DNA from: Reinekea thalattae
Lineage (GTDB): Bacteria > Pseudomonadota > Gammaproteobacteria > Pseudomonadales > Natronospirillaceae
Direction of reading: 5' to 3'
DNA: 64,000 bases
Assembly (NCBI RefSeq): GCF_008041945.1
Contig: NZ_VKAD01000001.1
Coordinates: forward strand, 2,108,001-2,172,000
A program made the position numbers and the translations under genes. A model generated the notes under the pieces. That model was not told where the DNA came from, ran no database searches, and worked only from the letters and a program-made list of their open reading frames with translations. Position 1 is the first letter of the stretch; each line of letters opens with the position of its first letter. Below are positions 1 to 64,000 of the stretch, piece after piece.

Positions 1-1
1 A

Positions 2-1216
2 GATTGTCACGGTGCACCATTGGGTGACGATGAAATTGCCTTAACCCGTGAACGTCTTGGTTGGAAACACCTAGCCTTCGAAATTCCAGCAGACATCAAA
101 GACGCTTGGGATGCGACTGAAAAAGGCGCAGCTTTCGAGCAAAACTGGCAGCAAGCCTTCGCAGCCTATCAGCAAGAATACCCTGAATTAGCGGCGGAGT
201 TTTTACGCCGAATGAAAGGTGAGCTACCAGCAGACTTTGCTCAAACCGCACAGCAGTATATTGAGCAGGTGAATACGCAAGGCGAAACCATTGCCAGCCG
301 TAAGGCATCACAAAACGCAATTGAAGCGTTAGCTCCAGCATTACCAGAACTACTGGGCGGCTCGGCCGACCTTGCTGGTTCAAACCTGACATTATGGAGC
401 GGTGCAAAAGGCCTGACTGCTGATGATGCCTCAGGCAACTACTGTTTCTACGGTGTACGTGAATTTGGTATGTCGGCGATGATCAACGGTATTCAGTTAC
501 ATGGTGGCTTAAAGCCTTATGGCGCTACCTTCTTTGTGTTTATGGAATACGCGCGTAACGCTATTCGCATGGCCGCATTAATGAAGCAGCCGGTGATTCA
601 TGTTTACACTCACGACTCTATCGGTTTGGGTGAAGATGGCCCAACGCACCAACCTGTTGAGCAACTTGCAGCCATGCGTGCAACGCCAAATTTAAATACT
701 TGGCGTCCAGCGGATGCTGTTGAAAGTGCGGTGGCTTGGGTTTGTGCAATCGAAAGCAAAGAAACGCCAAATGCGATGGTGTTTTCTCGACAGGGCTTAC
801 CGCATCAGCCTCGTACAGCTGAGCAGTTAGCGAATATTCGTAAGGGTGGCTATGTACTGCAAGCTGCCGAACAACCTGATGCCGTACTACTTGCGACAGG
901 TTCAGAGCTTGGTTTAGCGGTTGAAGCTGCTGAGCTATTGCGCGCGCAAGGCAAACAGATTCAGGTTGTTTCTATGCCCTGTACGGACGTCTTCGACGCT
1001 CAAGATGCCGCCTATAAAGAGTCGGTTTTACCAACAGGCGTTAAGCGCTTTGCAATTGAAGCCGCGGCGAAAGACTTCTGGTACAAGTACGTTGGCCTAG
1101 AAGGCGGAATCGTTGGCATGGAAAGCTTCGGCGAGTCAGCACCAGCGGCTGAATTGTTTGAGCATTTTGGTATTACAGCCAAAGCGCTTGTTGAGCTAGT
1201 GTTAGAGAAAGCCTAA
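2..1216 (+). CDS. tkt: Transketolase, C-terminal part (5' end outside window)
   Basis: Thiamine-diphosphate enzyme of the non-oxidative pentose phosphate pathway, moving two-carbon ketol units between sugar phosphates in the cytosol. The window opens inside the gene in the conserved stretch DCHGAPLGD, so the TTG at 20 is an internal leucine and not a start. About 404 of the usual ~665 residues are present: the end of the N-terminal domain, the whole pyrimidine-binding domain ([20 protein letters not shown] with the cofactor-activating glutamate, [11 protein letters not shown]) and the C-terminal domain. It ends in a clear terminator. In many relatives tkt is followed by epd-pgk-fba. Here pgk-fba lie about 60 kb away and epd is not in the window. 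Confidence 0.97.
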
Positions 1217-1242
1217 TCACTGAGCTAAACAAGTCAGAACAA

Positions 1243-1271
1243 AAAAAGGGCTAACAGTTAGCCCTTTTTTG
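1243..1271 (+). terminator. Intrinsic terminator of tkt
   Basis: Stem GGGCTAAC/GTTAGCCC (1248-1264) with a run of T on the right and A on the left. It could also work for the convergent glycosyltransferase gene. Confidence 0.85.
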
Positions 1272-1305
1272 TGCCTGATAGAAACAAGTTAAATATCAAT
1301 AGTGA

Positions 1306-2418
1306 CTAGCTCAAATAGGTTGCTATCGCATTTTTGGCGACGCTCGACTCAACTAGCTGTAGGTCAGCATCCTTAGTGGTGCGATCTTTTTTCCAGTTAG
1401 TCGTGGTGGCTTGGCAGTGCAAGTAATTAAAGTCTGTTGTTTCGGTGAGCAGAAAGTAGCCACCGCCAAAGCGGTGTACTGCCCAGCCAAAGCGATTGAT
1501 AAAGCCTTTGCCGTTAACGCACCATTTGGTGTTGCCATAATTGAAGTCTTCTTTAACGAGAGTGTGATCGCGATGCGAATAAGCTGCACCATCGTCACCG
1601 GCAGGGTAGGTTTTGATTTCTCGAAATGAAATCGCGCCCCAAAAGGAATTAACCGCAGCGTCAAAAACATTCTGCTCGGTATTTTTAATGACCAGCTCAT
1701 CAATATCGACACTTAAAACTGCCCGAGCGTCGCTAAATAGATCGCGTTTCACCAAGTTCATCATTGAGGTTTGTAGGAATCGCGGGCTAATTTCGAATCT
1801 AGAGCTCCAATTAGAAGGCCCGTATGGGAAGTCTGCGCCTAGCACGGTTGCAGCCTTCAGGCCTTTAATCGACTCAAGCTCAGCTAACAGCTGTTCTTTG
1901 GTGTAGTCGGTTGAGCCGTTATCAATGATGCAGACGCCTTCTAAACCGTGGGCTTTTACATGGTATTCAACCCAGTCTTTAATCCAAGACAGCTGGTTGT
2001 TTTTGTTCATGGCTAAGGCGCAATTTAAGCCTGCAAACAGTTCTGAAATACTGGTACGTGGCGTAATTTCAGTACTGAAATGGGGGTGTTGGATGCTTAA
2101 TTTAGCATCAGCTGGTGCGCGGAATGAAATCTGATCGCAGCGCTGCCAAGTATTGCGCTTAATGCGGCCTCGAAAACGTTTGCCATTTACATACAGGTGT
2201 TTGCGCATAACAAACCACAGATTAAGAAAGCGTGGTGCGGTAATGATGAAAGATTTCGTTTTAGCAACATAGACACAGTCATAAAACAGCGTTTGCTGGT
2301 CGTAACGTTCTAAATAATGCTCTGTCCAGCGCTCTTCTGAGCGAACATGCTTGCGTGATAGGCCGCTGTTTTTGGGCAGCACAACGCCGGGTAAGTCGAT
2401 AATTTGAAAAGGGTTCAT
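1306..2418 (-). CDS. Glycosyltransferase family 2-like protein
   Basis: About 370 residues. The central part looks like the Glyco_tranf_2_4/GT92-like group: a segment WIKDWVEYH, then a nucleotide-sugar motif IIDNGSTD near residue 166 and a DxD-type metal motif SVDIDEL near 240. I infer a sugar transferase acting on a surface glycan or protein; donor and acceptor cannot be told. There is no signal peptide or clear membrane span, so it is probably cytosolic. Two ATGs compete. The one at 2418 has AAAGG six bases upstream, while the one at 2433 has no ribosome site, so I chose 2418. It stands alone, convergent with tkt, with no polysaccharide cluster around it. Confidence 0.75.
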   Translation of the reverse strand: MNPFQIIDLPGVVLPKNSGLSRKHVRSEERWTEHYLERYDQQTLFYDCVYVAKTKSFIITAPRFLNLWFVMRKHLYVNGKRFRGRIKRNTWQRCDQISFRAPADAKLSIQHPHFSTEITPRTSISELFAGLNCALAMNKNNQLSWIKDWVEYHVKAHGLEGVCIIDNGSTDYTKEQLLAELESIKGLKAATVLGADFPYGPSNWSSRFEISPRFLQTSMMNLVKRDLFSDARAVLSVDIDELVIKNTEQNVFDAAVNSFWGAISFREIKTYPAGDDGAAYSHRDHTLVKEDFNYGNTKWCVNGKGFINRFGWAVHRFGGGYFLLTETTDFNYLHCQATTTNWKKDRTTKDADLQLVESSVAKNAIATYLS

Positions 2419-2554
2419 AGTTACCTTTGGCATATTTAAATTTCAGCCAGCAGTATACTCATTGAAACCACAATATAGCGAGTTACGGCAATAACATAGG
2501 GACGCCTCGCTCAATTTAAAACGGCACTAGAACAGATGTTTTACAGTGGTCAGT

Positions 2555-2755
2555 TCATGACTTGACTGATCGGTTGGGTTTTTGCTCATTATTAGTGCTT
2601 TTTGCAAAAGACGGCTCGCTTCCGGCTTCATCATCGGGCTCAATAACACGCTTTCTGCTGACAAGTTGATTGCAATGGTTGCAAAAATAGCTAGAACTGC
2701 CGCAAGAACAGACGTGTTCGAGTGGCTTTTTACAATCTGGGCACAGTTTTGGCAT
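2555..2755 (-). CDS. YfgJ-type zinc-ribbon protein
   Basis: 66 residues with cysteine pairs at 5/8, 16/18 and 25/28. The order LCPDC, CGSSSYFC, CNQLVSRKRV resembles the C-terminal zinc ribbon of Escherichia coli YfgJ. The first ribbon of that protein is missing, and a polar tail follows instead. The molecular function of the family is unknown. The start has a strong GGAGGA ribosome site six bases upstream, which supports a real gene. It is divergent from the BMP lipoprotein gene, with nearly 300 bp between them. Confidence 0.7.
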   Translation of the reverse strand: MPKLCPDCKKPLEHVCSCGSSSYFCNHCNQLVSRKRVIEPDDEAGSEPSFAKSTNNEQKPNRSVKS

Positions 2756-2882
2756 GGTGATTCCTCCGGCTATATTAGTGTAGCCATTTTATACAGGCGC
2801 GCAGGTTGCAGACTGATCAGTCGCAATCGCGTAAAAGATAGCACTGCGATGTGGTTTGTTTCACATAATTAAATGATGACAA

Positions 2883-2924
2883 ACCAGTATAGTCGCGATG
2901 AAACGACTGGTTGTACGTGTATAA
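2883..2924 (+). promoter_or_regulatory. Inverted repeat and possible -10 box before the BMP lipoprotein
   Basis: An imperfect dyad (ACCAGT..AGTCG / CGACTGGT, 2883-2911) lies just before TATAAT (2919-2924). No good -35 box is seen at the right distance, so the dyad may be an activator or repressor site. This is inference. The 2756-3040 gap holds nothing else I can name. Confidence 0.35.
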
Positions 2925-3040
2925 TGCAGTCGAAGTTTTTGCCATGCCTCAATAGTTAGAAAGAAAGGGTGTCTTAGCGCCTGACGTTGTAACTTCTGTA
3001 GCTGACAATCTCAATGTTAAACACCGAAAGGGGATTTTAA

Positions 3041-4081
3041 ATGAAAGCGAACTTTAAAGCTGGCTTAGCTGCTTTATCGATTTTATCGACAGTATTTATT
3101 TTGAGCAGTTGTGATAATGCCGAAGAGGAAACTGCATCGGCATCAGACTCATTCAAACCAGCGGTTATTTATGACACAGCCGGTAAGTTTGATAAGTCGT
3201 TCAACGAAGCGGTTTTCCGTGGTGGCGTAGAACAGTTTAAATTAGACAAAGGCGTTGAGGTTGCAGAATTTGAACCGCAAAACGAAGAGCAGCGTGAGCA
3301 AGGTTTACGTACGCTAGCACAGCGTGGTCAAAGCCCAATCGTTGCTGTTGGTTTCAACATGCAGTCTGCGGTACAAAAAGTAGCCGAAGAATTCCCAGAA
3401 ACACAGTTTGCTATTATCGACTCAGTTGTCGACCTACCAAACGTTCAGTCAATGTTGTTTGCTGAGCACGAAGGTTCATTCCTTGTTGGTGCGTTAGCGG
3501 CGATGGCTTCTGAAACAAACAAAGTTGGTTTTGTCGGCGGTATGGACATTCCTCTAATCTCTAAATTTGCTTGTGGTTATGAGCAGGGTGCTAAGTATGT
3601 TTCTGCTGATGCAGAAGTCTTCCAAAACATGACTGGCTCTACGCCAGCTGCATTTGGTGACCCAGCACGTGGTTCAGAACTTGCTAAATCACAAATCGCT
3701 AAAGGCGCAGACGTTGTCTTTGCTGCCGCTGGTGGTACTGGCTTAGGTGTTTACCAAGCTGCGAAAGACGAAGGTGTTTATGCCATCGGTGTTGATTCAA
3801 ACCAAAACTATATTCAGCCAGGTTCTATGTTGACCTCTATGGTTAAAAAAGTTGGCTTCGCTAGCTATACCACTTGGGCTGAAGCGCTAGAAGGTGATTG
3901 GCAGCCAGGCATTAAAGTGTTTGACCTAGCCTCTGGTGGTGTTGATTACGCAATTGATGAGTACAACGAATCATTGATTACTGCAGAAATGAGCTCAACT
4001 GTTGAGTCTATTAAAGCAGACATCATTGCCGGTAACATCACGGTTCATGATTACACAGCAACGATGTCTTGCGACTACTAA
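3041..4081 (+). CDS. BMP-family substrate-binding lipoprotein
   Basis: 346 residues with a lipoprotein signal (about 1-23, lipobox LSSC, Cys24). The mature part is of the BmpA/PnrA/Med type: PAVIYDTAGKFDKSFNEA at the start, an acidic middle, and GVDSNQNY near residue 250. The family binds purine and other nucleosides and passes them to an inner-membrane ABC transporter. Here the ATPase and two permeases follow directly. The ribosome site AAAGGGG is good. Two hairpins after the stop, before the ATPase gene, suggest this component is made in excess over the membrane parts. The nucleoside specificity is inferred from the family. Confidence 0.85.
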   Translation: MKANFKAGLAALSILSTVFILSSCDNAEEETASASDSFKPAVIYDTAGKFDKSFNEAVFRGGVEQFKLDKGVEVAEFEPQNEEQREQGLRTLAQRGQSPIVAVGFNMQSAVQKVAEEFPETQFAIIDSVVDLPNVQSMLFAEHEGSFLVGALAAMASETNKVGFVGGMDIPLISKFACGYEQGAKYVSADAEVFQNMTGSTPAAFGDPARGSELAKSQIAKGADVVFAAAGGTGLGVYQAAKDEGVYAIGVDSNQNYIQPGSMLTSMVKKVGFASYTTWAEALEGDWQPGIKVFDLASGGVDYAIDEYNESLITAEMSSTVESIKADIIAGNITVHDYTATMSCDY

Positions 4082-4138
4082 GTTGCTTGGCTTAATTTGC
4101 TAAAACTCTAAACAGCACCGCACTGGTGCTGTTCTAAT

Positions 4139-4165
4139 AAAAAGCAGGTTAGCGCCTGCTTTTTC
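4139..4165 (+). terminator. Hairpin terminator between binding protein and ATPase genes
   Basis: AGCAGG/CCTGCT stem (4143-4160) followed by TTTT. A second stem AACAGCACC/GGTGCTGTT lies just before it (4111-4133). Read-through would set the lower level of the downstream ABC genes. Confidence 0.7.
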
Positions 4166-4235
4166 CTGTTGTAAACCATGGTTACTATTAGCTCCAAACT
4201 AATTCGACCAAAAAGACGAAGAATTCGGGTGAGTC

Positions 4236-5813
4236 ATGACTGCTCAAACACAGGTTGCTGCAAAACCAGCAATTGAGTTATGCGGTATTGATAAGCGTTT
4301 TGGCGCGGTTCATGCCAATAAGAACATCGATCTCAAAGTAGCGAAAGGCACTATTCACGGCATTGTCGGTGAAAACGGTGCGGGTAAATCAACGCTGATG
4401 AGTATCATCTATGGCTTTTATGAGGCCGATAGTGGAGAAATCCTTATCGACAATAAAGTCACAAAGATTGCAGATTCTAAAACTGCAATTGCCTCAGGTA
4501 TTGGCATGGTGCACCAGCACTTTATGTTAATTCAAAATTTCACTGCTTTAGAAAACGTCATTCTTGGCGCCGAGTCTGGCGTGATGCTTAACGTCAGTTT
4601 AGATAAAGCGCGTAAGGAACTCACACGCCTTGCATCCGAATATGGTTTGGATGTGCCATTAGATGTACCGGTAGAACAGTTGTCTGTCGGTATGCAACAA
4701 CGTATTGAAATTCTTAAAGCGCTTTATCGAGGCGCGAAAGTTTTGATCTTAGATGAGCCGACCGGTGTGCTAACGCCACAAGAGGCGGAGCATCTATTTA
4801 AAGTCCTTGAAGCACTGAAAAAGCAAGGCAGTACCGTCATTATCATTACCCATAAGCTACAAGAAATTATGGCGATCACTGATAACGTCAGCATTATGCG
4901 TCGCGGAGAAATGGTCGGTCATGTGAAGACCGCAGAAACCAACCGTGAACAGTTGGCTGAGATGATGGTGGGTCGCAAAGTATTATTGAATGTGAATAAA
5001 ACGGCAGCCAAGCCAACCGATACTTTACTGAAAGTAAATCACTTATCTTGGCAGGATGATGCTGGCGTGCAGCGTCTAGAAGATGTTGCTTTTAGTGTGC
5101 GTGCTGGTGAAATCGTTGGTATTGCTGGTGTCAGTGGTAATGGTCAGTCGGAGCTTTTAGAGCTGCTTTCTGGCATCAAAGATATTCAGCAGGGTTCGGT
5201 TGAAGTTGCTGGTACCCAGTTAGATCAGGATAGCCAGATGACGCCAGAACAATTACGTGCGATTGGCGTGGCACATATTCCTGAAGACCGTCATAAGATG
5301 GGCTTAGTTAATTCTTTTGCCGCTGATGAGGCTTTTATTCTCGGTTATCACCGAGCTGACCAATATAACGGCAAGCTGTTAATGGATCAGGCCGCTATTC
5401 GCAAAGACTGCGCGGAAAAAATGCAGAAGTGGGATGTTCGTCCGCAGGACCCAAAATTAAAAGCGGCGAACTTCTCTGGCGGTAATCAACAAAAATTAGT
5501 GATTGCCCGTGAGATGGAACAAAAACCAGATGTTTTATTGGTTGGACAGCCAACGCGAGGCGTTGATATTGGCGCAATCGAGTCAATACACAACCGAATT
5601 ATTGAGATGCGGGATGCCGGAAAAGCGGTGTTACTTGTGTCTGTAGAGTTAGAAGAAATTATGAGTTTGGCCGACAGAATTTTAGTGATGTTCGATGGCA
5701 AAATTGTCGGTGAAGTACCAGCAAGCAAAGCTAATGAACAAATATTAGGTTTAATGATGGCGAATATCGTTCCAGACGAAGTTAAGGCCTTGCAACAGGA
5801 GGCAGAAGCATGA
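4236..5813 (+). CDS. Nucleoside-type ABC importer, double ATPase
   Basis: 525 residues with two fused ATPase domains. The first has Walker A GENGAGKS (45-52), signature LSVGMQQR and Walker B VLILDEPT. The second has a degenerate Walker A (GVSGNGQS) and signature FSGGNQQK, followed by VGQPTRGVD. This is the usual asymmetry of sugar and nucleoside importers such as YufO/NupA and RbsA. It powers uptake through the two permeases that follow. Its stop overlaps the start of the first permease by four bases, so the two are translationally coupled. Confidence 0.88.
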   Translation: MTAQTQVAAKPAIELCGIDKRFGAVHANKNIDLKVAKGTIHGIVGENGAGKSTLMSIIYGFYEADSGEILIDNKVTKIADSKTAIASGIGMVHQHFMLIQNFTALENVILGAESGVMLNVSLDKARKELTRLASEYGLDVPLDVPVEQLSVGMQQRIEILKALYRGAKVLILDEPTGVLTPQEAEHLFKVLEALKKQGSTVIIITHKLQEIMAITDNVSIMRRGEMVGHVKTAETNREQLAEMMVGRKVLLNVNKTAAKPTDTLLKVNHLSWQDDAGVQRLEDVAFSVRAGEIVGIAGVSGNGQSELLELLSGIKDIQQGSVEVAGTQLDQDSQMTPEQLRAIGVAHIPEDRHKMGLVNSFAADEAFILGYHRADQYNGKLLMDQAAIRKDCAEKMQKWDVRPQDPKLKAANFSGGNQQKLVIAREMEQKPDVLLVGQPTRGVDIGAIESIHNRIIEMRDAGKAVLLVSVELEEIMSLADRILVMFDGKIVGEVPASKANEQILGLMMANIVPDEVKALQQEAEA

Positions 5814-6931
5814 GTCAGCAAGAAATCCCAAATTGGGTGTCCATCGTTATCGTACCGATTGTCAATATTATCTTGGCTGCTATCGTTTCTGGCTTTGTCT
5901 TTTTATACCTAGACATCAACCCTATCGATGCAGTGAGCACCATGGCGTATGGCGCATTTGGTAGCTCATATGGCTGGGGCTATACGCTTTATTACACCAC
6001 TAGTTTTATCTTTACCGGATTGGCCGTCGCGGTCGCGTTTCACGGCAGCATGTTTAACATCGGCGGTGAAGGTCAGGCCTATATTGGTGCGCTGGGTGTA
6101 GGTTTGGTGTGTTTGTTTTTAGGTGGCAAGGTGCCATTTTTATTGCTGCTACCAATGAGCATTATTGCTGGCGGCTTGTTTGGCGCTTTGTGGGCATTTA
6201 TCCCTGCGTGGTTGGCGGCTAACCGTGGTTCCCATGTTGTGATTACCACCATCATGTTCAACTTTATTGCGGCATCCTTGATGGCGTTTTTATTAGTTGA
6301 AGTGCTTAAGCCTGCTGGTTCAATGTCGGTTGAGACGGCGGTTTTTGATCAGGCAGCATGGATTCCTAAGGTGTTTGAAGTAGCAGGTAGCTTTGGAATT
6401 AAGATGCAGCGTTCGCCGCTTAATCTATCCATTATCTGGGCGCTTATATGTTCTGTATTTGTTTATATCTTTATTTGGAAAACCAAATGGGGTTATGAGA
6501 TTCGCGCCATGGGGCAAAACGCCTCTGCAGCTGAATACGCAGGTATTAGCCTGAATAAAACCATCATTATGACCATGCTGATTTCTGGTATGTTGGCCGG
6601 ATTTTTTGCACTCAATGTGGTTCAGGGTGAAGCGCACCAGATCAAATTAAGTTTGGTTAATGGCATGGGCTTTACCGGTATTGCTGTGGCACTGATGGGT
6701 CGTAATCACCCAGTGGGGATTTTGTTCGCAAGTCTGTTGTTTGGTTTTTTATACCAAGGTGGCGGCGAGCTTCAATTTGAATACGGTGTCGATCCAAGAA
6801 TCATTGTTGTGTTGCAAGGTCTGGTGATTTTGTTCTCAGGCGCACTGGAGCATATGGCGAAACATCCGGTAGAAAGGGCTTATTTGATGTTGACGGGTAA
6901 ATTTAACAAAACCGAACAAGAAGGAGCCTAA
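5810..6931 (+). CDS. ABC importer permease (YufP type)
   Basis: 373 residues with about eight to ten hydrophobic spans and the BPD_transp_2 signature regions FNIGGEGQAYIGA (about residue 84) and AEYAGIS with a glutamate-alanine loop near 240. It is the larger of the two inner-membrane subunits that form the nucleoside channel. It overlaps the ATPase gene by four bases and sits three bases before the next permease. Ribosome site AGGAGG lies inside the ATPase end. Confidence 0.87.
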   Translation: MSQQEIPNWVSIVIVPIVNIILAAIVSGFVFLYLDINPIDAVSTMAYGAFGSSYGWGYTLYYTTSFIFTGLAVAVAFHGSMFNIGGEGQAYIGALGVGLVCLFLGGKVPFLLLLPMSIIAGGLFGALWAFIPAWLAANRGSHVVITTIMFNFIAASLMAFLLVEVLKPAGSMSVETAVFDQAAWIPKVFEVAGSFGIKMQRSPLNLSIIWALICSVFVYIFIWKTKWGYEIRAMGQNASAAEYAGISLNKTIIMTMLISGMLAGFFALNVVQGEAHQIKLSLVNGMGFTGIAVALMGRNHPVGILFASLLFGFLYQGGGELQFEYGVDPRIIVVLQGLVILFSGALEHMAKHPVERAYLMLTGKFNKTEQEGA

Positions 6932-6934
6932 AAG

Positions 6935-7921
6935 ATGGAATATTTTCAAACCGTTATTCTAATTTTAGATGCGACTTTACGAGTTGCGACGCCGCTTATT
7001 TTTGCTGCGTTAGCAGGCTTGTTTTCTGAGCGTTCGGGTGTTGTTGATATTGGCCTTGAAGGCAAAATTTTAGCCAGTGCCTTTGCTGGAGCTGCCGCAG
7101 CTTACGTATTTAACTCTCCTTGGATGGGTTTAATTGTCGGCGTTTTAGTGTCTGTTTCATTAGCCATGCTGCATGGCTTTGCAACCGTGACACACCGAGG
7201 TGATCAAGTTGTCTCTGGCATGGCAATTAATATTTTAGCCATGGGCCTAACCGCCTCGTTGGGTAATTTTTGGTTCCATCAGGGTGGCAATACGCCAAAC
7301 CTAGTGAATGCGTTAGAGAATATCGATGCGCGTTTTACTACGATCGTATTTCCTTTTGCTGAGCAGCTGAAAGATGTGCCCATTATTGGCGGCATCTATT
7401 CTGAGTTGTTATCAGGCCATTTTTTATTGGTTTATTTAGCGTTAGCAGCGGTACCGCTGTCGTGGTTTGTACTATTTAAAACACGTTTTGGTTTGCGTTT
7501 GCGGGCGGTAGGTGAAAACCCAACCGCTGTTGATACCGCAGGTATTTCGGTTGTTGGTATGCGCTATATGGCGTTAGCAATCTGTGGTGCCTTAGCGGGT
7601 TTGGCTGGTGTTTACTTGTCGGTTGCCGTAACAGCACAGTTTTTACCGAACATGTCAGCTGGTAAAGGCTATATGGCTTTGGCGGCGTTGATCTTTGGTA
7701 AGTGGCGTCCTCGAGGAGCCTTGTTAGCCTGTTTGATGTTTGGCATATTGCAGGCCATTGCTGACCGCTCACAGGGTGCGATGATTGGTAGTGTAGAAAT
7801 TCCAGTGCAATTAATTGAAGCGCTGCCTTATATCCTAACCGTTGTGTTACTCGGTGGCTTTATCGGAACCGCTATCGCGCCGAAGGCCATTGGTAGACCA
7901 TACGTTAAAGAGCGTGAGTAA
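6935..7921 (+). CDS. ABC importer permease (YufQ type)
   Basis: 328 residues, strongly hydrophobic. It has the paralogous signature FSERSGVVDIGLEGK near residue 30 and the loop AVGENPTAVDTAGIS near 190 that contacts the ATPase. It pairs with the preceding permease. The operon ends with a strong hairpin after this gene. Confidence 0.87.
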   Translation: MEYFQTVILILDATLRVATPLIFAALAGLFSERSGVVDIGLEGKILASAFAGAAAAYVFNSPWMGLIVGVLVSVSLAMLHGFATVTHRGDQVVSGMAINILAMGLTASLGNFWFHQGGNTPNLVNALENIDARFTTIVFPFAEQLKDVPIIGGIYSELLSGHFLLVYLALAAVPLSWFVLFKTRFGLRLRAVGENPTAVDTAGISVVGMRYMALAICGALAGLAGVYLSVAVTAQFLPNMSAGKGYMALAALIFGKWRPRGALLACLMFGILQAIADRSQGAMIGSVEIPVQLIEALPYILTVVLLGGFIGTAIAPKAIGRPYVKERE

Positions 7922-7943
7922 GTTTTGATAACCGCTTAGATTT

Positions 7944-7973
7944 AAAGCCCGCTATATGCGGGCTTTCTTTTTT
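7944..7973 (+). terminator. Intrinsic terminator of the BMP-ABC operon
   Basis: AAAGCCCGC/GCGGGCTTT with a five-base loop (7944-7966), then CTTTTTT. The stem sequence is nearly repeated in the attenuator terminator 260 bp downstream. Confidence 0.9.
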
Positions 7974-7977
7974 GTAC

Positions 7978-8006
7978 TTGCAATAAAAAATGATCTAGCC
8001 TAAATT
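7978..8006 (+). promoter_or_regulatory. Possible promoter of the exporter leader
   Basis: TTGCAA (7978-7983), 17 bases, TAAATT (8001-8006). Each box has two or three mismatches to the sigma-70 consensus, so this is only a candidate. Confidence 0.35.
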
Positions 8007-8086
8007 GCTTACCACTGCTCGAATGGTTCGTGCAGAAACCCGAATGGCAACCTTATGATCAAGCAGATTTAACAAGGACATCCTCC

Positions 8087-8149
8087 ATGAGTTTCATCTT
8101 AAGCTACATCATCGTTAGCGCATTTTTTGCGCCTAAAGGTTATTGCTAA
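8087..8149 (+). CDS. Putative 20-residue leader peptide
   Basis: An ATG with AAGGA eight bases upstream opens a 20-codon ORF that starts MSFILSYIIV and ends APKGYC. The stop codon (8147-8149) touches the first arm of a hairpin, and a terminator follows about 55 bases later, before the ABC exporter genes. This is the layout of a translated attenuator. The N-terminal half is hydrophobic, so a tiny membrane peptide is the alternative. No known leader peptide is recognised. Confidence 0.5.
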   Translation: MSFILSYIIVSAFFAPKGYC

Positions 8150-8229
8150 CGGGCAGATTTTTGCAAACTGGCCCGTAGCAAAGCGGGTTATTTGATTGTA
8201 TTCAAGGCTCGCATTATGCGGGCTTTTTT
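8149..8229 (+). promoter_or_regulatory. Putative transcription attenuator of the ABC exporter operon
   Basis: Three segments can pair in two ways. ACGGGC (8149-8154) pairs with GCCCGT (8171-8176). A terminator hairpin AGGCTCGC/GCGGGCTT (about 8205-8225) ends in six T (8224-8229). GCCCG (8171-8175) is also fully complementary to CGGGC (8219-8223) in the terminator's right arm, extendable to about eight pairs with G-U pairs, which would be an antiterminator. A ribosome held at the end of the 20-codon ORF would cover the first segment and free the second. The pairing is seen directly; the function is inferred. Confidence 0.5.
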
Positions 8230-8278
8230 ATTTTCGAATAAAAATCCCGCAAACAATAAATTTAAGGGATTTTTAATT

Positions 8279-10105
8279 GTGAATACGCACGTTGAACACA
8301 AAAATCGTTTTTTACTGAACCTGATACAACAAAAAAAATGGTATTACTTGGGTTCGGTGTTAAGTGTTGGTTTAGCCAGTTATTTTTTGTATTTGGTACC
8401 TACCATTGGCCGTATCGCTATCGATCAAATTGTCAGCGACAGCGCAGCTGTTGATGGTGATTTAACAGCGCAACTTTTTGCACTCTTTACTTCTGTCCAC
8501 GAAAAGCCCGAGCAACTGCTGATGGCCGGGTTGGCCATTGTCTTGGTCACTGCCTTTGCTGGGCTATTCATGTACTTAAAAGATTATCTCGCTGCAACGG
8601 CGTGTGAAGATACCATTCAAACACTGCGCAATCGTCTGTTTGAGCATTTGCATAAATTAGATGAACGTTACCTCAGCAAAGCCGATAGCGGTGACCTAGT
8701 GCAACGCTGTACATCGGATATCGATACCTTGCGTGAATTTTTAACATTGCAGGTGATGAACATCGGCCGCACGGTCGTGTTGGCGCTGATCATGGTTCCG
8801 TTGATGTTTATGCAGCATGTTTGGATGTCGGTGTTGTCGTTATTTTTAGTGCCGGTAGTAATTTATTTTGCTTGTACGTTCTATGTTCGAATTCGAGGTT
8901 TGTTTCAGCAGGTCGATGACGCAGAAGGTGAGCTGACGACGATTGTGCAAGAAAACCTGACCGGCATTCGCGTTGTTCGAGCGTTCGCACGGCAACAGCA
9001 TGAGTGTGACAAGTTTGATCATTACAATCGAAAATACAGTGATTTGAATTACCGACTGCTGTGCATGCTCGCTAACTTTTGGTCGACGGCTGACATATTG
9101 TGTTTTTGTCAGAATGCTATTTTGCTGTTTGGCGGCGGTTGGCTGGTGGTGAATGATTATGTCTCGATCGGAACCTACTTTGCCTTTATCGGTTACATCA
9201 ACATGCTGATCTGGCCAATTCGTCAGTTGGGTGAGGAGTTGAGTGAAGCCGGTAAAGCAACGGTTGCAATCAATCGCATTCAGCAAATATTGGATGCGCC
9301 AGAAGAAGTTGAACAGCAATCGTTGGTTGATTTGCCAGATGATTTTACCGCCGATATTGAATTTGATTCGGTAAGCTTTTCATTTGATCAGCAAAAACCG
9401 GCATTAAACAATGTCAGCTTTAAGGTTGCGGCCGGCGAAACCATTGCCATTGTTGGCCCAACGGGCGCCGGTAAGTCAACTTTGATCCAACTGTTGATGC
9501 GTCTGCAAGATTACCAACAGGGTTCCATCACTGTTGGTGGTATCGAGCTGAATCGTATTGCGCGTCAACAGATTCGTCAGCGCATTAGCACTTTATTGCA
9601 AGAGCCGTTTTTATTCAGTCGCTCGTTGCGCGATAACATTAAGCTGGGGCATAAGTTGGCAACCGATGAGCAGATGGTTACCGCGGCCAGCGATGCTTCG
9701 GTGCACCACACAATTAAAGCATTTAAACAGGGTTATCAAACCCTTATTGGTGAGCGTGGCGTTAGCCTAAGCGGCGGTCAAAAGCAGCGCGTGACGTTAT
9801 CGAGAACGCTACTTAAAAAAGCAAAAATGCTGGTATTGGACGACACCTTAAGTGCCGTTGATTCTGATACGGAGCATAAAATTATTTCAGCCCTGCATAA
9901 AAAACGAGGTGAACAGACGCTGCTGATCATTACTCACCGCATCAGTGTTTGCCAACAGGCCGACCGTATCTTTGTGATGCAAGATGGTTGTTTGGTTGAT
10001 AGTGGCAGTCACCAAGCGTTGCTATCTCGGCCAGGGTTTTATCAACAGTTGTGGCAAATACAAGCCGATCAACAACAGGCTGCTGATCAGCCGAATTTGG
10101 TTTAA
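8279..10105 (+). CDS. ABC exporter half-transporter, degenerate-site subunit
   Basis: 608 residues: an exporter membrane domain with six spans (about 20-320) and an ATPase domain with Walker A GPTGAGKS, signature SLSGGQKQR and Walker B MLVLDD. The usual catalytic glutamate is aspartate here, as in MdlA and the degenerate halves of heterodimeric exporters. With the next gene it should form an inner-membrane exporter for drugs, lipids or peptides. I chose the GTG at 8279 because AAGGGA lies nine bases upstream. The longer frame from 8192 would run through the terminator hairpin. Two other members of such pairs, BmrC/BmrD, are under leader-peptide attenuation in Bacillus. Confidence 0.85.
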   Translation: MNTHVEHKNRFLLNLIQQKKWYYLGSVLSVGLASYFLYLVPTIGRIAIDQIVSDSAAVDGDLTAQLFALFTSVHEKPEQLLMAGLAIVLVTAFAGLFMYLKDYLAATACEDTIQTLRNRLFEHLHKLDERYLSKADSGDLVQRCTSDIDTLREFLTLQVMNIGRTVVLALIMVPLMFMQHVWMSVLSLFLVPVVIYFACTFYVRIRGLFQQVDDAEGELTTIVQENLTGIRVVRAFARQQHECDKFDHYNRKYSDLNYRLLCMLANFWSTADILCFCQNAILLFGGGWLVVNDYVSIGTYFAFIGYINMLIWPIRQLGEELSEAGKATVAINRIQQILDAPEEVEQQSLVDLPDDFTADIEFDSVSFSFDQQKPALNNVSFKVAAGETIAIVGPTGAGKSTLIQLLMRLQDYQQGSITVGGIELNRIARQQIRQRISTLLQEPFLFSRSLRDNIKLGHKLATDEQMVTAASDASVHHTIKAFKQGYQTLIGERGVSLSGGQKQRVTLSRTLLKKAKMLVLDDTLSAVDSDTEHKIISALHKKRGEQTLLIITHRISVCQQADRIFVMQDGCLVDSGSHQALLSRPGFYQQLWQIQADQQQAADQPNLV

Positions 10106-10114
10106 GGAGTGATG

Positions 10115-12043
10115 ATGAATACTCAAGATCAAACCGTACAAGCTGGCTCAGCGAACGACGCAGCCTCAGCTCAACAGAGCGCCGACAGCCAAATGGAAGA
10201 GATGCAAATCGACAACAGAGCGGCAGAAAACAGCACGCCAGCACAAAAGGGTGCTTGGAAACGATTGTTTTGGATGTGCTATCAGCCACATAAAAAACTA
10301 TTTCATAAGATCATATTTCTTGCACTCTGTTGCGCCATGATAGAAGCCAGCTTAACACTGGTAACTAAAGCGGTGGTTGATGACATGGTGGCTTTAGGGC
10401 CAGAGATTAATTTGCAAAAGTATGCGCTGCTGTACTTGGCGATGATTGCTGTATTTGTCAGCTGTATTCGTGCGTTTATCCGTATTACTGGCCGACTATC
10501 TTCTGAGTTGATGTACTCATTACGCAAACAAACCTTTGAGCACTTACAAAGTTTATCGTTTTCGTTTTTCGATAAGAATGCCGTCGGCTGGTTGTTGTCC
10601 CGTGTGACTTCAGACATCGCGCGTATTGCCAGAGTTATCGCTTGGGGCACGCTGGATTTATTTTGGGGAGTGCCCTTTATCATTGCCATCTTTACAGTGT
10701 TGTTGGTGTTGGATTTAAAAGTGGGCTTGACCGTTTTAGCGTTGTTCCCGTTATTGGTCGCAGTGGCGTGGCTTTTTAATACCAAAATTCTTAAAAGTTC
10801 ACGCAAGGTTAGGCGCACTAACAGCCGGCTCACCGCTATCTACAATGAAAGTATTGCCGGTATTCAAACCAGCAAGGTGTTGAACCGAGAGCAGGAGAAT
10901 TTGCAGGCATTTAAGGTTGATAGCGCGATGATGCACAAACAGTCGAAGCACAACCTGCTGTTAACCTCTGCGTTTTATCCGTTTATTAATCTGTTTATCT
11001 CTGTCGCCATCGGTGTTGGTCTGTGGCTTGGCGGCATCGAGGTATTGGTTGGTACGTTAACGCTGGGCTCGTTAGTGGCCTTTATGACTTATGCCAGAAT
11101 GTTGATGGATCCAATGTTAGAGGTTTCTGGAAAATTAGCAGAATTACAACGAACCACTGCCTGTGTCGAGCGAGTGGTTGGGCTGCTGGATGTTGAGCCA
11201 GAGATCAGCGATTCGCACTACGTGCGCCAAAAGATGGTGAATGCGATGGCGGCCGGTAGTAATGTCATTGATGGTGGTGATGAGACTATAAGCAGCATTG
11301 AATTCAATGATGTGAGTTTTGCTTATAAACAAAACGAGCCGGTGTTGTCGTCGTTTAATTTTAAAACAGAGGCAGGCAAAACCATCGCATTGGTTGGTGC
11401 AACCGGCAGTGGTAAATCGACTATCGTGAATTTATTGGCTCGCTTTTATGAACCGACGTCTGGCGAGCTTAAAATAAATGGTCTCGATTATCGTCAGCGC
11501 AGTTTGGCCTGGTTGCAATCCAATTTCGGCATTGTGCTGCAAACGCCGTTCTTATTTACTGGCAGTGTTGCGTCTAATATTCGCTACGGTAAGTTGGATG
11601 CCAGCGATGAAGAGGTGATCGCTGCAGCGAAGGCGGTCAACGCGCATGAGTTGATCATGAAGATGGAACATGGCTATCAAACGCAGGTTCAGGAAGGTGG
11701 CAACAACTTATCGACTGGGCAAAAGCAATTAATCTCCTTTGCTCGTGCCATTATTCATAATCCACAGATATTAATTATGGATGAGGCAACATCGTCGGTT
11801 GACACACAAACTGAGCATCTGTTGCAGCAAAGCTTAAAGGCGGTTTTAAAAGGCCGAACCAGCTTTGTCATTGCGCATCGACTATCGACCATTCGCGCGG
11901 CCGATGAAATTTTGGTAATCGATAAGGGCGAGTTGATTGAGCAAGGTGACCACCAGGCTTTGATGAATAAGCAGGGTGTTTATTATGGGCTCTATCAAAA
12001 ACAATTTCAGACTGAGCAGCAGGCATCCTTGTTGACTCAATAA
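10115..12043 (+). CDS. ABC exporter half-transporter, consensus-site subunit
   Basis: 642 residues: a glutamine- and alanine-rich N-terminal tail of about 40 residues, six membrane spans, then an ATPase domain with Walker A GATGSGKS and Walker B ILIMDEATSSVD carrying the full catalytic glutamate. The signature reads LSTGQ, one change from LSGGQ and similar to MdlB. It is the partner of the preceding gene, only nine bases away. Of the starts GTG 10109, ATG 10112 and ATG 10115, the last is best spaced from AAGGAG (10104-10109). The sulfatase follows 20 bases later with its own good ribosome site. Confidence 0.87.
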   Translation: MNTQDQTVQAGSANDAASAQQSADSQMEEMQIDNRAAENSTPAQKGAWKRLFWMCYQPHKKLFHKIIFLALCCAMIEASLTLVTKAVVDDMVALGPEINLQKYALLYLAMIAVFVSCIRAFIRITGRLSSELMYSLRKQTFEHLQSLSFSFFDKNAVGWLLSRVTSDIARIARVIAWGTLDLFWGVPFIIAIFTVLLVLDLKVGLTVLALFPLLVAVAWLFNTKILKSSRKVRRTNSRLTAIYNESIAGIQTSKVLNREQENLQAFKVDSAMMHKQSKHNLLLTSAFYPFINLFISVAIGVGLWLGGIEVLVGTLTLGSLVAFMTYARMLMDPMLEVSGKLAELQRTTACVERVVGLLDVEPEISDSHYVRQKMVNAMAAGSNVIDGGDETISSIEFNDVSFAYKQNEPVLSSFNFKTEAGKTIALVGATGSGKSTIVNLLARFYEPTSGELKINGLDYRQRSLAWLQSNFGIVLQTPFLFTGSVASNIRYGKLDASDEEVIAAAKAVNAHELIMKMEHGYQTQVQEGGNNLSTGQKQLISFARAIIHNPQILIMDEATSSVDTQTEHLLQQSLKAVLKGRTSFVIAHRLSTIRAADEILVIDKGELIEQGDHQALMNKQGVYYGLYQKQFQTEQQASLLTQ

Positions 12044-12063
12044 CAAAAGCAGGAGGTACGATA

Positions 12064-13365
12064 ATGAGTGTTCATCCTAGTGGGCTAATCTTGGTTGTGT
12101 TTTCGCTGCTAGCCAGTGTTGTTAGCGCCGACGATCAACCCAATATTTTGCTTATTATTGCTGATGACATGGGTGTCGATGCCTCTGCTTGTTATTCGTT
12201 GGGCGATCAACAGGCGAATATGCCCACCATTGAGGCTATGTGTCAGCGTGGCAAGGTGTTTGAAAATGCCTATGCAGCGCCCTTGTGCTCACCGACACGG
12301 GCGACGATTATGTCGGGCCAATATGGTTTTCGCACCGGTGTTGGTTCGGCCATTACCAAGCTTAATGCACAGGGGTTATCGACTGATACCCCCAGTCTTT
12401 TCGATCTCCTCGCTGACACCGATTACAGTGCCAATGTAATCGGCAAGTGGCATTTGGCTGGAATGGATGAAGGCTTCGACCACCCAGCTGCTTTAGGTGT
12501 TGAAGAATTTTGGGGCTTGTTCAGCGGTTCATTGAAAGACTATCAACATTGGACGGCGGTGTCCGCTGGTAAAGAGGAATCGGTAAATGAATACGCAACC
12601 ACAGCCATTACCGATCAGGCTTTAAGCTGGATTGGCGAACAGCAAAATCCTTGGTTTTTGTGGCTAGCCTATACTGCGCCGCATACACCATTCCATTTGC
12701 CTCCGAGCGATCTACACAGCGCGACTGACTTAACTGGTGGCACTCAGGCGGATATCAATAAAAACCCTACCGCCTATTACAACGCCATGCTGCAAGCATT
12801 AGATACAGAAATCGGCCGACTACTGGCTTCAATGTCGGCTGATGAACGTGAAAATACCATCGTTATGTTTATCGGTGATAACGGTACGCCTGGCCGAGTA
12901 GCGCGTTCCGTTTATGGCGCTAAACGAGCCAAGGGTTCTATCTATGAAGGTGGCGTGCATGTGCCATTTATTGTTTCTGGCCCCAATATCGAGCCCGGTC
13001 GCATGACCGATTTAGTACAAACATCGGATCTGTTTAGTACCATTGCCAGCTTAGCTGGAGTTCGAGTGAGCCAGCCAGATAGCTTTGATTTTAGTCCGGC
13101 ACTTTATGGCGATAAGAGCGCACGAGATTATATTTATGTTGAACATTTTGGAGTCGCGAGTTCGCAGCAGCGAGCCAATGTTTATGGTTGGGCGATTCGT
13201 CAGGGTGATTATAAGCTGTTGCAAAAACAGGATGCTGAGTCTGAGCTCTACAACTTAGCGACAGATCCTTATGAACATGAGGATTTATTCGCCGATGGTA
13301 AGTCTAATCAAGAATTGGTGATTGAAGCTAATATCATGGCTATTTATCAGGCGATAAAAAAGTGA
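12064..13365 (+). CDS. Secreted arylsulfatase-like sulfatase
   Basis: 433 residues with a signal peptide (about 1-22). The sulfatase core has the metal pair ADD at 33-35, the CSPTRATIMSG motif with Cys75 that becomes formylglycine, and the C-terminal metal motif GDNGTPG. It hydrolyses sulfate esters in the periplasm or outside the cell; the substrate is unknown. No formylglycine-generating enzyme or anaerobic maturase lies in the window, so one must be elsewhere for activity. AGGAGG is placed correctly. Being third in an exporter operon is unusual for a sulfatase and hints at a shared, unknown substrate. The ahpF terminator overlaps its stop codon. Confidence 0.82.
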   Translation: MSVHPSGLILVVFSLLASVVSADDQPNILLIIADDMGVDASACYSLGDQQANMPTIEAMCQRGKVFENAYAAPLCSPTRATIMSGQYGFRTGVGSAITKLNAQGLSTDTPSLFDLLADTDYSANVIGKWHLAGMDEGFDHPAALGVEEFWGLFSGSLKDYQHWTAVSAGKEESVNEYATTAITDQALSWIGEQQNPWFLWLAYTAPHTPFHLPPSDLHSATDLTGGTQADINKNPTAYYNAMLQALDTEIGRLLASMSADERENTIVMFIGDNGTPGRVARSVYGAKRAKGSIYEGGVHVPFIVSGPNIEPGRMTDLVQTSDLFSTIASLAGVRVSQPDSFDFSPALYGDKSARDYIYVEHFGVASSQQRANVYGWAIRQGDYKLLQKQDAESELYNLATDPYEHEDLFADGKSNQELVIEANIMAIYQAIKK

Positions 13366-13389
13366 CTTGAAGCCTGAGCTTCAAGTCAC
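13354..13389 (-). terminator. Terminator of ahpF, overlapping the sulfatase 3' end
   Basis: A perfect 12-bp stem (GTGACTTGAAGC and its complement, 13362-13389) with a four-base loop. A run of T follows only when read on the minus strand. The sulfatase stop codon lies inside the left arm. Confidence 0.8.
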
Positions 13390-13450
13390 AAGGTGGTGCT
13401 AATGAAGAAGGTACACAGCTAAGAAGCTAAGCTCTTAGCTGTTTTATTAC

Positions 13451-15007
13451 TTAACCGCGCAGTAGGTAGTCGTATGCGGCAAGGGCTGCTTTCGCGCCTT
13501 CACCCATGGCAATGACGATTTGCTTATAAGGCACGGTGGTGACATCACCAGCGGCATAAATGCCCGGCTCGCTGGTTTCGCCTTTTTCGTTAATCTCAAC
13601 TTCGCCATAGGCAGTACGATCAACAACGCCTTCCAAGAAAGAGCTGTTAGGCACCAAACCAATTTGTACGAAGACGCCAGCAAGGTCGACGCGACGAATA
13701 TCGCTGGTGGCACGGTCTTGGTAATCGATACCAATAACTTTACCGCCTTCGGCGACGACTTCTTTTGTTGCTGCGTTTTTAATAATGCTGATGTTGTCGC
13801 GCTTTTCAGCTTGGTCAATCAGTACTTGGTCAGCTTTTAATTCCGGCGCAAATTCTAAAACGGTTACCGACTTAACAATACCGGCTAAATCCAGAGCCGC
13901 CTCGATACCGGAGTTACCACCACCGACAACCGCAATGTCTTTACCCTTAAAGAACGGGCCGTCACAGTGTGGACAGTAAGCAACGCCTTGGCCGATGTTT
14001 TCTTTTTCGCCAGGAACACCAAGTTCACGCCATTTAGCACCAGTAGCGATGATGATGGTTTTGGCTTCGATAACTTCACCAGATGAAAGAGTGACTTTTT
14101 TAACGTCGCCTTTTTCAATTGACTCAACACGGAAGTGCTCACGCTTAGTGATGTTGTAGTCGTTCATATGTTGCAACAGGTTGTTAGAAAGCTCAGGGCC
14201 TGTTGTTTTAGAAACCGAGATTAGGTTTTCGATACCCATCGTATCTTGTACCTGACCACCAAAACGGTCAGCAACAATGGTAACTGCCAAGCCTTTACGT
14301 GCTAAATAGATAGCCGCTGCAGCACCGGCTGGGCCACCGCCAATTACGACGGAATCTTGCAGTGGTAGCTGCTCTGCTGGTGCCGTTGCTTGCGCAATAT
14401 TCGGATACTGAGCAATGAGTTTTTCAATAATTTGAGCGGTATCGATCTTACCGTTGGCAAAGCTTTCACCGTTGAGATAAACCGACGGCACACCTTGAAT
14501 ATTTCGCTCTTCAATGACTTCTTTAAATAATCCACCATCGATCATTTCTGATTGGATGTTTGGATTAAGTACGGCAAATTGGTTCAGCGTCTGCACAACT
14601 TCTGGGCAGTTGTGGCAAGAAAGGCTGATGAAGACTTCAAATTTAAGCGGCTCGCTGATGCTGCGTACTAAGCTTTTAATGTTTTCGTCGAGTTTCTGTG
14701 GCTCGGTGTCAGCATGTAAAACCGCCAAGACTAAAGAATTAAACTCGTGACCACCGGGAATACCAGAAAATAAAATGCCGGTGGATTGGCCGTCAACTTC
14801 AATTTGGAAGGTAATGGGACTGCGTGCAACATCACTGATGTCGCGTTCTTCAAAGCTGAGTTTGTCGGAGGCAGAAACGAAGCCTTGTAAAAAATCAACA
14901 AGTTCGGCGCGTTTGCTGTGTTCGCCTGTGTTTAATACCAGGCTAACAGAGCGAGAAAGATTTGCTGTGTAGCTTTTAAGTGCAGATAAAATGTCGTTCG
15001 TTAACAT
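13451..15007 (-). CDS. ahpF: Alkyl hydroperoxide reductase subunit F
   Basis: 518 residues. The N-terminal tandem thioredoxin fold has a CHNC redox pair near 130. An FAD/NADH thioredoxin-reductase-like body has [10 protein letters not shown] near 215 and the CPHC pair near 344. The protein moves electrons from NADH to AhpC, which reduces hydrogen peroxide and organic peroxides in the cytosol. It lies downstream of ahpC on the same strand, past a hairpin that should lower its expression. AAAGG seven bases upstream supports the start. Confidence 0.95.
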
Positions 15008-15087
15008 GGTTAAACCTTTAAAGTGCAGTAGACCCTACGTTTTAACGCATAGTTAAAAAGACGTATTGTCTAAAATCATGTTTGTTA

Positions 15088-15118
15088 AAAAATTAAGGCG
15101 GCTGAATAGCCGCCTTTT
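15088..15118 (-). terminator. Hairpin terminator between ahpC and ahpF
   Basis: AAGGCGGCT/AGCCGCCTT stem (15095-15116). Read on the minus strand it is followed by a T-rich run. Partial read-through would give more AhpC than AhpF. Confidence 0.8.
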
Positions 15119-15133
15119 AGCTATCGAACTAGC

Positions 15134-15697
15134 TTAGATTTTACCAACTAGGTCTAGGCTAGGCGTTAGAGTTGCTTCGCCTTCTTCCCATGCTGCTGGG
15201 CAAACTTCGCCGTCATGGTTTTGAACATACTGAGCCGCTTTAACTTTACGTAGCATGTCTTTTGCAGAACGACCGATACCTAGGTCGTGGATTTCAGCAA
15301 CTTTAACAACACCTTCTGGGTTTGCTAAGAAAGTACCACGTAATGCTTGGCCTGCTTCTTCGATCATGATGTCGAAGCCACGAGTGATCGCGCCAGTCGG
15401 ATCGCCGATCATTGGGTAGTTGATTTTGCCAATCGCTTCACTGTGTTCGTGCCATGCAGCGTGAACGAAGTGGGTGTCAGTAGAAACAGAGTAAACTTCA
15501 ACATCTAGGGCTTTTAGTTCGTCGTAAATTTTAGCCATGTCTTCAAGTTCAGTCGGGCAAACAAAGGTGAAGTCTGCAGGGTAGAACAAGAAGATCGACC
15601 ATTTACCTTTAACGTCTTCTGATGAAATGGTTTTGAATTCACCATTGTGGAACGCTTCAGCGGTAAACTGAGGGATCTCTTTATTAATAATAGACAT
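15134..15697 (-). CDS. ahpC: Peroxiredoxin AhpC
   Basis: 187 residues, the full length of the typical 2-Cys AhpC/Prx1 group. The peroxidatic cysteine is in [10 protein letters not shown] near 47, and the resolving cysteine in GEVCPAAW near 165. It reduces hydrogen peroxide, alkyl peroxides and peroxynitrite, and is recycled by AhpF. GGAG lies eight bases before the start. The divergent oxyR gene, 170 bp away, is its expected regulator. Confidence 0.97.
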
Positions 15698-15867
15698 GCA
15701 TATACTCCATTAGCTTAGTTAGTTTAATTAGGCTGAAAAACATTGATCAGCATTGATGAGGATAATAAGGTTGTTTGAATCTTTGTTGAATTAGAATTAT
15801 TAAATATTGATGTTCGATTTTTTCGAATGTATAAAGCACTTAGTATTCTAGGATTCGGTTCATCTAT
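15698..15867. promoter_or_regulatory. ahpC/oxyR divergent control region
   Basis: An AT-rich 170-bp region between divergent ahpC and oxyR. An OxyR site is expected from the arrangement, but I could not pick out a convincing four-box OxyR motif by eye. The region also has a TTGAT-rich stretch near 15738-15760. Confidence 0.45.
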
Positions 15868-16773
15868 ATGATTTCGCTAAAACAGCTCAATTATGCACTC
15901 GCTGTATCGCAAACACGTCACTTCAGAAAAGCATCGCAGCTGTGTAACGTATCACAGTCGGCGCTCAGTTCAGCAATATCAGAACTAGAATCGCAGCTTA
16001 ATGTACAGATTTTTGAGCGAGACAACAAAAAGGTTTTGCTGACCCCGCTTGGCGAGCAGATATTAGAGCGAGCTCAGCAGGTGATGACACAGATTGATGA
16101 TATCGAGCAGCTGGCAAAAAGCCACACCAAACCGTTGAGTCAGCCGATGAGTTTAGGTGCAATCCCGACCATTGGCCCTTATCTGCTACCGCAAGTGTTA
16201 CCCGCCTTACGCAGTGCTTACCCCGACTTAGAGCTAACCATCGTCGAAGAGCAATCTTCGGTCCTGGTTGAAAAAGTAAAAAGAGGCGAGCTCGATACGG
16301 CGGTTTTGGCATTGCCTTTTGATACCGACGGTCTTCTGTGTTTTGAGTTTTGGCAGGAAGACTTTTTTGCACTGAGCCATAAAGATCTGCAACCAGCAGA
16401 TGTGAATAGTATCGATCGTGAGCAGCTGCAAAAGTCTAAGCTGTTATTGTTAAAAGAAGGTCATTGTTTAACCGACCATGCGTTAGATGTTTGCAAAATA
16501 CCACGCCCTAAAAATGAGAAAACACTCGCCGGAACCAGCCTGTACACGCTAGTTCAAATGGTGGCAGGTAAGATGGGGACCACGCTGGTACCAGAAATGG
16601 CGTTGCCTTTTTTGTTACCGCACAACCCTGAGTTGCGAGCTTTTCGTTTGGCAGAGCAAGGGCCGCACCGTCGCCTTGCTTTCATTGTCAGGCCTAATTA
16701 TGCCGGCTTATCGAGTGTTGAATTACTGAAAAAATTGTTTGTTGGTCAGCTGTCGCTAAATGCACAGAGTTGA
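15868..16773 (+). CDS. oxyR: Peroxide-sensing LysR-type regulator OxyR
   Basis: 301 residues: LysR helix-turn-helix at 1-60 and a two-lobed regulatory domain. The redox cysteines are at 200 and 209 within EGHCLTDHALDVC, matching Cys199/Cys208 of the E. coli protein, which form a disulfide under peroxide. It should activate ahpC, ahpF and other defence genes. It is divergent from ahpC. The ribosome site is weak, as is common for this gene. Confidence 0.93.
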   Translation: MISLKQLNYALAVSQTRHFRKASQLCNVSQSALSSAISELESQLNVQIFERDNKKVLLTPLGEQILERAQQVMTQIDDIEQLAKSHTKPLSQPMSLGAIPTIGPYLLPQVLPALRSAYPDLELTIVEEQSSVLVEKVKRGELDTAVLALPFDTDGLLCFEFWQEDFFALSHKDLQPADVNSIDREQLQKSKLLLLKEGHCLTDHALDVCKIPRPKNEKTLAGTSLYTLVQMVAGKMGTTLVPEMALPFLLPHNPELRAFRLAEQGPHRRLAFIVRPNYAGLSSVELLKKLFVGQLSLNAQS

Positions 16774-16866
16774 TCGTTTTTTTCGATGCTGAGCTGCTAA
16801 TTTAAGCGATAGCTAATCTCATCTGAGTGCTAAATACTAACTCGGGTCAGCCACGGGAATAGAAAC

Positions 16867-17025
16867 ATGACTCAGTATCAGGACTCAAAAAAACAACTCG
16901 TAAAAACCAACACCGTTAAGCACAGCATGTCAGTGAATGACTGCAATTACACAGATAATTATTACGGTGATTGTGTTTGTCTGACTGCTCAGCTAAAACC
17001 AGCCGAGAAAAAGAAGCGCGCGTAA
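16867..17025 (+). CDS. Small ORF of 52 residues, unknown function
   Basis: Between oxyR and rho lies an ATG-started ORF of 52 codons closed by a long terminator hairpin 16 bases later. The peptide is polar with a lysine-rich end (PAEKKKRA). Its middle has three cysteines and many tyrosines and asparagines (NDCNYTDNYYGDCVC), which could bind metal or form a disulfide. The ribosome site is weak (CGGGAAT about 10 bases upstream). I recognise no family. A non-coding RNA ending at the same terminator is the alternative. Confidence 0.45.
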   Translation: MTQYQDSKKQLVKTNTVKHSMSVNDCNYTDNYYGDCVCLTAQLKPAEKKKRA

Positions 17026-17040
17026 GCGGCTAAAAGAACC

Positions 17041-17099
17041 AAAGCCCCCAGTTAAGCGAGAGTCACTAAATGAGTGATCCGTTAGCTGGGGGCTTTTTT
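17041..17099 (+). terminator. Long terminator after the 52-codon ORF
   Basis: AAAGCCCCCAG and CTGGGGGCTTTTTT form the base of a hairpin about 58 bases long with an inner TCACT/AGTGA stem. The T run favours plus-strand transcription, so a transcript separate from rho ends here. Confidence 0.85.
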
Positions 17100-17118
17100 A
17101 GATGAGCTAAGGCTGCAA

Positions 17119-18375
17119 TTAGCCTTTCATGCTGTTAAAGAATTCATCGTTGGTTTTGGTCTGTTTCAATTTACCAATTAAGAATTCAATAGCCGCAACA
17201 TCTTCCATCTCTGCTAATAACTTACGCAGAATCCACATGCGTTGCAGTTCTTCTGGCGAGGTTAGCTTATCTTCACGGCGTGTGCCTGAACGGCGAATAT
17301 TGATAGCAGGGAAGATTCGTTTTTCTGCAATCTTACGATCTAAATGCACTTCCATGTTACCGGTGCCTTTAAATTCTTCGTAGATCACTTCATCCATTTT
17401 AGAGCCAGTATCTACTAGCGCTGTTGCAATAATGGTTAGCGAGCCACCTTCTTCGATATTTCGTGCGGCACCAAAGAATCGCTTAGGGCGTTCTAATGCG
17501 TTGGCGTCAACACCACCAGTCAGTACCTTACCGGAGCTTGGTACAATAGTGTTGTAGGCACGAGCCAGACGAGTAATAGAGTCCAAAAGAATAATAACGT
17601 CGCGCTTGTGTTCTACTAAACGTTTGGCCTTTTCGATAACCATTTCGGCGACCTGAACGTGACGAGCAGGCGGTTCATCGAATGTAGAAGCAACCACTTC
17701 GCCGCGAACAGAACGCTGCATTTCAGTCACTTCTTCTGGGCGTTCATCAATCAATAAAACCATTAGGTCGGCATCGGGTGCATCGCGAGAAATCGCTTGA
17801 GCAACGTTCTGCAGCATAATGGTTTTACCGGCTTTAGGCGGCGAAACAATCAAGCCGCGTTGGCCTTTACCAATAGGTGAAGCTAAATCTAGGATACGAC
17901 CTGCCATATCTTCTGTTGCGCCGTTACCGGTTTCGAGTACTAGGCGGCTGTCAGGGAATAATGGTGTCAGGTTTTCGAATAAAATTTTATTTTTTGCGTT
18001 TTCTAGCGGCGCGAAGTTGATGGTATCAACCTTGAGTAGCGCGAAATAGCGTTCGCCATCTTTAGGTGGGCGAATCTTACCGGCAATGGTATCACCGGTT
18101 CTTAAATTAAAACGTCGAATCTGGCTAGGTGAGACATAGATGTCATCTGGACCTGCAAGGTAGGAAGCTGCTGCCGAGCGCAAAAAGCCAAATCCGTCCT
18201 GTAATATTTCTAAAACACCATCACCGTAAATATCTTCGCCGCTTTTCGCATGGCGCTTTAATATGGTGAAAATTAAGTCTTGTTTGCGGGTTCGATTGAT
18301 ATTTTCGAGCCCCATGCTTTTTGCAATGTCTAACAGTTCAGGAACTGCTTTGGTTTTTAGGTCACTAAGATTCAT
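17119..18375 (-). CDS. rho: Transcription termination factor Rho
   Basis: 418 residues, one less than the E. coli protein. The N-terminal RNA-binding part has a cold-shock-like fold with DGFGFLRS near 64. The ATPase has a Walker A variant SPPKAGKT near 180 and Walker [12 protein letters not shown]. The hexamer loads on unstructured RNA and strips off RNA polymerase. A clear sigma-70 promoter lies about 95 bp upstream, leaving a leader of about 88 bases. Rho is often autoregulated through its leader, but nothing specific can be shown here. Upstream trxA and hemB are in the order seen in Pseudomonas. Confidence 0.98.
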
Positions 18376-18469
18376 AGATATTTGGCTTGAAATGGCAGGA
18401 GCGAGAAGCTCGGTAGGTTTAGTTGATTCGAATTATTGTTTGCTGGCTAAAATAATTAGCAATAAATTT

Positions 18470-18498
18470 ACTATAGGCTCAGCAGGGAGTTCTGTCTA
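18470..18498 (-). promoter_or_regulatory. rho promoter
   Basis: On the minus strand TAGACA (18498-18493), 17 bases, TATAGT (18475-18470). This is a near-consensus sigma-70 promoter; transcription should start near 18463. Confidence 0.6.
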
Positions 18499-18522
18499 GA
18501 TGTTATTTGCTTGATCAAAGTA

Positions 18523-18547
18523 GGGTGCTTGCCGTTGCTAAGCACCC
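18523..18547 (-). terminator. Hairpin after trxA
   Basis: GGGTGCTT/AAGCACCC stem with a nine-base loop, 14 bases past the trxA stop. There is no strong T run, so termination may be weak or Rho-dependent. Confidence 0.5.
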
Positions 18548-18560
18548 AATTGGGACTAGC

Positions 18561-18887
18561 TTAGATGTTACTTTCGATAAATTCAAGTAGCTGGGATTTA
18601 GATAGTGCGCCAACTTTTGTGGCAGCGACTTCACCATTTTTGAAAATCATCAATGTTGGGATGCCACGAATGCCATATTTTGGTGGTGTATTTTCGTTGT
18701 CATCGATGTTCAATTTGGCAATTTGTAGCTTTCCTGCGTATTCGTCGGCTACTTCTTCTAAAACTGGCGCAATCATTTTGCACGGACCACACCACTCTGC
18801 CCAGTAGTCTACTAGCACGGGGTGTTCATTTCGTAGTACATCGTTGTCAAAACTATCGTCAGTTACGTTAAGAATGTTTTCGCTCAT
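18561..18887 (-). CDS. trxA: Thioredoxin 1
   Basis: 108 residues from the second ATG, with WAEWCGPCK near 29-37 and the cis-proline IRGIPT near 73. It is the general cytosolic disulfide reductase, recycled by thioredoxin reductase. The start at 18887 aligns with the E. coli protein. An ATG five codons further up (18902) is possible, and neither has a strong ribosome site. It sits between hemB and rho on the same strand, as in Pseudomonas, but without ppx or ppk here. Confidence 0.95.
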
Positions 18888-19009
18888 TTCTCGTATATTC
18901 ATTAGAGTGTGAATGGCCCAGTTTACTCGTCAGAGTTCGACTGTCTATATTTTCGGCTAAAAAATAATAGAAAATGGTTTGTCATTAACAGGCTAATACC
19001 ACTATAAAA

Positions 19010-20023
<1,014 letters not shown>

Positions 20024-20143
20024 TCATCATTGAAGTCAGCAAGACTACCTCGGCGATAGCTAAATCGCAAAGCCTACTGAGCAGGGTGCAGCTGCGAAAC
20101 GAACAGGCTACAATGAGCGCCAAATAACAGATTGAGTAACGCC

Positions 20144-20932
20144 ATGACCTCCGCGCACGACAACCCGACGCCCGATCAACAGGACACTAACGAATCGACC
20201 ACGCACTTTGGTTATAAAACCGTTAAAGAGTCAGAAAAAGAAAAGCTGGTCGCCGATGTGTTTCATTCTGTTGCTGCCAAGTATGACCTGATGAACGACT
20301 TGATGTCTTTTGGTATTCATCGAATTTGGAAAAAGTACACCATTGAGCTTTCAGCTGTTCGCGCTGGCCAAAAGGTGCTTGATATTGCCGGTGGTTCGGG
20401 TGATCTGACGTACGCTTTTTCCAAGCGTGTTGGTGCAGAAGGCAAAGTCGTGTTGGCGGATATTAATGACTCTATGCTTAAGGTTGGTCGTGACAAGCTA
20501 GCAAACAAAGGGGTTTCTGGTAATTTAGAAGTGATCCAAGCCAATGCCGAATCATTACCCTTTCCTGATAATGAATTTGATGTCGTCACCATGGCGTTTG
20601 GTTTGCGCAACGTCACTCATAAAGAAGCCGCGCTGGCGGAGTTTTGCCGAGTTTTAAAGCCCGGTGGACGCTTATTGGTATTGGAGTTTTCTAAACCAAA
20701 ATCACGTCAACTGAGTAAAATGTACGACTTCTATTCGTTTACTGCCTTGCCGATTATGGGCAAGCTGGTCACTAACGACTCAGAAAGTTACAAATATTTA
20801 GCCGAATCCATTCGTAAACACCCTGATCAAGAAACCCTAAAAGGGATGATGGAAACGGCTGGCTTTAGTCGCACTCAATTCCATAATTTAACCGGTGGTA
20901 TTGTTGCCTTGCACCGAGGGGTTAAGCCATGA
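20144..20932 (+). CDS. ubiE: Ubiquinone/menaquinone C-methyltransferase
   Basis: 262 residues, a class I SAM methyltransferase with [15 protein letters not shown] (near 80), [13 protein letters not shown] and [12 protein letters not shown], which are the UbiE/COQ5 signatures. It methylates the quinone ring in ubiquinone synthesis. The ATG at 20144 is preferred over an in-frame TTG at 20132 because a GAG lies eight bases upstream of it and the TTG has none. Its stop overlaps the ubiJ start, so the three ubi genes form one operon. Confidence 0.96.
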
Positions 20933-21537
20933 GCGAATGGTTGTTGCCACTGCAAAAAATCATCAACGAAGCGCTGAGCTACGATAGCCAAGCGCAAGAA
21001 AAATTAACTCAGTTGGGTGAATGCAACTTGGTGCTGGCGCTGCAAGAGCCGAGCCTGAGTGTTAGCATCCTGATCGAACGTGACGGCTTCGTTATGATTG
21101 AACCGACCGCCGTAGAGCCTTTTAATGCCAAGGTATCGGGCAAAGCTAAGGATCTACTAGCAGTACTAAAAGCCAGTGATCGTACCGAAGCGATGATCAA
21201 TCACCCGATCAACATCGAAGGCGATACTCGAACCTTTTTTGGCATTCAGGATGTTTTAGCGAATTTGGATGTCGACTGGGAAATGGCGCTAGGCGATAAG
21301 CTAGGTGATTTACCGGCTCACCTAATTGCCGATGGTGCGCGATTCATGGCCTCAGTTGCCAAAAACCAATGGGTATCGTTGCAACGCACCAAAGCTCATA
21401 TGGCTCAAGAAGGTATCGATATACCAGCGCCAGAGCAAATACAAAGCTTTGTTCTTAGCACCGCGCAACGGGCTAAAGGCGATATCGAACAGTTGGCAGA
21501 TAAAGTAAAAACATCCCTCAAAGGCTTTAATGGATGA
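20929..21537 (+). CDS. ubiJ: Ubiquinone biosynthesis accessory factor UbiJ
   Basis: 202 residues. The N-terminal half has the SCP2 lipid-binding pattern (residues about 10-110), and the C-terminal half is helical and ends in a basic tail. In E. coli UbiJ binds ubiquinone intermediates and helps hold the soluble Ubi complex. The position between ubiE and ubiB, with four-base overlaps on both sides, makes the assignment firm even though the sequence is variable. Confidence 0.9.
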
Positions 21538-23150
21538 GTTTAATGCGTCCGTTAAAAATAGCTTGGGCGATCAGCCGTTATCGGTTGGATACCTTGCTAA
21601 CTATAGTGACATTACCTTGGTATGTTCGCCTTGCTCTGCTGTTTTGGCCAGCGCGCTGGTTTTTTCGGGCTAAAGCACCTGAAGGCCGAAGGCTTCGTTT
21701 AGCACTACAGTATTTAGGCCCAGTCTTTATTAAGTTTGGCCAAATATTATCGACTCGCCGAGATTTACTGCCAGATGAAATGGCAGATGAATTAGCTTAT
21801 CTGCAAGACCGAGTGGCGGCCTTTTCTAGCCAGCAAGCGCAAGACATTATTGAGCAGCAACTGGCCAAACCGATTAGCGAACTGTTTAGCCGATTTGATA
21901 GTCAGCCACTAGCCTCAGCTTCTATTGCACAGGTGCACTCAGCCTGTCTGCACAGCGGCGAAGAGGTGGTGGTTAAAGTTATTCGGCCAGGCATTGATAA
22001 AACCATCGGCAAAGATATTCGGTTGATGAAATGGCTCGCTCGAGCTGTCAATTGCTTTGCCGACGGTCGCCGTTTGCGCCCGATCGAAGTAATCGAAGAT
22101 TACGAAAAAACTATTTTTGATGAGCTAGACCTTTTGCGTGAGGGAGCTAATGCGGCTACTTTGCGGCGTAATACCTTAGCTGAAGGTAAGCTCTACGTCC
22201 CGAAAGTCTATTGGCAATATACCGCTAAGCGAGTGTTGGTTCTTGAGCGTATCTATGGCACGCCAGTATCGGATCTTGAGACGTTAAAAGCCCACAATAT
22301 CGACTTTAAAGTCTTGGGTGAGCGTGGCGTTGAGGTGTTTTTCTCGCAGGTGTTCAAAGATTCGTTTTTTCATGCCGACATGCATCCGGGCAACGTCTTT
22401 GTCGATATTTCTAACCCGAAGTCGCCGACCTATATTGGTGTCGACTGCGGCATTGTTGGTTCATTGTCGCCAGAAGATCAAAGCTATTTAGCGCAAAATC
22501 TATTGGCGTTTTTTAATCGTGATTATTATCGAGTGGCCGAGCTTCATGTTGAATCTGGTTGGGTTCCGGCGGGAACCAAGGTAAAAGAGTTTGAAGCCGC
22601 TATCCGCAGTGTTTGCGAACCTATTTTTGAAAAGCCGATCTCAGAAATATCCTTTGGTTTGTTACTGATTCGTTTGTTTCAAACCGCTCGCCGTTTTGAT
22701 ATGACAGTACAGCCGCAGTTGGTATTGCTGCAAAAGACCCTATTAAACATTGAAGGCTTGGGTCGCCAGCTGTATCCAGAGTTAGATCTTTGGCAAACCG
22801 CCAAGCCGTTTTTAGAAGGTTGGGTGAAAACACAGGTTGGCCCTAAGCGGTTTTTAGAGATGTTGAAATCGCATGGCCCAAGCTGGGTTGCTAAAGCGCC
22901 GCATGTACCAGATTTGGCCTATGAAGCACTGCGGCAATTACAGCAACGACCGCAGCAGAATCACGACATCGAAGCGCAACTGCAACAATTGAACGCTAAC
23001 GTCGTTAAAGCTAAAAAAATTGAGCGGCGACGTTGGATAGCGCTGGTGGTTGTGCTGGCAGGTTTAGCTTGGCCAGTATTGCCTGATAGCTTGAGTACAG
23101 AGCAGTGGCTGGCGCTAGCTGCTGCCGCACTGATTTTTTTATGGCCTTAG
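21534..23150 (+). CDS. ubiB: Ubiquinone biosynthesis ATPase/kinase-like protein UbiB
   Basis: 538 residues of the ABC1/ADCK family. It has the KxGQ motif ([16 protein letters not shown] near 65), an alanine-rich loop ASASIAQVH in place of the kinase glycine loop, catalytic HADMHPGN near 283 and DCG near 306. Two hydrophobic spans lie at the C-terminus. The family couples ATP hydrolysis to handling of coenzyme Q precursors at the membrane. Its ATG overlaps the ubiJ stop. Confidence 0.96.
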
Positions 23151-23187
23151 CCTGTCGCGCTTGCATGGCTGCAGCACAGAAGCTGGT

Positions 23188-23219
23188 TGTTAACGACAAT
23201 AGATGTTAACGACAATAAA
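23188..23219. repeat. Two-copy 16-bp tandem repeat upstream of hisE
   Basis: TGTTAACGACAATAGA followed directly by TGTTAACGACAATAAA; 15 of 16 bases agree. It lies 27 bases before the hisE start. Confidence 0.8.
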
Positions 23220-23246
23220 TTTGATCATTAATGATGGATAAGAACT

Positions 23247-23576
23247 GTGGATTTATTTGAACAACTCGCCCAAACATTAGAGGAACGAAAGTCCGCTGAC
23301 CCAAGTGCATCCTACGTTGCCTCTTTGTATGCCAAAGGGCTCGATAAGATATTAGAAAAGGTTGGTGAAGAGTCGTTTGAAACAGTATTGGCGGCGAAAA
23401 ATGTCAAAGCTAATGGCGAAGGCAAAGAGGCGCTTATCTATGAAACTGCCGATTTATGGTTTCATCTGTTGGTGATGCTTTCGCAGCTAGGCATTAGCCC
23501 TGATGAGGTGATGAACGAGCTAGCGCGGCGCGAGGGCTTGTCTGGCTTGGAAGAAAAAGCCAGCCGCAGCAAGTAA
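23247..23576 (+). CDS. hisE: Phosphoribosyl-ATP pyrophosphatase
   Basis: 109 residues of the MazG-like all-helical fold with EKVGEESFE (near 40) and [13 protein letters not shown] (near 70) holding the magnesium-binding acids. It removes pyrophosphate from phosphoribosyl-ATP, the second step of histidine synthesis. The start is GTG. In Pseudomonas hisI sits directly before hisE here, but hisI is not present. A short tandem repeat fills the gap to ubiB instead. Confidence 0.93.
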
Positions 23577-23592
23577 ACGAGAGGAGAGAGCA

Positions 23593-23952
23593 GTGTCTGA
23601 TTGTATTTTTTGCAAAATTATCGCCGGTGAAATTCCCAGCAAAAAGGTTTATGAAGATGACATGTTGTTGGCCTTTTGGGATGTTGCTCCTAAGGCTCCG
23701 GTTCATCTGCTGGTAATCCCGAAAGTGCATATTAAAAACCTTTACGAGCTGAATGAAACCAACGCTGCTTATGCGCATGCTATGATCACTAAAGCGCCAG
23801 AAATCGCTAAACAGGCTGGCTTGGCAGAAGGTTTTCGCCTCATTGCAAACACCGGCGAGGCTTGTGGCCAAACAGTGCATCATTTGCACTTTCATATATT
23901 GGGTCGCTTTAATGAGTCTGGCGACACGGGCTTTCCTGGTGAAGATAGCTAG
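23593..23952 (+). CDS. HIT-family purine nucleoside phosphoramidase-like protein
   Basis: 119 residues, HinT group: N-terminal CIFCKIIAGEIP, and the histidine triad HHLHFHIL near 98-105. The family hydrolyses nucleoside phosphoramidates and acyl-adenylates; the in vivo role is broad housekeeping. GTG start with GAGGAGAG upstream. It sits 16 bases after hisE and ahead of tatA, a place often held by other small genes in relatives. Confidence 0.9.
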   Translation: MSDCIFCKIIAGEIPSKKVYEDDMLLAFWDVAPKAPVHLLVIPKVHIKNLYELNETNAAYAHAMITKAPEIAKQAGLAEGFRLIANTGEACGQTVHHLHFHILGRFNESGDTGFPGEDS

Positions 23953-24054
23953 CGGTGAATCATTGCTTGCAAATAGTAGGCAGTAGAGACATAACAGATA
24001 ACTAAAGACGTCGTTTCAACGGCGAATAAACGCAAACAGATAGAGGGTTTACCC

Positions 24055-24285
24055 ATGGGTTTAGGTGGCATTTCTCCAATACAGTTGTTGATCATTCTTG
24101 CGATCGTCATTCTGATCTTTGGCACCAAGCGCTTAAAATCGCTGGGCGGTGATGTCGGTAGCGCAATTAAAAGCTTTAAAACCGCCATGAAGGAAGAAGA
24201 AAAACCGGCCGAGCCTGAGCCGTTAGAAAAGAAAAGCAAAGACGCCAATTTTTCTGAAGTTAAAGACCAAGAAAAACAGGACTAA
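24055..24285 (+). CDS. tatA: Sec-independent translocase subunit TatA
   Basis: 76 residues: a short periplasmic start, one membrane span (about 4-20), the [11 protein letters not shown] hinge and amphipathic helix, then an acidic, lysine-rich tail. It polymerises to let folded proteins with twin-arginine signals cross the inner membrane. Ribosome site GAGGG before the ATG. tatB and tatC follow. Confidence 0.95.
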
Positions 24286-24309
24286 TCCTGTGCGAAGCGG
24301 AGCTTAAGA

Positions 24310-24666
24310 ATGTTTGATGTTGGCTTTATGGAGCTGCTGTTATTGGCGATTATCGGTGTCGTCGTGATCGGCCCTGAACGCTTACCTGGCGTTGCGCGCA
24401 CCGTTGGTAAGTATGTGGGCCAAGGGCGTCGCTTTATTCATAGTATCCAGCGCCAGATCGAGCAAGAAGTCAAAATAGATGAGTTGAATAAACAAATCAT
24501 AGCGGAAGACGAGCAACCGATGTCGCAAGCTGATCTAGACGCAAAGCTGTCGCAAAACGGTCAGGTCGAGAATACGATTCACCAACCTGAAGCAGAAACT
24601 ATTCATCAACCCGAAGCTGATGCTACCCATCAACCCGAAACAGAAACCATCCATGAGCGCCGCTGA
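24310..24666 (+). CDS. tatB: Sec-independent translocase subunit TatB
   Basis: 118 residues. One membrane span with the conserved IGPERLPG turn, then an amphipathic helix. It forms the signal-peptide receptor with TatC. The C-terminal tail holds three copies of an eight-residue unit close to IHQPEAET. The DNA behind it is three 24-bp repeats (24577-24648) plus a partial fourth that contains the tatC start. The tail of TatB is poorly conserved in general, so this probably costs nothing in function. Confidence 0.95.
   Translation: MFDVGFMELLLLAIIGVVVIGPERLPGVARTVGKYVGQGRRFIHSIQRQIEQEVKIDELNKQIIAEDEQPMSQADLDAKLSQNGQVENTIHQPEAETIHQPEADATHQPETETIHERR
24577..24648 (+). repeat. Three-copy 24-bp tandem repeat at the end of tatB
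   Basis: Units at 24577-24600, 24601-24624 and 24625-24648 encode IHQPEAET, IHQPEADA and THQPETET. A partial fourth unit runs into the tatC ATG at 24653. Confidence 0.85.
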
Positions 24667-25399
24667 TCCAAACCAAGCCTCAATGCCGTTAGTTGAGCAC
24701 CTAAAAGAATTAAGAGATCGGCTACTGCGCAGTATCATCGCGATTGCTGTGATCTTTGTCGGGCTGTATTTCTTTTCCGGTGAAATGTACATGATCTTAG
24801 TTGAGCCACTCAGGGCGATTTTACCGCAGGATGAAAACTCTGCACTGATCGCCACAGGCGTTGCCTCGCCCTTCTTAGTGCCGCTCAAATTAGCTTTAGT
24901 GATGTCGGTGTTGGTTGCTATGCCGTATCTTTTGCATCAGCTTTGGGGCTTTATTGCACCAGCCTTGTATCAGCGTGAAAAATTGCTAGCGGTGCCGCTG
25001 TTTATATCCAGTGTGCTGTTGTTTTACGCTGGCGTGGTGTTTGTTTACTTTGTTGTATTACCGCTGATTTTTGGTTTTTTCACGCACGCTGGACCAAGCG
25101 GCATTCAAATCATGCCGGATATATCTAACGTACTCGACTTCTGCTTAAAGATGTTTTTTTCCTTTGGTATCGCTTTTGAGATTCCAATTGCTACTTTCTT
25201 GTTTATTCGTACGGGTTTAGTCTCCAGTAAAAAGCTGGCCAGTATTCGGCCATATATTTTTCTTGGCTGCTTTGTTGTCGGCATGTTACTGACGCCGCCC
25301 GATATTATTTCGCAAAGCATCTTAGCAATACCGATGTACGCGTTGTTTGAATTAGGGCTATTAATGTCTCGATTCATTCCGAAAAAAAGTACAGATTAA
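24653..25399 (+). CDS. tatC: Sec-independent translocase subunit TatC
   Basis: 248 residues with six membrane spans and the conserved N-terminal motif HLKELRDRLL that contacts the twin-arginine signal. It is the core receptor of the Tat system with TatB. I chose the ATG at 24653, which overlaps tatB by 14 bases. The longer frame from 24620 lies entirely inside tatB repeats and adds non-conserved residues. Confidence 0.95.
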   Translation: MSAADPNQASMPLVEHLKELRDRLLRSIIAIAVIFVGLYFFSGEMYMILVEPLRAILPQDENSALIATGVASPFLVPLKLALVMSVLVAMPYLLHQLWGFIAPALYQREKLLAVPLFISSVLLFYAGVVFVYFVVLPLIFGFFTHAGPSGIQIMPDISNVLDFCLKMFFSFGIAFEIPIATFLFIRTGLVSSKKLASIRPYIFLGCFVVGMLLTPPDIISQSILAIPMYALFELGLLMSRFIPKKSTD

Positions 25400-25497
25400 T
25401 ACAAAGATTAACGGTGACTACTTAAAGCTAGCGTTGCTGAGTTGACTTCGATAGTTTAGACGCAATGCAGTAGAGGGTCATGGATAAGGGGATAAGT

Positions 25498-26310
25498 ATG
25501 GATCGTTATTCAGTCGTTGGGCATCCTATTAAACACAGTCTGTCACCGATGATTCATCGCATGTTTGCAGAGCAAACAGGCGAGGAAATTGAATACGAAG
25601 GCATTGAATTGCCCGTCACCAGTTTTGAAACCCGTATTTGGCAACTCTTTAAAGAGGGCTACAGTGGTTTTAATGTGACCGCACCTTTTAAGGGTGATGC
25701 TTTCGATTTTGTTGATGATATGAGCGATCGCGCTAAACAGGCACGAGCCGTTAATACCATGAAGAAAATGCCGAATGGACGTATTTTTGGTGACACCACC
25801 GACGGTGTCGGTTTATTAAATGACCTACTCGACAACCTAGGTTGGACTCTAAATAAAGCCAATATTTTAATATTAGGTGCCGGTGGTGCTGTGCGCGGCG
25901 TGCTAGAGCCGTTATTGGCGCAAGACCCAGAAAGCCTAGTTGTTGCTAACCGCACGTTACAAAAAGCCGAAGAGCTTGCGGAAGAGTACCCAGCACTGAC
26001 ACCTTCGACCTTTGATGAATTAGATCAGCCATTTGATCTTATTATTAATGGCACGTCGGCCAGTTTATCGGGGCAGTTACCGCCTATTCCTGCTGACGTC
26101 GTGACAAGTCAAAGTCGCTGTTACGATATGGCTTACGGTAACAAGCCAACCGCATTCTTAGAGTGGTCTAAGCAACAGGGCGTTAAAGAATGTGCTGACG
26201 GCCTAGGTATGTTGGTGGGCCAAGCGGCGGAGAGTTTTTATATTTGGCGTGGTGTAAGGCCGGATGTTAAGCCAGTGATTGAAGCACTGCGTCAGCAGCT
26301 GTTGGATTGA
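25498..26310 (+). CDS. aroE: Shikimate dehydrogenase (NADP)
   Basis: 270 residues. It reduces 3-dehydroshikimate to shikimate in aromatic amino acid synthesis. Shikimate-site residues are in HSLSPMIH and NVTAPFKG (catalytic lysine near 65), with DTTDGVG near 100. The NADP fold has GAGGAVRG near 125 and NRT after it. AAGGGG six bases before the ATG at 25498 decides the start over the in-frame ATG at 25480. Confidence 0.95.
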   Translation: MDRYSVVGHPIKHSLSPMIHRMFAEQTGEEIEYEGIELPVTSFETRIWQLFKEGYSGFNVTAPFKGDAFDFVDDMSDRAKQARAVNTMKKMPNGRIFGDTTDGVGLLNDLLDNLGWTLNKANILILGAGGAVRGVLEPLLAQDPESLVVANRTLQKAEELAEEYPALTPSTFDELDQPFDLIINGTSASLSGQLPPIPADVVTSQSRCYDMAYGNKPTAFLEWSKQQGVKECADGLGMLVGQAAESFYIWRGVRPDVKPVIEALRQQLLD

Positions 26311-26360
26311 TAACGTCCATCTATGCAGCTCAGAATCAGCTGAGCTATTTATCAGTACAT

Positions 26361-26396
26361 TTTAACGGCTTACCTTAATTTAACGACTTATCAATA
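26361..26396. repeat. Two-copy 18-bp degenerate tandem repeat upstream of the HopJ-family gene
   Basis: Units 26361-26378 and 26379-26396 both begin TTTAACG and share 13 of 18 bases. Confidence 0.5.
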
Positions 26397-26419
26397 GATG
26401 AAAGGCAGTTTTAATCAGC

Positions 26420-26761
26420 ATGACATTAAATGAACTTTTAGAAGCGGTATACGCAAACCGCTCGGATTTGAAATTTGATCAGGTTTTGGCGTGTATCGAT
26501 GCCGAGTTTGAATTCACGCCCTGTGCATTTGCTAATGGCAACTTGAACAACAGTGCGGAACAAAACCAAGGCTCTTGTAAGGTGCTTAGCTTTGCATTCA
26601 AAGCGGGGCTAAATGAATCGCAAGCCTTGTTGCTGTTTGCTGAACATTATCAATCGGTGTTGGCCGACCCTGAAGGCGATGCCCACCAAAATATTCGCCA
26701 GTTTATGAATACGGGCTGGAAAGGCGTCAGCTTTGAAAAGGTCGCATTGCAAAAAAAATAG
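26420..26761 (+). CDS. HopJ type III effector family protein
   Basis: 113 residues. FTPCAFANGNLNNSAEQNQG, CKVLSFAF and the end HQNIRQFMNTGWKG match the HopJ family named after a Pseudomonas syringae effector. The family is widespread in free-living marine bacteria with no type III secretion, so a housekeeping role of unknown nature is more likely than an effector role. It has no secretion system near it and ends in its own terminator. Confidence 0.8.
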   Translation: MTLNELLEAVYANRSDLKFDQVLACIDAEFEFTPCAFANGNLNNSAEQNQGSCKVLSFAFKAGLNESQALLLFAEHYQSVLADPEGDAHQNIRQFMNTGWKGVSFEKVALQKK

Positions 26762-26789
26762 CCAGTTAGTGTTTTGGCTAATTCTTCTT

Positions 26790-26833
26790 AAAAACCAGCC
26801 ATTGGAGGTCACTTCATTGTTGCTGGTTTTTTT
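26790..26833 (+). terminator. Terminator of the HopJ-family gene
   Basis: AAAAACCAGC (26790-26799) pairs with GCTGGTTTTTTT (26822-26833) across a 22-base loop region. Confidence 0.75.
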
Positions 26834-26862
26834 ATGTCTGGTGATTTGTCCGTGTTCGCCTA

Positions 26863-27306
26863 TTAGGCTTTGGCTAAAATCTTATCCAAGGCATTGGCAA
26901 AGTGCATTTTATCTTTTTGGTTGAGTGCAGGAGGTCCGCCCGTTTGCACACCGGATGAACGCATGGTTTCCATGAAATCGCGGATGTTTAAGCGGGCACC
27001 GATGTTTTCTTTTGTCCATCGCTCACCACGCGGATTAATAGCGTGGCAACCTTTAGCAATAACTTCTGAGGCCAGTGGTATATCCTGAGTGATCACCAAA
27101 TCGCCTTCGGATGCGCGCACCACAATAAGGTTGTCGGCGACATCGAAGCCTGCCTCTACCTGAACAAACTGCAAGTAAGGCGACGGTGGAATGCTAATGC
27201 GATGATTGGCAACAAAGGTAGTCATCAGCTGTTTGCGTTGTGCCGCTCGGGTAATAATGTCCTTAATCACAACCGGGCAGGCATCGGCATCGACCCAAAT
27301 ATTCAA
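26863..27306 (-). CDS. UPF0178 (YaiI/YqxD) family protein
   Basis: 147 residues from a TTG start. Conserved stretches [25 protein letters not shown] and [12 protein letters not shown] define the family, whose PIN-like fold suggests a nuclease, though the activity is not established. The TTG at 27306 is chosen because AGGAG lies seven bases upstream and the E. coli YaiI protein begins at the same place. The longer frame starting at 27324 runs through that ribosome site. Confidence 0.88.
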
Positions 27307-27393
27307 ATCAGAACTCCTGTTCAAAATAGACTGACAATTTAAGCTGCGATTCTACCACCACTGATGCAATAAATTGGACTTACTAATTGTTCA

Positions 27394-27430
27394 GCCGATA
27401 ACCCTTACTAGGCGTTAGTGTGGTATCGGC
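27394..27430. promoter_or_regulatory. Dyad element upstream of the copper chaperone gene
   Basis: GCCGATA/TATCGGC outer arms with CC/GG and an inner ACTA/TAGT pair form a compact dyad. It could be an operator or an RNA hairpin. It lies about 120 bp before the PCu(A)C gene and 90 bp upstream of the UPF0178 gene. Confidence 0.4.
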
Positions 27431-27549
27431 ACTGCTGGCGAATTTTATTTATCGATGTCTCAGTGCTTAAATAAAGGTTACTTGGCCGATGCTTAATCCT
27501 GCCATGGCAGCACAGATTAAAAAATGAATAACAAAAAATAGGAAAAGCG

Positions 27550-28053
27550 ATGAACGCTATAACGGTAAAAACCATCACCATGAACGCTTTAATGAAACCT
27601 CGAGCGTTAACTCTGTTTGTTAGCCTGCTTCTCAGCAGTGTCGCTTTTCAGGCTTCAGCAGCAACACTAGAAGTCGTTGAACCTTGGGCTCGGCCTAGCC
27701 CGCCAGGTGCGCCTTCTGCTGGCTTTATGCGTATTAAAAATCTATCGGATCAGGATGATGTATTGCTCAGTGCCAGTGGTGACTTTGCAAGCCGAATAGA
27801 ACTGCACCTGTCATCAATGGTTGATGGGGTGATGAAAATGGCCGAGCAAGAACAGGGTGTCGTCATCCCTGCCGGTGGTGAGGTTGTGTTTAAACCTGGC
27901 AGTTATCATTTGATGTTTATGGGGCTGTATCAGCCATTTAATTCCGGAGAAGCCTACCAGGTCACATTAGAATTCAAGCAGGCCGGTATGATGACAGTTG
28001 TGTTACCGGTAAAGACGATTGATGAGGCAGCTAAAACACAAATGCATCATTAA
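27550..28053 (+). CDS. Periplasmic copper chaperone, PCu(A)C family
   Basis: 167 residues with a signal peptide ending near ASA (about 38). The mature part has PWARPSPPGAPSAGFM and the copper ligand pattern spread over HLSSM..VMKM and HLMFM. The family delivers Cu(I) to the CuA site of cytochrome c oxidase, often with a Sco protein. No sco gene is next to it here. AGGAAAAG precedes the ATG. A second in-frame ATG at 27583 would give a shorter signal peptide. Confidence 0.87.
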   Translation: MNAITVKTITMNALMKPRALTLFVSLLLSSVAFQASAATLEVVEPWARPSPPGAPSAGFMRIKNLSDQDDVLLSASGDFASRIELHLSSMVDGVMKMAEQEQGVVIPAGGEVVFKPGSYHLMFMGLYQPFNSGEAYQVTLEFKQAGMMTVVLPVKTIDEAAKTQMHH

Positions 28054-28370
28054 TGCTCATCGGCTAATAATTGAGCTGCACAATAGTGCGTGACTTGAGC
28101 GGAAAAATGGTTTGATTTCTTACAAATGGACTCTAGATGTTTGATGAGTCACATTACTGTCATCGGATAAGTCATTTTTTACTTAACTTTTCCGATAAAG
28201 TGACGATCTAATGGTAGTAACTATTGCATATGTGATGTGATTACTTATAAATTGTAGAGGCTGATCACAGAAATGAACGTAAAAGTTCAGCAAAATAATA
28301 GTTGCAAATGGAGCGAGTTACTCAAGGAATGATTAACGAGTAAATTCAACTAGTAGAAGTGTGTGTGCTA
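28054..28370. other. Gap between copper chaperone and small membrane protein genes
   Basis: 317 bp. It holds a rough hairpin (TCGGATAAGT/ACTT..TCCGA, about 28157-28196) and a good promoter (separate entry). A 19-codon ORF (28273-28332, starting MNVKVQQNNS) has a poor ribosome site. Nothing else is seen. Confidence 0.5.
28224..28251 (+). promoter_or_regulatory. Promoter of the small membrane protein gene
   Basis: TTGCAT (28224-28229), 16 bases, TATAAA (28246-28251). This leaves a leader of about 110 bases. Confidence 0.55.
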
Positions 28371-28529
28371 ATGATTAAGAAACGAAGTAAACCAGATATA
28401 GTTGTGTTACTAGTTTTGATTCTGGGGCTAGGTGTAACACTTTCAGGCATGACAAAGAGCGAAAGCCGTCAGCCGTTGAGCAAATCGCAAATGCAGGCGT
28501 CCGGCGTTATTATTAATCAATCGAATTAG
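28371..28529 (+). CDS. Small single-span membrane protein, unknown function
   Basis: 52 residues: a basic start MIKKRSKPDI, one hydrophobic span (VVLLVLILGLGVTL, about 11-24), and a polar tail rich in serine and glutamine. It has a plausible promoter 120 bp upstream and a strong terminator 70 bp downstream, so it forms its own transcript. There is no obvious ribosome site (AGAAG lies 14 bases upstream), which lowers confidence. No family is recognised. Confidence 0.5.
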   Translation: MIKKRSKPDIVVLLVLILGLGVTLSGMTKSESRQPLSKSQMQASGVIINQSN

Positions 28530-28597
28530 TTGCTACTAACTTGAGTGTATTAATAGTGCGTAGCCCGCTTAGCTACATAAAAATAAAGAATAGATCG

Positions 28598-28635
28598 TAA
28601 AAAAGCTTGGACTGGCAACAATCCAAGCTTTTTTA
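28598..28635. terminator. Bidirectional terminator between small ORF and fau
   Basis: AAAAGCTTGGA (28601-28611) pairs with TCCAAGCTTTTTT (28622-28634). The A and T runs on the two sides let it work in both directions. Confidence 0.9.
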
Positions 28636-28641
28636 TGGCCG

Positions 28642-29223
28642 TTAGAAATAGCTATTTTGATCGGTGATGACACCATCTAAAGCGAGATCCCAGGATTCTG
28701 TTGGGATTTTATCGACCTTCTGGCATTCGTGTGCCACACCAATGAGTTTTGGCTTACGAGGCCATCGGTTTAATCCAGCAAAGGTGCGATCGTAAAACCC
28801 GCCGCCCATGCCTAATCGGCCACCGTCACTGTCGAAACCCACCAAAGGCATTAACACCATCGATAACTGCCAAGGCTCAATCGCCAATTTAGTTGCCGGT
28901 TCTGGAATGCCAAAGCGATTGTTATACATAGGGGTGTCTGGAGTGTAACGACCAAACCACAGAGTTGGTTTCAACGCGTGAATAACCGGCAGATACAGCT
29001 CGATGTTGCGCAAGGCGCAGTAATCGATAAAGTCAGAAAGGTCGATTTCGCCGTCGCTGGCGTAGTAAAGCGCAATCTTTAGTTGCTGTTTGTTACCGAG
29101 CTGTTGTTTCAGTGTTTGAGTGATACCGAGAGCGGCCTGTTGCTGTTGCTGAGCGCTTAGGTTTCGACGGGTTCGGCGCAGAAATTTGCGCAGTTGATGC
29201 TTTTGTTCAGCAGGGTGACTCAT
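28642..29223 (-). CDS. fau: 5-formyltetrahydrofolate cyclo-ligase family protein
   Basis: About 193 residues. The ATP-binding GRLGMGGGFYDRTF motif lies near residue 133, and basic residues for the folate phosphate at the start (RKFLRRTRR). It converts 5-formyl-THF to methenyl-THF. It lies downstream of the 6S RNA on the same strand, the classic zapA-ssrS-fau arrangement. I took the ATG at 29223; a GTG three codons upstream is possible. Confidence 0.93.
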   Translation of the reverse strand: MSHPAEQKHQLRKFLRRTRRNLSAQQQQQAALGITQTLKQQLGNKQQLKIALYYASDGEIDLSDFIDYCALRNIELYLPVIHALKPTLWFGRYTPDTPMYNNRFGIPEPATKLAIEPWQLSMVLMPLVGFDSDGGRLGMGGGFYDRTFAGLNRWPRKPKLIGVAHECQKVDKIPTESWDLALDGVITDQNSYF

Positions 29224-29280
29224 AGCTAACACTCAATCGGATTCGAGTGGCTAGTGTAATACATTGATGAGTGGCTTTAA

Positions 29281-29455
29281 GCCCCCAAATTACCGCTGCT
29301 ACGGAAGACCTTGAACCAAACAGTTCAAGGCGGTGACTCCTGCAATGAATTAGGCTTTCTGCCGGAGCAGACATGCACACAACATCGCGAGAAATCCCCT
29401 AAATTCGTAAAATAGGCTCGAGGACTTTTCGCAGCTGGCGAATAACCCAGGGGTG
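29281..29455 (-). ncRNA. ssrS: 6S RNA
   Basis: Between zapA and fau, on their strand, a ~175-base region matches E. coli 6S RNA in order. It starts with ACCCCTGG, then TTCGCCAGC and AGTCCTCGAGCC, then a central bubble flank AGAAAGCCTAA. A hairpin CCTTGAAC/GTTCAAGG (29309-29330) follows, and the end is AGCGGTAATTTGGGGG, which closes the terminal stem. 6S RNA mimics an open promoter and holds sigma-70 polymerase in stationary phase. The ends are estimated to within about five bases. Confidence 0.92.
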
Positions 29456-29461
29456 AGATGA

Positions 29462-29467
29462 ATTATA
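29462..29467 (-). promoter_or_regulatory. 6S RNA -10 box
   Basis: A perfect TATAAT on the minus strand, seven bases before the expected 6S 5' end. The -35 region is weak. Confidence 0.7.
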
Positions 29468-29534
29468 AGGAAAATAACTCAAAAGACAGCCTTGACTTTC
29501 GATATATGAAAAATAAGGCTAACAGCGCAGCGCT

Positions 29535-29867
29535 TTAAAACAGATCGTTTTCGTCCAGCTCGAAATTTGAGTACTCGTCGTCTGCTTTAGGCAGTGCGCG
29601 TTCAATTTTTTCAACTAGTCGGTTGATCGTTTCACGCTCACTGTCGTTATCGGGACGCGCCTGTAACAGTTCGTGAGTTAGATTGAGTGCCGCCATGACG
29701 GCAATGCGTTCAATACCAAAAACCTTACCGGTTTCGCGAATTTCCTGCATTTTATTATTTAATGTATTGGCGGCGCTGGTGAGCTGGGATTCTTGGCCAG
29801 CCGGGCAAGCCACACGGTAATCACGATCCAGAATAGTGACGTTTAGTGTCTTAGGTTTTTCAGACAT
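29535..29867 (-). CDS. zapA: Cell division protein ZapA
   Basis: 110 residues: N-terminal LNVTILDRDYRVACP, then a helix with AAANTLNNKMQEIRE and a coiled-coil tail. It crosslinks FtsZ protofilaments at the division ring. It overlaps the upstream TIGR02449 gene by eight bases and precedes the 6S RNA on the same strand, as in other gammaproteobacteria. Confidence 0.95.
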   Translation of the reverse strand: MSEKPKTLNVTILDRDYRVACPAGQESQLTSAANTLNNKMQEIRETGKVFGIERIAVMAALNLTHELLQARPDNDSERETINRLVEKIERALPKADDEYSNFELDENDLF

Positions 29868-30072
29868 TCGGCTGCTCCATGTTCTTTAACCGCTCAATCA
29901 TGGCTTCAACTCGTGAACGCGCCAGCTCATTTTGTTTAATTAATTTGGCACGCTCGGTCTTCCATGCTTCACGTTCAGCTTGAAGCAGTTTGTTCTCTTG
30001 CTCGAGTCGCTTAAATTCTCTCAGTAACTCTTCGATCTTTGCTTCGAGTGATAATAAGTTGGTGTTCGACAT
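29860..30072 (-). CDS. TIGR02449 family coiled-coil protein
   Basis: 70 residues, nearly all one coiled coil with heptads of L and E/K (LEAKIEELLREFKRLEQEN). It is a small conserved gene always next to zapA in pseudomonads and sometimes compared with ZapB, so a role in division is likely but unproved. Its start is divergent from ygfB. Confidence 0.87.
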   Translation of the reverse strand: MSNTNLLSLEAKIEELLREFKRLEQENKLLQAEREAWKTERAKLIKQNELARSRVEAMIERLKNMEQPNV

Positions 30073-30298
30073 GGAAATAGCAAACCCTAGTGGCGAATTG
30101 GTGTGACCAGTATTGTTAATTTAACAACTGAATTCTGGTCACCATTTCAAAAAAACTCAAGAAAAATGTACCTTACACTCATAACCTTGGGTATTCAAAA
30201 GACTTACCAATACTTTTATTGAAAACCGTGAGTCGCGACATCGAGGCGTGGTAGGATGGCGCTTTCTTTTTAACCTGATCCGCTTTACTGGAGACTCC

Positions 30299-30889
30299 AT
30301 GACCGATAGCCAAGAGCTGGGTATTAACCTGCACTACGATGATTTAGCTGAACTTTTTGTAAAGATGGGTTCCAGCCTAACGCCTGCTTACTTACAGGGC
30401 TCGCTCGCTGGCGTGTTAGCCTCCGGTAAGCGGATGAATATCGATGATTGGTTGGATTGGGCGCTGGATTTAATCGCGCCGACGGTTGAAGTTGAACAGG
30501 CTCACATTACTATTTTGCACGGCCTTTATCTTAAAACGCAATCTCAACTACAAGACGAGAGTTTAGGTTTTGAATTGATGATTGCCGGTGACGACACGCC
30601 CATTACTGACCGACTGATATTGTTAGGTGAGTGGGCTGGCAGTTTCTTGGGTGGCTTTGGCGCAACCGGAACAGTCAAAGAAATGAGCGAGCTGCCTGCT
30701 ACGTTACAAGAAATTTTGGAAGATTTTTCAGAGATCGCACAGGTCGATGCTGAACAGGATGTCGAATTTGAAGGCGCCGAAGAAGACTACTTGGCGATTG
30801 CTGAGCATGTTCGATTGGGTGTCATTACGGTGTTCTTAGAATACAACGAACCGCCCGAAGCAACCGAAAACGACGACACAGTGCATTAA
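30299..30889 (+). CDS. UPF0149 (YgfB/YecA) family protein
   Basis: 196 residues, acidic and helical, with AYLQGSLAGVLASG near the start, GEWAGSFLGGFG in the middle and YLAIAEHVRLGVITVFLE at the end. The function of YgfB is not settled in general. In Pseudomonas aeruginosa it affects antibiotic response through ampDh3. The ATG at 30299 has GGAG six bases upstream. It sits 61 bp before pepP. Confidence 0.9.
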   Translation: MTDSQELGINLHYDDLAELFVKMGSSLTPAYLQGSLAGVLASGKRMNIDDWLDWALDLIAPTVEVEQAHITILHGLYLKTQSQLQDESLGFELMIAGDDTPITDRLILLGEWAGSFLGGFGATGTVKEMSELPATLQEILEDFSEIAQVDAEQDVEFEGAEEDYLAIAEHVRLGVITVFLEYNEPPEATENDDTVH

Positions 30890-30890
30890 T

Positions 30891-30937
30891 ATACCGTCGA
30901 TTCAGATAGCGTGAATTAAGGTATCGTTAGTTAATAG
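30891..30937. repeat. Possible degenerate three-copy 15-17 bp repeat upstream of pepP
   Basis: Units ATACCGTCGATTCAG, ATAGCGTGAATTAAG and a third of 17 bases are only loosely alike. I list it because stronger repeats occupy the same kind of place elsewhere. Confidence 0.25.
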
Positions 30938-30950
30938 AGTAGGAGTTAGC

Positions 30951-32273
30951 ATGAAAACCATCACTCAAGCCGAATACAAAGAACGGCGCGCCAGCCTAAT
31001 GGAACGTATGGATGCCAACAGCATCGCCATTGTTCCTTCAGCGACCGAAAGCATTCGTAATAACGATGTGCATTATCCGTTTCGCCAAAACAGCGACTTT
31101 ATGTATCTAACTGGCTTTGATGAGCCGGATGCATTGTGTGTCATCATGCCGGGTCGTGAGCAAGGCGAATATATTTTATTTGTTCGCGATAAAGATAAAG
31201 AGCGCGAAATTTGGGACGGCTATCGAGCCGGTCCAGAAGGTGCGGTTAAAGATTTTAATGCCGATGATGCTTTTCCGTTGGATGACATCGACGACATTTT
31301 GCCGGGCCTTATTGAAGGCAAGAGTCGAGTCTATTCGCATATGGGTGTCGATGCGGGTTTTGATCAGATGCTGATGGACTGGATCAATCAAATTCGCGCC
31401 AAGGTTCGCCAAGGTGCTGTGCCGCCAGAAGAGTTTTCCGATATCGCGCACATGTTGCACGACATGCGACTTTATAAGTCGGAACAAGAATTAGCGATCA
31501 TGGCAGATGCCGCAAAGATGAGTGCCAAAGCGCATACGCGTGCTATGCAGTCATGTAAGCCAGGCATGTTTGAATATCAATTGCAGGCTGAAATAGAACA
31601 CAGCTGCATGATGGATGGCAGTATGCGTCCGGCTTATTCTCCTATTGTTGGTGGTGGCAAAAACGCCTGTGTGCTGCATTACGTCGAAAACAATCAACCG
31701 TTAAAAGACGGTGACTTGGTGTTGATCGATGCCGGTGGCGAGCTTTCTTATTATGCCTCAGACATTACCCGAACCTTCCCAGTGAACGGTCGATTTAGTC
31801 CGGAACAGCGTGCCATTTATGAGTTGGTGTTAAAGGCAGAATATGCCGCGATTGCAATGATCAAAGAAGGTGTGCATTGGAATGAACCACATGAGTTAAC
31901 AGTGCGGGTTTTAACCGAAGGTTTAGTCGAGCTAGGCTTGTTAACGGGTGATGTTGATCAGCTGATAGAAAATGAAGACTATAAAGAGTTCTTTATGCAC
32001 CGCACCGGCCACTGGATGGGCATGGATGTGCATGACGTTGGCGATTACAAAGTTGGTGGTCAATGGCGAGTGTTAGAACCGGGTATGGTGTTAACCATTG
32101 AGCCGGGGCTTTATATTTCACCAGATAATATGGATGTCGATGCAAAGTGGCGCGGTATTGGTGTGCGTATTGAAGACGACATAGTGGTCACAAAAACCGG
32201 CTGTGAGATTTTGACCAAAGATGTGGTTAAAGACCCAGACGACATTGAAGCGTTAATGCAAGCCTCAAACTAG
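30951..32273 (+). CDS. pepP: Xaa-Pro aminopeptidase P
   Basis: 440 residues: an N-terminal creatinase-like domain, then a pita-bread metallopeptidase. The two-manganese ligands are seen in LIDAGGEL, ASDITRTFP, TGHWMGMDVHD, TIEPGLY and VRIEDD. It removes N-terminal residues before proline. TAGGAGTT lies before the ATG. In Pseudomonas and E. coli ubiH and ubiI follow pepP, but here a terminator and a convergent gene follow instead. Confidence 0.96.
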   Translation: MKTITQAEYKERRASLMERMDANSIAIVPSATESIRNNDVHYPFRQNSDFMYLTGFDEPDALCVIMPGREQGEYILFVRDKDKEREIWDGYRAGPEGAVKDFNADDAFPLDDIDDILPGLIEGKSRVYSHMGVDAGFDQMLMDWINQIRAKVRQGAVPPEEFSDIAHMLHDMRLYKSEQELAIMADAAKMSAKAHTRAMQSCKPGMFEYQLQAEIEHSCMMDGSMRPAYSPIVGGGKNACVLHYVENNQPLKDGDLVLIDAGGELSYYASDITRTFPVNGRFSPEQRAIYELVLKAEYAAIAMIKEGVHWNEPHELTVRVLTEGLVELGLLTGDVDQLIENEDYKEFFMHRTGHWMGMDVHDVGDYKVGGQWRVLEPGMVLTIEPGLYISPDNMDVDAKWRGIGVRIEDDIVVTKTGCEILTKDVVKDPDDIEALMQASN

Positions 32274-32340
32274 CACGCTACCGAGCTGCGGGAACGGGTT
32301 CGAAAAAGAGCGATAGTTATTGGTATAAAAATAGTAGCGT

Positions 32341-32371
32341 AAAAAATACCCTGCATTGCAGGGTATTTTTG
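32341..32371. terminator. Bidirectional terminator between pepP and prlC
   Basis: AATACCCTGC/GCAGGGTATT with A and T runs on either side. It serves both convergent genes. Confidence 0.9.
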
Positions 32372-32404
32372 TATCTGGATTGACTAAATCATCAAGCCTG
32401 TATT

Positions 32405-34453
32405 CTATGCTGCAGCTATGCCGTTGTGGCGCAACAGTGGCTCAACGCTAGGCTCGCGACCACGGAATTTTTCGAACAGCTCAGCTGCAGGTACGCTGCC
32501 GCCATTAGCCAGCACGATGTTACGAAAATCGAGGCCGGCCGTTTCGTTGAAAATACCTTCCTCTTCGAACCGGCTGAACGCATCTGCACTTAACACTTCG
32601 GCCCATTTATAGCTGTAATAGCCTGCGGCATAACCGCCAGCAAAAATATGGGCGAAACCGTTTTGGAAGCGATTTTCAGCAATGGCCGGAACAACCGAAA
32701 CCTGACTGCGTACTTCATTTAATAACGACTGGATATCGTCTACTGAGAAGCCATCGGTTTTCATATGCAGCAGCATGTCGAACATCGAAAACTCCAGTTG
32801 ACGAACCGTTGCCATAGCACTTTGGAAGTTTTTCGCCGCCAGTAGTTTTTCGAGCATGTCTTTGGGCAGTTTTTCTCGCGTCTCAACATGGCCAGAAATA
32901 AACGCCAGCGCCTCTTCTTGCCAGCACCAGTTTTCCATAAATTGGCTTGGTAATTCGACAGCATCCCAAGCGACGCCGTTAATACCAGACACCGACTTAA
33001 CGTTAATACGCGTCAGCATATGGTGCAGACCATGACCGAATTCGTGGAACAGGGTGGTGACTTCATCGTGCGTTAGCAGCGAAGGTTTACCATCGACCGG
33101 TGCCGTAAAGTTACAGGTTAAATAGGCAACGGGCAGCTGAGTGTTGTCTTCATCTAACTGCATGCGAACGCGACAGTCGTCCATCCAAGCACCGCCACGT
33201 TTGCCTTCGCGAGCGTATAAATCGAGATAAAAACGAGCGATCAATTTACCGTTTTCATAAACGTTATGCAGGCTGACATCCGGGTGGTAGCTTTCAAATT
33301 CTTCGGCAGGTTCAAAAGTAACATTGAACAGGCGAGTGGTGGTTTCAAACAAACCTACCAATGCTTTTGAAGCCGGGAAGTAAGCGCGCAGCTCTTCTTG
33401 TGAAATGCTGTAGGTTTTTTGCTTGAGCTTTTCTGATGCGTAACTGACATCCCAAGGTTGCAGCTCGTTAATGCCAAGTTCGTTTTTGGCAAAGGCTGCC
33501 AGCTGCTCAAATTCTTGCTTTGCTTGTGGCACGGCTTTGTCGGCCAGCTGCTGTAAAAATTCGATTACTTGAGTTGGGCTTTGGGCCATTTTCGTCGCCA
33601 AAGAAACATCGGCATGGCTGTTGTAGCCGAGTAGCTCAGCAACCTGTTGGCGCTTCTGTAGAATCTCGGTCATCACTGGGCCGTTATCGAACTTACCGGC
33701 ATCTGGGCCAAGGTCAGATGCCTTACTGACGTTAGCTCGGTAGACTTCTTCTCGTAATTCTCGGTTGTCAGCGTAGGTAAGCACTGGGATAACCGATGGC
33801 ATTTCCAAGGTAATTAGCCAGCCGGTTTGGTCTTTTTGTTTGGCGTATTGCGCTAGGGTGTCGAGAGCTGTTTGTGGCAGACCTGCAAGCTCGGCAACAT
33901 CATCGACTGGTCGCGTCCAGCTTTGAGTAGCATCGAGTAACTGCTCAGAATAGGTTTGGCTGAGCTTGGCAAGTTCGGTTTTCAATTGCGCGTACTGCTG
34001 TTGTTTCTCTGCTGGCAGATCAATACCGCTCAAGCGAAAATCGAGTAACGCCTGACGGATAGTCTCTTGTTGTGCGATCGATAAGTCTGCGAATTGTTCG
34101 CTTTGTTCTATGCTTTTATAAGCCTTAAAAAGCCCAGCGTGTTGCCCAAGCCATGTCGAATATTCAGTCACCATCGCCAATGCTTTGCCGTAAGCATCGC
34201 GCAGTTCAGGCGAATCTTTAACATTACTGAGGTGACTAAATAAAGCCCATGCGTTATCCATGCGACGCTCTTGTTGGTCAAGCGGCTCGATAAAGTTTTG
34301 CCAAGTTGCCGGTTCGCTATTGGCTAACAGCTGTTCAATGGTTTGTTTGCCATCTTCAATCAGCTGAGTCATGGCCGGTTCAATTTGTTCGGCAGAAAAC
34401 TGCTCGAATGGCGGCAGCTCAAAATCTTCTAGTAGCGGATTGGTGGTTGTCAT
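32405..34453 (-). CDS. prlC: Oligopeptidase A (M3 metallopeptidase)
   Basis: 682 residues, the usual length. The zinc motif TLFHEFGHGLHHML lies near residue 465, and the downstream glutamate near VELPSQFMENW. It degrades signal peptides and other short peptides in the cytosol. It stands alone between two terminators and a divergent glycosidase gene. Confidence 0.95.
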   Translation of the reverse strand: MTTTNPLLEDFELPPFEQFSAEQIEPAMTQLIEDGKQTIEQLLANSEPATWQNFIEPLDQQERRMDNAWALFSHLSNVKDSPELRDAYGKALAMVTEYSTWLGQHAGLFKAYKSIEQSEQFADLSIAQQETIRQALLDFRLSGIDLPAEKQQQYAQLKTELAKLSQTYSEQLLDATQSWTRPVDDVAELAGLPQTALDTLAQYAKQKDQTGWLITLEMPSVIPVLTYADNRELREEVYRANVSKASDLGPDAGKFDNGPVMTEILQKRQQVAELLGYNSHADVSLATKMAQSPTQVIEFLQQLADKAVPQAKQEFEQLAAFAKNELGINELQPWDVSYASEKLKQKTYSISQEELRAYFPASKALVGLFETTTRLFNVTFEPAEEFESYHPDVSLHNVYENGKLIARFYLDLYAREGKRGGAWMDDCRVRMQLDEDNTQLPVAYLTCNFTAPVDGKPSLLTHDEVTTLFHEFGHGLHHMLTRINVKSVSGINGVAWDAVELPSQFMENWCWQEEALAFISGHVETREKLPKDMLEKLLAAKNFQSAMATVRQLEFSMFDMLLHMKTDGFSVDDIQSLLNEVRSQVSVVPAIAENRFQNGFAHIFAGGYAAGYYSYKWAEVLSADAFSRFEEEGIFNETAGLDFRNIVLANGGSVPAAELFEKFRGREPSVEPLLRHNGIAAA

Positions 34454-34602
34454 GTTGGCTCCTTGGGTTTGTGCTCAACGTAAGTAGGGCGCTGTGAAAG
34501 GGTATCGAATTTCAATGGGGTCAGCTGCTCTGACTACAAGTGAGCTGTCATAAAATGTTCATCACCTAAGCACCATTATTCAGTTTTCTGAAAAGAAATA
34601 AC

Positions 34603-36090
34603 ATGATTAAAAATATATCCTCAAAGCTGACTCACCCAATTACGCTGTTGTTGCAAGCGGTTGTTTTGATCTGGTGGTTGTTTTCTGGCCGTGGTGATGA
34701 GATCGGCTATGTCACGCTTGGTTGGTTACCCGAAGGCTATCAGGTAAGCGAGAGTTTTCTGGGTGTCGCGATCGATGCGGCGATGCTAACCGACGGCGAA
34801 TGGTGGCAAGGGTCAGACTCTCCACCCAGACCGTTGGATTTAACCAATACTCAATTAGGTTACTGGACTCAATTATTGGCACCGGCTTGGTTGCGTTTAG
34901 GCGGTACCGAAGCCGATAAGCTGTGGCTGTATGAAGATACGGATCTTGCTGAACAAGCACCGCTGCTCACCCGAACTCAGTTAGAGCAGTTCTTACAATT
35001 TTCTGATTTCGTCTCCGCCAAACCCTTTATAACGGCTAATGCTGGACCGCGCACGCGGCAAGATGAACATTGGCAGCCAGAGCAATTTTTGCGTTTATTG
35101 AATTGGCTACCAGACGATTATCGCGGTGCGTTGGAGTTTGGTAACGAGCCCGGCGCGCATTGGGTTATTTTTGGCCGTAAACATCAAATTAGTTTCGAGC
35201 AGCTGGCGGATGAATATCGTCACGCTCGTGCGTTGGCGTATGTTCAGGGTATTGAACTTGCCGGACCTGCCAATGCCTTTTGGCCAAGTTTGGGTGAGCC
35301 GCTAAAGCAGATTTTTGGCTCATCAAAAGACTTTTTAAAGGCTGGCGCTAATCCAGATATTTTTACTTGGCACTATTATCCAACGCAATCGAGTCGTTGT
35401 GGTGTAAAAACGGAAAACGCCGATTGGGAGGGTTTGCTAGATGTTGAAGCCTTGGATGAATTCCGTAAACACAGCATAAAAGTCAGCATCTGGTTGCAGC
35501 TTTACAGTCCTGACTCTATTAAATGGTTGGGTGAAACTGGGCCAGCTCAGTGCGGCGGTAAAGCCGAATTAACCGATCGTTTTGGTGCTTCGTTATGGTG
35601 GCTTTCGCATTTGGCAACCGCTGCGCAATCGGGAAACAAAACTGTGATTCGGCAAAGTTTAGTCGGCGGCGATTATGCCTTGCTGCGTTACTTTGAGGGT
35701 TATTCACCAAACCCAGATTACTGGGCCAGCCTGTTATGGCGACAAAACATGGGTGCTCAGGGTTACCGGCTGATTAATAACGACGGCGTTGTGCGCGCTG
35801 CGGCTCATTGCCATCCGAGCAAGCCGGGTGTGATGTCGATGGTGGTGGTTAATTTATCGCGCCATGCGATTACTGTTGGTGTACCGCAAGCGCACGATGG
35901 TCGCTTTATCGATGTGACATCGCCGAGTCTAGAAAGCCGTCAGGTGTTATTGGAAGGGCAGCCTGCTGAAACACTTGATTGGCACAATCCCGAACGGTTG
36001 CCGTGGCAGCCATTGGCTCAGTGGCGGGACCTTGCTGGCTATAGCTACCGCTGGTTACAGATCGACAATGAGCCTGGCTGCCTTAGTTAA
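34603..36090 (+). CDS. Heparanase-like glycoside hydrolase, GH79 type, membrane-anchored
   Basis: 495 residues: one N-terminal hydrophobic span (about 13-28), an (alpha/beta)8-like body, and a beta domain at the C-terminus. LRLGG(T) near 98, EFGNEPG with the likely acid/base Glu182, FTWHYYP near 257, and WLGETG with the likely nucleophile Glu311 follow the order seen in heparanase and GH79 beta-glucuronidases. So does the tail NPDYWASLLWRQNMG. It would cut glucuronide-type linkages in a glycan, outside the inner membrane. The substrate is unknown and no uronic acid pathway lies nearby. It is divergent from prlC. Confidence 0.72.
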   Translation: MIKNISSKLTHPITLLLQAVVLIWWLFSGRGDEIGYVTLGWLPEGYQVSESFLGVAIDAAMLTDGEWWQGSDSPPRPLDLTNTQLGYWTQLLAPAWLRLGGTEADKLWLYEDTDLAEQAPLLTRTQLEQFLQFSDFVSAKPFITANAGPRTRQDEHWQPEQFLRLLNWLPDDYRGALEFGNEPGAHWVIFGRKHQISFEQLADEYRHARALAYVQGIELAGPANAFWPSLGEPLKQIFGSSKDFLKAGANPDIFTWHYYPTQSSRCGVKTENADWEGLLDVEALDEFRKHSIKVSIWLQLYSPDSIKWLGETGPAQCGGKAELTDRFGASLWWLSHLATAAQSGNKTVIRQSLVGGDYALLRYFEGYSPNPDYWASLLWRQNMGAQGYRLINNDGVVRAAAHCHPSKPGVMSMVVVNLSRHAITVGVPQAHDGRFIDVTSPSLESRQVLLEGQPAETLDWHNPERLPWQPLAQWRDLAGYSYRWLQIDNEPGCLS

Positions 36091-36179
36091 ATAAAAAAGG
36101 TAATGGTTAACAGCTTGCGGAGCACTCTATATAATCGCCGCCAACGTAAATACAGTGACGAATTAGGATAGGTACCCAT

Positions 36180-36896
36180 ATGCGACCAAGCGGCCGAAGC
36201 AATGACCAATTACGCCAGATCACCATTGAACGATCTTTCACCAAACATGCAGAAGGCTCAGTCTTAGTCAGCTTTGGTGATACCAAGGTGATTTGCACCG
36301 CCAGTGTCGAGCAGGGCGTACCTCGCTTCATGAAAGGCGAAGGCAAAGGCTGGGTGACCGCAGAATATGGCATGTTGCCGCGTGCAACGGGCAGCCGTAA
36401 TAACCGAGAAGCCGCACGTGGCAAACAAACCGGCCGTACGGTTGAGATTGGCCGTCTAATTGGTCGCTCGTTACGTGCCGCGCTAAATATGGAATTGTTG
36501 GGCGAATACACCATCACCTTAGATTGCGATGTGATTCAGGCCGATGGCGGCACACGCACTGCTTCAATCACCGGTGCCTACGTTGCACTCGCCGATGCCA
36601 TTAACAAGCTGTTGGCCGAAGGCAGCATCAAAAAGAACCCGATCAAGCATCCTATCGCCGCCGTCTCGGTTGGTATCTGGAACGACACCCCAGTATTGGA
36701 TTTAGATTACGCCGAAGATAGCACCGCCGAAACTGACCTCAATGTTGTTATGACCGGCACCGGTGGCTTTGTAGAAATTCAGGGCACTGCCGAAGGCGAA
36801 CCGTTTGCACCAGATCAGCTAACCGCCATGCTTGCCTTGGCCGATAAAGGCGTACGCGAGCTGTGCGAGCTACAGCAGCAAGCCTTAGCGCAATAA
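36180..36896 (+). CDS. rph: Ribonuclease PH
   Basis: 238 residues. It trims the 3' ends of tRNA precursors by phosphorolysis. Family blocks [25 protein letters not shown] and [15 protein letters not shown] are complete, so unlike the E. coli K-12 copy it is intact. It is followed by yicC, as in Pseudomonas. Confidence 0.96.
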
Positions 36897-36967
36897 ACTC
36901 AAGCCATCAGGTTACGATTTATCATCAAGAAACTGCCCAGCAACTGCTAAGTAAACAGGAAGCCGCA

Positions 36968-37831
36968 ATGACCTACAGCATGACCGCCTTTGCCCGCAAA
37001 GAACAAAGTTTTGATTTCGGCACGCTGTCGGTCGAAATTAAATCGGTCAATCAGCGTTATCTAGAACCGAGCTTTCGTTTACCAGAAACACTGCGACCGA
37101 TCGAAATGAAGTTGCGTGAGCTGTTAAAAAAGCAGGTTAAGCGCGGCAAGCTAGAGGTTAATGCTAAGTTTTACGCCAATAACGATGAGCAATCGCTGGG
37201 CGTTGATTCCGCTCGACTAGCGGCAGTCACCGGTGCCTTGCAAACTTTAAGCGAGAGCGTTGATAACGCCGCGCCGATTAATTTGGTAGAACTACTGCAA
37301 TACCCCGGTATTTTGATCAGTAACGAAATTGATACCGAGCAAGTGCAGGCAGAAATGACCAAACTGTTCAGCAATGCATTGGATGACTTCCTCGCCGGTC
37401 GAGAACGAGAAGGCGCTGTACTGGCGCAAGCCATTGAAGATCGCTTGGTAGACATTGCCGACATCGTGCAAGCCATTCGCCTAGAAGTACCAGAATGGGT
37501 GCAGAGTTTCCGCAACAATTTAAAAGAAAAAGCATTCAACTTAGGTGTCGAATTAAACCCCGAACGGTTAGAACAGGAAGTCGTATTGTTAGCGCAAAAA
37601 GCTGACGTCGCCGAAGAACTCGACCGGCTCGACGGTCACGTAAAAGAATGCCGCACCATTCTTAAACAAAAGGGCGCGGTTGGCCGCAAGCTCGACTTTT
37701 TAATGCAAGAGTTTAACCGCGAAGCCAACACACTCGGTTCTAAAAGCACCAAAGAAAGCATTACTCGTAATGCCGTCCAGCTTAAAGTGCTGATCGAACA
37801 GATGCGCGAGCAAGTGCAGAATATTGAGTAG
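36968..37831 (+). CDS. YicC family endoribonuclease
   Basis: 287 residues with the start MTYSMTAFARKE, the block EIKSVNQRYLE, and the C-terminal GRKLDFLMQEFNREANTLGSK. E. coli YicC is reported as an RNase that affects small RNA turnover. The ATG at 36968 has CAGGAAG upstream; the longer frame from 36863 overlaps rph with no conserved residues. In relatives gmk follows, but here about 6.9 kb of other genes intervene. Confidence 0.93.
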   Translation: MTYSMTAFARKEQSFDFGTLSVEIKSVNQRYLEPSFRLPETLRPIEMKLRELLKKQVKRGKLEVNAKFYANNDEQSLGVDSARLAAVTGALQTLSESVDNAAPINLVELLQYPGILISNEIDTEQVQAEMTKLFSNALDDFLAGREREGAVLAQAIEDRLVDIADIVQAIRLEVPEWVQSFRNNLKEKAFNLGVELNPERLEQEVVLLAQKADVAEELDRLDGHVKECRTILKQKGAVGRKLDFLMQEFNREANTLGSKSTKESITRNAVQLKVLIEQMREQVQNIE

Positions 37832-38032
37832 GTTAAGAGCATAGATCACCTTTTCAAATTAGCTTGCCTGTTTACATGATCCTTCGCCTTCTGTTTGACG
37901 CTAATCAGGTGCATAGTGCTGATAAATGTGAATAATTATCAGGTGCTCTGATACTGTAGCTGCTTGATTGGCGCGGTAGAGCGGTACTGTAGAATTAGAA
38001 TTGCTGCGTTGTTTTCAATTTGGGGGTGAAGC
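37832..38032. other. Gap between yicC and the peroxidase gene
   Basis: About 200 bp, AT-rich. It holds two copies of TATCAGGTGC-like sequence (37903-37955) and two of ATACTGTAG (about 50 bp apart). No promoter or terminator is clear. Confidence 0.35.
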
Positions 38033-39184
38033 TTGTCTTATTCTTGGCGTGTTCTAGCGTTGTGTTTGTTGTTGCCCCTAGTTGCGGTGCAGGCCGATGA
38101 ACCTGTGAGTTTGACTAAGGCGCAATTGGGTCAGGTGTTATATTTCGATGTTAATTTATCGAAAAACCGCACTCAGTCCTGCGCGACCTGCCATAACCCA
38201 GAACATGGTTTTATTGATAACCGAGAAAGCCTTCTTAATGGCATGGTGTCGCTTGGCGATGACGGTACTTCTTTTGGTGACCGCAATACACCAACCGCCT
38301 CATACGCTAGTTTTATTCCGGTATTAACGCTGAACGATGCCGGTGAGTTTCGCGGCGGCCAATTTTTAGATGGTCGTGAGCGTGATTTAGCCGGACAAGC
38401 CGGTGGCCCGCCGATCAATCCGATTGAAATGGGCATGGCCAACAAAGCCGAAGTTGTTGCTCGGCTGCAAGAAAACCCATTTTATCAGCAGGTGTTTGCG
38501 CAACTCTATGGCGACGATGTGTTCTCCGAGGTCGATCAGGCTTATGCCGCTATGGCTGATAGCATTGCCGAATTTGAAAAAACCGATTTCTTTTCTCCGT
38601 TCGACTCCAAATACGACCGCTATTTAAAGGGTGAACTGGAATTAACCCAGCAAGAGCAATTAGGTGAGGCGCTGTTTTTCTCTGACCAATTTACCAATTG
38701 TAACGCCTGTCATCAGCTTAAGCCCTTTCCCTCAAGCCAAGGCGAAACCTTCAGTAATTACGAATACCACAATTTAGGTGTGCCGGTGAATAATGCGGTT
38801 CGCGCCGCTAACGGCTTAGGTGCTGATTTTGTCGACCCTGGTTTGTTGGCGCACCCTAGAATTAATGATGAAAACCAAGCCGGAAAATTTAAGGTGCCAA
38901 CATTGCGCAATGTCGCGGTAACTGCGCCTTATATGCATAACGGTGTTTTTAGTGATTTACGCACGGTTATTCTGTTTTACGATAAATTCAACAACAGTAC
39001 TCGCACTGTTAACCCTGAAACGGGTTTGCCATGGCAAGCGCCTGAAGTGGCAAAAAATCTGGCGCTCGAAGATGAAGAGTTTGATGCGCCAGCCCTCAGT
39101 GATAAAGAAGTCGACGCGCTTGTGGCTTTTTTAGCAACCCTTACCGATCAGCGATATGAGCATCTATTACAGGATGCGCCTTAG
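38033..39184 (+). CDS. Di-haem cytochrome c peroxidase (CCP/MauG family)
   Basis: 383 residues with a signal peptide (about 1-21) and two haem sites, CATCH near 45 and CNACH near 225. A distal ligand region PYMHNGVFSDLRTV follows. It should reduce periplasmic hydrogen peroxide with electrons from cytochrome c; MauG-like protein oxidation is the alternative. The TTG start is supported by GGGGGTGA seven bases upstream. It lies upstream of a Fur-controlled metal importer, which may reflect shared oxidative and metal stress. Confidence 0.88.
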   Translation: MSYSWRVLALCLLLPLVAVQADEPVSLTKAQLGQVLYFDVNLSKNRTQSCATCHNPEHGFIDNRESLLNGMVSLGDDGTSFGDRNTPTASYASFIPVLTLNDAGEFRGGQFLDGRERDLAGQAGGPPINPIEMGMANKAEVVARLQENPFYQQVFAQLYGDDVFSEVDQAYAAMADSIAEFEKTDFFSPFDSKYDRYLKGELELTQQEQLGEALFFSDQFTNCNACHQLKPFPSSQGETFSNYEYHNLGVPVNNAVRAANGLGADFVDPGLLAHPRINDENQAGKFKVPTLRNVAVTAPYMHNGVFSDLRTVILFYDKFNNSTRTVNPETGLPWQAPEVAKNLALEDEEFDAPALSDKEVDALVAFLATLTDQRYEHLLQDAP

Positions 39185-39421
39185 GTATTGGCGCGTAGAT
39201 GACTACTCTATGGGCGTCTTTTCGGCTGCGTTTTGGCGATTGGGTCGTTGTTATCTAAAAAAATAGATCGCTATATCTGATTTATTGGGCTTATTGCCGC
39301 CGCCATCTGGTTGTTAAAATAGACTGTAATTATCTAATGTGCCCTTATCAGTGCATTTTTTTATGTTTACAATCCAGTACCCTTGATAAAAGCAGGGTTT
39401 TCTTGCATTGTCTTATTATTC

Positions 39422-39440
39422 GATAATGAGAGTCATTATC
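39422..39440. promoter_or_regulatory. Fur box
   Basis: GATAATGAGAGTCATTATC differs from the classic 19-bp Fur consensus at only two positions. It lies 31 bp upstream of the metal-binding protein start, so iron or manganese should repress the operon. Confidence 0.8.
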
Positions 39441-39471
39441 AATTATGACAATAACCCACACTGAGATGAAT

Positions 39472-40356
39472 ATGAAATTTAAACAGAGAGTGCTGCTTTT
39501 GTTGGTTGGTCTATTGTGTCTTGGCCAAGTGAATGCAGCGGATAAACTTAAAGTGGTTACGACCTTTACCATCATTCAAGATATGGCACAAAATGTTGCT
39601 GGTGACGCGGCCGATGTGGTTTCGGTGACACGAGCAGGTGCTGAGATTCACGATTATCAGCCAACGCCAAAAGATATTGCACGTGCTCAGGATGCCGATT
39701 TAATTCTATGGAACGGCATGAATTTGGAGCGTTGGTTTGAAAAATTCTATACCAATATGGATAAAGTGCCTTCGGCGACCTTAACTCAAGGGATCCAGCC
39801 TATTTCTATTTACGGTGGGCCTTATACCGGAAAGCCGAATCCGCATGCTTGGATGTCGACCTCTAATGCACTGGTGTATGTAGAAAATATTCGTGCTGCC
39901 TTTGTCGAACATGATCCCGATAATGCGGCAACCTATAACGCCAATGCAGCAGCTTACTCGGAAAAAATCTCGGCCTTAGATGCGCAGCTGCGAGCTCAGT
40001 TTGAGCAAATTCCAAGTGATCAAAAATGGCTAGTGACCAGCGAAGGCGCATTTAGTTACCTAGCGCATGATTATGGATTACAGGAAGCCTATTTATGGCC
40101 GATTAATGCTGATCAGCAAGGTACGCCACAGCAAGTAAAAAGCCTGATCGATACAGTGAACGAGAATAAAATCCCAGTGGTCTTTAGTGAAAGTACGATC
40201 TCACCAAAAGCGGCGCAACAGGTTGCACGCGAAACGGGCGCCAAATACGGCGGCGTTCTGTATGTCGACTCGCTTTCTAAAGCCAATGGCCCAGTACCAA
40301 CCTATCTTGATTTATTAACAGTCACGACAACAACCATCGTAAAAGGTTTTCAATAA
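39472..40356 (+). CDS. Metal ABC importer substrate-binding protein (SitA/YfeA type)
   Basis: 294 residues with a signal peptide (ends VNA-AD). The cluster A-I metal ligands are seen: histidine in EIHDYQPTP, histidine in NPHAWMS, glutamate in SEGAFSYLA and aspartate in YVDSLS. This set fits manganese or iron better than zinc because there is no histidine-rich loop. It feeds the ATPase and permeases that follow. I chose the ATG at 39472, since it has GAG at proper spacing. Starting at 39445 would put the start right at the Fur box. Confidence 0.88.
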
Positions 40357-41240
40357 TGTTTAACGAGACCGGCGAAGTCTATGTGCCCTGTATTCACGCG
40401 AGGAATGTCAGTGTTGTTTATGGCAATGGCTTTAAGGCGATCGAAAATGTCAGTTTTGAACTCAATGGCGGAACCATTTGTGCTTTGATGGGCATCAATG
40501 GGGGCGGCAAGTCGACGCTGTTCAAAAGCATCATGGGTTTGGTGAAAACCCACTCCGGTGAAATTAGCCTGTCCACACTTTCTGTTGCTGATGCGCTTAA
40601 GAAAACCATGGTGGCTTATGTTCCGCAGTCGGAAGATATCGATTGGGATTTTCCGGTTCTCGTTAAAGAAGTTGTCATGCAAGGTCGTTTTGGCTACATG
40701 AATTTTTTACGTCGGCCGAGCAAAAAAGATCATGAGGCTGTTGAAGCTGCGATGCAGCGATTAGGTGTCGACCATCTTAAAGATCGCCAGATCGGTGAGC
40801 TTTCAGGCGGTCAGAAAAAACGAGTGTTTTTGGCTCGAGCCTTGGCGCAAAAAAGCATGATCATTTTATTGGATGAACCTTTCACCGGTGTCGATTTCAA
40901 TACTGAAAATGTCATTATGGATTTGCTGCAAGAATTAAAAGCCGCTGGGCATTTAATTTTAGTCTCAACGCATAACTTAGGTAACGTTCCAGATTACTGT
41001 AACGAAGTGATCTTTATTAATCGGACAATTATTGACTCTGGTGCAACTGAAGCCGTGTTTAACCAAGAAAATATCAAGGCGACTTTTGGTGGTGTTTTAA
41101 GGCAGGTCGGCATTCCTCAGTCGACGTTGCACACGGATGATGATGGACGTCAGGTGACGATATTTTCAGATCATGAAAAACCAGCGGTGTTTTATGGCGA
41201 TCCTGGTGAAGGTTCTTCCGTCGTGACAGAATCAAAATAG
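40356..41240 (+). CDS. Metal ABC importer ATPase (SitB/YfeB type)
   Basis: 294 residues with Walker A GINGGGKS, signature LSGGQKKR, Walker [14 protein letters not shown] and a switch histidine in STHNLG. The second residue of Walker A is isoleucine-asparagine rather than the commoner PNGAGKS. It starts on the last base of the binding-protein gene's stop. The C-terminal 50 residues are an acidic tail often seen in the SitB group. Confidence 0.9.
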
Positions 41241-41249
41241 GGTGGCCAT

Positions 41250-42149
41250 ATGTTAGATGTTCTTATCGAGCCTTTAAATTATGAATACATGCGAAACGCA
41301 CTGTTTGCCAGTGCGCTTATTGGCTGCGTGTGTGCATTCTTATCGGCTTTTTTGGTGCTCAAAGGCTGGTCATTAATTGGCGATGCGTTATCGCACTCGG
41401 TTGTTCCGGGTGTCGCGGGTGCTTATGCGTTGGGTTTGCCTTTTTCTATCGGCGCTTTTTTTGCGGGTTTTTTAGCGTCCATGAGCATTGCGGTTATTCG
41501 TAAACTCTCCAGCTTGCGAGAAGATGCCATTATCGGCTTTGTCTTTACTACCTTTTTTGCCGCGGGCATGCTCATTATTTCTCTGAACCCCACATCGATA
41601 AATATTAATGCGGTGATCTTGGGGAATATTTTAATTATCAGTCAGTACGATCTTTATCAGATTGTCGGCATCTGTCTCGTCTCTTTAATTTTATTGTTAT
41701 TGTTTTGGAAAGACTTAGCGTTGGTGTTTTTTGATGAAAACCAAGCCAAAATTTCCGGCCTTAAAGTACAAACCTTGAAGGTACTTTTTTTTAGTGTGCT
41801 GAGTGCCTGTGTCGTAGCATCACTGCAAGCTGTTGGCGCTATTTTGGTGATTGCTATGGTGATTACTCCCGGTGCAACGGCTTATTTATTAACCGATCGG
41901 TTTTCAAAAATGTTGGTGCTGGCTTGTGCTATTGGTGTTTTCAGTAGCCTTATTGGTACTTACCTCAGTTATTTTGTGGATGGCGTGACAGGCGGTTTGA
42001 TCGTCTTAACGCAAACGGCGGTATTTGCCATTGCACTTATTTGCTCGCCTAAATATGGCTTAATAAAGGGCAACAAATTAACCAAGCCTGCGTTAGGCGA
42101 TAAAGCCAATTCGCATTTGCCAGAAAATTCGTTGGAGCAAAAATTGTGA
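41250..42149 (+). CDS. Metal ABC importer permease (SitC/YfeC type)
   Basis: 299 residues with about eight to nine membrane spans of the ABC-3 family; LKGWSLIGDALSHSVVPG near residue 30 is the family mark. It ends four bases into the next permease gene, so the two are coupled. The C-terminal tail is longer and more polar than in the partner. Confidence 0.9.
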   Translation: MLDVLIEPLNYEYMRNALFASALIGCVCAFLSAFLVLKGWSLIGDALSHSVVPGVAGAYALGLPFSIGAFFAGFLASMSIAVIRKLSSLREDAIIGFVFTTFFAAGMLIISLNPTSININAVILGNILIISQYDLYQIVGICLVSLILLLLFWKDLALVFFDENQAKISGLKVQTLKVLFFSVLSACVVASLQAVGAILVIAMVITPGATAYLLTDRFSKMLVLACAIGVFSSLIGTYLSYFVDGVTGGLIVLTQTAVFAIALICSPKYGLIKGNKLTKPALGDKANSHLPENSLEQKL

Positions 42150-43000
42150 TCGCAGATATCGTTTCTTGGTTTGCAGAACCACTCCAGCATGGCTTTATGC
42201 AGCGGGCAATATTCGTTGGCTTATCGGTCAGTTTTGTTTGTGCGGTGTTGTCTTGCTTTTTGGTGCTCAAAGGCTGGGCATTAATGGGCGATGCGATTTC
42301 ACATGCCGTACTACCAGGCATTGTTGTTGCTAGTTTAGTGGGTGTGCCATTAGTGATTGGCGCATTTGTTTCCGGCTTATCTTGCGCACTATTAACGGGT
42401 TACATCAAAGATCACAGCCGGCTTAAAGAAGATGCAGTTTTAGGTGTGGTGTTCGCCGGAATATTCGCATTAGGTCTGGTGATGTTTACCAAAGTAGAAA
42501 CGGATCAGCACCTTATGCATGTGTTATTTGGCAATATGTTGGGTATCACCGGTTCGGCGATGTGGCAGTCGTTAGCGATTTCGTTTGTAACGTCGATTAT
42601 CGTTTTACTTAAATATAAAGAATACATGCTCTATTGTTTTGATCATGTACACGCGCAAGTTTCTGGGCTGAATGTTAAGTTCTTGCAGTACTCTTTATTG
42701 GTTATGCTTTCGTTAACGATCGTTGCGGCGATGCAGGTGGTTGGCGCAATTATGGTGATCGCTATGTTGGTGGGGCCGGGCATTATCGGGCTGGTGGTTA
42801 CTAAACGATTTTCTTATATGTTGACGATCGCCATCAGTGCTTCTTGTTTATCGACTCTGATGGGAGCCGTGACCAGCTACCATTTAGACGCCTCAACCAG
42901 TGCCTGTATTATTTTATGTCAGGCGTTAATCTTTATTGTCGCGCTGAGCTATAAAACCTTACAGAATGCTTGGGTGACACGTTACGCTAAGGTGGCTTAG
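42146..43000 (+). CDS. Metal ABC importer permease (SitD/YfeD type)
   Basis: 284 residues with the same ABC-3 motif (LKGWALMGDAISHAVLPG) and about eight membrane spans. With the preceding gene it forms a heterodimeric channel, as in SitCD and YfeCD; zinc importers usually have a single permease. The operon ends with a terminator in which the stop codon lies in the loop. Confidence 0.9.
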   Translation: MIADIVSWFAEPLQHGFMQRAIFVGLSVSFVCAVLSCFLVLKGWALMGDAISHAVLPGIVVASLVGVPLVIGAFVSGLSCALLTGYIKDHSRLKEDAVLGVVFAGIFALGLVMFTKVETDQHLMHVLFGNMLGITGSAMWQSLAISFVTSIIVLLKYKEYMLYCFDHVHAQVSGLNVKFLQYSLLVMLSLTIVAAMQVVGAIMVIAMLVGPGIIGLVVTKRFSYMLTIAISASCLSTLMGAVTSYHLDASTSACIILCQALIFIVALSYKTLQNAWVTRYAKVA

Positions 43001-43012
43001 GCCACCTTTTTT
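42989..43012 (+). terminator. Terminator of the metal importer operon
   Basis: AAGGTGGC/GCCACCTT with loop TTAG, then TTTT. The stop codon of the last permease is in the loop. Confidence 0.88.
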
Positions 43013-43058
43013 AATTCCTGTGTTAGCTTTGCCCTTGTTGCTGTTGCGTTGCTGAATG

Positions 43059-44420
43059 TTATTCAGCTGAATGAAGCACAGAAACTCGGGATTTGTTTTT
43101 CCAGCTGCCTCGTTGCCATCGAATAATAACGATAATGGCGCGCGTCCACTCATCTAGGCTGACAGCAATCCAAACGCCAACCAAACCTAGACTCCAATGC
43201 AAGCCTAAGAAATAAGCGAGAACGACGCCGATCCCCCACATGCTGACAATGCCGATCTGTACTGGGAACACGACGTCGCCGGTGCCTTTTAAAGTATTAA
43301 TGACAATCAGGTTAACCGCTCGGCCGGTTTCTAAGAAAAATGCCACAACCAGTAAGTGCGCGATAAGTCGTTGGGTGTTCGGGTCATTGGTAAAGAATCC
43401 AGCCAATGGCGTGCGTAGAGAGTACATCAGGCCGGTCATTAAAAAGGAAATGATCACCCCTGATATCCAGTAGTGATTGACATTGCGTTGCAGCTCTTCT
43501 TTGCGATTTTGGCCGACCATGTAAGAGGCTAAAATCTGCGAGCCGTTACCCATCGCCATGGCAAAAGCAAAAATCACTCGCTCTAGCGTTTGCGTAATGG
43601 TTGCTGCGGCAAGTGCGGCGGTTCCCAGTTGAGCAATAAAAAACATGATGGTGACTTGTGCCAAATTATAAGAAAGCCCTTCGCCTGCATTGGGTAAGCC
43701 GAGCTTTAAAATCGCCTTTAGACGTTTACGCTGTGTTTTAAATAGCCGACTAATAGCAAAAGGAACTTTGTGATGACGAATGAGACCGTACGAGACGACC
43801 GCAGAAAACAGTTGGCTTGCCACCGTGGCAATGGCAACACCGGCAACGCCAGTAACAGGAATACCAAATGGCCCAAACAACGCGATAAAGTTACCGACAG
43901 CGTTGAGTAGGCCAGACAGTAATTGAATGACCATGGGTGATTTACTAAAGCCATAGGCCCGCAAAATGGTCGCAAAACCAATGCTCAGTGCCATACCAAT
44001 CGACAAGCTGCCGACAATCAATAAGTAGCCTTGAGCGTAAGCCTGAGGTACTGGCGCCATATTGTAGAGCCCAACAATAGGACCGCTGGCAAAGAAGAAC
44101 AGCACGCCAACCATCACCGAAAAAATGAGCATCAGCAGAATGCCCGCTTCAGAATAGGCTTGCGCTTCGTCGGGTTGTTTGGCACCTAGGTGTTGGCCAA
44201 TCAAAATAGCGCTGCCGGAGGCCACGACTAAAAAGCTTAAGATCATAAAGACAACAAATTGCCCCGTTAGCCCGATTGCGGCAACGGCTTCTTGTGAATA
44301 CTGTGCGACCATGGTGACATCGATGGTCATAATGCTCATGCGTAACAGCGTTTCAATAAAGATTGGCCAGACAATGGTGCGAATATTCATTCGCTGACTT
44401 AAGTTAGATGCGTGTGGCAA
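43059..44420 (-). CDS. MATE-family efflux transporter
   Basis: About 453 residues with twelve membrane spans in two MatE halves; the second half has GLPNAGEGLSYNLAQV. It exports drugs or metabolites using a proton or sodium gradient. The start is not certain. A TTG at 44420 has AGGAG five bases upstream, whereas the frame also opens at GTG 44444 and has ATG at 44390. It converges with the metal importer and diverges from gmk, with no regulator nearby. Confidence 0.85.
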   Translation of the reverse strand: MPHASNLSQRMNIRTIVWPIFIETLLRMSIMTIDVTMVAQYSQEAVAAIGLTGQFVVFMILSFLVVASGSAILIGQHLGAKQPDEAQAYSEAGILLMLIFSVMVGVLFFFASGPIVGLYNMAPVPQAYAQGYLLIVGSLSIGMALSIGFATILRAYGFSKSPMVIQLLSGLLNAVGNFIALFGPFGIPVTGVAGVAIATVASQLFSAVVSYGLIRHHKVPFAISRLFKTQRKRLKAILKLGLPNAGEGLSYNLAQVTIMFFIAQLGTAALAAATITQTLERVIFAFAMAMGNGSQILASYMVGQNRKEELQRNVNHYWISGVIISFLMTGLMYSLRTPLAGFFTNDPNTQRLIAHLLVVAFFLETGRAVNLIVINTLKGTGDVVFPVQIGIVSMWGIGVVLAYFLGLHWSLGLVGVWIAVSLDEWTRAIIVIIRWQRGSWKNKSRVSVLHSAE

Positions 44421-45370
<950 letters not shown>

Positions 45371-45440
45371 TAATGTTTGCTTAAGTGAACGATTTGCGTA
45401 CAATTGCACGCCTTGCAAAATTGGCACATAGGAGAGCACC

Positions 45441-45650
45441 ATGGCACGCGTAACAGTTGAAGATTGTCTGGATAAGGTAGATAACCGTTTTGAGTTAATC
45501 ATGGTCGCCAGTAAGCGCGCCCGCCAGATTGCCAACGATGGCGCAGACCTGATGGTAGAAGAAGACAATGACAAGCCAACGGTCATTGCTTTACGCGAAA
45601 TTGCTGAAGGTAAGGTTAACGCCTCAATCTTAGAAGAAACCGAAGAGTAA
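45441..45650 (+). CDS. rpoZ: RNA polymerase omega subunit
   Basis: 69 residues, beginning [20 protein letters not shown], with the RARQI and [11 protein letters not shown] blocks. It helps assemble RNA polymerase and forms part of a ppGpp site. AGGAGA precedes the ATG. A terminator separates it from spoT. Confidence 0.96.
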
Positions 45651-45712
45651 GCCATTACTCAGTTTGTTTGTCGTTGTTAGTAAACCGTAAACAACGCTTA
45701 TAAATGATAAAG

Positions 45713-45736
45713 AACCGGACTAATGTCCGGTTTTTT
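45713..45736 (+). terminator. Terminator between rpoZ and spoT
   Basis: AACCGGAC/GTCCGGTT with loop TAAT, then TTTT. Confidence 0.85.
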
Positions 45737-45748
45737 ATTGCCGTTTAA

Positions 45749-45790
45749 AAGTGATCTAATACACTATAGAAGTGATCAGATATATTATAA
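45749..45790. repeat. Two-copy 21-bp tandem repeat upstream of spoT
   Basis: Units 45749-45769 and 45770-45790 both begin AAGTGATC and each ends in a -10-like hexamer (TATAGA and TATAAA). They may be a duplicated promoter. Confidence 0.65.
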
Positions 45791-45847
45791 ACGATGCTTT
45801 AACCCTAAGGTTAAGCGCCTTTCTTCCACCACACGAATGGTATTGCT

Positions 45848-47947
45848 TTGTCCACTGTACATGACTTGGCTTTAAGGTTAGAAGATTACTTAACGCCAGA
45901 AAAGATCGCCCGTGTTAAGCGTGCTTACTTCTATGCCGAGCAGGCACATGAAGGCCAGATGCGGCGCAGTGGTGAGCGTTATATTACCCATCCATTGGCG
46001 GTGGCCAATATCCTTTCTGACATGCATATGGATCATCAAAGTTTGATGGCTGCCATGATGCATGATGTTTTAGAAGATACCTCCGTTTCTAAAGAAGCCA
46101 TGATTGAGCAGTTTGGCGAAGGCGTTGCTGAGTTGGTCGATGGCGTTTCTAAACTGACTCACCTTGAGTTTGAAAGTAAGCTTGAAGAGCAGGCAGAAAA
46201 CTTCCAAAAGATGGTCTTGGCGATGTCGAAAGACATTCGAGTCATCCTTGTGAAGTTGGCCGACAGGCTACATAACATGCGCACCATGAGTGCCATGCCA
46301 CCTGAAAAGAAGCGCCGTAAATCGCGTGAAACACTGGAGATTTTTGCTCCCATTGCATTGCGTTTAGGCATCAATGACTTACGTGTTGAGCTGGAAGATT
46401 TATCCTTCGAGGCCATGTACCCGATTCGGGCAGAGCGCATTCGTTCGGCGATTAAAAAACAGTTTGGTGCCCGTAAAGAGCTGGTGAGCATTATTCAAAC
46501 GGCATTGAGTAATCGTTTATCAGAAGAGGGTATCGATGCCGAAGTTCAGGGGCGAGAAAAGCACCTCTATTCGATCTACCAAAAGATGCGCGAAAAGCGC
46601 AAGTCGCTAAAAGAAATTCTCGATGTTTATGCATTCCGTATCACTACCGATTCGATAGACTCCTGTTATCGAATTTTAGGGGTTGTGCACAACCTCTATA
46701 AGCCGATTCCAAATCGCTTTAAAGACTATATTGCTATCCCCAAAACTAACGGCTATCAGTCGTTGCATACCACCTTGATTGGCTTAAACGGCGTACCTAT
46801 TGAAATTCAGATTCGTACGCGTGATATGGAAGATATGGCCAACCACGGCATTGCTGCCCATTGGCTTTATAAAACCGATGAGAATCAATCGACCCAAACG
46901 CACCTTCGAGCGCGACGTTGGGTTAAAAACCTATTAGAAATGCAAGAAAGCGCGGGCGACTCGTTAGAGTTTATTGAAAACGTCAAAATCGACCTGTTCC
47001 CGGATGAAATCTATGTGTTTACGCCCAAAGGTCGCATTATGGAATTGCCGAAAGGGGCAACGCCGATCGATTTTGCCTACGCCGTTCATACCGATATTGG
47101 CAACAGCTGTGTTGGCTGTTTGGTTAACCGCAAGCTTGCACCATTGAGCCAACCGCTAAGCAGCGGTGATTCCATAAAAATTATTACCACGCCTGGCGCA
47201 CGGCCAAACCCGGCTTGGTTGAACTTTGTCTTTACTGCTAAGGCCAGAACCAATATTCGATCATTCCTAACGCGTATGGAACGAGAAGACGCCATTGGTT
47301 TGGGTAAAAAGCTACTCGATACTCAGTTGGATTTATTGGATCGTAACTTTGAAAGCATACCCGCGCATGTATTAGAGGCGGTGCTTGAGGAGTCCTCACT
47401 GCGCGATGTTGATCATCTATTTCAAGAAATTGGTCAAGGTAATAAAACCGCTTACATGGTGGCGCGGCGTTTAGTGCAGTTGAACAGCGAAGAGCTGACT
47501 ACTGGGCAGGCTTCTTTGACCATTCAGGGCAACGATGGCTTATTAATATCGTACGCCAAATGTTGTCGCCCAATTCCTGGCGACCCAATTGTCGGGGTGA
47601 TGAGCAAAGGTAAGGGCATGGTGGTGCATGTTGAGCATTGCCGCAACATTATCGATTTGCGTGATGATCCCGACCGCTGCTTGGATTTGCACTGGGATAA
47701 ATCGATGGAAGGTGAGTTCCAAGTTGAGATCCGACTCGACTTGCGAAACGCTCGCGGTGTCTTGGCCAGTGTTGCTAATGCCGTCTCGCATGCCGATGCC
47801 AATATTGAATCTATTCAGATGCAAGATGTCGATGCCAGTAATTCGAGAGTGTCGATTGTTGTTGCTGTCACTGGACGTAAACATTTGAGCCGAGTTATTA
47901 AACGACTGCACGCCTTGCCTTCGGTGTCTAAGATCGATCGAGTTTAA
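45848..47947 (+). CDS. spoT: Bifunctional (p)ppGpp synthetase/hydrolase
   Basis: 699 residues: an N-terminal HD hydrolase (HDVLEDT near 75), a synthetase domain (KDYIAIPKTNGYQSLHT near 300), TGS near 380 and a C-terminal ACT domain. It makes and breaks the stringent alarmone in response to starvation. The TTG start is unusual but fits the E. coli alignment from the first residue, and no earlier in-frame start exists. The ribosome site is weak. A tandem repeat with -10-like elements lies 60 bp upstream. Confidence 0.95.
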   Translation: MSTVHDLALRLEDYLTPEKIARVKRAYFYAEQAHEGQMRRSGERYITHPLAVANILSDMHMDHQSLMAAMMHDVLEDTSVSKEAMIEQFGEGVAELVDGVSKLTHLEFESKLEEQAENFQKMVLAMSKDIRVILVKLADRLHNMRTMSAMPPEKKRRKSRETLEIFAPIALRLGINDLRVELEDLSFEAMYPIRAERIRSAIKKQFGARKELVSIIQTALSNRLSEEGIDAEVQGREKHLYSIYQKMREKRKSLKEILDVYAFRITTDSIDSCYRILGVVHNLYKPIPNRFKDYIAIPKTNGYQSLHTTLIGLNGVPIEIQIRTRDMEDMANHGIAAHWLYKTDENQSTQTHLRARRWVKNLLEMQESAGDSLEFIENVKIDLFPDEIYVFTPKGRIMELPKGATPIDFAYAVHTDIGNSCVGCLVNRKLAPLSQPLSSGDSIKIITTPGARPNPAWLNFVFTAKARTNIRSFLTRMEREDAIGLGKKLLDTQLDLLDRNFESIPAHVLEAVLEESSLRDVDHLFQEIGQGNKTAYMVARRLVQLNSEELTTGQASLTIQGNDGLLISYAKCCRPIPGDPIVGVMSKGKGMVVHVEHCRNIIDLRDDPDRCLDLHWDKSMEGEFQVEIRLDLRNARGVLASVANAVSHADANIESIQMQDVDASNSRVSIVVAVTGRKHLSRVIKRLHALPSVSKIDRV

Positions 47948-48257
47948 ATAAAGCGTCAGCACCTCCGCCGAGCTTTGCGTTTAGGTTAAAGTATCAGCTT
48001 ATCGGCATTTGCTCTGTCATAAAGCTTGCTGATTTGGCTGCGATACTGTTTAGGTTAAGAAATATAAGCCTCTTAAGTTAAGAAATATAAACTTCAGTTA
48101 GGTTAAGCAGTATAAATATCGGTTACGCAAATTAAGTATCGGCTACATACATAATAAGTAGTCGTTGTATTGTGCGGGTCATTTGATTTCAATCGCTAAT
48201 GGCTTTCCAGATTGTCTCTTATAATGGCATATTCTTTATTATTTTAAGGCGCTGTTC
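47948..48257. other. Gap between spoT and dsbB
   Basis: 310 bp, AT-rich. It holds the four-copy repeat listed separately. There is no recG, trmH or ridA gene, which follow spoT in relatives. Confidence 0.6.
48051..48145. repeat. Four-copy degenerate ~23-bp tandem repeat between spoT and dsbB
   Basis: Units at 48051-48073, 48074-48096 and 48099-48121 share the core GGTTAAGAAATATAA with small changes. A fourth, more degraded copy follows. Each clear copy carries a TATAA element. Confidence 0.7.
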
Positions 48258-48785
48258 ATGTTACGACTATTATCTTCTTTTGTGCACTCACGCGGTTATT
48301 GGTTTGCCGTATTGGCGGTTGGTGTTGGTATCGAAGCTGTTGCGCTCTATTACCAACATGTCCTAGGCGAACCACCCTGTGCGCTGTGTATTCAGTCACG
48401 AGCCTTTGTGTTGCTGGGTGTTTTATTTGGCTTGCTGGGTGTTGTAGGAGCACGACTATCGTTGTTGCGTTACGCAGCTCAGTTAGGTTTGATCGTATCG
48501 TTGGGTTTTTTATGGCGCGTTAGCCGCGAGGCCGTTTTGGTTGAGCGTGGCTTAATGGAGTCGACCTGCGGTATGGACCCTGGCTTCCCAAGTTGGTTGC
48601 CGTTAGATCAATGGTTGCCACAAGTTTTTGAAGTGTGGACCATGTGTGGTTATACACCGGATTTTATTTTCGGTATGACCATGGGTGAAGGATTACTGTA
48701 CGGTACGGTTACGTTATTTTTTATCGCAGCCGCTGCATTGTTAGTGCAGTTATTAACCTCATTAGGTTTCCGTCGTATGGCGTAA
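48258..48785 (+). CDS. dsbB: Disulfide bond formation protein B
   Basis: 175 residues with four membrane spans. The quinone-linked pair is CALC near 41-44, and the second periplasmic pair lies in ESTCGMDPG and WTMCGYT. It re-oxidises DsbA and passes electrons to ubiquinone. AAGGCG precedes the ATG. No dsbA is adjacent; a DsbA-family protein lies at 58.9-59.7 kb. Confidence 0.92.
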   Translation: MLRLLSSFVHSRGYWFAVLAVGVGIEAVALYYQHVLGEPPCALCIQSRAFVLLGVLFGLLGVVGARLSLLRYAAQLGLIVSLGFLWRVSREAVLVERGLMESTCGMDPGFPSWLPLDQWLPQVFEVWTMCGYTPDFIFGMTMGEGLLYGTVTLFFIAAAALLVQLLTSLGFRRMA

Positions 48786-48856
48786 TTGAGCGTTACTTAT
48801 AGCCTAGGCGGAGAATATTAGGTTAAGGCGGAAAGTGTTTTGATTAGGAGTTTTTT

Positions 48857-50089
48857 ATGCAGCAGAAGGTTGTAAGCCGCTATTCTCGAGCTGTCACAGC
48901 AAGCTTATGTATTGCGTTATCTGGCCTTGCGGCATGTGAAACCTTGCCAGCCGATTGGTTATATATGTCTGGTACAGGCAGCTGGCTTTCACGTTCTCAA
49001 TCGATTAATGAAAAAATCACCTCTGTACCACTGCCGTTAGATAATGTCAGTGCTGATAACTTTTGGTGGCAAACAGAAAAGCCAAACAGCCAGCTGGTGT
49101 GGCGTGCTAATAGCCAAAACTCGTTGCCTGCATTGGGTAGCGAAGTCTTGATTCAAGGTGCGCCTGAAACTTGGCAGGTGGTTGATGCCAGTGCTGATAT
49201 GTTGGTGCTTAAGCGCGGCTCGCGTTTGCGTTATTGGCCGAGAGATCAATGGTATCAATTGGAATGGGTTGAGGCTGAAGCCGATAGCAGTTTTTCTTTT
49301 CAACTTATACAGCAGAACAAACAAGCCAATAAACTGCAGTACGCTTGGTGGGATGCAAAAGTTTCGGCCGAGGTGCAATATCGGTTGAATTTGGACAAAC
49401 GCCAGCCTTCGCTAACGCAAGAATTGTTAGTCCGTAATGATAGCCCGTTCGACTTAACAGCATCGGGTTATAGCTTCTCTCAAGTTGCGCAGCGCCAGCC
49501 GATTTTAATGCGTACCACAACGGCTTTAGCAGAAAATGATTCAGCTATTTCTGTGCCGGTAGAAAGCCAAAGTCAGGGCTTGCCTCTGTTAGTTTCAGAT
49601 AAGGAGGTTTATTTACCTGCGAATTCTAGACAGTGGCTACCGGTTTCGACGACACCATTGCAATCTGTGGCACGCCATTATCAAATTAATTGGGATAGCA
49701 GCCAGAGCGGCACTCTCTCGTCACAATACTCATTGAAGCTGGCCGCGAAGCAATCCTTGCCTGCGATCTCAGGTGATGTCAAAGTCCCTTTGTTTGATCA
49801 TAAGCTAGCGATGCTAACCAGCTACTATCAGCCCAGCAGTGACACACAGGCAGAGCTGTCGTTAGGTGAAAGCCAATTGGTATCGCTCAATGCAGAAGCG
49901 CGTGGCAAAGGCCGTTGGCTTTTGGAGACGGTTAACCGTACCGATGAGATGGCAGAAATATCCTTAACGCTGTCGCATTGGGATGGTAAGACGCGTCGTA
50001 AGGTGCCACTTAAATTACGTCTTCCGGCTGGCGATACAAAGCAATATAACGTCACGGTCAATTCGTTAGGTCAGCTGCAAGTTAACTAA
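48857..50089 (+). CDS. Predicted lipoprotein, possibly DUF4139-like, unknown function
   Basis: 410 residues with an N-terminal export signal and lipobox-like SGLAAC (Cys27). The rest is beta-rich and tryptophan-rich. Parts such as EVQYRLNLDKRQPSL, LLVRNDSPFDL and the final LRLPAGDTKQYNVTV resemble DUF4139 (mucoidy inhibitor) proteins, but the match is loose. I do not assign a function. It has a good ribosome site TAGGAG and ends before a structured gap ahead of the aspartokinase. Confidence 0.7.
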   Translation: MQQKVVSRYSRAVTASLCIALSGLAACETLPADWLYMSGTGSWLSRSQSINEKITSVPLPLDNVSADNFWWQTEKPNSQLVWRANSQNSLPALGSEVLIQGAPETWQVVDASADMLVLKRGSRLRYWPRDQWYQLEWVEAEADSSFSFQLIQQNKQANKLQYAWWDAKVSAEVQYRLNLDKRQPSLTQELLVRNDSPFDLTASGYSFSQVAQRQPILMRTTTALAENDSAISVPVESQSQGLPLLVSDKEVYLPANSRQWLPVSTTPLQSVARHYQINWDSSQSGTLSSQYSLKLAAKQSLPAISGDVKVPLFDHKLAMLTSYYQPSSDTQAELSLGESQLVSLNAEARGKGRWLLETVNRTDEMAEISLTLSHWDGKTRRKVPLKLRLPAGDTKQYNVTVNSLGQLQVN

Positions 50090-50120
50090 ACCTACTCAAC
50101 CAGATCGAGGTTGAAACAGC

Positions 50121-50175
50121 GCGTTGACGTTCTTCTGCAACGGCAGAATAAAAGTCGTTCTAAAAACGTCAACGC
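50121..50175. repeat. Nested inverted repeats upstream of the aspartokinase gene
   Basis: GCGTTGACGTT (50121-50131) pairs perfectly with 50165-50175. Inside lies a second hairpin, TTCTGC/GCAGAA with loop AACG (50133-50148). There is no T run, so a plain terminator is not likely. Confidence 0.6.
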
Positions 50176-50382
50176 CATCTTGTCAAAACACCATCGTTAT
50201 CCTGTGCCTGCTTGATTGAGTTTCGGTGTAAAACTCTTACACTGCCGCTTCTGTATTTTAATCGTTAAGAACGTTTGGTTGCGTTATCGGCGTTGTTCTT
50301 CTGCCTTATGTTAGTTGAAGATCTGTCCTGTTAGCGTGCCAGCCGAAGTCACATAATCGGCATAGGTAAGGAATTAGCACGC

Positions 50383-51816
50383 ATGGCACAGCATACCGTT
50401 GAAAAAATAGGTGGTACTTCAATGAGCAATTATTCCGCAGTGCGGGATAACATTGTTCAGGTTTCACGCCCACAGTCACAAATGTATCAGCGGATTTTCG
50501 TTGTCTCTGCTTATGGCGGCATGACCAATGCGTTACTCGAACACAAGAAAACACGAGAGCCAGGTGTTTATGCGTTGTTCGCCAATAACGACAGCGATTG
50601 GCAGTGGAGCGAAGCTCTGACCGATACCGCCAAAAAAATGCGCCAGAAAAATGCTGAGCTTTTTCAGCAACCGCACTTACTCAAACAGGCCGATCAATTT
50701 ATAACTGAACGCATGGAAGGCGTTCGTTCTTGCCTGCTGGATTTACAGCGTGTTTGTTCCTACGGTCATTTCCAAATCAATGAGCACCTAGCAACGGTGC
50801 GTGAAATGTTAGCCGGAGTTGGTGAGGCACACAGTGCTTTTAATACAGCGCTATTATTGCAAGCCGAAGGTGTTAATGCGCGCTTTGTTGATCTTTCTGG
50901 TTGGCGGGAACCGGATAATCTACCGCTGGATGAAAAAATCAAAACGGTCTTTTCACGTTACGACTTCGCTAATGAAATGCCAATTGTTACTGGCTACACC
51001 CAATGCCAAGAAGGTTTGATGGGCACTTTTGATCGTGGCTACTCAGAAATTACCTTTAGCAAAATTGCTGAGCTAACTGACGCACGCGAAGCGGTTATCC
51101 ACAAAGAATATCATCTGTCTACGGCGGACCCACTGGTGGTCGGTGAGCACAATGTGAAACCGATTGGCCGTACCAATTATGATATTGCCGATCAACTATC
51201 GTTGATCGGTATGGAAGCCATTCACCCTAAGGCGGCGAAAGGACTGCGCAAGCAAAGTATTCCGCTGCGTGTTAAAAATACCTTTGAGCCTGAACATGAC
51301 GGCACGCTGATTACCAATGACTACCGCTCGCAAACGCCTCGTGTTGAAATTATTGCCGGTATTCGCCATGTCTATGCACTGAATGTCTTTGACCAAGACA
51401 TGGTTGGTGAGCCGGAGCAATTTATTGAAATTCAACGTCTAGTTCAGGAGTTTAATGTCTCCTTGCTCGCTAAAGAGCACAACGCTAATACTGTGACGCT
51501 TTATTTGGATACCGGCATGAAAGTGGTTGAGCGTATTCAGGCGCGTTTAGAGCGATACTTTCCAAATGCAGAGATGAGCAGCCGCAAAGTGGCGATGGTT
51601 TCAGTGATGGGTTCAGATATGAGTGTGCCAGGTATTCTTGCCAGCATGTCTGGTGCGTTGGCTGATAAAAACATCAACGTCATGGCGGTTTATCAGGGCA
51701 TTCGTCAGGTGGATGTGCGTATCGTTATAGAAGAAGACCATTACGATGCCACCATTGCCGCTTTGCATGAAGCGTTGATTGAGCGGCCAGGCTATTCGGT
51801 GAAAGCTGCCGGCTAA
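50383..51816 (+). CDS. ask_ect: Ectoine-type aspartate kinase
   Basis: 477 residues. The start HTVEKIGGTSMS is typical of Ask_Ect, the aspartokinase usually encoded with ectABC; most other aspartokinases begin with a K-F-G-G motif. Two ACT regions lie at the C-terminus (about 330-470). It phosphorylates aspartate, the first step to lysine, threonine, methionine and ectoine. AAGGA is ten bases before the ATG. No ectABC genes lie in the window. It converges with the GGDEF gene, overlapping it by four bases. Confidence 0.85.
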   Translation: MAQHTVEKIGGTSMSNYSAVRDNIVQVSRPQSQMYQRIFVVSAYGGMTNALLEHKKTREPGVYALFANNDSDWQWSEALTDTAKKMRQKNAELFQQPHLLKQADQFITERMEGVRSCLLDLQRVCSYGHFQINEHLATVREMLAGVGEAHSAFNTALLLQAEGVNARFVDLSGWREPDNLPLDEKIKTVFSRYDFANEMPIVTGYTQCQEGLMGTFDRGYSEITFSKIAELTDAREAVIHKEYHLSTADPLVVGEHNVKPIGRTNYDIADQLSLIGMEAIHPKAAKGLRKQSIPLRVKNTFEPEHDGTLITNDYRSQTPRVEIIAGIRHVYALNVFDQDMVGEPEQFIEIQRLVQEFNVSLLAKEHNANTVTLYLDTGMKVVERIQARLERYFPNAEMSSRKVAMVSVMGSDMSVPGILASMSGALADKNINVMAVYQGIRQVDVRIVIEEDHYDATIAALHEALIERPGYSVKAAG

Positions 51817-51821
51817 GGCAG
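51804..51821. terminator. Small hairpin at the convergent overlap
   Basis: GCTGCC/GGCAGC around the overlapping ends of the aspartokinase and GGDEF genes. There is no T run, so it is a weak terminator at best. Confidence 0.4.
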
Positions 51822-52706
51822 CGCACCACAGACTTGGTTTCGACCTGCTTTCTGTGCAGTGACCAAGCGCTGGTCGGACATAAACACCAATTGCTCAACA
51901 CTTTTGTTGGGCTCCCACTCAACAATGCCAGCGCTAATGGTGATTGGCTGTGGAAATTGGTTCCACTTCAGCTCAAAGATTAGTTGCCTAACCTGATTCA
52001 CCTTAACCAGTGCCTGATGGCTATTGGTGTTCGGTAGTAGCACCAAAAATTCTTGGTTGCCGTAGCGGGCGCAAATAGTTTCTTTGTTAAAGTTCTGCTT
52101 AATGATTTGAGCGACTCGAGCGAGCACTGCATCGCCTAGATCATGGCCGTAGGTATCATTGATCCGTTTAAAATGATCGATGCCGATAAGCGCGACTGAA
52201 AAGGTCGCATTAATTTTTTTGGTGCTGTTGTAGAGTTCATGCAGCTGTTGAATTGCATGGCGGCGATTATACAGGCTGGTGGTTAGATCGAGTGTATTGG
52301 CGTTGCTTGCCTGCTGGCGAAATACCATCAGCTCTTCGACTAATTCTGTCACCTCAGTGAGTAGCAGAGTCTTGATATTGCTGTCTTGGTCATCGACTAG
52401 AAGTTTTGTACGTACCCAGCAGCTGTTTTGATGCAAGCTAATGCCCAGATACGGCTCTTCTAACGACTGCTCCAGTACTGCTTCGATGCTAATGCTTTGG
52501 TAGTCGCGATCGTAGAGATAGAGGCTGCGCTCTCGAAGCCATTGATCGTCCAGTACGCGTTGGCTTTGGTTTGAACCAAGCCAAAATAATGCTAATTCGC
52601 TGGCGGCGATCAATTGATGCTGCTGATTGAATTGAATCACCGCCGTGCGGCTGGCATCAATAATCGTGTTCGCTTGCATTGAGAAGTCTGTATTAAGTTG
52701 TTTCAC
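51813..52706 (-). CDS. GGDEF-domain protein with degenerate active-site motif
   Basis: 297 residues. An N-terminal PAS-like sensor region (about 1-110) is followed by a GGDEF domain (about 140-295). The domain opens normally (LTSLYNRRHAI, DHFKRINDTYGHDLGD), but the GG(D/E)EF site reads ARYGNQEFL. Loss of the second glycine and the acidic residue usually removes cyclic-di-GMP synthesis. It may bind another ligand or act as a protein partner. Its stop overlaps the aspartokinase gene. Confidence 0.85.
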   Translation of the reverse strand: MKQLNTDFSMQANTIIDASRTAVIQFNQQHQLIAASELALFWLGSNQSQRVLDDQWLRERSLYLYDRDYQSISIEAVLEQSLEEPYLGISLHQNSCWVRTKLLVDDQDSNIKTLLLTEVTELVEELMVFRQQASNANTLDLTTSLYNRRHAIQQLHELYNSTKKINATFSVALIGIDHFKRINDTYGHDLGDAVLARVAQIIKQNFNKETICARYGNQEFLVLLPNTNSHQALVKVNQVRQLIFELKWNQFPQPITISAGIVEWEPNKSVEQLVFMSDQRLVTAQKAGRNQVCGALP

Positions 52707-52796
52707 CGCGTTTCCTTAACTGGGTGTTTAATACCTATAAACCACTGCAAATATAAAGGGAACCGCCAGCAGTTGCCTGCTTTTTTTGTCTTACCT

Positions 52797-52852
52797 CTAA
52801 TGAGATAGTCCTAACGAGATAGCCCTAATGAAATCGTTCTAACGAGTTGCAT
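52797..52852. repeat. Four-copy 14-bp tandem repeat upstream of the GGDEF gene
   Basis: Units CTAATGAGATAGTC, CTAACGAGATAGCC, CTAATGAAATCGTT and CTAACGAGTTGCAT follow each other without spacers. The two best units share 12 of 14 bases. Confidence 0.8.
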
Positions 52853-52908
52853 TACCTAAAGCTTAAGTTAGCTCGGTTACATTAGGGTTGATAGCAGTCG
52901 GCCTAAGC

Positions 52909-54488
<1,580 letters not shown>

Positions 54489-54568
54489 TTAATAGCCTGA
54501 ATTAAAAAATAAATTAGCCGTGGCTGTCAATGTTTAACCAGCTGACAAAGCCACCTAACCAATACTGC

Positions 54569-55030
54569 TTATTCTTTACCGGTGCTACCAAAGCCACCCG
54601 TGCCACGTTCACTCTGCTGAAATTGATCTACAAGATCAAAGCTGGCTTGCACCACAGGCAGCAATACCAATTGAGCAATGCGATCAGCGTTGTTGATCGT
54701 GACGGCTTCATTGCCGCGATTCCAGCAAGAAATCATCAGTTCACCTTGGTAATCGGAGTCGATTAGTCCGACTAAGTTACCCAGTACTAAGCCTTTTTTA
54801 TGGCCAAGGCCAGAGCGCGGTAAAATAGTTGCTGCTAACGATGGATCGCCAATATAAATGGCTAAGCCGGTCTTCACCAATTCAGTTTGGCCCGGTTGAA
54901 GAATCAACGGTTCATCAAGTAGTGCGCGCAGGTCCATACCCGCAGAGCCTTCGGTGCCATAAGAGGGTAGCGGGAAGTCTTCAGTACCGACTCTTGGGTC
55001 GAGGATTTTCAGTTGTAGCTTATGAGTCAT
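54569..55030 (-). CDS. dut: Deoxyuridine triphosphatase
   Basis: 153 residues with the five dUTPase motifs: [38 protein letters not shown] and [10 protein letters not shown]. It cuts dUTP to dUMP and keeps uracil out of DNA. It sits between coaBC and argB on the same strand. Confidence 0.97.
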
Positions 55031-55058
55031 TCAATCTGCCTTTTGATCAGTGCCAGTT

Positions 55059-55107
55059 GTTTAGTAAGTCAGGCTGTTAGTGAATCAGGGTGTTAGTGAA
55101 TTAGAGT
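55059..55107. repeat. Three-copy 16-17 bp tandem repeat between coaBC and dut
   Basis: A 17-bp unit GTTTAGTAAGTCAGGCT is followed by GTTAGTGAATCAGGGT and GTTAGTGAATTAGAGT. The last units overlap the coaBC stop codon (minus strand). Confidence 0.75.
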
Positions 55108-56307
55108 GTTGATGTGATCGAGAATAAAATGGCTGACGTCATGCTTTGTTGCTGGGCCAAAAGGCTCCGAGCCAGACTGAGTCACCCAAATAATCTCATT
55201 GTTGTCAGCGCCAAAGCCGATGTCTTGGCGTGAAACATCGTTGGCGACCACGGCATCAAGATTCTTTCGTTTCAATTTTTGCTGTGCGTATTGCTCGGCC
55301 TGCTGGGTTTCGGCGGCGAAACCAATAACGGTTTTTGGTCGATCAGAGTGCTTGGCGACCGTTGCTAAGATATCGGGGTTTTCTATGAGTGTCAGGCTTA
55401 GCTCACTGCCGCTGCCATCCTTTTTGATTTTTTGCTCGGCCGCTTCTGCGGGGCGATAGTCGGCAACAGCTGCGGTTGCAATGAAGATATCGCATGACGA
55501 TATGCAGTCTAAGCTGGTTTTCAATAGTTGCTCAGCGCTGCGAATATCGAGTCGTTGCACGCCAGCAGGTGTTGGCAGGTTCACGGGCCCTGCGATTAAC
55601 GTCACCTGAGCGCCGCGTTCAGCCGCAGCCGCAGCAAGGCTGAAGCCCATTTTTCCGCTGCTGTGATTAGATAAATAACGCACCGGGTCGATCGCTTCCT
55701 GCGTCGGCCCTGCGGTGATCACAATGTGCTTGTTGGCTAAGTCTGCCTGTTTAAACACAGCCTGAGCCTGATTGAAGATTTCTACTGGTTCTAGCATGCG
55801 ACCGAAGCCCATATCGCCACAGGCTTGTTCGCCTTGAGCGGGGCCAAATTGGTGCAAGTGAGTCAGTGTTTGGTGCAACTCATTGAGGTTGCGCTGAGTC
55901 AGAGGGTGGTGCCACATAAATTCATTCATGGCAGGAGCGATGGCTAATTTAGCTTGGCTGGCTAAGCATAGCGTTGTTAAAAGATCGTTAGCCATGCCTG
56001 CATTCAAACGAGCGATAAAGTCAGCCGTTGCTGGCGCGACAATAATCAGATCTGCCCATTTAGCCAATTCGATATGACCCATGCCCAATTCTGCTGATTC
56101 ATCAAATAGGCTGGTACTGACAGCATTACCCGACAAGGCTTGAAGTGTTAGTGGAGTAATGAATTCTTGCGCCGATTCAGTCATAACGACGCGGACTTCA
56201 GCACCGGCTTTGATAAAAAGCCGAACCAGCTCAGCAGATTTGTAGGCGGCAATACCGCCGGTAATGCCGACGATCACTTTTTTATTTCGGAAACAGGCTG
56301 TGCTCAT
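55093..56307 (-). CDS. coaBC: Phosphopantothenoylcysteine synthetase/decarboxylase
   Basis: 404 residues. The N-terminal CoaC flavoprotein half has GGIAAYKS and the active motif MANDLL with PAMNEFMWHHP. The C-terminal CoaB half has GPTQEAIDPVRYLSNHSSGKMG. It carries out two steps of coenzyme A synthesis. It is divergent from radC across a region with two tandem repeats. Its last codons lie in another repeat. Confidence 0.96.
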   Translation of the reverse strand: MSTACFRNKKVIVGITGGIAAYKSAELVRLFIKAGAEVRVVMTESAQEFITPLTLQALSGNAVSTSLFDESAELGMGHIELAKWADLIIVAPATADFIARLNAGMANDLLTTLCLASQAKLAIAPAMNEFMWHHPLTQRNLNELHQTLTHLHQFGPAQGEQACGDMGFGRMLEPVEIFNQAQAVFKQADLANKHIVITAGPTQEAIDPVRYLSNHSSGKMGFSLAAAAAERGAQVTLIAGPVNLPTPAGVQRLDIRSAEQLLKTSLDCISSCDIFIATAAVADYRPAEAAEQKIKKDGSGSELSLTLIENPDILATVAKHSDRPKTVIGFAAETQQAEQYAQQKLKRKNLDAVVANDVSRQDIGFGADNNEIIWVTQSGSEPFGPATKHDVSHFILDHINTLIH

Positions 56308-56356
56308 ACAGTATATCCATTGCTTGCTAATAGGCGGAGACTGGTTTCGACCTTAT

Positions 56357-56446
56357 AACTGTTGTTGAGTTTCAATATAACGGCCGTTGAGTTTCAACGC
56401 GCTGCTAAGTATGGTGTTAGAGACTCTAAGTATGGTGTTAGAGACT
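56357..56446. repeat. Two tandem repeats between coaBC and radC
   Basis: A 22-bp unit occurs twice (56357-56378, 56379-56400; shared core GTTGAGTTTCAA). A perfect 21-bp unit then occurs twice (56405-56425, 56426-56446; begins CTAAGTATGG). Both lie in the divergent control region. Confidence 0.85.
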
Positions 56447-56550
56447 GTCGCGCGCTAGAGCAGGCAGGGTAACACAACTCAAATTCGGTTGGTAAAGGCA
56501 GTCACGGCTGTTTTGCGCTAACTCATCAGCATTTAAACAAAGGATTGTTT

Positions 56551-57225
56551 ATGTCGATTAAGCAATGGCCTGAGAGCCAAAGACCCAGAGAAAAACTGTT
56601 AAATCAGGGCGCAGAGGCGCTTTCGGATGCCGAACTGTTGGCGATTTTTTTACGAACCGGCATTCCCGGCTTAGATGCTGTGTCCTTATCGCAGAAAATC
56701 CTCAATAGGTTTGGCTCGATTGCTAGCCTGTTTCAGGTCGATTTAGCGGAATTTTGCCAAGGGCCAGGTCTTGGTCCGGCAAAGTTTGTGCAGTTGCAGG
56801 CCGTATTGGAGATGAGTCGGCGTTATTTGCGTACCGAGCTGCAATCGCGAAAAGCGTTAACATCGCCAACCGACACTCGAAATTTTCTATTGGCTCAAAT
56901 GCAGGCTTTACCGCGTGAACAGTTCAGTTGTATCTGGTTAGACAGTCAACACCGCGTTTTGCGCTTCGAAACGCTGTTTTACGGCACAATCGACAGTGCC
57001 GCTGTGTATCCACGCGAAGTAGTTAAGGCGGCTCTGGCCTGTAATGCCGCAGCGGTCATATTGGCGCATAATCATCCCAGCGGAGTGGCGGAGCCAAGTT
57101 CGGCCGATCAGCTCATTACCGAGCGGATTCGAAGCGCCTTGGACTTGGTCGATGTGCGTTTATTGGATCATATGGTGGTCGGTCAGGGCGTGGTCATCAG
57201 CTTTGCCGAAAGAGGGCTGATTTGA
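56551..57225 (+). CDS. radC: RadC-family JAMM-domain protein
   Basis: 224 residues: an N-terminal helix-hairpin-helix region (about 30-90) and a C-terminal JAMM/MPN domain with [14 protein letters not shown] near 172. The name is historical; the original radC repair defect maps to recG, and the function is not known. The ATG at 56551 is seven bases after AAAGGA. rpmB-rpmG follow, as in many gammaproteobacteria. Confidence 0.92.
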
Positions 57226-57246
57226 ACAAAAAAACAGCACCAATAC

Positions 57247-57275
57247 TTGAGCTTGCCTTTAGATTCTGGTATAAA
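57247..57275 (+). promoter_or_regulatory. rpmB-rpmG promoter
   Basis: TTGAGC (57247-57252), 17 bases, TATAAA (57270-57275) with an extended TGG before the -10 box. Transcription should start near 57282. Confidence 0.7.
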
Positions 57276-57281
57276 TCGCGC

Positions 57282-57543
57282 CTCTTTGAATCAGGGCCCC
57301 AGGTCCCCAAGATTTTAGATAGAATTGTTTAAGCCTTTAAACCTTAAATGCTTAAACAGCGAGCGCTGTTTTTATCGAGCTCCGAGCAACGCAATAGCAT
57401 TGCTTAGAACGAGAGGATGCCAGTTAGGCATGGGCTTAAAAGGCCATAAAACGGCATCCGTAATCTAAAACATGAAAATCCTGCGGTCGAATTAACTTAT
57501 TAAGCTCAAGTGCGGTGTCACCGACCATTGGAGGCGACAAAGA
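57282..57543 (+). promoter_or_regulatory. Long structured leader of rpmB-rpmG
   Basis: About 260 bases of untranslated leader. It contains AACAGCG/CGCTGTT followed by a T run (57354-57373), which is terminator-like, and AGCAA/TTGCT (about 57385-57404). A longer stem GGATGCC/GGCATCC (57415-57459) encloses GGCTT/AGGCC. The ATGCC at 57417-57421 can instead pair with GGCAT at 57427-57431. Alternative pairing and a terminator suggest feedback control, perhaps by a ribosomal protein. Function is inferred. Confidence 0.5.
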
Positions 57544-57780
57544 ATGTCTAAAGTTTGCCAAGTTACAGGTAAGCGTCCTGTAACAGGGAATAATGTTTCC
57601 CACTCACAGATCAAAACTAAGCGTCGGTTCTTACCGAATCTTCACACTCACCGTTTTTGGGTTGAGAGTGAAAAGCGCTTCGTTAAATTGCGTATCTCTA
57701 CTAAAGGTATGCGTATTATCGATAAAAAGGGTATTGAGTCTGTACTAGCAGATCTACGTGCCCGTGGTGAAAAAGTTTAA
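57544..57780 (+). CDS. rpmB: Large ribosomal subunit protein bL28
   Basis: 78 residues: [20 protein letters not shown] and [17 protein letters not shown] are the family blocks. It is followed twelve bases later by rpmG with GGAG. Ribosome site GGAGGC before the ATG. Confidence 0.98.
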
Positions 57781-57792
57781 GGAGTCTAAACG

Positions 57793-57951
57793 ATGCCACG
57801 TGATAAGATTCGTCTAGTAAGTTCTGCAGGTACTGGTTATTTCTATACCACTGATAAGAACAAGCGTAATACGCCGGATAAACTAGAATTTAAAAAATAC
57901 GATCCTAAAGTACGTAAACACGTTATCTTTAAGGAAGCTAAAATCAAGTAA
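57793..57951 (+). CDS. rpmG: Large ribosomal subunit protein bL33, zinc-free form
   Basis: 52 residues, starting [20 protein letters not shown] and ending in KEAKIK. None of the four zinc cysteines of the other L33 form is present. It is under 60 codons but clear by sequence and by its place after rpmB. GGAG lies before the ATG. Confidence 0.97.
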
Positions 57952-57967
57952 TTGAATTTTAGTACTC

Positions 57968-57996
57968 AAAAAAGCTCGGTTCGCCGAGTTTTTTTT
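57968..57996 (+). terminator. Terminator of rpmB-rpmG
   Basis: CTCGG/CCGAG stem closed by a TTCG tetraloop (57974-57987), with a nine-base T run. Confidence 0.93.
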
Positions 57997-58119
57997 TGTC
58001 TAGAATAAAAATACACTTGTCTGCTTGATCGTTATTTAAGCCCCACTTAAATCTGTCGTGCTGTTGATGCTTGTAGTATAAAGACGGCCATTAGATTCTT
58101 TTTGTATGCACAGGCTTTG

Positions 58120-58833
58120 ATGTTGATGCTGTTTGCTACTCTACGAACCATAATTTTTTATATGCTGAGCGTGAGCTTTACCATGCTTTGGTGTGCTGTA
58201 TTTGGCGTGATCGGCTATTTAGTGCCTCTGCCTCGACGTTATTACGTCGTTATTGGTGGTTGGGCTAAGGTAATCCATGCGCTGAGTCGGCTGTTTCTAG
58301 GAATACAGGTTCGCGTTCACGGCCGTGAAAATATCCCTAAAGAGCCCAGTATCATTGTCTCTAACCATCAATCTGCATGGGAAACCTTTTTCTTACAGCA
58401 CTTGTTTCAACCGCAGTCACAGGTTGCAAAATCCAGTTTGCTGAAGATTCCGTTTTTTGGTTGGGCTTATGCCACCTGTAAGCCGATTGCTATCGATCGC
58501 AGCAAGCGCCGAGAAGCGATGCAGCAAATCATTGAGCAGGGTCGTGAGCGCATTGCTCAGGGCTTTTCGATATTGATTTTTCCTGAGGGAACACGAAGCT
58601 TGCCGAATGCACCGTTGCCGTTTAAAAAGGGCGGCGCTGTCTTGGCGTTGGCAACAGGAACTCATATTGTGCCGGTAACGCACAATTCAGGCTCTTTTTG
58701 GCACAACGATCGGTTTGTTAAAACGCCTGGTACGGTTGACGTCTTTATTCATCCGGTTGTGAAAGTGGAAGGTCAGCCAGCTGAACAGATCATGGCTGAA
58801 GTCGAAGCTATTGTGTTGTCTAAGCTAAAATAA
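58120..58833 (+). CDS. plsC: 1-acyl-sn-glycerol-3-phosphate acyltransferase
   Basis: 237 residues: a hydrophobic N-terminus with one or two membrane segments, the acyltransferase motif SNHQSAWE (catalytic histidine near 93), and FPEGTRSLPNAP near 155. It makes phosphatidic acid from lysophosphatidic acid at the inner membrane. The H(X)4 acid is glutamate, a normal variant of this group. Start uncertain: ATG 58120 or the upstream TTG 58102. Confidence 0.9.
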   Translation: MLMLFATLRTIIFYMLSVSFTMLWCAVFGVIGYLVPLPRRYYVVIGGWAKVIHALSRLFLGIQVRVHGRENIPKEPSIIVSNHQSAWETFFLQHLFQPQSQVAKSSLLKIPFFGWAYATCKPIAIDRSKRREAMQQIIEQGRERIAQGFSILIFPEGTRSLPNAPLPFKKGGAVLALATGTHIVPVTHNSGSFWHNDRFVKTPGTVDVFIHPVVKVEGQPAEQIMAEVEAIVLSKLK

Positions 58834-58845
58834 TCGCTTAAGTTA

Positions 58846-58876
58846 AAAAAAGCTGCCCAGCACTTAGGCTGGGCAG
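58846..58876 (-). terminator. Terminator of the DsbA-family gene
   Basis: CTGCCCAGC/GCTGGGCAG stem (58853-58876) with a T run only on the minus strand side. Confidence 0.8.
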
Positions 58877-58942
58877 GTTCTATCTAACTCAAGTCATATC
58901 TACTAATTTAGGTCGTATCAAATCAATGAAGCAACGCAGCTG

Positions 58943-59686
58943 TTAGCTTTCTTTAGCAGCATCAATTGCGCGTTGAATGTCTTCTTGAGGGTAAGCGCCC
59001 TTGAGTATTTGGCCACCGACAACAAAAGCAGGCGTGCCGGTAATACCAAGCTGTTGGGCTAGGTATTTGGTTTCCTGTAGGTGTTTGGCGATATCGCCGT
59101 TAGAAAGTTCTTTCTCTACCTTAGCTCGATCCAAACCTACGCGCTCAACAACGGCCCAAGCATCATTTTCTGTGCGTACACTGCGGCTTTCAAGTAAGGC
59201 GCGATGAAACGCTTGGTATTTATCTGGGTAGGCTAGGTTTACTGCCAATGCGATATTTGACGCTTTAGCAGAGCCTTCCGATAAGATCGGCCATTCCTTG
59301 TAAACGACTTTTAAATCAGGATTATCCGCAATCAACTGCTGTAGCGTGCCATTGGCTCGCTTGCAATAACCGCAGTTGTAATCGAAAAACTCAACAATGG
59401 TTACACTGCCGTTTGGGTTTCCGCCAACAGGATCTATTGGGTTGTTCGTGAGCTGTGCCGTCATCTGCTTGAGTGATAGCGCCTCTTGTCGAGCTTGCTC
59501 TTCTTTTGCCTGGTTTTGTAGCTTGTAGATGGCTTCAGCGACAACTTCTGGGTTGTCGATAATGTATTGATGCACAATCTGCTCAATATCACTCTTTTCA
59601 AATTCTTCAGCTACTAGGGCTGTACTCGTGCTAGCCATAATGAGTGTGGCGAGGCTGATAGGTCGGAACAACTTAACTGCTTTCAT
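58943..59686 (-). CDS. Periplasmic DsbA-family thiol oxidoreductase (Com1/ScsC-like)
   Basis: 247 residues: signal peptide (about 1-26), a helical N-terminal stretch rich in Q and E, then a thioredoxin fold with FFDYNCGYCKRA (near 102-112) and cis-proline TGTPAF. The CGYC pair and N-terminal helix resemble Com1 and ScsC proteins more than classic DsbA (CPHC). It may oxidise, isomerise or protect protein thiols in the periplasm. It stands alone between plsC and udk. Confidence 0.87.
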   Translation of the reverse strand: MKAVKLFRPISLATLIMASTSTALVAEEFEKSDIEQIVHQYIIDNPEVVAEAIYKLQNQAKEEQARQEALSLKQMTAQLTNNPIDPVGGNPNGSVTIVEFFDYNCGYCKRANGTLQQLIADNPDLKVVYKEWPILSEGSAKASNIALAVNLAYPDKYQAFHRALLESRSVRTENDAWAVVERVGLDRAKVEKELSNGDIAKHLQETKYLAQQLGITGTPAFVVGGQILKGAYPQEDIQRAIDAAKES

Positions 59687-59825
59687 GAGATCTCCGGTGT
59701 TAGGCTCTGCGCTTAGAGGGCTTGATCATACATAAGTTCCTGCGATTAAAAATATCATCAGGCGGTATCCGTTGCTTAGAAGCTGTAAATTTGTAATTTT
59801 GTAACAAAAATGGCCAAAAGGTGGA

Positions 59826-60458
59826 TTAGTTGAGCATCTGCTGAATTCGGGCTTTCAGCATCTCAATGACGACTCGATTTTTACCGCCGCGAGGCACAAT
59901 GATGTCAGCGTATTGTTTCGAGGGTTGTACAAACTCCAAAAACATCGGTCGTACTGTCCGCTTGTATTGTTCCAGCACTGAATCCATGGTGCGGCCGCGC
60001 TCTTCTATATCGCGTTTAAGTCGTCTAAGTAGGCAAATATCTAAGTCAGTATCGATAAAGACTTTGGCATCTAGGCGTTGGCGGATTCGCTTGTCGTGCA
60101 GTAATAGGATGCCTTCGACGATGACGACTCGGCTAGGTTGCAAGTCGACGGTTTCTTTAGAGCGATTATGTTGCGTGTAGTCGTAGACCGGAACAGAGAT
60201 CTCTTGCTTGTTCTCGAGAGCTTGTAGGTGCTCGATTAACAGGTCGTGATCAAAGGCGTTTGGATGGTCGTAGTTGATCTGCTCGCGCTCTTCGAAGCTG
60301 ATGTCGCTGCGCTCTTTGTAATAGCTGTCCTCTTTGATGATCGATACAGCCTCTTCGCCTAATTCGTACTGCAGTTCGTAATGGATCGTTTTAGACAGTA
60401 GGCTTTTGCCAGATGCTGATGCACCCGCAATGCCGATAAAAAGAGGCTTTGTTTTCAT
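59826..60458 (-). CDS. udk: Uridine kinase
   Basis: 210 residues with P-loop [11 protein letters not shown] and FDHDLL, then [12 protein letters not shown]. It salvages uridine and cytidine to the monophosphates. The ATG at 60458 gives the normal length; the frame to 60545 adds an unsupported N-terminus. Divergent from pgk. Confidence 0.92.
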
Positions 60459-60717
60459 AAAGGTACCAAGTAAAAATAAATTGAACGGTTTTCGACTGCG
60501 CACGAGCGAACGGGTTAATTTGTACCATAAAAATGGCACGACCATTGGTGGCGGGCTATTCTATTGTTTTTGGTGGGAATTGTCGCGACGAACTTCGCTG
60601 ATATTGATCAATCATAGTGTAATAAAATTACATATTGGCTGTTAATTACTGGTTGTGAAGATACAATAGAGGCTTAAATTTAATCCCACCTGAAAACAAT
60701 CTTTTAAAGGATCTCAC

Positions 60718-61878
60718 ATGTCTGTAATTAAGATGACTGATCTGGACTTGGCCGGTAAGCGTGTGTTTATCCGCGCCGACCTTAATGTTCCAGTTAAAGA
60801 TGGCAAAGTAACATCGGATGCGCGAATTCTCGCTTCTTTACCTACAATTCAACATTGCCTAGAAGCTGGCGCAAAAGTGATGGTTACCTCACACCTTGGT
60901 CGTCCTACCGAAGGTGAATACGCCGAAGAGTTTTCTTTGCAGCCCGTTGTTAACTACCTTAACGACGCCTTAGATTGTGATGTTAAATTAGCAAAAGATT
61001 ACTTAGACGGCATCGAACTGAACGCTGGTGAGTTGGTCGTACTAGAAAACGTTCGCTTCAATAAAGGCGAAAAGAAGAACGATGACGAGCTGTCTAAAAA
61101 ATACGCAGCATTGTGCGATATTTTTGTCATGGACGCCTTTGGTACTGCGCACCGCGCTCAGGCATCAACTCATGGTGTTGGTATGTTTGCCGATGTTGCT
61201 TGTGCTGGCCCGCTATTGGCGAATGAGCTTGAAGCACTTGCTAAAGCAATGGATAAGCCGGCTCGACCAATGGTCGCGATTGTCGGTGGTTCTAAGGTTT
61301 CAACCAAACTGACGGTATTGGAATCACTATCGAAAGTAGCTGATCAGCTTGTTGTTGGTGGTGGTATTGCGAATACCTTTATTGCAGCAGCAGGTCATAA
61401 CGTTGGTAAATCTCTGTATGAAGCCGATTTAGTCGGTACTGCGAAAAAGCTAATGGATGAGTGCGCGATTCCAGTTGCAACCGATGTTGCTTGTGCCAAA
61501 GCGTTTGATGAAAACGCAGCAGCAGAAATCAAAAAGGTCGAAGATGTTTCTGATGACGACATGATTTTTGACTTAGGCCCTGACTCAATCGCTGTTCTAG
61601 CCGATATTTTGAAAGACGCCAAGACCATTTTGTGGAACGGCCCAGTCGGCGTATTCGAATTTAAGAACTTTGAAGCCGGTACAGCAGGTATCTCTAAAGC
61701 GATCGCTGAATCAGAAGGTTTCTCAGTTGCTGGTGGTGGCGACACTCTAGCGGCTATTGATAAATTTGGCATTAAGGCTGATGTTTCTTACATCTCAACA
61801 GGTGGTGGTGCTTTCCTTGAATTTGTTGAAGGAAAAGTCTTACCAGCGGTTGCAATGTTGGAAGAGCGCGCCAAGTAA
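60718..61878 (+). CDS. pgk: Phosphoglycerate kinase
   Basis: 386 residues: [11 protein letters not shown] near 15, SHLGRPTEG near 60, and GGSKVSTKL near 195. C-terminal ATP part has [10 protein letters not shown] and GGGDTLAAI. It makes ATP from 1,3-bisphosphoglycerate in glycolysis. AAAGGATCT precedes the ATG. fba follows, as in the usual epd-pgk-fba order, but there is no epd before it. Confidence 0.98.
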
Positions 61879-61942
61879 TAGTAGAGGCCCTTTCGGAGAG
61901 TGAGGGCATTTATTCGCACGGCCAATGATTGGACTAACTGCT

Positions 61943-61990
61943 ATTTAGATAAGTCGATACTTAAATGAATCGGTACTTAGATAAATCAGT
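61943..61990. repeat. Three-copy 16-bp tandem repeat between pgk and fba
   Basis: Units ATTTAGATAAGTCGAT, ACTTAAATGAATCGGT and ACTTAGATAAATCAGT follow without spacers, 55 bp before the fba start. Confidence 0.75.
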
Positions 61991-62045
61991 AAGTAGCCTA
62001 AGCGCTGGCCGTTTCTCCTTACAAATAAAATAAAAGGTTGATCCC

Positions 62046-63122
62046 ATGACAAAAGTTCTAGATGTCGTAAAACCCGGTGTAGTTTCTGGAGACGATCTGC
62101 AAAAACTGCTTGAAGTCTGTAAATCTGAAGGCTTTGCCTTGCCCGCGGTAAACGTTGTTAATACCGATACAATTAATGCGGTTATGGAAGCAGCGGCTAA
62201 GGTTAATTCACCTGTTTTTATTCAGTTTTCTAATGGCGGTGCAGCGTTTCTTGCCGGTAAAGGTTTGAAGGGTGAAGGCCAAGAAAATCAAATTCGCGGC
62301 GCGGTTGCTGGTGCGAAATACGTGCATGCTATGGCCGAAGCCTACGGCATTCCGGTTATTCTGCACACAGACCACGCGGCCAAAAAATTACTGCCTTGGA
62401 TTGATGGCTTGCTTGACGCTGGTGAAGAGCACTTTGCTCAAACCGGTAAGCCTCTGTTCTCATCACATATGCTTGATCTATCCGAAGAGCCGTTAGAAGA
62501 GAATTTAGAGATCTGTGCAGAGTACTTAAAGCGCATGGATAAGCTGGGCATGACCATTGAAATTGAATTGGGCATTACTGGTGGTGAAGAAGACGGTGTC
62601 GACAACAGCGATGTTGATCAGGCTGACCTATACACCAAGCCTGAAGAAGTGGCGCGTGCTTATGAAGTTTTGAGTGCTATTTCTCCTCGTTTCACCATTG
62701 CTGCTTCATTCGGTAATGTTCACGGTGTTTATAAGCCGGGTAACGTTAAGTTGAAGCCAGCTATTCTGGACGCGTCGCAAAAATACTGTTCTGATAAATT
62801 TGGTTTACCAGAAAAAGGCTTAACCTTTGTGTTCCACGGTGGTTCAGGCTCAAGTGCTGACGAAATTGCTGAAGCGATCAGCTACGGTGTTGTAAAAATG
62901 AACATCGACACTGATACTCAGTGGGCAAATTGGAATGGTGTGTTGGATTATTACCAAGCGAATGAGGCCTATTTGCAAGGCCAGATTGGTAATCCAACCG
63001 GTGAAGATGCGCCAAACAAAAAGTATTACGACCCTCGTGCATGGTTGCGCAAAGCGCAAGAAAGCATGGTTACTCGATTAGAGCAGGCGTTTAGTGAGCT
63101 GAACGCTATAGATCGTAACTAA
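62046..63122 (+). CDS. fba: Class II fructose-bisphosphate aldolase
   Basis: 358 residues of the zinc class II A group, close to E. coli FbaA. Metal ligands and catalytic acid are in HTDHAAKK near 108, EIELGITGGEEDG near 173, and FHGGSGSS near 262. It makes fructose 1,6-bisphosphate or splits it. AAAAGG is upstream of the ATG. A strong terminator follows. Confidence 0.97.
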   Translation: MTKVLDVVKPGVVSGDDLQKLLEVCKSEGFALPAVNVVNTDTINAVMEAAAKVNSPVFIQFSNGGAAFLAGKGLKGEGQENQIRGAVAGAKYVHAMAEAYGIPVILHTDHAAKKLLPWIDGLLDAGEEHFAQTGKPLFSSHMLDLSEEPLEENLEICAEYLKRMDKLGMTIEIELGITGGEEDGVDNSDVDQADLYTKPEEVARAYEVLSAISPRFTIAASFGNVHGVYKPGNVKLKPAILDASQKYCSDKFGLPEKGLTFVFHGGSGSSADEIAEAISYGVVKMNIDTDTQWANWNGVLDYYQANEAYLQGQIGNPTGEDAPNKKYYDPRAWLRKAQESMVTRLEQAFSELNAIDRN

Positions 63123-63142
63123 TTGAACAGCCTTGTTCATTT

Positions 63143-63168
63143 AAAGCCGAGCAATGCTCGGCTTTTTT
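63143..63168 (+). terminator. Terminator of fba
   Basis: AAAGCCGAGC/GCTCGGCTTT with a three-base loop and T run. Confidence 0.93.
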
Positions 63169-63288
63169 GTGCCTGATAACTTTTGCTTAATAGAGGGCTT
63201 TAGCCACTAAAGTTTCATGTTCCAGTGGGATGGTTTAATCGAGGTGAAAGTGCGTTGAGTTTCATGCTCGAAAATGGCTCAATAATAG

Positions 63289-63323
63289 TGCTCGATATAA
63301 GTGCATTGCACGTAATGAGTGCA
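63289..63323. promoter_or_regulatory. Two NtrC-type sites upstream of glnK
   Basis: TGCTC-N7-GTGCA (63289-63305) and TGCAC-N7-GTGCA (63307-63323), 18 bp apart. The second is a perfect match to the NtrC consensus and the first has one change. They lie about 90-125 bp before the predicted start site, which is the usual enhancer place. Confidence 0.75.
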
Positions 63324-63385
63324 ATACTTAGACGTAAAAGCAGAGAAAATTGCACTAAGCTATTATTTTCCTTGGGTTTTTTTAG

Positions 63386-63402
63386 TTGGCATGTACTTCG
63401 CT
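63386..63402 (+). promoter_or_regulatory. Sigma-54 promoter of glnK-amtB
   Basis: TTGGCATGTACTTCGCT has GG and GC at the required 10-base spacing and matches most of the -24/-12 consensus. Transcription would start near 63413, giving a leader of about 180 bases. Confidence 0.7.
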
Positions 63403-63539
63403 TAAAAAGAAATATCGTTGTATTACAGGGCGTATTTGCGCTTTTTGAATGCATTGCCAATCATTTAGATGAAGTTGATTGGACGTTTTATATACCATAA
63501 ACAGAATTGAGTCAGAAAACAGCGCCTGTTGGTGGTTAA

Positions 63540-63932
<393 letters not shown>

Positions 63933-63958
63933 TTTAAGATTCCTAATCGGAGATTAAA

Positions 63959-64000
63959 ATGAACGAAGTATTTGAATTACAGTATGCGTTAGACACGTTT
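63959..64000 (+). CDS. amtB: Ammonium transporter AmtB, first 14 codons (3' end outside window)
   Basis: Starts MNEVFELQYALDTF, close to the normal AmtB N-terminus. It has CGGAG nine bases upstream of the ATG and follows glnK by 26 bases. The rest lies outside the window. Partner of GlnK in ammonium uptake. Confidence 0.85.
   Translation, partial: MNEVFELQYALDTF

Follow-up and report, generated by a model that had tools for sequence, protein, structure and literature searches.

A conserved leader with a short open reading frame and alternative hairpins before an ABC exporter of Reinekea thalattae, and its possible role in attenuation

What controls the two-part ABC exporter of Reinekea thalattae, a gammaproteobacterium of the family Natronospirillaceae? 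We analyzed a stretch of 64,000 nucleotides from this organism, which we call the window. (All features are on the forward strand unless stated otherwise.) Directly 5' of the exporter genes is a leader, and an initial annotation had proposed that translation of a short open reading frame (ORF) in this leader controls an exporter-sulfatase operon by attenuation. We found that the leader is a real, conserved element that most likely attenuates transcription by sensing the translation of the short ORF. Attenuation by a leader ORF fits what is conserved in all seven distinct leaders, but we propose another antiterminator and another polarity than the ones that had been suggested.

The exporter and its leader in related genomes

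The exporter is encoded by two adjacent genes. Subunit A (exA, 8279-10105, 608 amino acids) matches Pfam's ABC_membrane and ABC_tran, and is preceded by the ribosome site AAGGGA, which together with the GTG start codon occupies 8264-8281. (The relatives' alignments to the exporter begin at residue 1, 2, or 6, according to tblastn.) Subunit B (exB, 10109-12043, 644 amino acids) was also identified with Pfam. In subunit A, the Walker B motif ends in LDD, which is degenerate, and the signature is LSGGQ; in subunit B, Walker B ends in MDE and the signature, as read by eye, is a degenerate LSTGQ. From these motifs, which we read in the window only, the pair is a heterodimer with one degenerate nucleotide site. 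This is the pattern of known multidrug heterodimeric exporters with one working site. The relatives of both subunits with solved structures include P-glycoproteins and TM288, and subunit B is also related to YheH of Bacillus (4.6e-90 and 1.6e-89 for two solved chains), which we take to be the same protein as BmrD.

A sulfatase gene follows (12064-13365; Pfam Sulfatase, with a CSPTR motif). It is probably co-transcribed with the exporter in the window, yet it lies outside the conserved unit: exA and exB lie side by side in each of the seven relative loci that we fetched, but tblastn (E 1e-10) found no sulfatase in these stretches of 9.2-9.5 kb. So, of the proposed exporter-sulfatase operon, the exporter pair is the conserved part and the sulfatase is local. 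Upstream of the leader is a four-gene operon for a BMP-type ABC importer (3041-7921; the scan covered three of the genes), followed by a terminator of its own (7944-7966). In three of the relative loci (L018-L020), the window's importer permease is found about 2.7 kb before the exporter. In another (L023, from genome G018), the reverse complement of 7539-9242 encodes a further ABC exporter protein after the conserved pair, with 27% identity to subunit A.

The exporter is present at high similarity in 7 of the 22 genomes from the family, including R. thalattae itself, and the exporters from the six relatives are 58-66% identical to the window's at the protein level. These six genomes gave seven loci (L018-L024), which we compared to the window. 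Two of the loci, L018 and L019, are on different contigs of the same genome (C1 and C2 of G004) and are 100% identical over 9,401 bases. One of these contigs is just 24.6 kb, and the duplicate could reflect either a recent duplication or an assembly artefact. We dropped L019 from the alignments as identical to L018, which left seven distinct leaders, including the window's. As L020 barely differs from L018, there are effectively about six independent leaders, from few relatives in one family. Pairing between arms E and F (see below) and the folding of full-length leaders were studied in all seven; the shuffle tests with a masked ribosome and the comparison of duplexes cover six, with L020 omitted. 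Beyond the family, we found no further orthologs of the exporter at E 1e-170 among 390 genomes from the order and 369 from the class. A scan of contigs identified three distant relatives of the exporter (27-34% identity). In a search of plasmids, no DNA matched, and the only protein match had 37.5% identity.

The leader was kept in 7 of 7 genomes with the exporter, although the genes immediately upstream differ, and its mean column identity is 55%. The order of its elements is also shared by all seven: a 5' hairpin, an arm Z, a ribosome site, the ORF, arms A to E, and then arm F before the start of the exporter. (Arm Z was scored in six leaders only: the window's, L018, L021, L022, L023, and L024.)

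Is the element found anywhere else? A covariance model, R1, gave scores of at least 80 bits (80-142) only at eight exporter leaders across the 22 genomes of the family and the 390 of the order. (Seven of these leaders were used to build the model and the eighth is the identical copy.) In the 369 genomes of the class, at E 1e-6, the only match was the window's own. Weak matches were frequent: 163 of the 390 genomes had one at E 0.01, and at E 1 all 22 genomes of the family did, with 39 in R. thalattae. We considered these as further leaders and rejected them, as the 10 readable loci out of 11 proved to be ordinary terminators. Among the matches listed, the best one outside the exporter leaders had 41.2 bits. 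Since R1 is strong only at exporter leaders, the element was seen only before the exporter in the genomes that we searched. We also searched the 22 genomes for a DNA pattern of arms A, B, and C, which by design misses the window (because of its TAA) and genome G003. The pattern was found at seven places in six genomes, namely six exporter leaders (two of them identical) and a CRISPR array, while the reversed pattern was found at three places. The CRISPR array (repeat GGTTCATCCCCGCGTCTGCGGGGAAC) is at about 1251-1900 of L080, in genome G005.

At Rfam's gathering scores, the only match in the whole window was a 6S RNA gene (29278-29456, minus strand, 97.8 bits), and no family matched over the leader. 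A permissive search of six exporter loci (L007, L008, and L010-L013) gave two matches, both far below the gathering score, which we took to be due to chance. One, to Trp_leader (27.8 bits; gathering score 41), lies a short way 5' of the leader in the window. The other, to Leu_leader (24.2 bits; gathering score 50), overlaps the end of the leader in L013 (the same place as L024) but is on the other strand.

The leader ORF, the pairing arms, and the terminator

We then examined the ORF. In the window it has 20 codons (8087-8149, MSFILSYIIVSAFFAPKGYC*) and a good ribosome-binding site, AAGGA at 8074-8078, both as initially annotated. A site of this kind is present in all seven distinct leaders, with a predicted energy of -3.3 to -5.6 kcal/mol against the anti-Shine-Dalgarno sequence, and the ORF is presumably translated. 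In every leader the ORF starts with ATG and ends at the same position, after 18, 19, 20, or 22 codons (54, 57, 60, or 66 bases before the stop, all of them multiples of three). The region of the stop reads TGACGG or TAACGG in 7 of 7, and the stop codon opens arm A; in the window, the final base of the TAA is also the first base of arm A. That the first arm begins at the stop, as had been noticed in the window, is therefore a feature of all seven. This is our main argument that the structure is unlikely to be due to chance: all seven leaders have kept, in frame, an ORF of 18-22 codons with arm A beginning at its stop codon. (An open frame is weak evidence by itself, as L018, L020, and L023 each have a second one.)

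The peptide is another matter. An automatic alignment of the seven peptides, which is poor, had no invariant column, and none of the leaders has a run of codons for one amino acid. An ATC codon (isoleucine) is kept among changing neighbors: it is the fourth codon in the window and the fifth in each of the six distinct relatives. That the peptides diverge while the frame and the stop stay fits a leader that senses translation and not one particular peptide.

Five arms follow from the stop codon onward. Arm A (ACGGGC, 8149-8154) and arm B (GCCCGT, 8171-8176) can form the hairpin that had been described at the outset; B can also pair with C or E. Arm C (GCGGGTT, 8183-8189), our proposed antiterminator arm, can pair with D or B, and its GCGGG is invariant in all seven rows of the alignment. 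Arm D (AAGGCTCGC, 8204-8212) is the 5' arm of the terminator by its pairing in the alignment, and arm E (GCGGGCTTTTTT, 8218-8229), which includes the T-tract, is the 3' arm by its pairing with D and by the terminator scan. A T-tailed terminator (8204-8229) is thus present before the first exporter gene, as expected from the initial annotation. It starts 54 bases past the end of the stop codon. An intrinsic terminator D:E lies between the ORF and the exporter in all seven distinct leaders. (The scan of 7500-8600 found four terminator-like sites, as compared to 1.8 in shuffled sequences with a standard deviation of 1.5, which is weak evidence on its own.) Because C shares D with the terminator, C:D and D:E are mutually exclusive. 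The hairpins of the leader terminator (8204-8226) and of the importer's terminator are nearly identical, and the genome has a third near-copy at another place (G000:C1:830498-830528; 94% over 31 bases).

These arms are conserved as pairs. In the seven-row alignment, 91.7% of cells are paired for A:B, 98.2% for C:D, 100% for B:C, and 98.6% for D:E. (L020 has lost A:B pairs, 6/9.) The whole structures are 93.1-96.1% paired, versus 30-57% if the partners are slid by 1-3 columns. The ORF, the arms, their conservation, and their mutual exclusivity can be read from the aligned DNA, and both the ORF and the alternative stems are conserved in 7 of 7 distinct leaders, which had been suggested as a check. 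Because arms A to E hardly vary, what backs them is conservation and not covariation. The changes on both sides of a pair are all in hairpin H, which is within the ORF (GCGCA/TGCGC, 8118-8132; 88.1% of cells paired) and, by eye, ends 10-14 bases before the stop across the leaders. Three of its six pairs changed on both sides, in four cells, of which three are from L024. A caveat is that the helix in L024 (CTTTAC/GTAAAG, by eye) sits one column off in the alignment. Hairpin H is a possible pause hairpin for RNA polymerase.

Folding had also been proposed as a check. None of 100 dinucleotide shuffles folds as well as the 302 bases at 7978-8279 (z = -3.3), and the 113 bases at 8117-8229 fold better than 200 of 200 shuffles (z = -2.9). 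The five relatives that were folded beat their shuffles as well, with z from -3.5 to -4.9.

What lies on either side of the ORF and the arms? Past the terminator, arm F (AAAAATCCCGC, 8240-8250) can pair with E in the read-through RNA. An E:F duplex is predicted in all seven leaders, although the letters of the arms differ. Of 500 shuffles, 23, 94, 92, 3, 30, 3, and 2 were at least as strong as the real duplex (in the window, L018, and L020-L024, respectively), so E:F is not significant in L018 and L020. In the window's minimum free energy structure, AAAATCCC (8241-8249) can instead pair with GGGATTTTT (8266-8274), at the exporter's ribosome site, and this pairing could add translational control in the window. 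The gap from the terminator to the start of the exporter is 37-53 bases in six of the seven distinct leaders (97 bases in L021), which leaves little room for a separate promoter. Judging from the length of the gap, a promoter between the terminator and the exporter is unlikely; a scan of 7500-8600 gave no promoter at the cut-off, as compared to 1.7 in shuffled sequences.

At the 5' end, we infer a transcription start from a putative promoter, TTGCAA-17-TAAATT (7978-8006), which has 8 of the 12 consensus bases and lies 6 bases before the hairpin element (8013). By eye, TTGCnn-17/18-TAnnnT is found 6-12 bases before this element in the seven distinct leaders, but the best automatic pick disagreed in four of them: it fell on different sites in L018, L020, and L021, and on a different -10 in L024. 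The 5' hairpin itself (8015-8035), at the expected start of the transcript, folds in 7 of 7 with differing letters, at -4.6 to -8.0 kcal/mol for segments that were picked by hand. Next is arm Z (AACCCG, 8037-8042), which is complementary to A, C, and E; in six leaders a CCCG occurs 3-11 bases after the hairpin element. For Z:A, 181, 0, 38, 41, 13, and 155 of 500 shuffles were at least as strong as the real duplex in the window, L018, L021, L022, L023, and L024, and for Z:C the numbers were 48, 72, 37, 13, 11, and 155. (The stretch of L024 that was used in these tests is only 16 bases.) Neither arm C, arm F, AACCCG, the 5' hairpin, nor the hairpin within the ORF was part of the initial annotation.

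How the leader might work

Overall, we lean towards the view that the leader is a ribosome-mediated transcription attenuator for the heterodimeric exporter, and that it is on when the ribosome stalls early. Arms of the CCCG type (Z, B, D, and F) alternate with arms of the CGGG type (A, C, and E), and this gives two registers of pairing. In the read-through register, A:B, C:D, and E:F would form, and in the termination register, B:C and D:E. A ribosome that finishes the ORF would cover A at the stop, so that B pairs with C, D is left free, and D:E terminates transcription. If the ribosome were held early in the ORF, then A:B would form, followed by C:D in time, so that there would be no terminator and the exporter would be made. 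The early hold-up would most likely come from a translation inhibitor, and the signal is probably a ribosome-targeting compound. Hairpin H would probably pause RNA polymerase and let the ribosome catch up.

We modeled the ribosome as a simple mask of 29-31 bases and used equilibrium folding. If Z is left out and there is no ribosome, the predicted pairing of C:D is 0.99, 1.00, 0.96, 1.00, 1.00, and 0.34 (window, L018, and L021-L024). With the mask at the stop, it is 0.01, 0.87, 0.00, 0.03, 0.00, and 0.08. Before E is made, and again without Z, the pairing of D (early minus stop) changed with the predicted sign in 6 of 6 leaders, and 2, 19, 0, 6, 0, and 7 of 100 shuffles reached the same change. 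With Z kept, the sign was as predicted in only four of the six, and 1, 4, 3, 66, 99, and 29 of 100 shuffles reached the change. In the presence of Z and the absence of a ribosome, C:D is 0.90, 0.96, 1.00, 0.54, 0.21, 0.00, and 0.04 (window, L018, and L020-L024). L020 hardly switches, with C:D at 0.87-1.00 for every position of the ribosome. Once E is included, equilibrium pairing of D:E without a ribosome is 0.94, 0.99, 0.98, 0.17, 0.98, 0.67, and 1.00 (in the same order). So D:E wins at equilibrium in six of seven leaders once E exists, and read-through would hang on the timing of folding during transcription, with C:D forming ahead of D:E and staying in place.

Which arm is the antiterminator? 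The initial annotation had proposed that B pairs with E, and GCCCG (8171-8175) does pair with CGGGC (8219-8223). We consider this choice less likely than C:D (8183-8189 with 8204-8212). We prefer C:D because arm C is invariant, because C:D is paired in nearly all cells of the alignment, and because C:D can start to form before E is made. Also, in the model, a mask at the stop abolishes A:B and increases B:C, leaving D available to the terminator. (The rise in B:C is weak in L018 and L020.) If C:D is the antiterminator, then a ribosome that stalls near codons 16-20 or at the stop would cause termination, which is the reverse of the initial logic. The polarity is probably, but not certainly, opposite to the one proposed then. 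We are less sure of it because the B:E duplex, at -12.0 to -14.2 kcal/mol in six leaders, is stronger than C:D in four of them (window, L021, L022, and L024), and because D:E dominates at equilibrium.

We weighed several other explanations. The same attenuator could work with the reverse polarity: a stall at the end of the ORF would free B to pair with E and block the terminator, so that the exporter is on, and A:B would be an anti-antiterminator. Besides the strength of B:E, this would account for the lower pairing of D:E in the full-length leader when the ribosome is at the stop (0.43 in the window, 0.58 in L022, and 0.04 in L023). But it would leave the invariant arm C without a role, and since E directly follows D and is the last to be made, we would expect D:E to form before B:E. 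Furthermore, masking A makes B pair with C in the model, and the end of the peptide is not conserved. We view the reverse polarity as rather unlikely, but worth keeping in mind. Alternatively, the attenuator might read one amino acid (such as isoleucine, from the ATC codon) or one nascent peptide (such as a drug-dependent arrest peptide). The ATC is kept while its neighbors change, and for PA5471.1 (discussed below) the available part of one report describes sensing at codons 3-4 (PMC13041342). However, none of the seven leaders has a run for a single amino acid, the exporter has no evident link to the supply of isoleucine, and no column of the (poorly aligned) peptides is invariant. These points make sensing of one residue or one peptide improbable.

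Two more explanations would do without attenuation by translation. If the leader were a separate gene for a small RNA or a small protein, then the strong terminator and the ORF's good ribosome site would belong to that gene, and the exporter would have its own promoter. This seems very improbable given that the leader accompanies the exporter in every one of the seven genomes even though the genes immediately upstream change, that the gaps in six of seven leaders are so short, and that the peptide is not conserved. A riboswitch that binds a metabolite and does not need translation would also have several conserved arms and a terminator. But the frame, the start, and the stop of the ORF are conserved, the alignment has no compact conserved core of the kind that binds a ligand, and no Rfam family reached its gathering score in the window's leader; of all these explanations, we give the riboswitch the least credence.

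A more elaborate version of attenuation is a three-state device of seven arms (Z, A, B, C, D, E, and F), which is doubtful. With no ribosome, Z would pair with A or C and the terminator would form, so the exporter would be off. A ribosome that stalls inside the ORF would allow A:B, C:D, and E:F (on), and one that finishes would cover A and let the terminator form (off). If so, the exporter would answer to the stalling of ribosomes as such and not to the loss of translation. The E:F duplex would fix the leader in read-through and, in the window, would release the exporter's ribosome site.

Comparison with known systems

If attenuation that is on when the ribosome stalls early is correct, then the leader is a ribosome-mediated attenuator directly before an ABC exporter in Gammaproteobacteria, and in R. 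thalattae the ribosome would act as a general sensor of stress that controls efflux. The chain of arms is unusually regular, with interchangeable partners, and the leader ORF seems to be kept for its position and not for its peptide. We searched the literature, including for Reinekea and Saccharospirillum, and found no account of this leader among the papers listed. One source, in the part available, discusses attenuation by an upstream ORF under azithromycin in Pseudomonas aeruginosa, but not for this exporter (PMC8297930).

The statement in the initial annotation that no such system was known for this exporter holds as far as the literature was searched, but there is a like case in P. aeruginosa, PA5471.1-armZ, whose leader controls the RND pump MexXY through ArmZ (PMC12057347, PMC13041342; both seen as partial text). 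As described there, the terminator forms when PA5471.1 is translated completely (PMC13041342), and expression follows if the ribosome stalls, if a stop comes early, or if the leader is deleted (PMC12057347, PMC13041342). One of these accounts calls the attenuation proposed and not confirmed (PMC12057347, in the portion available). Going by these partial descriptions (PMC12057347, PMC13041342), the likeness is that both systems are gammaproteobacterial, have a short leader ORF that is made constitutively, are linked to drug efflux, and have the polarity that we propose here. The target differs: for PA5471.1 it is an anti-repressor of an RND pump, whereas for the leader in R. thalattae it would be the ABC exporter itself.

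The initial annotation had pointed to BmrCD of Bacillus subtilis. There, according to the available part of the report, a leader ORF (BmrB) and a terminator precede a heterodimeric ABC exporter, and ribosome-targeting antibiotics induce it (PMC4191407). The exporter downstream is again a heterodimer with one degenerate site, which we checked in the window. In the portion of the report that we could draw on, BmrB has 53 codons and the terminator is inside its ORF, whereas here the terminator follows the ORF; and blocked translation of BmrB lowers read-through, which is the opposite of our two-state model (PMC4191407). Ribosome-targeting antibiotics are also sensed by the toiL upstream ORF of topAI in Escherichia coli, where, in the text available, several classes act through stalls at different places (PMC12121999). 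As described in that source, toiL affects translation and Rho-dependent termination, and it has another target (PMC12121999).

Finally, attenuators of the trp and his type combine a leader ORF, a pause hairpin, and alternative hairpins. The leader described here differs from them in that it has no run of regulating codons, its stop is inside the first arm, and it has more arms.
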